Positions 1-33,098 of a DNA stretch of 33,098 nucleotides are shown one piece after another (the stretch's first letter is position 1; every line of letters starts with the position of its first letter). Made by a program: the position numbers and the translations under genes. Source of the stretch: Megasphaera geminata F0357 (lineage in GTDB: Bacteria; Bacillota; Negativicutes; Veillonellales; Megasphaeraceae); contig NZ_JH417562.1 in NCBI RefSeq assembly GCF_000239275.1, positions 1-33,098 of the forward strand, read 5' to 3'. The notes below the pieces were generated by a model. It did no database searches. It saw only the letters and a list, made by a program, of their open reading frames with translations, and was not told where the DNA came from.

Positions 1-653
1 CGGGGATGAGCGTCAGCACGCGTTAACAGTTCCACCACCATGGCATGCATGCCGCTGCTCTGCTGAAAATCAATAAAAGGATAGGGTTCTATTTCTTTCA
101 AAGATACGGAAGCCCGTTTCCCCAAGGGATGTCCTTTAGGGACCACCAGGACCAGGCGCTCTTCTACAATAGGGTAAAACATGATCTCCGGCTCGTCTAC
201 AACGGAGGAACAAAAAATAATATCCGTCTTTTCTTCCTTTAAGCTCCTGATCAGCTCCCGTGTCGTTCCCTGTGTAAAATCGAATTCTATTTCTTCGTTC
301 CCCTCCGTATTATGGAACTGGGTAATCATTTCAGGAACTATCGTGTATCCCATCGTATAAACGAAGCCTAAATTAATACGCCCTTTATCGGGACGCGTAT
401 AGGCTTTCATTACTTGCACGCCTTTAGTCAGCTCCTCCAACGATTTGGTAACGTACGGATAAAACATCTTACCGTATTTAGTAAGAAATATATTACGCCC
501 CCGTTTTTCAAAAAGGTGGACGCCCATTTCTTTTTCTAAATCACGAATCGCCCTGTTTAAACTGGGTTCCGTAACATAAAGCTGCTCCGCAGCTTTGCGG
601 TAATGCTCCGTTTCGGCAAGGACGGTAAAATATTGAAGCTGCTTTAAATTCAT
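1..653 (-). CDS. LysR-type transcriptional regulator (C-terminus cut by window edge)
   Basis: I translated the minus strand from the ATG at 653-651, which follows an ACCGGAGG ribosome binding site (about 662-670). The frame is open to base 1, giving about 217 residues of a family that usually has about 300, so the end of the effector domain is missing. Residues 1-60 form the LTTR winged helix-turn-helix (MNLKQLQYFTVLAETEHYRK, then AAEQLYVTEPSLNRAIRDLE and a typical LFEKRGRNIFLT wing). From about residue 90 the periplasmic-binding-like effector domain begins (GRINLGFVYTMG). It diverges from the flavoprotein/YdiB/YdiN/AroD cluster, the usual arrangement for an LTTR and its target, so I infer control of that cluster by a shikimate-pathway metabolite. 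The family is clear; the ligand is inference. Confidence 0.93.
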   Translation of the reverse strand, partial: MNLKQLQYFTVLAETEHYRKAAEQLYVTEPSLNRAIRDLEKEMGVHLFEKRGRNIFLTKYGKMFYPYVTKSLEELTKGVQVMKAYTRPDKGRINLGFVYTMGYTIVPEMITQFHNTEGNEEIEFDFTQGTTRELIRSLKEEKTDIIFCSSVVDEPEIMFYPIVEERLVLVVPKGHPLGKRASVSLKEIEPYPFIDFQQSSGMHAMVVELLTRADAHP

Positions 654-720
654 AATTTTATACCTCCGGTAACAACGACTTTACAAAAATGCCGTCACTT
701 GATAGCATTTATGCCTTACT

Positions 721-741
721 TCAATAGTCTTCATCTATTGA
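721..741. promoter_or_regulatory. Perfect 7-bp palindrome, candidate LTTR recognition site
   Basis: TCAATAG-N7-CTATTGA is a perfect inverted repeat whose core ATAG-N7-CTAT fits the LysR-family box (T-N11-A type). It lies about 70 bp upstream of the regulator start and about 180 bp upstream of the -35 of the divergent cluster, so autoregulation is the more direct reading. A weaker repeat, AAGTA-GATT-TACTT (830-843), lies nearer the cluster promoter. Confidence 0.55.
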
Positions 742-921
742 TATCTGTGTATCTCCCTTAAAGTATCCTCCCCTGTTCAAGCCGGTCGGAAGGCATTTCC
801 GCCGTTTTCAATATTCTTGATATGTCCGAAAGTAGATTTACTTACTAAAAACAGACCTTGCATGCACATAGGGTATCACAATTAATAGTTTTTTTAAACA
901 AAAACATTCAAAATAAAAGTA

Positions 922-950
922 TTGTTGTTGATTTTCTATCCCCGTATAAT
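922..950 (+). promoter_or_regulatory. Sigma70-type promoter of the flavoprotein/ydiB/ydiN/aroD cluster
   Basis: TTGTTG at 922-927, a 17-bp spacer, and a perfect TATAAT at 945-950. Transcription would start near 957, about 60 bases before the first ATG at 1020. Confidence 0.75.
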
Positions 951-1019
951 AGTCCCAACAGGCACAGTTAGTTCTGTTTTTCACTTTTGTTTTTTTGGAC
1001 TGTAAGGAGGTTCTCCTAT

Positions 1020-3026
1020 ATGACCACGCAATTCCCGCATATTTTCGAACCCTTCACGGTAAAACGCACGACCTTCAGAAACCGTGTTATTATGCCGCCT
1101 ATGGGCTCCAACTACGCTACGTTTTCAGGTGAAGTTTCAGAGGAAATGAAAAACTACTACGGCCTTCGTGCCAAAGGCGGCACGGCTTTAATTACAGTTG
1201 AAAACGCCTGTATTGATTATCCTTTGGCTACAAACGGTACAAAGCAGCTCCGTATCGACAGCAAGCAGTTCATGCCCGGCCTGTTTGAATTAACCGAGCG
1301 CATTCACAAATACGGCGCGCTGGCCTCCATCCAGCTGAACCATGCAGGCGCCTCCGCTTACCCGGAACGTCTCGGCGGCTTACAGTCCGTATCCTCTTCT
1401 TCCGTTCCTTCCAAGGCAGGCAATCCGGCGCCGCGTCCGTTAACCCGGCGCGAAATCCTGAACATCGTCGACAAATATGCCGAAGCGGCAGAACGGGCAA
1501 TCGGTGCGGGTTTCGATATGGTTGAGATCCATGGCGGCCACTCCTATTTATTAGACCAGTTCCTTTCTCCTCTTTACAACAAGAGGACGGACGAATTCGG
1601 CGGTTCTTATGAAAACAGAGCCCGCTTCGCCCGTCTCGTCATCGAAGCGGTACGGGCCAAGGTAGGTAAATGGACGCGCGTTTCTTTCCGTATCTCTGCC
1701 GATGAATTCATAGAAGGCGGCAATACGCTGGAAGATACTTTGAAACTTCTCGAATACATTATTCCTGAAGTTGATATCATTAATGTTTCCGCCGCTGTAA
1801 ACGACTCCATCCAATATCAGATTGATAAATGCGATCTTCCCGATGCATGGAGAGCTTATCTTTCCGAAGCGGTTAAGAAAAAATTCGGCAAACCCGTAAT
1901 CCTTTCCGGCAATATCCGCGATCCGAAAATCGCCGATGAAGTCATTGCCGCGGGCAAAACGGACTTCCTCGCAATCGGCCGCGGCCTTATTGCCGATCCG
2001 GATTGGTGTAATAAGGCGCAGCACGGTCGAACGGACTGTATCCGTAAGTGTATCAGCTGTAACATCGGCTGCGCCGATCACCGCATTGCCAAATCCAAAC
2101 CGATCCGCTGTACAGTTAATCCCGCCGTTATTGAAGGGGAAGCATATAAGCGCACGAAGATCACGCGCCCCTTGCACGTCGTCGTCATCGGCGCCGGTAC
2201 CGGCGGCCTGGAAACGGCCTGCACGGCGGCGGAAATCGGTTGCAGCGTCACGGTTTTGGAAAAGCGCAACGAAGTAGGCGGTATGGCACGTCGAATTGCC
2301 CGCTTCCCCGAAAAATCCCGAATTGAAGATTTTCCGGCATACCTTGAAAAACGCGCGGCCGCTTTGCCTAACCTGGAAATCCGCATGAACACGAAGGCTA
2401 CCGAAGAACTCCTGGAAGAATTGAATCCGGATATCCTCTACGCGGCAACCGGTTCCGTACCGATGCTGCCGCCTATCGAAGGCCTCCGCGAATTAACGGA
2501 TGCAAAAGATTCAAAAATCCGCTCCATCGAAGGATTCATGTCCGCCATTCCATATTATGAAGCCAACGCGGCGGGAAAAAATGTCGTCATCATCGGTGCC
2601 GGCGCCGTAGGCCTGGACGTTATGGAATTCTTCGCCCTCCGCAAAGCGCACGTGACCGTCATCGAAATGATGCCCGCCTTCGGGAAAGACCTTGATGTCG
2701 TTTCCAAATCGACATTTAAGGACTTATTGGCAACTCACCCCGTCGACATGCATCTCGGCACGGCACTGCAGAAGGTCTGCCCCGACAAATTTGTTGCGGC
2801 GAAAGACGGCACAGAAAGCGAATACCCCTTTGATTTCGGTTTTATCTGCATGGGCCTGGTACCGGATATTCCGAAAGACAATCCGTTTGAAACATATGCC
2901 CGTAAAAAAGGCATTCCCTTCAACAATATCGGCAACAGCCGCAAAACCGGCCAGATTATGCACGGCACGGAACTGGGCCGGGACATTATCAATACAATTG
3001 ACGCCATCGGCGGCTTCGATTTATAA
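1020..3026 (+). CDS. Old-yellow-enzyme/2,4-dienoyl-CoA reductase-like FMN/FAD/4Fe-4S oxidoreductase
   Basis: 668 residues from the ATG at 1020, preceded by AAGGAGG at 1004-1010; upstream in-frame starts would lose this site. Residues 1-330 are an FMN-binding TIM barrel (RVIMPPMGSNYAT; H171-G-G-H174 with Y176 at the usual catalytic position; RTDEFGGSYENR). A 4Fe-4S site follows: C344-x2-C347-x3-C351-x12-C364. Residues 388-396 (VVIGAGTGG) and 522-531 (VVIIGAGAVG) are two Rossmann motifs for FAD and NAD(P)H. This is the layout and length of E. coli FadH (about 670), enoate reductases and BaiCD. Such enzymes carry electrons from NAD(P)H through FAD, Fe-S and FMN to an activated C=C bond. It is first in a cluster with shikimate/quinate enzymes, so I infer a shikimate-pathway enone (3-dehydroshikimate) as substrate rather than a fatty acyl-CoA. 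The family is secure; the substrate is a hypothesis. Confidence 0.93.
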   Translation: MTTQFPHIFEPFTVKRTTFRNRVIMPPMGSNYATFSGEVSEEMKNYYGLRAKGGTALITVENACIDYPLATNGTKQLRIDSKQFMPGLFELTERIHKYGALASIQLNHAGASAYPERLGGLQSVSSSSVPSKAGNPAPRPLTRREILNIVDKYAEAAERAIGAGFDMVEIHGGHSYLLDQFLSPLYNKRTDEFGGSYENRARFARLVIEAVRAKVGKWTRVSFRISADEFIEGGNTLEDTLKLLEYIIPEVDIINVSAAVNDSIQYQIDKCDLPDAWRAYLSEAVKKKFGKPVILSGNIRDPKIADEVIAAGKTDFLAIGRGLIADPDWCNKAQHGRTDCIRKCISCNIGCADHRIAKSKPIRCTVNPAVIEGEAYKRTKITRPLHVVVIGAGTGGLETACTAAEIGCSVTVLEKRNEVGGMARRIARFPEKSRIEDFPAYLEKRAAALPNLEIRMNTKATEELLEELNPDILYAATGSVPMLPPIEGLRELTDAKDSKIRSIEGFMSAIPYYEANAAGKNVVIIGAGAVGLDVMEFFALRKAHVTVIEMMPAFGKDLDVVSKSTFKDLLATHPVDMHLGTALQKVCPDKFVAAKDGTESEYPFDFGFICMGLVPDIPKDNPFETYARKKGIPFNNIGNSRKTGQIMHGTELGRDIINTIDAIGGFDL

Positions 3027-3037
3027 TTTTATCCGCG

Positions 3038-3112
3038 GCGGAGATTCTCTCGAATCTCCGCTTGACGGACGGGTTCACCGGTATTTTCATACCGCGTAAA
3101 GTGAAAATTCAC
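3038..3112 (+). repeat. Three consecutive stem-loops in the flavoprotein-ydiB gap
   Basis: Perfect stem GCGGAGATTC/GAATCTCCGC with a 4-nt loop (3038-3061), then CGGTAT-TTTC-ATACCG (3079-3094), then GTGAA-AA-TTCAC (3101-3112). None is followed by a T run, so these are not standard terminators. They may be mRNA-processing or stabilising hairpins between the two coding regions. Confidence 0.6.
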
Positions 3113-3150
3113 ACATATATATTAAATTGATTCAACAGGAGGAATGTATT

Positions 3151-4029
3151 ATGGGTAAAATCGCAATTACAGAACGTGTTACAGGTCATACCGAATTAAT
3201 CGGCCTCATCGCCTATCCGATTCGTCACAGCATGTCTCCGACAATGCACAACGAAGCCTTCAAAAAATTAGGACTCGACTATGTGTATGTCTGCTTTGAA
3301 GTGGATAACTCCACATTGGAGGATACGGTAAAGGGGCTGCGTGCCATGAAAGTCCGCGGCTGGAACGTATCCATGCCGAACAAAGGACCTATTACGCGCT
3401 ACCTGGATAAACTTTCACCCGTTTCTCAAATCGTCGGGGCCTGCAATACGGTCGTTAACGACAACGGTGTGCTTACCGGCACGATTACGGACGGTACGGG
3501 TGCAATGCAGTCGTTAAAAGAAGAAGGTGTCGACTATGTAGGCGGGAAAATGACAGTTGTCGGCGCCGGCGGGGCCGCTACCGCCATTATCGTCCAGGCG
3601 GCGCTCGACGGAGCTAAGGAAATCACCGTTTTCAACCGTCGGGATGAATTTTTCCCGAAAGCCGAAAAAGTAGTCGCTCAGTTAAATGACCGTACCGATT
3701 GCAAAGTCACCTTATACGATCTTGCCGACCATGAAAATCTTAAACGCGAGCTCGACAGCAGTGATATTTATATTGACGGCACGTCCTGCGGCATGAAGCC
3801 TCTTGAAGACGTAGTCGCCATTCCCGATAAGTCGTATCTCCATAAAGAACTCATCGTTATGGATACAGTATATGCGCCGCGTGAAACAAAACTGATGAGA
3901 TGGGCCGAAGAAGTCGGCTGCCATACTTTCAACGGTCTCGGCATGATGCTCTATCAGGGCGCGGCCGCTTTCAAACTCTGGACCGGCAAAGATATGCCCG
4001 TTGACTATATTAAAGATATTTTATTCTAA
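3151..4029 (+). CDS. ydiB: YdiB-type quinate/shikimate dehydrogenase
   Basis: 292 residues from the ATG at 3151, with AGGAGG at 3137-3142. It oxidises shikimate to 3-dehydroshikimate (and, in YdiB enzymes, quinate to 3-dehydroquinate) with NAD or NADP. The sequence follows E. coli YdiB closely as I remember it: LIGLIAYPIRHSMSP at the substrate site, S74-M-P-N-K78, N99, and D114 in TDGTG, each shifted by exactly seven from YdiB S67/K71/N92/D107. The dinucleotide loop reads GAGGAATA followed by FNRRDEFF, whose aspartate is the YdiB feature linked to NAD use. The biosynthetic operon carries a separate aroE (8093-8917), so this copy probably works in catabolism or interconversion. The asparagine before the catalytic TD in most AroE proteins is isoleucine here (I112). 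Confidence 0.92.
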   Translation: MGKIAITERVTGHTELIGLIAYPIRHSMSPTMHNEAFKKLGLDYVYVCFEVDNSTLEDTVKGLRAMKVRGWNVSMPNKGPITRYLDKLSPVSQIVGACNTVVNDNGVLTGTITDGTGAMQSLKEEGVDYVGGKMTVVGAGGAATAIIVQAALDGAKEITVFNRRDEFFPKAEKVVAQLNDRTDCKVTLYDLADHENLKRELDSSDIYIDGTSCGMKPLEDVVAIPDKSYLHKELIVMDTVYAPRETKLMRWAEEVGCHTFNGLGMMLYQGAAAFKLWTGKDMPVDYIKDILF

Positions 4030-4064
4030 TTTCGTTGCAAAGACATAAAAAGAGAGGTATTACT

Positions 4065-5267
4065 ATGGAACAAACCCGCTCGTATCGTCCCTTATGCCTG
4101 AGTTTGTACTTGAACTACTTCGTACACGGCATCGGCGTGCTCATTCTTGCCCAAAATATGGACGCCTTAGCGGCGCGCTGGGGCAGCCTCGCCGATGTTA
4201 TGAGCGTTATCGGCATGCTCGGTATCGGACGCCTTATCGTCCTCTTCGTTTCCGGCAAGCTTTCCGATAAATACGGCCGCAAACCGTTCGTACTTCTCGG
4301 TATGATTACATATATTGCCTTTTTCATCGGCATTCTGCTCAGCCCGACAACGGCGGTAGCCTGCGTGTTCGGTATTCTTGCCGGCATTGCCAATTCCTTC
4401 CTGGACGCGGGCACCTATCCGGCACTTATTGAATCATATCCCGAAAGCGCCAGCACCGTGACGGTTCTTTTGAAAGCATTCATCTCTGCCGGCCAGTTTC
4501 TCCTACCGCTCTTTATCGGCGTACTCGTTGCCATGAATGCCTGGTACGGCTGGTCTTTCATCATTGCCGCCGTCATCCTTGCAGTCAACTTCCTCATTAT
4601 GCTGAAGATGACCTATCCGTCTATGGACCAGGTTCAAAAATCGGCCAACTCGTCCGGAGAAGCCGTCGAAGACGTACCGAAATCAAAATGGTATATTGAA
4701 GGCATCTGCTTCGTCCTTTACGGGTATATTTCCCAGGCGACCTTCTATCTGATCAGTCAATGGCTGACAAAATACGGCGCCGCCGTCGCTCAAATGGGCG
4801 ATATGGCCGCCCGTTCACTCATGAGCTACTATTCTGTCGGCTCCTTGGCCTGCGTATTCTTTACGGCATTCATTACAAAAAAGGGAGTACAGTCTATTAC
4901 GCTTCTCGTCGTCTATACACTTATTTCTACCCTGGCAATCAGCGGTCTTTATTACTATCCATCGACGGCGCTCGCCCCGATTCTTTCCGCCGTTGTCGGT
5001 TTCTCCGCGGCCGGCGGCGTAATGCAGCTCGGTCTCGTCATGATGACGGAAATGTTCCCCAAAGGCAAGGGCACGATGACCGGTATCTTCTACACAACCG
5101 GCTCTATCGCCTCCTTTACAATTCCCGTCATAACGGGCCGTATGGCAGACAGCGGTATCAACTCCATTATGGGGCTTGACGCAGGCATCGCTCTTGCCGG
5201 CTTCATCGTCGCCTGCATCATTTATGTCCGCTACAATAGTGTTATAAAAGTAAAAAAAGCAGTTTAA
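4065..5267 (+). CDS. ydiN: YdiN-like MFS transporter, probable shikimate/quinate uptake
   Basis: 400 residues from the ATG at 4065, with AGAGAGG about 7 nt upstream. The protein has about 12 hydrophobic segments and the MFS loop motif GKLSDKYGRKPF after helix 2. It resembles E. coli YdiN as I recall it: near-identical patterns around LNYFVHGIGVLILAQNMD, IANSFLDAGTYPALIE, and GFSAAGGVMQLG in the C-terminal half. In E. coli ydiN stands next to ydiB and aroD, and here the homologues of all three are again adjacent. That supports uptake of quinate, shikimate or a related hydroaromatic acid. The gap from ydiB is 35 nt, so they are probably cotranscribed. The substrate is inferred from neighbours only. 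Confidence 0.88.
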   Translation: MEQTRSYRPLCLSLYLNYFVHGIGVLILAQNMDALAARWGSLADVMSVIGMLGIGRLIVLFVSGKLSDKYGRKPFVLLGMITYIAFFIGILLSPTTAVACVFGILAGIANSFLDAGTYPALIESYPESASTVTVLLKAFISAGQFLLPLFIGVLVAMNAWYGWSFIIAAVILAVNFLIMLKMTYPSMDQVQKSANSSGEAVEDVPKSKWYIEGICFVLYGYISQATFYLISQWLTKYGAAVAQMGDMAARSLMSYYSVGSLACVFFTAFITKKGVQSITLLVVYTLISTLAISGLYYYPSTALAPILSAVVGFSAAGGVMQLGLVMMTEMFPKGKGTMTGIFYTTGSIASFTIPVITGRMADSGINSIMGLDAGIALAGFIVACIIYVRYNSVIKVKKAV

Positions 5268-5289
5268 CTAAAATACGGAGGTTTTAACC

Positions 5290-6036
5290 ATGATTACAAT
5301 CGGTAATGTCCGCCTGGATAACGGTATTCCTAAAATTTGCGTTCCCATCGTCGGCGTCGACCCGGCTGAACTCACACAGGAATGCCGCTATCTTCGGGAT
5401 AAAATATATGACGTAGTCGAATTGCGTATCGACTTTTTAAGTGACGTGGAAAATCTTGACGCCGTCGGTGACGCACTCGACGAGGTCCGCAAAGAATTAC
5501 CCGACAGCGCGCTCCTTTTCACGTTCCGCACGAAAGAAGAAGGCGGTGAAACGAACGTATCGGAAGACTACTACTTTGAACTCATCCGCTATGCCGTCAA
5601 CAGCGGCCGGGTCGACGCCGTCGATGTGGAATATTTCCGCAGCGCCGCCAAAATAAAAGAAACGGTTGAACTCGCCAATAAGGCGGGTGTAACGGTTGTG
5701 ATGAGCAATCACGACTTCGAAAAAACACCGTCTTTCACCGAGATATCCGATCGCCTTATCGGCATGAAAGAACGCGGCGCCGACGTTGCCAAACTGGCCT
5801 GCATGCCCCGGTCGGCAAAAGACGTGCTCACGCTTCTTTCAGCAACGGAAAACGTTAAATCCCTCTATCCGGACGAGCCGCTCATCACTATGTCTATGGG
5901 AAAACTCGGGGCCGTCAGCCGCATCAGCGGTGAAATATTCGGCTCGGCCATGACCTTCGGCTCGGCAAAGAAAGCTTCCGCACCCGGTCAGATTGAGGTT
6001 ACGGCCTTACAGAAAATTCTTGAAATTCTCCATTAA
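5290..6036 (+). CDS. aroD: Type I 3-dehydroquinate dehydratase
   Basis: 248 residues from the ATG at 5290, preceded by CGGAGG. It catalyses the syn dehydration of 3-dehydroquinate to 3-dehydroshikimate through a Schiff base. Catalytic residues are all present and offset by two from the Salmonella/E. coli enzyme: E44 and R46 in ELRID, H141 in SNHDFEKTP, Schiff-base K168 in VAKLACMP, R211 in AVSRISG, and Q234 in APGQI. It is the last gene of the LysR-linked cluster, 22 nt after the carrier, and is followed by a strong terminator. No other dehydroquinase is present in this window and none is in the aro operon, so this enzyme may serve both quinate use and chorismate synthesis unless an aroQ lies elsewhere. 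Confidence 0.95.
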   Translation: MITIGNVRLDNGIPKICVPIVGVDPAELTQECRYLRDKIYDVVELRIDFLSDVENLDAVGDALDEVRKELPDSALLFTFRTKEEGGETNVSEDYYFELIRYAVNSGRVDAVDVEYFRSAAKIKETVELANKAGVTVVMSNHDFEKTPSFTEISDRLIGMKERGADVAKLACMPRSAKDVLTLLSATENVKSLYPDEPLITMSMGKLGAVSRISGEIFGSAMTFGSAKKASAPGQIEVTALQKILEILH

Positions 6037-6042
6037 AACCGC

Positions 6043-6086
6043 AAAAAGACCTTGCAACCGCATTAGACGTTGCAAGGTCTTTTTTA
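6043..6086. terminator. Bidirectional intrinsic terminator between aroD and the MFS gene
   Basis: Stem AAAGACCTTGCAAC/GTTGCAAGGTCTTT with a 10-nt loop, a T run on the plus side and five T on the minus side. It closes both the aroD cluster and the convergent MFS gene. Confidence 0.9.
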
Positions 6087-6138
6087 TTGCGTCTACTCAC
6101 TGCTGTATTACACGACCGAAAATATGCGTCTGCCCGTT

Positions 6139-7442
6139 TTATTCGGTTCTCTTCGATTCAATGCGGTGAATGTCACCGACAATAAAAACAAAAGAAAATA
6201 CGCCGAGAGCCGCAATGCAAGCAACAAAGATCATCGCGCCCACAAACGACCCGGTAGTCTGAACGATGATACCGATAGCGATAGGCGTAATAATACCGGC
6301 GAGATTACCGACAAAGTTGAACACGCCGCCGGCAAGTCCTACAGAATCGGCCGGAGCCATGTCGCCGACTGTACTCCAAATGATGGCCGCCATCCCCTGC
6401 CCGAAAAAGGCGATTGCCATAATCGCGATTACCGCATGAAAAGAATCGACATAATTGGCCGTCATAATCGTCATGGAGCAAAGAAGACCGCATATAACCG
6501 GCGTTTTCCGAGCCTTCGACAGGGACGCGCCCCGCTTCAGCATATGATCGGACCACCAGCCGCCGAGGAGCACGCCGCAAAGCGCGCCATATAGGGAATG
6601 ACCGCATAGATCCCGGCTTTCAGCATAGGCATTTGTTTTGCAACAATAAGGTACGTCGGGAACCACGTGAGGAAAAAAAACATGGTGCTCGTATTGGCGA
6701 ACTGTCCCAAATAAACACCGATGAGCTGCCGATGTTTAAAAAGCTCTGCAATCTGTGCCCGCGAAATATGCTGCGCCGCACGGGCCTTTTCGGCAAGGCC
6801 GCCGCCTGCGCGGATGTAATCCAGTTCCGCCCGGCTCACTTCTTTGCATTCACCGGGATCCCTGTATGCACGGTACCAGATAACGCTGACAATAACGCCG
6901 ATAAATCCGGTTACATAAAAAATTTCCTGCCAACCGTAATTTTCCAAAATCCAAAACAGCACAGGCGTTAAAAAGGCAAGGCCTATAAACTCTCCGGCCG
7001 TATAGACAGACGTTGCCGTGGCACGTTCCTTATCGGGGAACCAGGCGGCGACAACACGGCTGTTTGTCGGGAATGCGGGGGCTTCAGCGGCGCCGATGGC
7101 AAGCCGTATGCCGAAAAGGGACGCGAAGTTTCTGCCGAAGCCCATGACTACAGTAAAAGCGGACCAGAAAAAGAGCGACAGCGTATACGATATGCGCGAA
7201 CCGAAGCGCTCCAAAAACCAACCGCCGGGGATCTGCATCAGGCCGTAAGACCAGGAAAAAGCGGAGAAGAGAAACCCCATAGCGGCCGCATCAAATCCCA
7301 AATCGGCGCTCATACTCGGCGCCGCCACCGCCATATTAGTACGATCCAAATAATTAATAGCAGTCAAAATAAACAGCAGTAACAACATAAACCAGCGCTT
7401 CTTCGTTCGTCCGTCTTTTTCTGTCATCCGTACTTCCGCCAT
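6139..7442 (-). CDS. MFS transporter of the anion:cation symporter (ACS) type, frame broken
   Basis: The first part runs from the ATG at 7442 (purine-rich AAAGGGGG upstream) to about 6588. The rest continues in another frame to 6139. Joined, it is about 434 residues with 12 hydrophobic segments, normal for the family. The N-terminal pattern NYLDRTNMAVAAPSMSADLG and the loop GGWFLERFGSRI are typical of sugar-acid carriers such as GudP, GarP and DgoT. At the break the minus strand reads TAT-ATG-GCG where the family expects TAT-ATG-GGC-GCG-CTT (Y-M-G-A-L-C-G), so one G appears to be missing at 6587-6588. The substrate cannot be read from sequence; an organic or sugar acid is likely. A TATAAT-like -10 lies at 7492-7497 (minus), with a poor -35. 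Confidence 0.85.
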
Positions 7443-7580
7443 AACGGGTCCCCCTTTAAAGGTATACTGAAACAATTACCTGTACCCGTCCATTATATAC
7501 CATTTTTTCTGTAAATAAGCAGCCGCCGTATATCAAAGTAACATACACCGCAATTCAGGCTGCAAATTATTCAGTACCCG

Positions 7581-8093
7581 TTATCTGTATTCTAAGACAC
7601 GCTTCACAAGCCGCGTCAACTGTCCCGAAACTTCTTCAATCGTTTGATGATTGGCCATCTTATAATCTGCCGATGCATTATACGTATCGATCCGTTCGCG
7701 GTAAAGATCAAAGACCTTCTGAGGACCGTCTTTTAAAAGAGGGCGTTTGGATACATCCACATCAGCGGCGATATCGGCAGGATCTCTGTCGAGAAAAATG
7801 ATAATCCCGTTTTCCTTGTAAATAGCAATATTTTCCGGCCGCTTTACCACGCCGCCGCCGGTCGCCACGACGATTCCTTCCTTACAAGCCAGCGCCCGCG
7901 CCGTCCTCGTTTCGGCGTCGCGGAAACAGTCTTCGCTGACGGCAAAAAGCTCTTTTATCGTCTTTCCTTCCGTTTCTTCCAGATACGTATCGGCATCGTA
8001 AAATTCCCGTCCCAATTCCTCGGCCAGGGCCGCACCGAATGTCGTTTTCCCGCTTCCGGGCATCCCGATAATGATAATATTCCTGTCTTTCAT
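7581..8093 (-). CDS. aroK: Shikimate kinase
   Basis: 170 residues, the usual size. It phosphorylates shikimate at O3 with ATP, the fifth step of the chorismate pathway. The Walker A motif is G10-M-P-G-S-G-K16-T, the shikimate-binding D-A-D-T-Y motif follows at about residue 33, TGGGVV is at about 79, and the lid arginine is in SKRPLL. Its ATG overlaps the aroE stop in a TAATG arrangement, which implies translational coupling. It is the last gene of the operon; I see no convincing terminator between 7580 and the MFS start at 7442. Confidence 0.95.
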   Translation of the reverse strand: MKDRNIIIIGMPGSGKTTFGAALAEELGREFYDADTYLEETEGKTIKELFAVSEDCFRDAETRTARALACKEGIVVATGGGVVKRPENIAIYKENGIIIFLDRDPADIAADVDVSKRPLLKDGPQKVFDLYRERIDTYNASADYKMANHQTIEEVSGQLTRLVKRVLEYR

Positions 8094-8917
8094 TACATAA
8101 AATCCTCCATTTCCCGGGCCAGCTGTTCAACAACTGAAAACTCGATTTCCCGGTCCAGCCAGATTTCTTCCGAACCGATAGCCTGGGCTACGAGCATATA
8201 CATGCCGTTCAACGTACACGCACCGTGCTTCTTTCCATATTGCAGGAAAAGAGTATCTCTGGGGTTATAAATCAAATCGACGACGGCGCCGTATTCCCCG
8301 ACAACGGCTTCATTCACGGGCGAGGCATCACTGTCGGGATACATGCCGACAGGCGTGCAATTGACAATGACATCGCCGCCCGGATGGCGGTTCAATTCGT
8401 TATAATCGATGATATCCGCAATCGTATGATGCATAAAGTTGTCAAAATCCGGTTTGGAATGGGGCCGTCTGGATACTACCGTAATGGCAGCCGCCCCGTT
8501 ATCCGTCAAGTATTGCGTAATCGCTCTGGCCGCACCGCCTGATCCGAGTACGGTACAGGTCCTGCCCTTTACGGCAATGCCGGCGTGTTCCAGTGAGCGT
8601 CCGAAACCGATATAATCCGTATTGTAACCGAAGCAGCCGTCCTCGCGAATATGAATGGTATTTACCGCGCCAATCCGGCGCGCTTCTTCGGAAATTTCCG
8701 TCAAATGCGGCATAACGTCCAATTTATAAGGAATGGTCACATTCATACCTGTGTACTCATTCGCCAATACCTTCAATTCATTCGGTATATCATTGCGATC
8801 CATTTCCAACAAGCCGTATTCCATATCATCGGAAATGTCAAGCATTCTGAACAAGCGTTTGTGAATTTCCGGCGAAGCGCTGTGCCCCAGTTTTCCTCCG
8901 ATAAGACCTAATTTCAT
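8093..8917 (-). CDS. aroE: Shikimate dehydrogenase, biosynthetic
   Basis: 274 residues. It reduces 3-dehydroshikimate to shikimate. Substrate and catalytic residues are in the standard places: S13/S15 in GHSASP, K65 in NVTIPYK, N86, and D101 in YNTDYIG. The nucleotide loop is GSGGAAR with VVSRRPHSK after it; the double arginine fits NADPH. The start overlaps the pheA stop (ATGA) and the stop overlaps aroK (TAATG). It differs clearly from the YdiB-type copy at 3151-4029, which has the NAD-type FNRRDEFF loop. Confidence 0.96.
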   Translation of the reverse strand: MKLGLIGGKLGHSASPEIHKRLFRMLDISDDMEYGLLEMDRNDIPNELKVLANEYTGMNVTIPYKLDVMPHLTEISEEARRIGAVNTIHIREDGCFGYNTDYIGFGRSLEHAGIAVKGRTCTVLGSGGAARAITQYLTDNGAAAITVVSRRPHSKPDFDNFMHHTIADIIDYNELNRHPGGDVIVNCTPVGMYPDSDASPVNEAVVGEYGAVVDLIYNPRDTLFLQYGKKHGACTLNGMYMLVAQAIGSEEIWLDREIEFSVVEQLAREMEDFM

Positions 8918-9768
8918 GTTACCATTCCTCCCTTGGCTGACGGGTAATTACCCAGAATTTTAAGGTACTTGCAATGTCTTTTTAATTCTTCCACGGCCTC
9001 TGCCGTACCCACTTCATCAAGACTGCCGGTCACGTCAATATGAAAGGAGTATTCGAAAGGGCGTCCCGGTATAGGCCGTGACTCCAGATGCGTCATATTC
9101 ATATGCCTGTGAAAAAAATGCCCCAATACGTGATAAAGCGCACCCGGAACATGTTCCGTAATAACTACGACAGTAAGCTTGTCTTTACGTACTGCGGCAC
9201 AATCCGCCGCCGAGATAATAATAAAACGGGTATAATTCGTTTTATTCGCCGCAATGTCCGGGACGAGAATTTTCAGCCCGTACAGCTCCGCCGCCTGCTC
9301 ACCCGCAATGGCGGCTGCCGTTTTGGATCGTTTCGCGGCCACTTCGCCGGCACTTTGAGCCGTGCTGAAATACGTATGTAAACGCCATTCCGGGTGTTTT
9401 CGCAGAAAATCATAACATTGCGCGAACCCCTGAGGATGTGAATACACTTCTTCTATATCGCTCAATGCCGCTTCTTTAAGACCGAGCAACTGATGCTGCA
9501 CACGGATGTATTCTTCGCCGACAAGGCGGCACTCATAGCGCCAGACAAGGTCATATACCTCGGCAATACCGCCGGTAGACGAGTTTTCTACCGGCAGGAC
9601 CCCGTACGTGCGTTCTCCCGAAGCAACGGCCCGGACGAGGTCTTCAAAATGATCGTAATACATGACACGGCCCACGTCGTTAAAATGCCGGCGCATAGCC
9701 GCATCACTGTAAGAACCGGGAGCGCCGAAACAGCCCAGCGTATACGGGTTCCTGCCGTTGTCGGTCAT
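8914..9768 (-). CDS. pheA: Prephenate dehydratase (monofunctional, with ACT domain)
   Basis: 284 residues from the ATG at 9768, which has GGGAGGGAG just upstream; longer in-frame starts would run back through aroC. It converts prephenate to phenylpyruvate. The catalytic domain spans residues 10-190 with GAPGSYSDAA, LPVENSSTGG and the NYTRF motif. The C-terminal ACT domain carries the ESRPIPG phenylalanine-binding signature, so feedback control by Phe is expected. No chorismate mutase domain is fused to it. The ATG overlaps the aroC stop by 4 nt (ATGA). Confidence 0.95.
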   Translation of the reverse strand: MTDNGRNPYTLGCFGAPGSYSDAAMRRHFNDVGRVMYYDHFEDLVRAVASGERTYGVLPVENSSTGGIAEVYDLVWRYECRLVGEEYIRVQHQLLGLKEAALSDIEEVYSHPQGFAQCYDFLRKHPEWRLHTYFSTAQSAGEVAAKRSKTAAAIAGEQAAELYGLKILVPDIAANKTNYTRFIIISAADCAAVRKDKLTVVVITEHVPGALYHVLGHFFHRHMNMTHLESRPIPGRPFEYSFHIDVTGSLDEVGTAEAVEELKRHCKYLKILGNYPSAKGGMVT

Positions 9769-10859
9769 GTATATCTCCCTCCCTGCGTGAGGAGTATGTC
9801 TAAAATCGTCCAGGCGGCGGCATTTTCGATAACCGGCACGGCGCGTTGTACAATACACGGATCATGGCGGCCCTTTATAATCAGTTTGGCATTCTTTTTA
9901 TCGTCCGTATCAACAGTGTCCTGTTCTTTGCCGATGGAAGCGGCGGCCTTAATCACGGTGCGGAAAAGAACGGGCATGCCGTTGGTAATACCGCCGTTAA
10001 TACCGCCGTTATGGTTGCTTTTCGTCCTGACGGTCCCGTCCGCATCATAATACATCGCATCGTTACTTACGGAGCCTCTCATGGCGGCAAGAGCGAAGCC
10101 GTCACCGAAAGAAAGTCCCTTGACGGCCGGAACGGCAAAGAGCATGCGTGCAAGACCGCTTTCGACGGAATCAAAGAGAGGATCACCGTACCCGGCAGGA
10201 AGCCCCGTTATCATCGCTTCGATACAGCCGCCGACAGAATCGCTATCCTCTTTGGCGGCTGTGATGACTTCCGCCATACGCCCTGCCTGCGGTTTATCCA
10301 GAACGGGCAGCGTTTCTCGTGTCAGCCTCTCAAAGACGGCCGGTTCCTCCCCCAACGGATTAAACGGGCGATCCGCAACTTTCTCTATCTGTAAAATATG
10401 AGCCCCCACACGGATACCGCGCCGTGCCAGAATTTGTTTTGCCACGGCTCCGGCAAATACAATCGGTGCCGTCAACCGGCCGGAAAAATGACCGCCGCCG
10501 CGATAATCGTTATAGCCGCCGTAACGGATTTTCCCCGTATAATCGGCATGGCCCGGACGCATGAGATGACGTAAATCATCATAATCTCCGGAACGGACAT
10601 CGCTGTTGGCAATCATAACGGCCAGCGGAGTACCTGTCGTATGCCCGTTGCAGTAACCGCTTTGCACGGCAAAATCATCACCTTCGGCACGGGGCGTGGA
10701 CATGCTGTTCTTTCCGGGAGCGCGTCTTGCCATTTCCCGCCTTACTTCATCCCAATCGACAGTTTCTCCCGGCGGTAAACCGTCAAGGACTGCGCCGACC
10801 GATACGCCGTGTGATTCACCGTATACTGTTAATTTAAGATTTTCACCGATTGTATTCAT
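9765..10859 (-). CDS. aroC: Chorismate synthase
   Basis: 364 residues from the ATG at 10859, with GAAGAAGG upstream and only 2 nt from the aroA stop. It removes phosphate from EPSP by 1,4-anti-elimination using reduced FMN. The family signatures are present: YGESHG near residue 14, MRPGHADYT near 105, YRGGGHFSGR near 121, and GRHDPC near the C-terminus. It is of the long type with SNHNGGINGG near 290. It overlaps pheA by 4 nt. Confidence 0.96.
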   Translation of the reverse strand: MNTIGENLKLTVYGESHGVSVGAVLDGLPPGETVDWDEVRREMARRAPGKNSMSTPRAEGDDFAVQSGYCNGHTTGTPLAVMIANSDVRSGDYDDLRHLMRPGHADYTGKIRYGGYNDYRGGGHFSGRLTAPIVFAGAVAKQILARRGIRVGAHILQIEKVADRPFNPLGEEPAVFERLTRETLPVLDKPQAGRMAEVITAAKEDSDSVGGCIEAMITGLPAGYGDPLFDSVESGLARMLFAVPAVKGLSFGDGFALAAMRGSVSNDAMYYDADGTVRTKSNHNGGINGGITNGMPVLFRTVIKAAASIGKEQDTVDTDDKKNAKLIIKGRHDPCIVQRAVPVIENAAAWTILDILLTQGGRYT

Positions 10860-10861
10860 CG

Positions 10862-12149
10862 TTATATACCTTCTTCCGTTACCGCGCCGCCGAGCGCTTT
10901 GAAATCCTGCCAAAACGAGGGATACGATTTATCTACACTTTCAGCGCCTTCAATAATAACCGGCCCGTCACACCGCTGTGCCGCAATTGCTAAGGCCATG
11001 GCAATACGGTGGTCGTTCCAGGCGGAAACACGGCCGCCCGTAAGACGGGCAGCGCCTTCTATGACCAACCCGTCCTCTTTTTCCCTTATCGTTGCGCCCA
11101 GCTTGGTCAGCTCCGTCTTGCGCATGCAGGCGGTCGCATTCCTTGAGGCGGACGCGTTTAGCATTGACAATTCTCGTAATACCCCTGCTGAAAGCGCCCA
11201 GTACGGCCAGGACCGGCACGAGATCCGGACAGTCCTCCACATCAACGGTACGTCCTTCCGTTCGCGACGGTACAGCCCGCAGATCGCTTCCGTCACGCTC
11301 GATCCGGCCTCGCATAGACTCGATAAAAGAAATGATCGCCCGATCGCCTTGCAGCGTATGAGACCCCAGTCCCTTCAGCGTGACGGGAGCGCCGATTATT
11401 CCCGCCGCAAGCCAGAACGCGGCCTGCGAATAATCCCCTTCAAGCGTATATTCTCCCGGCCTGTACCGTTGATTGCCGCGTATAAGCCACTGCCCTTCCC
11501 GTTCCTTTTCCACATATACACCGTGCCTCCTAAGACACTCTAGCGTAATGTTAATGTAACTCTCAGATTCGACAGCCGTCGTACTGCGCAAGACGGAATC
11601 ACCGGACAACAGCGGTAAAATCATGAGAAGTCCCGTAAAAAACTGGGAACTCACATTGCCTGCCAGCTCGTATATTCCCGCCTTCAACAGGCCCTGAACG
11701 GTTAAGGGAAGAGAATCCTTTCCTTTTTTATAAAAAATCCCCTTTTGCTCGAACATCCGTAAAAACGGTTCGAGAGGCCTTTCTTTTAACCGTCCGCGCC
11801 CTGTAAAGGTCACTTCCTTCCCGGTCAGAAGGCCGACGGGAATGAGAAAGCGGACAGTCGATCCGGATTCGCCGCAATCGGCCCGGAGCGTATCCTTCGA
11901 TGCGTTTAAGCCGCCCGCTACGGCAACGGCCAACCGACCGTCGGACGATGTTTCGAGAATATTTACGGCTGCACCGAATTCACGGAGCACGCTGGCCGTC
12001 GCTTCCAAATCCCGGGAAGGGGTCATGTTGCGAATAATACTTTTTCCGTCGGTTAAAGCGGCACAAATTAACGCCCTGTGCCCTGCACTTTTCGACGACG
12101 GAACAACGACGGTTCCGTTCAGTTTATTCGGTGTCAGCACTAAATTCAT
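10862..12149 (-). CDS. aroA: EPSP synthase (3-phosphoshikimate 1-carboxyvinyltransferase), frame broken
   Basis: Starts at the ATG at 12149, overlapping the end of aroB by 26 nt. Residues 1-345 are in one frame (PSSKSAGHRALICAAL; LRADCGESGSTVRFL; RLKECDRLHA). The last part (TKLGATIREKEDGL, SAWNDHRIAMALAIA, ending at 10862) is in another. The break falls at about 11118-11124. It could be one extra base, two missing bases, or loss of one copy of a CATGC duplication, since CATGC-CATGC-GCAAG would restore RLHAMRK. With the frame repaired the protein would be about 428-430 residues, normal length. The SGSTVRFL region and the substrate-binding residues look ordinary. The gene sits in the middle of an otherwise intact operon. 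Confidence 0.93.
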
Positions 12150-13212
12150 CGTATAAGCCCCTTTGTAAATACATCTCTATATCACTTAAATCCGCAGGAA
12201 GAAGTTTACCCTGTCCGATCCTCGTGATAATTGCCAGCGTTACACGCCCGCTTCGTCGTTTTTTATCACGTCTGACATAAGGCAGTACATCTTTATCCGC
12301 AGCCTGCGTCTCAACAGGCAGGCCGTATTTTTTCAAAAGTTTTTTCAAACGCCCCGTCGTTCCCGCATCGGTCAGCCCTCTTGCTTCCGTTCCGGCAGTT
12401 ATCCGTACCATGCCTATAGCGACAGCCTCGCCGTGCATATAATGTTTAAATTCGTAGTATTTTTCCACCGCATGTCCGAAAGTATGCCCGAAATTTAACA
12501 GCATGCGCTCTCCCTTGTCGAAAACATCGCCTGCCACAATGTCGGCCTTGGCCTGTACGCAGCGGAAAATGATATCTTCCCACGCAAGTGTGTCAAAACA
12601 GTTCTTTTCAAGAATTTCAAAAAGCTCTCCGTCACGGATACAGCCGTATTTAATAACTTCTCCCATGCCGTCGCGTCGGCATCGGTCCGGCAGGGTCCGC
12701 AACAAGTCCGGATCAATAATCACGGCTTTCGGCTGATAAAAGCTGCCCGCCTGGTTCTTGCCGCTTTCAAGATCGATACCGACCTTGCCGCCGACACTGC
12801 TGTCCACCTGGGCGATAACGGATGTCGCCACTTGAATATACGGCACTCCCCGCAGATAAGTAGCCGCCGCAAACCCGCCGAGGTCACCGCTGACACCGCC
12901 GCCGAAGGTGATAATCGTATCGTCCCGTGTGACGTCAAGGTCTGCAAGGCTGCCGTACAGCCGGGAAAGAGCCGCAAGATTTTTTCCTTCTTCTCCCGGC
13001 GGCAGGACAATAAAATGCGGTGCCGTACCGGAATCAGTGAAAATGCGTGAAAGCCTGCCGCCGTAGAATCCGAAAAGATTCTCATCCGTAATAACGACAG
13101 CTTTTCCGGTACCAAGAATCGGCTTCGCCAGATCCGGCAGTTCTTTTATTATAGCTGAACCTATATGTACGGGATACGTGTCTTTTTCCGTTTTAACCGT
13201 TACGGTCCGCAT
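12124..13212 (-). CDS. aroB: 3-Dehydroquinate synthase
   Basis: 362 residues from the ATG at 13212, with AAGGAG upstream inside the end of tyrA (20-nt overlap). It cyclises DAHP to 3-dehydroquinate with NAD and a metal. The sequence shows the NAD-binding GGGVSGDLGGFAAATYLRG, the VDSSVGGKVGID segment, the GMGEVIKYG motif, and the metal-binding LNFGHTFGHAVE with a further MHGEAVAIGM. The C-terminus overlaps aroA by 26 nt; the aroA ribosome binding site AAGGGG lies within the aroB coding region. Confidence 0.96.
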   Translation of the reverse strand: MRTVTVKTEKDTYPVHIGSAIIKELPDLAKPILGTGKAVVITDENLFGFYGGRLSRIFTDSGTAPHFIVLPPGEEGKNLAALSRLYGSLADLDVTRDDTIITFGGGVSGDLGGFAAATYLRGVPYIQVATSVIAQVDSSVGGKVGIDLESGKNQAGSFYQPKAVIIDPDLLRTLPDRCRRDGMGEVIKYGCIRDGELFEILEKNCFDTLAWEDIIFRCVQAKADIVAGDVFDKGERMLLNFGHTFGHAVEKYYEFKHYMHGEAVAIGMVRITAGTEARGLTDAGTTGRLKKLLKKYGLPVETQAADKDVLPYVRRDKKRRSGRVTLAIITRIGQGKLLPADLSDIEMYLQRGLYDEFSADTE

Positions 13213-14080
13213 GAATCAATCTCCTTCTGCGTTTGGCCGCTTCCGACAGGAACGCGTATAAACGCGCTTCATCTTTATTTTGTAACGCATTTTCCATTTC
13301 CGATAAAGCCGTACGGAAATGTTCTATTTCCGTCAATAAACTTTTTCTGTCGCTCAGAAGCAGCTTTGTCCACAGCGGCGCGTTAATATCGGCTACGCGC
13401 GTACCGTCACGAAAACTGCCGGCAATAAAACACTTCATTTCGTCATTCATGGAAGCGCTGTTCACCAAAGTTGTCGCCAATACGTGAGGCAGACAGCTCG
13501 TATAGGCAATACGCCTGTCGTGCTCCGCCGCCGTAACAATACTTACATGTCCGCATCCCAACGCCTTCGCCAGGGATTTGATAAGTCGGATGCTTTCCTG
13601 TCCGGATCGTTTTGACGGGACGATGATATAGTTGGCGCCTTCAAAAACAGCCGCATCCGCCATTTCATAACCGCACCCCTCACGGCCTGCCATAGGGTGA
13701 CCCGGTACATAGTCGACATATTCCGGCAAAACGGCTTCCACCTCTTCGGCGGAACCGCCTTTGATACCGATAATATCCGTGGCAATCTGTCCCGGACGGA
13801 AGAAGCTTCGGTTCACTTTCATGAACTCTATCATATCGTGAAGGGGCAGACAAAAGATGAGCAAGGCCGCTTCCGCAAGCACTGCATTTCCTTTTGCATA
13901 TCCCGCGTCGATAACCTTGTCTGCAAGCGCCGCCGCCAAGGTTTCTTCGTTGACATCATAAGCGATAATTCTATGTGCGCCTATCTGGCGCAGCCGCCCG
14001 GCAAAAGAGCCGCCCATTACCCCGAGACCGATCACTGCGATTGTACTGTCCCGTAAAAATCGTGTGCTGTCCATTTCCAT
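13193..14080 (-). CDS. tyrA: Prephenate dehydrogenase
   Basis: 295 residues from the ATG at 14080; a second in-frame ATG at 14074 is possible. It oxidises prephenate to 4-hydroxyphenylpyruvate. The NAD domain begins IAVIGLGVMGGSFAG near residue 15, and the substrate region has HPMAGREGCGYEMAD near 150. There is no fused chorismate mutase and no C-terminal ACT domain, so feedback control at the protein level is not obvious. It begins 13 nt after the aroF stop. Confidence 0.93.
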   Translation of the reverse strand: MEMDSTRFLRDSTIAVIGLGVMGGSFAGRLRQIGAHRIIAYDVNEETLAAALADKVIDAGYAKGNAVLAEAALLIFCLPLHDMIEFMKVNRSFFRPGQIATDIIGIKGGSAEEVEAVLPEYVDYVPGHPMAGREGCGYEMADAAVFEGANYIIVPSKRSGQESIRLIKSLAKALGCGHVSIVTAAEHDRRIAYTSCLPHVLATTLVNSASMNDEMKCFIAGSFRDGTRVADINAPLWTKLLLSDRKSLLTEIEHFRTALSEMENALQNKDEARLYAFLSEAAKRRRRLIHADRNG

Positions 14081-14093
14081 TCTCTCGCCTTCC

Positions 14094-15113
14094 TTATACG
14101 GCCCTGCCCACAAGCGGGGCAAGATTCCGCAAATCTTTCATCAGCTCCTCGAACACGGCCGGCGTTATCGACTGAGCGCCGTCGCACAGCGCCTTGTCGG
14201 GATCATTATGCACTTCTATCATCAGTCCGTCCGCGCCTACCGCTATGGCGGCTTTGGCAAGATCAGCCACCATCCAGCGTTTGCCGGCGGCATGACTCGG
14301 GTCGACGACAACCGGCAGATGGCTCAGCTTTTTTACGGCCAGGACAGCGCTGAGATCCAAGGTGTTGCGCGTATATGTTTCAAAAGTACGGATGCCCCGT
14401 TCGCAGAGAATGACGTTACTGTTGCCTTCAGACATAATATATTCCGCCGACATGAGCCATTCTTCAATGGTCGCGCTGAGACCGCGTTTCAAAAGGATTG
14501 GCTTGTTCGTCCTCCCCAGCGCTTTAAGAAGATCGAAGTTCTGCATATTCCGTGCTCCCACCTGAATGAGGTCTATATCTTCTTTAAGAAAAAGATCCAG
14601 TTTATCGGCAGACATGATTTCCGTAACGACAGGCAGCCTTGCTTTCTTGCCGGCAGCCAAAAGCATATCCAGGCCGGAATCGCCCAGTCCCTGGAACGCA
14701 TAAGGCGATGTCCGCGGTTTAAAGGCGCCGCCGCGCAGCATGACCGCACCGGCAGCACGAACATCGCAGGCGACACCCGTAATCTGATCGGCTGTCTCAA
14801 TAGAGCAGGGGCCTGCAATAACCGCAATCTTCCTGCCGCCTACGGGAACACCGCCAACATGGACAATCGTATTTTCCGGATGGAAAGCTCTGCTTGCCCG
14901 CTTATAAGGAGTCTTGACGGCAATAACATCTTCCACATAGTCAAGCGCAGCCATTTTCTCGGTATCAACCGCTTGCGTGTCTCCGACGATGCCGATAACC
15001 GTTTTATCCGCAGTTTTCCGGACATCTGCAGTAGTCAAGCCCTGCCTGTTCAATCCCGTAATGATCTCTCTGATTTTTTCGTCTGATATACCTTCCTTCG
15101 CAATGATGACCAT
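14094..15113 (-). CDS. aroF: DAHP synthase, type I beta with N-terminal regulatory domain
   Basis: 339 residues from the ATG at 15113, with GGAGGGAGAGGA upstream. It condenses phosphoenolpyruvate with erythrose 4-phosphate, the entry step of the shikimate pathway. Residues 1-75 form the ferredoxin-like domain seen in Thermotoga-type DAHP synthase, where it carries Tyr/Phe feedback inhibition. The barrel follows with AGPCSIE, GGAFKPRTSPYAFQG, VGARNMQN, LLKRG and VDPSHAAGKR. It is the first structural gene of the operon and sits just after the leader terminator at 15138-15166. Confidence 0.96.
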   Translation of the reverse strand: MVIIAKEGISDEKIREIITGLNRQGLTTADVRKTADKTVIGIVGDTQAVDTEKMAALDYVEDVIAVKTPYKRASRAFHPENTIVHVGGVPVGGRKIAVIAGPCSIETADQITGVACDVRAAGAVMLRGGAFKPRTSPYAFQGLGDSGLDMLLAAGKKARLPVVTEIMSADKLDLFLKEDIDLIQVGARNMQNFDLLKALGRTNKPILLKRGLSATIEEWLMSAEYIMSEGNSNVILCERGIRTFETYTRNTLDLSAVLAVKKLSHLPVVVDPSHAAGKRWMVADLAKAAIAVGADGLMIEVHNDPDKALCDGAQSITPAVFEELMKDLRNLAPLVGRAV

Positions 15114-15137
15114 AGTTTCCTCTCCCTCCGCGTAAAT

Positions 15138-15166
15138 AAAAAAGCAGGCCCTCATGAGCCTGCTCA
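15138..15166 (-). terminator. Intrinsic terminator in the aro operon leader (attenuator)
   Basis: On the minus strand AGCAGGC-N8-GCCTGCT is followed by six T. It lies between the leader ORF stop (15202) and aroF (15113), so it would end transcription before the operon unless antitermination occurs. Confidence 0.88.
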
Positions 15167-15201
15167 AGTATCATTGAAAAATAGATTGTCAAACAGAAAA
15201 A

Positions 15202-15372
15202 CTATGCATAAACTGCGCGAATCATTCCATTCGATTGAACCCGTCTCATGTCGTTTACTATGCAATTGAATTTGTCGTACCAAAAGTAGCCGACGCTATA
15301 AAAATAATAGCCCCAGCCAAAATATGCAGCAACATATTCAATTGTCTGTAATAACATAGACAATTCGTTCAT
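15202..15372 (-). CDS. Aromatic-rich leader peptide of the aro operon (attenuator peptide candidate)
   Basis: 56 codons from the ATG at 15372, with GAGAGGG 8 nt upstream. A longer in-frame reading back to 15480 is unlikely because it would run through the promoter. Residues 13-35 hold 13 aromatic residues out of 23 (seven Tyr, four Phe, two Trp), with runs such as GWGYYFYS and GYFWYDKF. The ORF lies between a consensus promoter and an intrinsic terminator directly ahead of aroF, the classical layout of an attenuation leader. A ribosome stalling at these codons when charged tRNA-Tyr/Phe/Trp is scarce would be expected to favour transcription into the operon. It is longer than the enterobacterial leaders (14-16 residues), so it could instead be a small membrane-active protein. 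Confidence 0.72.
   Translation of the reverse strand: MNELSMLLQTIEYVAAYFGWGYYFYSVGYFWYDKFNCIVNDMRRVQSNGMIRAVYA
15263..15344 (-). repeat. 9-bp inverted repeat enclosing the aromatic codons of the leader
   Basis: On the minus strand CAATTGAAT (15344-15336) and ATTCAATTG (15271-15263) are perfect complements that bracket the Tyr/Phe/Trp codon cluster. The core ATTGAA can also pair with TTCAAT copies at 15234-15239 and 15173-15178 (the last just before the terminator), giving competing structures. Confidence 0.5.
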
Positions 15373-15411
15373 TTGAAAAACCCTCTCATCAATTAAGTAA
15401 TGATTGACGTT

Positions 15412-15440
15412 ATTGTACCGTTCTGAAAGATACTTGTCAA
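15412..15440 (-). promoter_or_regulatory. Promoter of the aro operon leader
   Basis: On the minus strand: consensus TTGACA (15440-15435), a 17-bp spacer, and TACAAT (15417-15412). Transcription would start near 15405, about 33 nt before the leader ATG. Confidence 0.85.
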
Positions 15441-15526
15441 TAGGTAAAATACATATTAATAAATACCATGTAAAACGCAAATGAGTTTATCACACATATC
15501 GCATACTATTTCTATGGAGGTACGCT

Positions 15527-15959
15527 ATGAGCAAGATAATACTGATTATGACTGAAAAAACAAGTATAGGACTATTAAAAACTGCGTGGATAATAACGGG
15601 AATAAAACACAAGCGGCCATGCATCGGGGTGTTCTCTACGTACAATATATCGTCATATCCACGACCGTCAAACCCGTGGCGGACGTTATTTTTCTCACGA
15701 TAATCAGGTCCATAGACCGGCCGCCGCGATTCGGGATATCCTGATTACTCTCTGCAATACCTACACAATATTAAAAATATGACCGCTTATCCCCTAAAGC
15801 CCCTGCCTGCCAACAACCGGGAATTTCCTTACGATCCGGCTATTCGCCCAGGCGGACTTTTCCCCTGAATTTGAGCAAGATCATCTTGAAAAACCCAAAT
15901 CATCATACATTCCAACTATGCACCGTCCATGGAAACACGATACGCTTTTCGCTCTTTGA
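15527..15959 (+). pseudogene. Decayed transposase remnant, ISNCY/IS1202-like
   Basis: There is no long frame, but three-frame reading recovers pieces in family order. ATG at 15527 after TATGGAGG gives MSKIILIMTEK. With one more A in the A6 run the frame continues as NKYRTIKNCVDNNGNKTQAAMH, followed in a shifted frame by GCSLRTIYRHIHDR, then RYFSHDNQVHRPAAAI and a stop. A C-terminal piece, KPKSSYIPTMHRPWKHDTLF, ends at TGA 15957-15959. This resembles transposases that begin EKxKYxVIKxLVExNGNK, contain LGCTRRTI and HGNRGRKPA, and end YIPPMSHPWKRASF, as I remember them. The central DDE core is missing. The identification rests on memory of the family pattern, not on a search. Confidence 0.6.
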
Positions 15960-16071
15960 AAACGACAGGACACGAACATTTTTACCATTACTGTTATATT
16001 TGATAAATTTATTGTGGTCAAATATACGAACACCATGTGCTGTCAACGGGATTTACGGGTTCTCTTCCCGT

Positions 16072-16101
16072 TTGACACGGCTTTCCCCTACCTTTTATAA
16101 T
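16072..16101 (+). promoter_or_regulatory. Promoter of the fumarate reductase/succinate dehydrogenase operon
   Basis: Consensus TTGACA at 16072-16077, an 18-bp spacer, and consensus TATAAT at 16096-16101. The inverted repeat AACGGGA-N14-TCCCGTT overlaps the -35 and could be an operator. Confidence 0.82.
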
Positions 16102-16152
16102 TAAGTCATACTATTCTTAACAGTAACCCCGGCTTGATTGAGGATGAGAGAT

Positions 16153-16332
16153 ATGTGCCCGGAAAAAAAAATACCTTTCAAAGACGCACACAGTATACTA
16201 TACAGGCTCGGTCTGATTGCGGCCGCATGTCTCATTATCACGGCCTGTGCCGCCTTTTACGCGGAATTGCCGAAATTACCCGTTATCCGGGCAGTGGACG
16301 ACTTCTCAAGCCCTACGAGGTCACACCGATGA
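16153..16332 (+). CDS. Small membrane protein or lipoprotein coupled to cytochrome b
   Basis: 59 residues from the ATG at 16153, with TTGAGG 9 nt upstream; the ATG at 16144 abuts that site and is less likely. The stop TGA (16330-16332) overlaps the ATG of the cytochrome b gene (ATGA), which implies translational coupling. A basic N-terminus (EKKIPFK) is followed by a hydrophobic segment at residues 19-37. I29-T-A-C32 resembles a lipobox, so either a single-span membrane protein or a small lipoprotein is possible. I do not recognise the family. Its place as first gene of the operon suggests an accessory or structural subunit of the respiratory complex. Confidence 0.55.
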   Translation: MCPEKKIPFKDAHSILYRLGLIAAACLIITACAAFYAELPKLPVIRAVDDFSSPTRSHR

Positions 16333-16841
16333 GAACAGTCCAACGCATCACCGCAACCATTCTCCTCATCCTTTTTATCCTGCACGGTATTCTCGGCGCC
16401 ACATCAATGACAGGCATCAGCAATATCGGTCTCTATCCCATGCTTATCGCTTTTTTACTCTTCCTGGGCCTGCATATTCTCTGCGGCCTGTATTATGTTA
16501 TCCGCTCCTTAAAAGGACCGGGAAAACACTACTTTAAGCTGAACAGAAAACTGTGGTTACGCCGCATCAGCGGTCTTCTCCTTTTGGTGCTGGCCCTCTG
16601 CCACGCATATTTGTTCCGTTTCCTTACGGGCCTGGATTTTCAAATTCAACTGGCCCTGTACACGGCAGTTAATATACTGCTTCTACTGGTCACATATATT
16701 CACATCCGCTATAATGTGGACGCGTATATTATTGCTCACGGCGCACAGCATTATCACCGCCGCGTTGTCGATCTGCTTGTTTTTTTATCCGTTTTCTTCG
16801 CTTACTTCACTTTTGCGAATCTCTATTTTTATTTCTCCTGA
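16329..16841 (+). CDS. Cytochrome b-type membrane anchor of succinate dehydrogenase/fumarate reductase
   Basis: 170 residues from the ATG at 16329. A longer reading of this frame back to 16134 lacks a ribosome binding site and would lie over the small ORF. Five hydrophobic segments are visible (about residues 7-26, 36-58, 80-99, 104-128, 146-170). Histidines sit in or at the ends of four of them (FILHGIL, LGLHILCG, LALCHAYL, YIHIRYN), as needed for two b haems. The order anchor-flavoprotein-iron-sulfur protein matches the single-anchor, di-haem complexes of Wolinella and Bacillus. It would pass electrons between menaquinone and FrdB. The direction (fumarate reduction or succinate oxidation) cannot be told from sequence. 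Confidence 0.8.
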   Translation: MRTVQRITATILLILFILHGILGATSMTGISNIGLYPMLIAFLLFLGLHILCGLYYVIRSLKGPGKHYFKLNRKLWLRRISGLLLLVLALCHAYLFRFLTGLDFQIQLALYTAVNILLLLVTYIHIRYNVDAYIIAHGAQHYHRRVVDLLVFLSVFFAYFTFANLYFYFS

Positions 16842-16859
16842 CTAAGGACGCTGAATCTC

Positions 16860-18484
16860 TTGCAACCCGTTATTATCGGTGCCGGCATCGCCGGCATGAG
16901 TGCGGCCCTGCACTTGGCTCAAAAAAATATTCCGGTCACTCTCGTCGCCCCCTATCCGTCCGTGCGGAGTCAGTCTGTCATGGCCGAAGGGGGTATTAAT
17001 GCGGCTATCGGTCCCGACGACAGTCCTTCCCTCCACTTCAGGGATACATGGGAAAGCGGTTGCCGCCTCGCCAACATAAAGGCGGTCCATCATCTTACCG
17101 ACAGGGCGCCCGAAGTAATCGGTGAATTACAACATTTGGCAATGGCGTTTACACTCGGCGCAGACGGAAAACCGGCGCTCCGTCCCTTCGGCGGGCAAAG
17201 CGTGAACCGCACGGCCCACGCCGATTCGACGACAGGCAAACAACTGGTGACGGCGCTTATCTACGAATTGCGCCGATACGAAGAGGAAGGACTGGTCAAC
17301 AGACTGACCGGTTTCTTTTTCCTTGATATTGACCTTGACGAGGGAAACGTTCGCGGGGTCCTGCTGTATAATCGAAACCGTAAAAAAACAGTGTATATCC
17401 GCACCTCACAGCTGATAATTGCCGCCGGCGGGCTGAACGGCCTCTTCGGCAATACGACGGGGTCCGTTGCCAATACAGGCGATGTGACGGCGCGCCTCTT
17501 CACACGCGGTGTTACCGTTGCCAACGCCGAACTCGTACAATATCACCCGACAACCTTCCGGCGGCCCGGCAAAAATATGCTTATTTCCGAAGCCGTGCGC
17601 GGTGCAGGCGGGCGTCTGTTTACGGAAATCGGCGGAAAACGGCTTACTTTATGGAAGAGAAATTCGGTCCCAAAGGAAATCTCCAACCGCGGGACGTCGT
17701 ATCCAGAGAAGAATACCGCGTCGTCCGCGATCTGGGCGGGGAGATCTTCCTTGACTGTACGGGCATACCGAAGGATACGTTTATTACCTCCCTTTCGGGA
17801 TTTGCCGGAGACTGCCGCGAATATTTCAATATCGATCCGACAACAACGCCTTTGCCCGTGCGGTACGGGATCCACTATTTTATGGGCGGCATCTACACGG
17901 ACCCCTCCCACCGGACGAGTGTCGGGGGCTTGTACAGCGCCGGCGAGAATGCCTGCCAATACCACGGCGCCAATCGTCTCGGCGGCAACTCTCTTTTAGG
18001 AGCCTACTTCGGCGGCCTTGTCGCCGCGGAAACAATCGCGTCTTGTGCGGGCAGCCGGAAAACGGGAACGGCGGAGATCAGCGAGACCGCTCCCTTGATC
18101 TGCGAAAAAAAACTGCATACCTGCGTGAACCGGCCCGGAGCATATGCGCAAACCGTACAGCGCCTGCAGGAGGCCATGCAGGAAGCGCTGGCCATTTCGC
18201 GCGATGCCGCCGGTCTCCGGAAAGGATTGGACACAGTCAAAAAGTTGCAAAACGACTTTGCCGATACGTACGATCCCTATGCGGCCCCGGATGAAAATAT
18301 GCTCCTGCCGAGCCGCCTCATTTTAGCGGAAGCCCTTATCAAAGGCGCATCGGACCGCAAGGAAAGCCGCGGCGCGCATAACCGCAGCGATTATCCCGAA
18401 CGAAACGAAGCCTATGAGAAGACGCATCTTTATTCTTACTATGACGGTGCCGTCCACCTCTCCTGGCGGGAGGAAAACACATGA
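16860..18484 (+). CDS. frdA: Fumarate reductase/succinate dehydrogenase flavoprotein subunit, frame broken
   Basis: Starts at TTG 16860 with AAGGA 11 nt upstream. The N-terminus is a FAD Rossmann motif (VIIGAGIAGMSAAL). The frame breaks at 17640-17643: CGG-CTT is read where CGG-GCT-TAC-TTT-ATG (R-A-Y-F-M) is expected, so one G seems lost. The second frame then runs to 18484. Repaired length is about 541 residues, somewhat short of the usual 570-600, mostly at the C-terminus. Active-site residues are conserved: H229 in YHPTTF, E244 and R247 in SEAVRGAGG, about H339 in IHYFMGGIYTD, and about R373 in GANRLGGNSLLGA. At the position of the covalent-FAD histidine, R-S-H-S/T, this protein reads R36-S-Q38-S, so the flavin may be non-covalent. 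The stop overlaps frdB (ATGA). Confidence 0.9.
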
Positions 18485-19203
18485 TCACTATCCGTATAAA
18501 GCGCCGTAAATCGGCCGCCGCCCCAATATATGAAGAAGTATTTTACTATAACGGCGACGAAACCGTAACGGTTGCCGACTTCCTGACAAATATAAATAAA
18601 GAGATCTCCCTGCGCGAGTGTGAAACCGGCAGAACAACAACGCCCATTGACTGGGAATGCGGCTGCCTTGAAGGCAAATGCGGCGCCTGTGCCATGGTCA
18701 TTAACGGCGTACCGCGGCTTGCATGCCGCGCCTTTCTGAAAGACACGGCCAAAAAAGGACATATCTGCCTGGAACCGTTGAGCAAGTTCCCCCTCATCCG
18801 GGATCTGAAAGTCGACAGGCAAATCATCTTTGAGACCCTGCGTAAACATAAACTCTGGACGGAAAATGCCGTCGTCAACGACGATACGGAAACAAGACAC
18901 CTTATTTATCAGGCGGGGCAGTGCCTTGAATGCGGCTGCTGCTTGGAAGTATGTCCCAATTATAAAGGGCCGTCACTGCAAGCCGGCAGAGAAAACGCCT
19001 TTCCCGGCCCCCTCTTTGCCGCCGAAACGTACAGGGCGGACAGAACCGGCGGCGATACATTCCACCGCTCCGAACTGAAGGTGCTTTACAAAGATCTCTT
19101 CTACAACACCTGTGATAATTCGCTGGCCTGCAGGGACGTGTGCCCGGCCGGGCTTCCGTTGGACGAAATGCAGGCCCGGCTTAACAGTAAAAAACGAACC
19201 TAA
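18481..19203 (+). CDS. frdB: Fumarate reductase/succinate dehydrogenase iron-sulfur subunit
   Basis: 240 residues, the normal size. It relays electrons between the flavin of FrdA and the cytochrome b. The N-terminal plant-ferredoxin-like domain binds the 2Fe-2S cluster (C60/C62, C67, C70, C82 in WECGCLEGKCGACA and LACR). The C-terminal domain has C148-x2-C151-x2-C154-x3-C158-P and a later CDNSLACRDVCP, which together fit a 4Fe-4S and a 3Fe-4S (or second 4Fe-4S) centre. Its ATG overlaps the frdA stop by 4 nt. A terminator follows at once. Confidence 0.93.
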   Translation: MITIRIKRRKSAAAPIYEEVFYYNGDETVTVADFLTNINKEISLRECETGRTTTPIDWECGCLEGKCGACAMVINGVPRLACRAFLKDTAKKGHICLEPLSKFPLIRDLKVDRQIIFETLRKHKLWTENAVVNDDTETRHLIYQAGQCLECGCCLEVCPNYKGPSLQAGRENAFPGPLFAAETYRADRTGGDTFHRSELKVLYKDLFYNTCDNSLACRDVCPAGLPLDEMQARLNSKKRT

Positions 19204-19245
19204 AAAAGGAGATGTACCGAAAAAACGGGTGCATCTCCTTTTCCG
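19203..19245. terminator. Bidirectional terminator between frdB and argD
   Basis: Stem AAAAGGAGATGTACC paired with GGTGCATCTCCTTTT (one G-T wobble), with an 8-10 nt loop. Four T follow on the plus strand and six on the minus strand, so it serves the convergent frd and arg operons. Confidence 0.88.
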
Positions 19246-19283
19246 TTGCATTTCGTTCAGTTGAGACCGCCGGGGCCCTTCAC

Positions 19284-20453
19284 TTATTCCGACAAGACAT
19301 CCTTTAAGATGCTGACGCCTCTTTTCATGATTTCCGCCGGAATATTGAGAGGCGGCAAGATCCTGATAAGGTCATGCGCCGTCAGTACGAGCAGCCCCTT
19401 ATCAAGGCATTTTTGAATGACTTCTCCCAAATCCGCGGTCGTTTTCACGCCGATCATCATGCCCAGACCTGTCACGTATTCGACAGTACCGCACTTCATC
19501 AGTTCCGTTCTGATGTATTCTCCTTTTTCCTTGACTTGTGCCAGCAGCTTGTCATCGATCCGATCGATAATGTTGCATGCCCCGGCCGTACAAATAGGAT
19601 TGCCGCCGAAAGTCGAGCCGTGACTGTGGCTGTCCAGCGTATGTTCGCACGTGGACGCAAACATGGTCACGCCAAGAGGCAAGCCGCCGCCGATACCCTT
19701 TGCCGTAGAAACGATATCCGGCCTGATACCGTAATTCATATACGCATAGAGTTCGCCCGTTCTGCCGTTACCGCTCTGTATTTCATCAAGGACGATAAGC
19801 ATATCGTGTGTTTTCGCGTACGCCGCCACGTTACGGACAAAATCCGGGTCGAGAGCTTTAACGCCGCCTTCACCCTGAACGAGTTCCATCATAACGGCAC
19901 AGGCATTATGTTTTTCCGCAAGGGTTTTAACGGATTCAAAATCATCGGCATCAGCAAAGACAAAGCCTTCCGTAAAGGGGCCGAAATCCTTATGGAGCTC
20001 TTCCTGCCCCGTTGCCGACAAGGTCGTCAGGGTTCTGCCGTGAAAACTTTTTTTCAGACAAACGCGTATTTATCTGCCGTCACCGTATTTGTCGTGAGAA
20101 TATTTACGAGCCCCTTTAATGGCACACTCATTGGCTTCCGCACCGGAGTTGCAAAAAAACACCTTTTTCATCCCCGTCCGCATACATAATTTTTCCGCCA
20201 GAAGTGCTTGCGGCTGCGTGATATAGACATTGGATATATGGCTCAGTTTATTAAGCTGAGTTATAACGGCATTTTTCCACTCGTCATCACAGAGGCCGAA
20301 AATATTGACGGCAATACCGGCACTGAAATCAATATATTCTTTACCGTTTACATCATAAATAAGCGAGCCTTTGCCGTGATCAAAAGGCACGCCGATCCTG
20401 TTATACACATTGGCAACATATTCTTTATCCAGCAATGCGAAATCCTTAGCCAT
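19284..20453 (-). CDS. argD: Acetylornithine aminotransferase, interrupted by an in-frame stop
   Basis: Starts at the ATG at 20453, sharing one base with the argB stop (TAATG). The frame meets TAA at 20072-20070 after 127 codons (FFCNSGAEANECAIKGARKY, then GDGR-stop). It then continues in the same frame, without indel, through LKKSFHGRTLTTLSATG to 19284. The whole span is 389 codons, normal for ArgD. The PLP pocket is intact: LIVLDEIQSGNGRTGE and lysine about 252 in STAKGIGGGLPLG. The stop falls where family members usually have Y-K/E-I, so either a nonsense change, a small in-frame deletion, or sequence error is possible. TTG at 20021 could begin a truncated C-terminal product but has no obvious ribosome binding site. 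It transfers an amino group from glutamate to N-acetylglutamate semialdehyde. Confidence 0.92.
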
Positions 20454-21343
20454 TATACTAATCCCCCTATCATTTCACTGTTATGAACAAACATGGTACC
20501 CAGGCCCTCTTCCGTTAAAAGCTCAATGAGGATGGCATGGGGAACGGTGCCGTTAATGATAAATACGCGTTTGACACCTGCCGCCACGGCGTCGGTACAA
20601 CAGGTAACCTTGGGAACCATACCGCCCGCAATGACTCCGTCCGCCTGCAACTGTGCCGCTTCCGCCAGGGTCAGTGTTTTAATCAGCGAACCGGGGTCGG
20701 CCGCATCGGCAAGAACGCCGTCTATATTCGTCAGGGAAAGCATGCATTCCGCATGGAGCGCCCCCGCGATTTTCGCCGACGCCGTATCGGCATTGATATT
20801 ATACGCCCGGCCGTGCGTATCCGTGCCGATAGTGGAAATAACCGGTATATATCCTTTTTCCAAATTGTCACGGATAAGGGAAACATCAACGGAAACGATT
20901 TCTCCGACAAGGCCCAGTTCTTCACTTTGCTTCTTCACTTTGATCATCTGGCCGTCAAGACCGCACAGGCCGACAGCTTTGCCGCCGGTCATGCCGATAA
21001 GATTGACCAGATCTTTATTGACCTGTCCGGCCAGAACCATTTGTACGATTTTCATCGTCTCTTCATCAGTCACGCGCAGGCCGTTCAGGAATTTCGACTC
21101 TTTTCCGACTTTATTGAGAATTTCCTGAATATGCGGCCCGCCGCCGTGGACGAGAACAACATTGACGCCGATAAGGCGCAAAAGCACTAAATCCCCCATG
21201 ACGGACTCCTGCAGCGTTTCGTCCGTCATGGCGTTACCGCCGTATTTTACGACAATTGTTTTATTATTATACTTCTGTATATACGGCAATGCGTTTACCA
21301 GTATTTGTGCTTTCTGTGCGTTTGTCACATGTGCCAGATTCAT
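20453..21343 (-). CDS. argB: Acetylglutamate kinase
   Basis: 296 residues from the ATG at 21343. It phosphorylates N-acetylglutamate with ATP. The amino acid kinase fold is clear: VVKYGGNAM near residue 32, LVHGGGPHI near 64, NINADTASAKIA near 180, and GGMVPKV near 240. About 20 residues precede the first strand (AHVTNAQKAQILVNALPYIQ). This N-terminal helix is typical of the hexameric arginine-inhibited enzymes, so feedback inhibition by arginine is likely. It lies 20 nt after argC and overlaps argD by one base. Confidence 0.96.
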   Translation of the reverse strand: MNLAHVTNAQKAQILVNALPYIQKYNNKTIVVKYGGNAMTDETLQESVMGDLVLLRLIGVNVVLVHGGGPHIQEILNKVGKESKFLNGLRVTDEETMKIVQMVLAGQVNKDLVNLIGMTGGKAVGLCGLDGQMIKVKKQSEELGLVGEIVSVDVSLIRDNLEKGYIPVISTIGTDTHGRAYNINADTASAKIAGALHAECMLSLTNIDGVLADAADPGSLIKTLTLAEAAQLQADGVIAGGMVPKVTCCTDAVAAGVKRVFIINGTVPHAILIELLTEEGLGTMFVHNSEMIGGLV

Positions 21344-21363
21344 ACATATCCCCCGTTTCGAGT

Positions 21364-22311
21364 TTACCCGTGCAGCACCAGGCCCGTTGCCGGATCGAGG
21401 CCCAGCATAATATTCATATACTCAATAGCGGCTCCCGACGCCCCTTTGCCGAGATTGTCAAACAGTACCGTCACGACAATGCGCTCATCATTGCCGGTGA
21501 CAAAGATATCCATATCATCGTACCCGGACAGGCTGTTTGCTGCCAGGAAACCTCCTTTATCCTCACCTGCGGCATGTACATGCACGAAAGGGCTGCCGTC
21601 ATAATGAGCTGCCAGGACGTCCCGTACTTCGGCAAGTCCGACTTTTTCCCCGAAAAGATGCGTGAAAACAGGTACGGCCACCTCCATACCGCTGTAATAG
21701 TCGTCCACAACCGGTAAAAAAACAGGTTCCCGCTGCAGCTTGCAGACAGTAACAATCTCCTGCAAATGTTTATGGTTCTGCGTCAGACCGTACTGGCGGG
21801 GAGCCGAAAGCTCCGCCGGTTTTTCCCCGCTTTCATACTTGGCGATCATCTTTTTCCCGCCGCCGCTGTACCCGGTAAGAGAAAAGGCCGACAGCGGATA
21901 GTCTCCTCCCATGAGTCCGGCCTCCGTCAGCGGCCGGACTGCCGCAATGACGCCGCTGGCATGGCAACCGGGGTTGGCAAGGCGTTTTGTCTTACTGATC
22001 GCTTCAAACTGTTGTCCCGATAATTCGGCAAACCCGTATGTCCATGCCGGATCGGAACGATGCGCCGTCGAAGTGTCAATGATCCGGACATTCGTACCGT
22101 CCGCCAAAGCAACCGCTTCGACGGCCGCCGCGTCAGGCAGGCAAAGGAAAACTATATCCGCAGCTTCCATGCATCTTTTTACGGCTGCCGTTTTTTTCCG
22201 CTCCGCCGGATCGATACCTATGAGTTCAATATCCGGACGCGCCTGTAAGCGTTTATGAATCCGTAATCCCGTAGTCCCTTCATGTCCGTCGATAAAAACC
22301 TTCGTGCCCAT
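21364..22311 (-). CDS. argC: N-acetyl-gamma-glutamyl-phosphate reductase, short type 2 form
   Basis: 315 residues from the ATG at 22311, with AGGAG 8 nt upstream; the in-frame GTG at 22320 abuts that site and is less likely. It reduces N-acetylglutamyl phosphate to the semialdehyde with NADPH. The NADP loop is DGHEGTTGLRIHKRL and the catalytic cysteine is C116 in ANPGCHASG. The protein is about 30 residues shorter than the common AGPR, matching the type 2 family. It is first in an argC-argB-argD operon. No argJ or argF lies in the window. Confidence 0.95.
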   Translation of the reverse strand: MGTKVFIDGHEGTTGLRIHKRLQARPDIELIGIDPAERKKTAAVKRCMEAADIVFLCLPDAAAVEAVALADGTNVRIIDTSTAHRSDPAWTYGFAELSGQQFEAISKTKRLANPGCHASGVIAAVRPLTEAGLMGGDYPLSAFSLTGYSGGGKKMIAKYESGEKPAELSAPRQYGLTQNHKHLQEIVTVCKLQREPVFLPVVDDYYSGMEVAVPVFTHLFGEKVGLAEVRDVLAAHYDGSPFVHVHAAGEDKGGFLAANSLSGYDDMDIFVTGNDERIVVTVLFDNLGKGASGAAIEYMNIMLGLDPATGLVLHG

Positions 22312-22384
22312 CGTTTTCACTCCTGTTTATATATTGGCAATCGCACTTTTATACATTATTTATGGATATTTTATTATTTCATTC

Positions 22385-22430
22385 ATTATATTCTTCCCGC
22401 CCGCATGATGTCAAGTATATATTCACATTT
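22385..22430 (-). promoter_or_regulatory. Promoter of argCBD with a possible partial ARG box
   Basis: On the minus strand: consensus TTGACA (22414-22409), an 18-bp spacer, and consensus TATAAT (22390-22385). Upstream and touching the -35 is TGTGAATATATACTTGA, whose left half fits the ArgR consensus TNTGNATWWWWATNCANA; the right half does not. The promoter is convincing; the operator is weak. Confidence 0.75.
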
Positions 22431-22457
22431 TTTAAATATTATTTCATTTATGCATAC

Positions 22458-22492
22458 AAAAAGGCAAGACACCAAAGGGTATCTTGCCTTTT
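22458..22492 (-). terminator. Terminator of the pyrB-pyrC-carA-carB operon
   Basis: Minus-strand stem AAAAGGCAAGA/TCTTGCCTTTT with an inner ACC/GGT extension and T5 after it, 14 nt beyond the carB stop. Confidence 0.88.
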
Positions 22493-22505
22493 ACAAGGGA
22501 ATTGT

Positions 22506-25500
22506 TTATTTATAATCTTGCAATGCGGCTACACGATGATAACCGTCGCCCCTGCCCTTATCGGCAAAAACGCGCAGTACTTCACGCGCCGTATCCAGTG
22601 AAGTCAGGCACGGCACAGCCAATTCTACAGCCATGCGGCGAAGAGTAAAGCCGTCCCGCTCAGGGCGCTTGCCGAAGGTAAGTGTATTGACGACGAGATC
22701 GATCTTGCCGCCTCTGATAAGCGTGGCAATATTCTGACCGGTTTCGTGAATCTTGCGCACAATCTCGACATTCATGCCGCGCTCATTGAAATATCGGCCG
22801 GTTCCCGCCGTGGCAATGACACGATATCCCAAATCACGGAATCCTTCAGCCAAAATCAGGGCCTCTTCTTTATCGCGATCCGCTACGGTAAGAAGAATCG
22901 TACCGCCTGCGGGGATACGCATTTTAGCGCCGCTTACGGCCTTATAAAGCGCTTCCGAATACGTCTTGCCAATGCCCATGACTTCACCGGTAGATTTCAT
23001 TTCCGGACCGAGAGCGATTTCGGCAAGGCCGATTTTACTGAATGAGAATACGGGAGCCTTTGCCGCCACATAGTCTCTTGCCGGCAACAGACCGCTGCCG
23101 TAACCGAGATTTTTCAGCGTATCGCCCAGGGCGATACGCGTTGCGATCTCCACCATGGGAATACGCGTGACCTTGCTGAGGAACGGCACCGTCCGGCTGG
23201 AACGGGGATTGACTTCAATAATATACAGCCTGTTTCCGGCAACGACAAACTGGATATTGACGCTGCCCTTTACTTGCAGTTCCAAGGCGATACGTGTCGT
23301 ATAATCGACAATCTGTTCTACCGTCTCGTCACTGAGCCGCTGCGGCGGATATACGGCAATGGAGTCGCCGGAGTGGACGCCTGCCCGCTCCACCTGTTCC
23401 ATAATACCCGGAATAAAGACATCCGTCCCGTCGGCGACGGCATCAACTTCAATTTCACGGCCGACCATGTACTCGTCAATGAGAATCGGATGATCCGGTG
23501 AGGCGATAACGGCTTCACGAAGGTACCGCTCCAATTCACTTTCCGTATAAACGATCTCCATCGCCCTGCCGCCCAACACATACGACGGGCGGACAATGAG
23601 AGGGAATTCCAGTGCCGAGGCAACACGCATGGCTTCCTTGTCACTGGTTGCAATACGGCCCGCCGGACGGGGAATATTGAGCTTTGTCAGGAGGTCGTCA
23701 AATTTCTCTCTGTCTTCGGCACGGTCCATACCGGCGACGGATGTTCCCAGCACCGTCACGCCTCTGGCGGCCAGAGGCGCAGCCAGGTTAACGGCCGTCT
23801 GACCGCCGAACTGACAAATGACTCCGAGCGGTTTTTCCTTATCAATAACGGCCATAACATCCTCCACCGTGAGCGGCTCAAAGTAGAGGCTGTCCGAGGT
23901 ATCAAAGTCGGTACTGACCGTTTCCGGATTGTTGTTAATAATGATACTGTTCATACCGGCTTTGCGGAGGGCCCATGCGGAATGAACGGAACAATAGTCG
24001 AATTCGATACCCTGGCCGATACGGATCGGACCGGAGCCGATGACGACGACACTCTTGTCCCCGAGAGGTTTGACCTCGTCTTCCGAGGCATAGCACGAGT
24101 AATAGTACGGTGTTTCCGCTTCAAATTCGGCGGAGCACGTATCAACCATCTTGAAGGTCGGCAAAATACCCGCTCCGATGCGGTAGGCCCGCACTTCATC
24201 TTCCGTTTTACCGGTAAACCCGCCGATAACGGCGTCAGGCATGCTGTACTTCTTGGCAAGACGAACATTTTCCTTATTCAATCCGTTTTTCTTGAGATTT
24301 TCCTCAAGATCGACAATGCCTTTTAATTTATTGAGAAACCACATGTCATAGCCTGTAATGAAATGAATTTTTTCAGTACTGATGCCCATGCGAAGCGCCT
24401 GCGTTACAACGAAAATACGTTCGTCATCCTGGCGTTGCAGGCGTTCGACAATGTCGATAAGAGACTTGTTTTCAAGACTTTTGAGGGAAAGATAGGCAGT
24501 CCCGATTTCCAGGGAGCGTACCGCTTTCAGGACAGCGCCTTCAAAAGTGCGATCAACAGCCATGACTTCGCCCGTCGCTTTCATCTGCGTCCCTAAAGTA
24601 CGGTCGGCAAGAGCAAATTTTTCAAAAGGCCACCGGGGAAACTTGACGACACAATAGTCGAGTGTCGGCTCAAAACATGCCGTCGTCTTACCTGTTACGG
24701 AATTGGGGATTTCATCAAGCGTAAGTCCTGTCGCCACCTTTGCGGCAACTTTGGCAATAGGATACCCCGTCGCCTTGGAGGCAAGGGCGGACGAGCGGCT
24801 GACACGGGGATTCACTTCAATAACATAGTATCTGTTGCTGTTCGGATCGAGAGCGTACTGCACGTTGCAGCCGCCTTCGATTTTGAGGCGGCGGATAATA
24901 TCCACCGACGCCGTGCGCAGGAGCTGATACTGCAGGTCATTCAAGGTCTGGCTCGGCGCCACGACGATGGAATCGCCCGTATGGACCCCGACGGGATCAA
25001 TGTTCTCCATATTACAAATGATTACACAATTATCCGCCTTATCGCGCATAACTTCATATTCGACTTCTTTCCAGCCGGCAACGGACCGTTCCACGAGGAT
25101 CTGATTGATCGGGCTGAGTTTGATGCCGCGCGCGGCAATCATGAAGAGCTCTTCTTCGTCATGAGCAATGCCGCCGCCTGTACCGCCCAGGGTATAAGCC
25201 GGTCGGACGATAACCGGATAGCCGATAGTATCCGCGAAGTCGACCGCAGCCTGCACTTCCTCGAAAATATCGCTTTCCGGTACGGGCTGATTAATGTCTT
25301 TCATCGCTTCTTTAAAGCGCTCACGGTCTTCCGCTTCTTTAACGGCACTGAGCTTCGTGCCCAACAAACGCACCTTGTATTTATTCAAAATGCCGTTGTC
25401 AGCCAATTCGACAGCCATATTCAGGCCCACCTGACCGCCCAGTGTCGCCAAGATACCGTCAGGACGCTCTTTTTCGATAACCCCTGTTACATAGTCAAGC

Positions 25501-25703
25501 GTGATCGGTTCGATATACACACGGTCGGCAATATCTTCATCCGTCATAATCGTCGCCGGATTGCTGTTGATTAAAACTACTTCCAGGCCTTCTTCCTTTA
25601 AGGCCCGGCATGCCTGCGTGCCCGCATAGTCGAACTCGGCGGCCTGACCGATAATAATCGGACCCGAACCGATCACGAGAATTTTCTTTAACTTTTCCGC
25701 CAT
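22506..25703 (-). CDS. carB: Carbamoyl phosphate synthase large chain
   Basis: 1065 residues, close to the 1073 of E. coli. It makes carbamoyl phosphate from bicarbonate, ATP and ammonia supplied by CarA. The two duplicated ATP-grasp halves are evident: [20 protein letters not shown] at the start and [19 protein letters not shown] near residue 555, each followed by EVNPR motifs (near 300 and 845). The last 130 residues form the MGS-like allosteric domain ([20 protein letters not shown]), where UMP and ornithine act in known enzymes. The ATG at 25703 is one base after the carA stop, and the ribosome binding site GGAGGG lies inside the last carA codons. The product feeds both the pyr and arg pathways. 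Confidence 0.97.
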
Positions 25704-25704
25704 T

Positions 25705-26763
25705 CTATCTGCCCTCCATCATCTCGACGAACTGTTCAAACAAATACAGGTTATCCGCCGGTCCCGGCGAAGCTTCCGGGTGATACTGCACGCAGAACAG
25801 TTTCTTACGGGGATACATAAACCCTTCGAGCGTATTGTCATGCAGATTACGGTGCGTCACGACAACATCCTGCGGCAGAGTCGTTTCATCAATAACGTAG
25901 CCGTGGTTCTGAGAAGTAATATACACCCGGCCTGTCCGTATATCCTTGACGGGATGATTCGAGCCGCGATGACCGAAGGTAAGTTTCTTCGCTTTACCGC
26001 CGAGAGCAAGGCCTAAAAGCTGAAGTCCCATGCAAATGCCGAAAATCGGCTTTTTGCCGATAAGTTTTTTCACTTCTTCAACCATTTCGGGCACATCTTC
26101 CGGATCGCCGGGCCCGTTGGAAAGGAAAATCCCGTCCGGATTGCGCGCCAAAACTTCTTCCGCACGCGTATGACACGGGAATACGGTAAGACGGCAGCCG
26201 TTTTTTATCAATTCACGAAGGATATTGTCCTTGGCGCCGTAATCCATAACGGCTACATGGAAACTGCCGTTGCCCAGTTCTTTGATTTTCTTTGTGGAAA
26301 CTTGGGTAATCTGATCCCGATCAAGCACCGTCGCCATAAGGGTGTCCATATCTTCCCGAGACGTTGTTTCAGGCACGATGATCCCCTTCATCACGCCGTG
26401 CTTTCGGATAGCCCGCGTAACGGCGCGCGTATCGACATCATAAAGGCACGGGATATGATGGGTCATAATAAAGGTCGCCAGGGGCCCTTCGTTCTGCCAG
26501 TTGCTCGGCGAGGCGCAAAGCTCACTCACGACAAACCCCTTCGCATACGGCCGGTCCGCCTGTTCGATCTCATGGAAAAGGCCGTAGTTGCCGATTAAAG
26601 GATAGGTCATTGTAATGATCTGGCCGGCATAAGACGGATCCGTAAATGTCTCCTGATAGCCTGTCATACCTGTATTGAAAACGACCTCGCCGACTGCCCG
26701 GGCCGCCGTAAGTAAGGTGCCGTAAAATTTCTGACCGCTTTCCAGGATGAGAACACCCTTCAT
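25705..26763 (-). CDS. carA: Carbamoyl phosphate synthase small chain
   Basis: 352 residues from the ATG at 26763, overlapping the pyrC stop (ATGA). It hydrolyses glutamine and channels ammonia to CarB. The N-terminal domain is specific to the small chain ([20 protein letters not shown]). The C-terminal class I amidotransferase has the nucleophile C244 in [15 protein letters not shown] and the His-Glu pair in [12 protein letters not shown]. Order pyrB-pyrC-carA-carB is common in Firmicutes. Confidence 0.97.
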
Positions 26764-28055
26764 GCCAATACCTCCCCGTCCTTCATTACCAATTTACCGT
26801 CTACAATCGTGGCGACCGCCTTTCCCTTCAAAATCATGCCTTCAAAAGGCGTTGATTTCCCCCGGGAATAGAAATCCTCCGGATCGACTGTCCATTCTTT
26901 ATCCAAATCAATGAGCGTAATATCCGCCTCGTTGCAGACGGCAATGTCACCGCTGTCGAGACCGAGAAGCCGTGCAGGCGTGCTGGTCATAGCCCGGATA
27001 AGAGTCATCAAACTGACGGTACCCGTATGGTAGAGGCAGGTCAATACCGCACCGAGAGCGGTTTCCAGCCCGACGAACCCGCTCGGGGCCAAACTGAACT
27101 CGCAGTCTTTTTCTTCCGCCGTATGAGGCGCATGATCCGTAACGATAGCGTCGATAGTGCCGTCTGCCAGCCCTTCGACAACAGCCCGGCGATGGCTCTC
27201 CGAACGCAGGGGCGGATTCACTTTAAAGCGCGGATCATACGTACGCAGCGCTTCATCTGTCAAAATCATATGCTGCGGGGTTGCTTCGGCCGTAACTTTA
27301 AGCCCCTTCGCCTTGGCCCAGCGCACCATATGGACAGCATTTTCCGTGCTGATATGGGCAATATGGACTGCCGCACCCGTCGCTTCCGCCAAGAGGATGT
27401 CTCTGGCGACGGCAATATCTTCGGCTGCGGCGGGGCGCCCCTTCAGTCCCAATTCGGCGGAGACAGCGCCTTCATGCATGCAGCCGTCTGCAACGAGGCT
27501 CGCCTCTTCACAATGGTCGATGACGATTTTGCCGAACATACTCGCATATTCCATAGCTTTCCGCATGAAATCACAGTTTTCCACATAGCGGCCGTCATCG
27601 GAAAAAGCTACAACTCCTTCTCGCGCCATCCCGCCCATAGCGGACAATTCTTTACCTTCAAGGCCTTTAGACAGAGAGCCGATAATGTTTACTTTAACGA
27701 CTCCTTCCCGCATGATTTTATATTTCAGGCCGTCGACGACGATCGTGCTGTCAATAACGGGCTTTGTGTTCGGCATCGTCGCTACGCGTGTAAAACCGCC
27801 GGCCGCGGCCGCCCGTGTACCGCTGGCAATCGTTTCTTTCTGCGACTGGCCGGGTTGCCGCAAATGCACATGCATATCGATAAGACCGGGTGTAACAACG
27901 AGCCCTTTCGCATCAATAACCGTTGCCCCGGCGGCAGCCAGTTCCGTACCGATCGCCTTGATTTTATTATCTTCCGTAAGGATATCGCACACGGTATCCT
28001 CTCCCGTCGCCGGATTGATCAACCGTCCCCGCTTAACGAGTAATGCCACTTTCAT
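26760..28055 (-). CDS. pyrC: Dihydroorotase (class I, zinc amidohydrolase)
   Basis: 431 residues when counted from the ATG at 28055, which lies only 2 nt from GGAGG. The in-frame GTG at 28049 has an 8-nt spacing and may be the true start. It closes carbamoyl aspartate to dihydroorotate. Zinc ligands are H62 and H64 in DMHVHLRQPG; further motifs are ATMPNTKPVID, AHISTENAV and TDHAPH with the catalytic aspartate. It overlaps the end of pyrB by about 20 nt and carA by 4 nt. Confidence 0.95.
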   Translation of the reverse strand: MKVALLVKRGRLINPATGEDTVCDILTEDNKIKAIGTELAAAGATVIDAKGLVVTPGLIDMHVHLRQPGQSQKETIASGTRAAAAGGFTRVATMPNTKPVIDSTIVVDGLKYKIMREGVVKVNIIGSLSKGLEGKELSAMGGMAREGVVAFSDDGRYVENCDFMRKAMEYASMFGKIVIDHCEEASLVADGCMHEGAVSAELGLKGRPAAAEDIAVARDILLAEATGAAVHIAHISTENAVHMVRWAKAKGLKVTAEATPQHMILTDEALRTYDPRFKVNPPLRSESHRRAVVEGLADGTIDAIVTDHAPHTAEEKDCEFSLAPSGFVGLETALGAVLTCLYHTGTVSLMTLIRAMTSTPARLLGLDSGDIAVCNEADITLIDLDKEWTVDPEDFYSRGKSTPFEGMILKGKAVATIVDGKLVMKDGEVLA

Positions 28056-28980
28056 CGCCTCCTATAATCGTCAGGTACAAGACGGCCATGCGTATGCAGA
28101 CTCCGTTTTTAACCTGTTCCTGAACAGCCGACCGTTCCCCGTAGCAAACATCCGGCTCGATTTCCAGACCTCTGTTCATCGGGCCCGGGTGTATAACGAG
28201 TACGTCTTTTTTAGCCGCCTGCAGCCGTTTTCGATCCATGCCGTAAAGGCTGCGGTACTCGCCTTCACTCGGGAAAAAACCGATGCCCTGGCGTTCTTTC
28301 TGAATACGCAGGACATTAACCACATCAGCCCCGTCAAGGGCTTCATCCAGGTCATAGTGAAGCGTAACGCCCATCTTTGCCAGTTCGGGCTGCAGCAAGG
28401 TCCTCGGCCCGACAAGATGAACGTCCGCACCCAGTTTTTTAAGGCCGTAAATATCGGAGCGGGCCACACGGCTGTGATCAATGTCGCCGACAATGACTGT
28501 TTTCAAGCCGTCCACATGCCCTTTAACTTCAATAATCGTATATAAATCGAGGAGCGCCTGTGTGGGATGTTCATGGGCGCCGTCGCCGGCGTTGATAATG
28601 ATCGGTGCGACATACGTATCGGCAAGAGACGCCGAACCTTCCTGTTTATGCCGCATGACGATGGCATCCGCCCCCATGGCCGTTACGGTAAGGAGCGTGT
28701 CTCTGAAACTTTCCCCCCTTTGACGACGGAGCTGCCGCCGGGGCGTGAAGTTGATGACGCTCGCATCAAGATATTTTGCGGCCAGCTCAAAGGAGCCGCG
28801 CGTACGCGTACTCGGTTCCCAAAACATATTGACAATGGATTTACCGTGCAAAAGCGGCGCCTTCTTGTCAGCACTGTTGACGATATCTTTCATCCTGCGG
28901 GCAGATCGCAGAACAAGCTCAATCTCTTCTTTTGTCGCTCCCGCCAACCCGAGTAAACTTTTTCCTTTTAAACCGGCCAC
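28033..28980 (-). CDS. pyrB: Aspartate carbamoyltransferase catalytic subunit
   Basis: I chose the GTG at 28980, which has AAAGGAGG 5 nt upstream and gives 315 residues. A longer frame to 29028 would be translated from within the leader terminator. It joins carbamoyl phosphate and aspartate, the first committed pyrimidine step. The carbamoyl-phosphate loop is STRTRGSFE, followed by the lysine/arginine loop region (RQLRRQRGESFRDTL), HPTQALLDLYTI, and VIHPGPMNRGLEI. No pyrI regulatory chain gene is near, so a free catalytic trimer as in Bacillus is likely. Expression appears to be set by the PyrR attenuator just upstream. Confidence 0.95.
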   Translation of the reverse strand: MAGLKGKSLLGLAGATKEEIELVLRSARRMKDIVNSADKKAPLLHGKSIVNMFWEPSTRTRGSFELAAKYLDASVINFTPRRQLRRQRGESFRDTLLTVTAMGADAIVMRHKQEGSASLADTYVAPIIINAGDGAHEHPTQALLDLYTIIEVKGHVDGLKTVIVGDIDHSRVARSDIYGLKKLGADVHLVGPRTLLQPELAKMGVTLHYDLDEALDGADVVNVLRIQKERQGIGFFPSEGEYRSLYGMDRKRLQAAKKDVLVIHPGPMNRGLEIEPDVCYGERSAVQEQVKNGVCIRMAVLYLTIIGGDESGITR

Positions 28981-28997
28981 AAGCTCCTCCTTTGCAT

Positions 28998-29026
28998 AAA
29001 AAAGACCTTTGCCGAAGGCAAAGGTC
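28998..29026 (-). terminator. Intrinsic terminator in the pyrB leader
   Basis: Perfect minus-strand stem GACCTTTGCC-TTC-GGCAAAGGTC followed by six T, ending 17 nt before the pyrB GTG. Placed between promoter and gene, it acts as an attenuator. Confidence 0.92.
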
Positions 29027-29049
29027 ATATTATGAGCGCAACAAAAATA

Positions 29050-29077
29050 TGTCCCTTTTTAGCCTCTCCGGACTACA
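29050..29077 (-). promoter_or_regulatory. PyrR-binding anti-antiterminator element
   Basis: The minus strand reads TAGTCCGGAGAGGCT and then AAAAAGGGAC. AGTCC-GGAGAGGCT (29074-29061) matches the PyrR recognition loop (AGUCC-NGAGAGGCU) and GTCC/GGAC can close the hairpin. With UMP/UTP present, PyrR would hold this hairpin and let the downstream terminator form. pyrR itself is not in the window. Confidence 0.85.
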
Positions 29078-29140
29078 TTAAAGGTACAATGAACATTTTG
29101 AACATGCCGGCCTCACGGGGCCGTCTCATATCCTTTTACT

Positions 29141-29169
29141 ATTTTATATAGGACGCTGTGCAAAGTCAA
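29141..29169 (-). promoter_or_regulatory. Promoter of the pyrB operon
   Basis: On the minus strand: TTGACT (29169-29164), a 17-bp spacer, and TAAAAT (29146-29141). It gives a leader of about 150 nt containing the PyrR element and terminator. Confidence 0.75.
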
Positions 29170-29218
29170 GAAATCTTTCATGCTTACCACTCATCCGCCG
29201 GTTGCTGAAAAAACAGTC

Positions 29219-29700
29219 TCAGTGCGCCGCCGAATCCGCTTCAAGATAGGCCCGCTGCGGGGTTATATCAAAAATACCGTGCTGCAAGGATGTTTCATTG
29301 CACAATTCACGAAAAAATTCAGCCGGCACATAAATACGGCCGTCTACAATCCGCGCCGCCGCAGCATACATGAAATCCATGGTAAGATCAATAACCGTCA
29401 GTTTCCCTTTACGCGCATATGTAGTGCTGCCGACCGTCGCCGACATAGAGGCGATGCTCATATCCGCTGTGGCTGTAGAACGTTCTCCGTCCCATGACAC
29501 ATCATACCCCAAGCCTTCCGCAACGCACGCAAGGGAACCATATAGACCTGTCCGTCCTGATATACCCGTCCTGTAATTATCTTCCCGTCGACGGTCAGCG
29601 TATAAGGCGTAACCGTCATAACCGCTTCTGCCGGATGGACAAAAAAAACGGCGCAAAAGAAAATCAAGTTTATAATTATACTGCCTGCTGTCCGTTTCAT
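29219..29700 (-). CDS. Secreted protein with copper amine oxidase N-terminal-like domain, frame broken
   Basis: Starts at the ATG at 29700 after TAAGGAGG. Residues 1-27 are a signal peptide (KRTAGSIIINLIFFCAVFFV, cleavage after A-E-A). The domain signature VYMVPLRAL is followed in a shifted frame by AEGLGYDVSWDGE, the typical PF07833-like pattern. The minus strand reads GCG-TTG-CGG-AAG where GCG-TTG-GCG-GAA is expected, so one G is missing at about 29520. Repaired length is about 160 residues, with a second copy-like segment near the end (IVDGRIYVPAEFFREL). These domains are common in surface proteins of Firmicutes and Negativicutes; the role is unknown and no oxidase activity is implied. It starts 11 nt after the EamA gene. 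Confidence 0.75.
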
Positions 29701-29711
29701 ACATACCCTCC

Positions 29712-30614
29712 TTACCCGGTAACGCGCCGCTGCGCGACAATCAGAAATACGGTCGCTACGATACAAATCAGCCCGCTCCATTCCGGAACGGTAAATACGG
29801 TACCGAGCAGAACGGCGGAACAGACGGATGAAGATACAGGTTCAATCGTTGCCAGCAAGGTTGCATTAAGCGGACCCGCATCACGAATCCCCTGCAAAAA
29901 AAGCATATACGTCAGAACGGTGCCGAAAAGGACGATCCCCGCAAAAACAAGCCATGCCGTTACATCGAGATGCGGCATGTGCTCCCAAAAACGAAAAATA
30001 ACGGCCAAAAACATTCCGCCGGTCAGCATTCCCAACGCGTTAACAGGCACATTGCCCCATTTGCGAACAGGTTTGAGTGACAACATAGTATAAACAACGC
30101 AGCTTGCCGCATCAAGAAGGCCCCAGCCGAGAGCCTTTTCCGAAAGGACGAGTTCCGTAATTTTCCCATGCGTAGCTATGAGGACCACTCCGAGGAGAGC
30201 AAGCAGGACAGATAGAACCTCTCTGCCGTACGGCAGGCGCTTTCGGGTAATGCAAACAACAACGGCAAGCATAACGACACAGAGAGTCTGTAAAACCGTT
30301 GCCGTACCCGCATTGGAATAACTGATGCTGAAGAAATAAGCCAGCTGGTTCAGCATCAGCCCGAAAATACCGTATACGGCAATAGTCCCGAGTTCTTTCG
30401 GATGCCTTACTATCGTCCCCACGGCTTTTAGATTACGTACGGTCAAAAGGAAGAAAACCATGCCGGCGCAGATCATGCGCACGCTCGTCAGCCAATAGGG
30501 CGAAACATTGTATTGAGAAAGCAAAAATTGACCGGCCACGCCGGAAAGCCCCCAGACAGCGGCGCCCGACGCAGCGCACCAATACCCACGTTCAGTATTT
30601 TTCGCAGTACCCAA
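29712..30614 (-). CDS. EamA/DMT-family permease
   Basis: 300 residues from TTG 30614, with GGAGG 9 nt upstream. Ten hydrophobic segments arranged as two EamA repeats are visible (ASGAAVWGLSGVAGQFLL at the start; GLLDAASCVVYTMLSL at the start of the second half). The end of the second repeat reads NATLLATIEPVSSSVCSAVL, the usual EP-containing helix of this family. It belongs to the RhaT/YdcZ-like drug/metabolite exporters, several of which move amino acids or metabolites out of the cell. The substrate cannot be read from sequence. A terminator-like hairpin sits 28 nt upstream, so expression may depend on read-through from pyrF-pyrE. Confidence 0.9.
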   Translation of the reverse strand: MGTAKNTERGYWCAASGAAVWGLSGVAGQFLLSQYNVSPYWLTSVRMICAGMVFFLLTVRNLKAVGTIVRHPKELGTIAVYGIFGLMLNQLAYFFSISYSNAGTATVLQTLCVVMLAVVVCITRKRLPYGREVLSVLLALLGVVLIATHGKITELVLSEKALGWGLLDAASCVVYTMLSLKPVRKWGNVPVNALGMLTGGMFLAVIFRFWEHMPHLDVTAWLVFAGIVLFGTVLTYMLFLQGIRDAGPLNATLLATIEPVSSSVCSAVLLGTVFTVPEWSGLICIVATVFLIVAQRRVTG

Positions 30615-30641
30615 GGACCGCTTCCTCCTTCCCTTACATTC

Positions 30642-30680
30642 AAAAAGTGCAGCAGCCCCGTATGCAGAAGGCTACTGCAC
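30642..30680 (-). terminator. Terminator after the pyrF-pyrE-membrane protein unit
   Basis: Minus-strand stem GTGCAGTAGCC/GGCTGCTGCAC (one G-T wobble) with a 12-nt loop, then five T. It lies between the membrane protein stop (30700) and the EamA start (30614). Confidence 0.85.
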
Positions 30681-30699
30681 CACTATAACAAATCAATGC

Positions 30700-31632
30700 T
30701 CACCAGTCCAAAACAGTTCCTGCCGCGTCGGACACCTCCGGCAGTCCCGTCGGTACAGGTTGAATAAGCCAGAAAACAAGCACCGCCAAAACCGTCGCCC
30801 CCAGGGCAAGATACGAAAACTTACCGTGCAAGCCGTAATTATACACACCGAAGAAACGGATCGTCAAGGCCGCGCCGACAGTGACAAAAAGCGAGCCGAC
30901 AGAAAAATACTGATACATGGCGTAACCGGCGATAAGGGCGACGATCATGGACGAGTACATGACGATCGGATACGCTTTTGCAAGAGCCGATTCAGTTTGC
31001 CGTCTCATGGAGAAAAACCAGTCATCCGCAATAATGCCGCTGATACCGGTAACGAAAGCGGATATATAGAGAATGCCGTCCCATATGCCGGTAAACCGTC
31101 TGCGATCGCCGGAAAGCAGCATGAGGAAGGCAAAGCAAAGAATCAGTACACCGGCAAGGATATAATAATAATCCGCGGGGAACCACCGGATAAGAGCGAC
31201 TCCCAATACCATTAAGACAGACGAGATAATGCTCATCTTAATGATTTCATTGCGTGACGGCCGCGATTTGAGATCCATCGTATGATACATTTTGGCAAAG
31301 GTCTCCGCCAAAAAGAAGGCGATAAACAGCATGATCCCCAAGAAAGGATTAAATGTGGCCAGGGCCAGGGTAATGATGACGGGAATAAGCATTTTTACAC
31401 CGGGGAAGAAGGTCAGATCCTTAATTCCGAGAATATGCCGCTGCGTGTAGACCGTAAAATAAGTAAACGCGTTGAAAACAAGCATCGTCATAACTGTTTC
31501 CAAAGGCGTGCCGCCGATATACAAGAGGGCCATCAGTACCATCATACTCAGATTTATACCTGTAAAACGCGCGATGACGGCGGCAATAACGCCGACATCG
31601 AAAAAGGGCAATAATGACAATATATTATCCAT
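30700..31632 (-). CDS. Polytopic membrane protein of unknown function
   Basis: 310 residues from the ATG at 31632, with GGGGAGAG upstream, and 20 nt after the pyrE stop. Eight or more hydrophobic segments can be seen; short charged loops include KSRPSRNE (near residue 130) and SGDRRRFTG (near 180). The first third (FTGINLSMMVLMALLYIGGT and FFPGVKMLIPVI) reminds me of TauE/SafE-like anion exporters, but I cannot confirm this and would not name a substrate. It has no obvious metal or nucleotide motif. Its position in a pyrF-pyrE transcript could mean a link to orotate, uracil or nucleoside transport, or be chance. Confidence 0.75.
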   Translation of the reverse strand: MDNILSLLPFFDVGVIAAVIARFTGINLSMMVLMALLYIGGTPLETVMTMLVFNAFTYFTVYTQRHILGIKDLTFFPGVKMLIPVIITLALATFNPFLGIMLFIAFFLAETFAKMYHTMDLKSRPSRNEIIKMSIISSVLMVLGVALIRWFPADYYYILAGVLILCFAFLMLLSGDRRRFTGIWDGILYISAFVTGISGIIADDWFFSMRRQTESALAKAYPIVMYSSMIVALIAGYAMYQYFSVGSLFVTVGAALTIRFFGVYNYGLHGKFSYLALGATVLAVLVFWLIQPVPTGLPEVSDAAGTVLDW

Positions 31633-31652
31633 GTACTTTATCTCTCCCCATT

Positions 31653-32240
31653 CTATTGTAAGTGATGGCTGCCGCGTTCCGTCACGGGAACGCCTTTTTT
31701 ACACAAGGGACAGCTGTCGGCACGATACGTCGGGACAGTAAGATGCAGGAGGGCCTGCACATCTTCCCCGGGAACGCCGAATTCCGCTTTACCGTCGCTG
31801 CGGTCAACGAGGAGGCCGACACCGGCAATCACGCCGCCGGCAGCTTTGACAACATCGACGACTTCCTGTACGGAACCGCCTGTGGTAACAATATCTTCAA
31901 CAATGAGCACGCGTTCTCCCGGCTCAATACGGAAACCGCGGCGCAAAGTCATTTTACCGTTTTCGCGTTCCGTAAAAATAGCACGCGTGCCGAGAGCTTT
32001 GCCGACTTCATGGGCCAGGAGAATGCCTCCCGTCATGGGGCCCATAACGGTCCCGACATGTTTATCTTTAAAGCGTGCGGCTAATTCCTTACAGAGTTTC
32101 TCCGTATACTGAGGATGCTGTAAGACATTGAACTTTTCTACATACAACGGACTGTGAAGGCCGGATGTTAAGAGAAAATGGCCTTCCAAAACAGCCTCGG
32201 TTTCCACCAATAATTCGCGCACCTGTTCTTCCGATAACAC
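31653..32240 (-). CDS. pyrE: Orotate phosphoribosyltransferase
   Basis: 195 residues from GTG 32240, preceded by GAGGGGG and 2 nt after the pyrF stop. It transfers ribose-5-phosphate from PRPP to orotate, giving OMP. The PRPP loop is VLIVEDIVTTGGSV near residue 112; FLLTSGLHSPLYV near 22 is the orotate-binding region. The C-terminus has CPLCKKGVPV, a short Cys-x2-Cys ending seen in a subgroup of bacterial PyrE enzymes. pyrD and pyrK are not in the window. Confidence 0.95.
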   Translation of the reverse strand: MLSEEQVRELLVETEAVLEGHFLLTSGLHSPLYVEKFNVLQHPQYTEKLCKELAARFKDKHVGTVMGPMTGGILLAHEVGKALGTRAIFTERENGKMTLRRGFRIEPGERVLIVEDIVTTGGSVQEVVDVVKAAGGVIAGVGLLVDRSDGKAEFGVPGEDVQALLHLTVPTYRADSCPLCKKGVPVTERGSHHLQ

Positions 32241-32242
32241 AA

Positions 32243-32956
32243 TTATACCCCCTCTATTTCCGCCGCTATCGACAGCGCCGCCGCCCTCGGATCGTCGGCC
32301 TTTGTAATCGGCCGGCCGATAACCAGGTAGCTGGCGCCGTTACGCAAGGCCTGTACCGGCGCGGCAATTCGTCTCTGATCGTCCGTACCGGCAAAAGCCG
32401 GTCTGATGCCGGGTGTAACAATTACAAAATCAGCACCGTTCACGGCTCTTATTTCCGCCGCTTCACGGGGAGAAGAAACAATGCCGTCGACACCTGCCGC
32501 TTTAGCCAGACGGGCCATATGCCCGACCGATTCGCCGATACCGGCCGTATGGCCGAGTTCGCGCCAGGCAGTTTCATCAATACTCGTAAGCACGGTAACC
32601 GCCAGAAGCCCGGGCCGCTCGATGCCGATCCGTTCGGCTTCTTCACGCACCGCTTCCGCCGCCGCCCGCATCATAGCCGTGCCGCCGCCCGCATGAAGAG
32701 TCATCAAATCCGCCCCGAGGCGGGTCAAGGCCCTCATCGCCTGAGCCGCCGTATGGGGAATGTCATGAACCTTCAAGTCGAGAAAGACACGCTTTCCCGC
32801 CGCTTTCAGATACCGTACCGTATCGGGCCCGGCACTGTAAAAAAGCTCCATCCCGACCTTGTAGAAAGAAACGGAATCACCCAGCTTTTCGACAAGATGT
32901 TTCATATCCTCCGGTGTACGTACATCAAGGGCCGCAATAATGCGACTGTCCGCCAT
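32243..32956 (-). CDS. pyrF: Orotidine 5'-phosphate decarboxylase
   Basis: 237 residues from the ATG at 32956, with GGAGGG about 8 nt upstream. It decarboxylates OMP to UMP. The catalytic charged network is D11 (ALDV), K33 (YKVGMEL), and D60-x-K62-x2-D65 in DLKVHDIP. The phosphate-binding segment is VTPGIRP near 183 and YLVIGRPIT near 213. It heads a pyrF-pyrE unit with its own promoter, apart from the PyrR-controlled pyrB operon. Confidence 0.96.
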   Translation of the reverse strand: MADSRIIAALDVRTPEDMKHLVEKLGDSVSFYKVGMELFYSAGPDTVRYLKAAGKRVFLDLKVHDIPHTAAQAMRALTRLGADLMTLHAGGGTAMMRAAAEAVREEAERIGIERPGLLAVTVLTSIDETAWRELGHTAGIGESVGHMARLAKAAGVDGIVSSPREAAEIRAVNGADFVIVTPGIRPAFAGTDDQRRIAAPVQALRNGASYLVIGRPITKADDPRAAALSIAAEIEGV

Positions 32957-33006
32957 ACAATCATCCCTCCGCCGTATAAAATAAATACTAAAGGCATATC
33001 TAATAA

Positions 33007-33035
33007 ATTATCACATGCTTTAAAAGGCCTGTCAA
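33007..33035 (-). promoter_or_regulatory. Promoter of pyrF-pyrE
   Basis: On the minus strand: consensus TTGACA (33035-33030), a 17-bp spacer, and GATAAT (33012-33007) with an upstream TGT resembling an extended -10. The leader is only about 45 nt, and no PyrR element or terminator is visible in it. Confidence 0.8.
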
Positions 33036-33098
33036 ATGAACGAAAGCCGCTGTTTTTACTTTCGTGTAGGATTACAATACATGTGTTACATCACAACT
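33036..33098. other. Right-edge sequence upstream of the pyrF promoter
   Basis: A short AT-rich stretch with an inverted repeat ACGAAAG (33040-33046)/CTTTCGT (33059-33065). No coding region can be supported. Confidence 0.5.

Follow-up and report, generated by a model that had tools for sequence, protein, structure and literature searches.

A candidate ribosome-mediated attenuator with an aromatic-rich leader peptide upstream of the aro operon in Megasphaera geminata

According to the textbook view, aromatic amino acid genes of Firmicutes are controlled by T-boxes and TRAP. Which device controls the common aromatic pathway of Megasphaera geminata F0357, where a short open reading frame (ORF) rich in aromatic codons precedes the operon headed by aroF? 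We addressed this question in a window of 33,098 nucleotides (the whole stretch of DNA analysed) and in related genomes. A first-pass annotation of the window had claimed a promoter, an ORF with a ribosome binding site, an aromatic cluster and a terminator with six T in front of aroF, and had read them as an attenuator. We find every one of them, on the minus strand like the operon itself. The claimed seven further aromatic genes after aroF were likewise recovered with NCBIfam models.

Anatomy of the aro leader

The features of the locus are:

15412–15440, minus strand: sigma-70-type promoter, TTGACA-17-TACAAT, 11 of 12 consensus positions matched
15202–15372, minus strand: leader ORF of 56 codons, MNELSMLLQTIEYVAAYFGWGYYFYSVGYFWYDKFNCIVNDMRRVQSNGMIRAVYA, with ATG at 15372 and TAG at 15202; relatives keep 53–57 codons
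15353–15361, minus strand: segment A (GUCUAUGUU), pairing with B; putative anti-antiterminator, outer helix of the 1:2 hairpin (MFE fold; A/B coevolution, permutation p = 0.0007)
15336–15344, minus strand: H0 5′ strand (CAAUUGAAU), from folding
15308–15319, minus strand: H1 5′ arm (UGGCUGGGGCUA), codons W-G-Y
15268–15336, minus strand: aromatic control codons Y13 to F35, 13 of 23 residues (7 Y, 4 F, 2 W)
15287–15298, minus strand: H1 3′ arm (UAGCGUCGGCUA), codons S-V-G-Y
15263–15271, minus strand: H0 3′ strand (AUUCAAUUG), from folding
15245–15251, minus strand: segment B (ACAUGAG), common to A:B and the putative antiterminator B:C
15153–15158, minus strand: segment C (CUCAUG), terminator 5′ side and loop, the partner of B
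15142–15165, minus strand: intrinsic terminator hairpin GAGCAGGCUCAUGAGGGCCUGCUU, 10 bp, with a six-T tail at 15143–15138
14094–15113, minus strand: aroF, 3-deoxy-7-phosphoheptulonate synthase, first gene of the operon (PRK08673, 487.9 bits)
7581–14122, minus strand: tyrA, aroB, aroA, aroC, pheA, aroE and aroK, the remainder of the operon in this order (NCBIfam)

The ribosome binding site GAGAGGG lies upstream of the leader ATG, and the terminator is strong (-16.7 kcal/mol). As in a ribosome-mediated attenuator, a short ORF with a ribosome binding site is enriched in codons for the product of the operon, and an intrinsic terminator is located between this ORF and aroF. The 23-residue core of the peptide, YVAAYFGWGYYFYSVGYFWYDKF, has the highest aromatic count among all reading frames of the window (runner-up 10). 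In dinucleotide-shuffled windows the maximum was 8.5 aromatics on average, and 13 were reached in 1 of 60. Taken alone, the aromatic cluster is rare, not impossible; it is non-random because it is placed before aroF and conserved.

Two other parts of the window were noted. The aroD gene is missing from the aro operon, and its enzyme, a type I 3-dehydroquinase, is encoded in a plus-strand cluster at 987–6036 together with an FMN/NADH:flavin oxidoreductase, a second shikimate/quinate dehydrogenase and an MFS transporter. A PyrR binding site (RF00515, 54.6 bits) is found at 28996–29088 on the minus strand, just upstream of the minus-strand ORF 28033–29028.

Conservation upstream of aroF

We aligned the window with eleven further Megasphaera-family genomes (12 sequences), all of which carry a leader of 53–57 codons at the same place. 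In 11 columns of the alignment, at least 10 of the 12 sequences have an aromatic residue, and in two of these columns it is Tyr in 12 of 12. The variability of the aligned core is 0.26 at third codon positions compared with 0.16 at first and second positions, and gaps come in multiples of three, both as expected of a translated ORF.

These observations also bear on the alternative that the leader is a metabolite- or protein-binding RNA (riboswitch, T-box or TRAP-like) and the ORF incidental. H0 and H1 are conserved and structured, and the leader folds strongly (z = -5.2), as this explanation would predict. It does not account for indels that keep to multiples of three in the aligned core while 53–57 codons are retained, nor for aromatic codons that are conserved in lineages without H1. 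Apart from a T-box and a cobalamin switch elsewhere, no Rfam match was found in the window leader or in 20 related loci. An L20-leader match (E = 0.057) was far below its cut-off and was dismissed. T-boxes and TRAP, which the first-pass annotation had named as the usual alternatives, are excluded at the aro locus: the T-box model RF00230 does not match the aro leader while 12 T-boxes occur elsewhere in the genome, and the TRAP gene (mtrB) was not found in the genome, which is 88% complete. We consider a binding RNA very unlikely.

More widely, in a sample of 99 aroF loci drawn from several phyla, roughly half to three quarters are preceded by a leader ORF rich in aromatic residues. At least nine aromatics within 20 residues of an upstream ORF were found at 49 of the 99 loci, compared with 0.35% of shuffled upstream sequences and 0 of 98 control stretches. 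Examples are Clostridium (MKGLEKNLLAKFYSFFYFIFWGFYYSAGYFFCKNKYKTFLMSV), Pelosinus, Sporomusa, a Synergistaceae bacterium, Treponema, a Fusobacteriaceae bacterium and Oscillospiraceae, and a terminator is located downstream of most aromatic leaders. The leader is not universal: among 80 aroF loci from genome contigs, 26 have fewer than seven aromatics upstream, and L035 counts among these 26 because its upstream sequence is too short. We looked among relatives for a loss of the cluster or the terminator, which had been named in the first-pass annotation as evidence against attenuation, and found both conserved upstream of aroF.

The earlier suggestion that the leader senses Tyr, Phe and Trp together is borne out only at the level of codon content. 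Positions with Y and F are conserved; the main Trp codon lies in an RNA helix and may be kept for pairing. Sensing of Trp is the uncertain part, since the Trp codon that is best conserved sits in H1 and becomes Arg, Leu or Gln in other lineages; by this comparison, sensing of Phe and Tyr appears better supported than sensing of Trp.

Alternative pairings and the predicted switch

We searched for contiguous helices between the 3′ part of the leader and the 5′ side of the terminator, testing them against dinucleotide shuffles. Over 67 loci the helices beat the shuffles with a Fisher p = 7e-15, a value that is too optimistic because the loci were taken as independent though some are close relatives; 22 loci individually have p < 0.05. 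A general RNAduplex search with free loops was too noisy and was replaced by the contiguous helices, and the H1 3′ arm showed no consistent complementarity to the terminator as an antiterminator. In the window, segment B (ACAUGAG, 15251–15245) is complementary to CUCAUG (15158–15153) in the terminator 5′ side and loop. This helix has only 6 contiguous base pairs, and at the level of this locus the shuffle p is 0.33 and the best helix is a different one; support for B:C as the putative antiterminator comes from the cross-lineage comparison and not from the window alone. The pairs are lineage-specific, as in CUAAUGAG/CUCAUUAG. Clostridium has UAAUGAG with CUCAUUA, Veillonella-type loci (L026 and L028, family f4 of the order) have CUACGGGUA with UACCCGUAG, Oscillospiraceae GGUUUGGCUG with CAGCCAAACC, Treponema GUGGAAGUC with GACUUCCAC and Monoglobus GUAAAGCCCG with CGGGCUUUGC. 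Comparison of the 67 loci points to an antiterminator (2:3) that would compete with the terminator.

In the f4 loci (L026–L030) the leader lacks H1, and the aromatic run is followed by S/R-T-G-K, whose codons ACGGGUA are complementary to UACCCGU of the terminator; this peptide motif seems to be dictated by RNA pairing.

In the Megasphaera group, codons ~4 to ~43 of the ORF fold as a single long imperfect hairpin. In the window H1 (UGGCUGGGGCUA/UAGCGUCGGCUA) is apical, H0 (CAAUUGAAU/AUUCAAUUG) lies beneath it and A:B closes the base. The A and B segments vary by group, and among Megasphaera relatives, with a single representative per group, A and B of one group match each other better than they match segments taken from other groups (permutation p = 0.0007). 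Together with the stall folding described below, this points to A:B as an anti-antiterminator (1:2) that is opened by a stalled ribosome. The first-pass annotation had located neither pairing; both exist and coevolve, in line with its reading of the locus as an attenuator.

Such coevolution is difficult to reconcile with constitutive tuning, in which the terminator sets a fixed read-through fraction and the ORF encodes a membrane-type microprotein outside regulation. The peptide is indeed aromatic and hydrophobic and the terminator is strong, as constitutive tuning would have it, but this explanation leaves unexplained the lineage-specific B:C complementarity, the A:B coevolution and the placement before aroF, aroB, tyrA or an ACT-domain gene. 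We regard it as the least probable of the explanations considered.

H1 is common to the Megasphaera group, Clostridium and others. Its alignment cells are paired in 85% of cases compared with 25–46% when the strands are slid, and a second comparison gave 332 of 432 against 321 +/- 3.6. Covariation is modest: 8 of 500 shuffles have as many base pairs with changes in both partners, and 42 of 500 reach the percentage paired. Since the motif W-G-Y/F-x-F-S-A-G-Y is kept from Megasphaera to Clostridium, the leader could instead be a nascent-chain arrest peptide. Stalling would then be caused by the conserved WGYxFSAGYF motif, perhaps together with an aromatic ligand, and not by empty aromatic codons. 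The conserved residues, however, are those of both H1 arms, and the codons AGC, GGC and GCU are kept even in AT-rich Clostridium, as RNA pairing requires. Moreover, the leaders of Veillonella-type loci, Oscillospiraceae and Treponema keep the aromatic cluster and B:C without the motif. An arrest peptide appears improbable on this evidence. As for H1 itself, one guess is that RNA polymerase pauses there and so keeps step with the ribosome.

We modelled stalling by equilibrium folding of a transcript ending at C, in which only RNA downstream of the ribosome may pair. In the window the predicted probability of B:C rises from 0.04 in free RNA to 0.98 when averaged over stalls at aromatic codons. 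Over 12 loci the mean rises from 0.08 to 0.74 with an increase in 12 of 12 (Wilcoxon p = 0.00024); switching is weak in L005 and L015 (0.25 and 0.41). From codon 38 on the probability is zero by construction because B is under or behind the ribosome. When pairing across the ribosome was allowed, the probability of B:C was low at many aromatic codons, so the switch rests on the assumption that no such pairing occurs. This is the usual assumption in attenuation models.

We conclude that the element is very probably a ribosome-mediated transcription attenuator of the common aromatic pathway. This reading is supported by the anatomy of the locus, its conservation, the coevolution of A:B and B:C across lineages and the predicted folding switch. 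For translation of the leader, ribosome stalling and read-through upon starvation we infer the following course. When charged tRNA-Tyr and tRNA-Phe, and perhaps tRNA-Trp, are plentiful, the ribosome would run to the leader stop codon, from where B could not reach C because the stop lies between B and C. The hairpin of A, H0, H1 and B would re-form behind the ribosome, the terminator C:D would fold and RNA polymerase would stop before aroF. Under shortage of an aromatic amino acid, the ribosome would instead stall at an aromatic codon inside the hairpin and keep A from pairing. Free B would then pair with the emerging C as the antiterminator, no terminator would form and all eight genes would be transcribed.

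The position of B relative to the stop codon differs between lineages. In most of them B ends no more than ~30 nt from the stop, so that it would often be covered by a ribosome that has reached the stop or its vicinity. Megasphaera relatives have B about 37–46 nt upstream of the stop. The B:C comparison and the stall folding suggest that in this group B can be kept from C by the A:B helix together with the location of the stop between the two segments, and that this arrangement may account for the length of the Megasphaera leader.

Known systems and distribution

The aro leader has no family match in Pfam, NCBIfam or Rfam. By comparison of its structure, it appears to work like a trpL/pheL attenuator. 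The proteobacterial trpL, pheL and hisL attenuators (Vitreschak et al. 2004, as cited in PMC9413887) share the leader with codons for the product, the 1:2, 2:3 and 3:4 pairings and the intrinsic terminator before the operon. In contrast to these, the aro leader has mixed Tyr, Phe and Trp codons for a common pathway, its long ORF (53–57 codons) contains both the complete 1:2 hairpin and the antiterminator strand, its sensing codons lie inside the hairpin, and it occurs in Bacillota and other anaerobes. Leader-peptide attenuation in place of T-boxes is also known from the Firmicutes His-leaders (PMC9413887, PMC2965389), which differ in their histidine codons, their his or hisS genes and their lineages.

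The first-pass annotation had placed this layout in proteobacterial trp and phe operons. It is known there but is not confined to them, as aromatic shikimate uORFs have been reported as candidates. The uORFC-13-1 motif of Acholeplasma aroF is described in PMC8632094 as a candidate uORF with Phe codons and resembles the aro leader in having a promoter, a ribosome binding site, a Phe-codon uORF and a terminator directly upstream of aroF. Judged by that description, it differs in its restriction to Acholeplasma and metagenomes, its Phe codons and the lack of a stated antiterminator. The legend of Fig. 6b in Stav et al. 2019 (PMC6429828) lists two candidate uORFs of shikimate genes with notable Phe and Tyr. 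Clostridium novyi and Thermovirga lienii are among the genomes studied there, and the range of some C. novyi motifs extends to Negativicutes. By their description these uORFs may well include members of the aro-leader family, though the main text gives no mechanism for them. Since such uORFs are already in print as candidates (PMC6429828, PMC8632094), ribosome-mediated attenuation as a kind of control is not new here. A description of the three-way switch, the mixed codon set and the wide distribution was not found in the literature searched, which is not proof of absence. The element is widespread among gut anaerobes and uncatalogued. We lean towards a single ancient attenuator class that senses Phe and Tyr (possibly Trp) through one mixed peptide, whose C-terminal sequence is dictated by the antiterminator strand inside the ORF. 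It would be the chief regulator of the shared aromatic pathway in many anaerobic Bacillota, and it would be present in Synergistota, Spirochaetota and Fusobacteriota as well. As the parts of the switch are defined to the base, it is directly testable and useful for annotation.

A T-box is located directly upstream of trpE in the genome of the window (G000:C56:31669-33385; L116, L148). With a T-box before trpE and a leader attenuator before aro, control of the Trp branch appears to rest on another device than control of the common pathway, so that one genome would divide the labour between two logics.

In this genome, the covariance model of H1 has a single significant site, the aro leader. Among 398 genomes of the phylum, all but two of the matches with E <= 6e-4 have an aromatic leader and precede aroF or aroB. 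Of the remaining two, one is cut by a contig end, and the other is an additional copy in G006 upstream of an ACT-domain gene. Weak R1 matches in the phylum search (E >= ~0.001; L136–L139, L142–L146) had no aromatic leader and were taken as chance. Seven relatives that have neither aroF in the operon nor a retained leader (G017–G019, G021, G022, G024, G027) lack the motif, and G001, which also lacks operon aroF, has no H1 match. In G005 (L149:1451-1850) the operon has lost aroF, and the leader, B, C and terminator are intact before tyrA, the head of the shortened operon. The genes that follow leaders found with the model are aroF, aroB, tyrA and an ACT-domain gene. The leader L132 (genome G425) is of the same kind and lies directly before aroB, not aroF. 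The second leader copy of G006 (MKVLSSLPMTIASVFTYFSWSFFSAGYFGYGEYNRDNGDMGIGKTAEPVFSGV; L147:1370-1660, C1:880700-880738, minus strand) has a terminator and segments B (CAUGGGC) and C (GCUCAUG) that match each other. It precedes a gene with a pair of ACT domains ~2 kb from the aroF leader, and the two leaders are separated by a class I DAHP synthase gene on the opposite strand.
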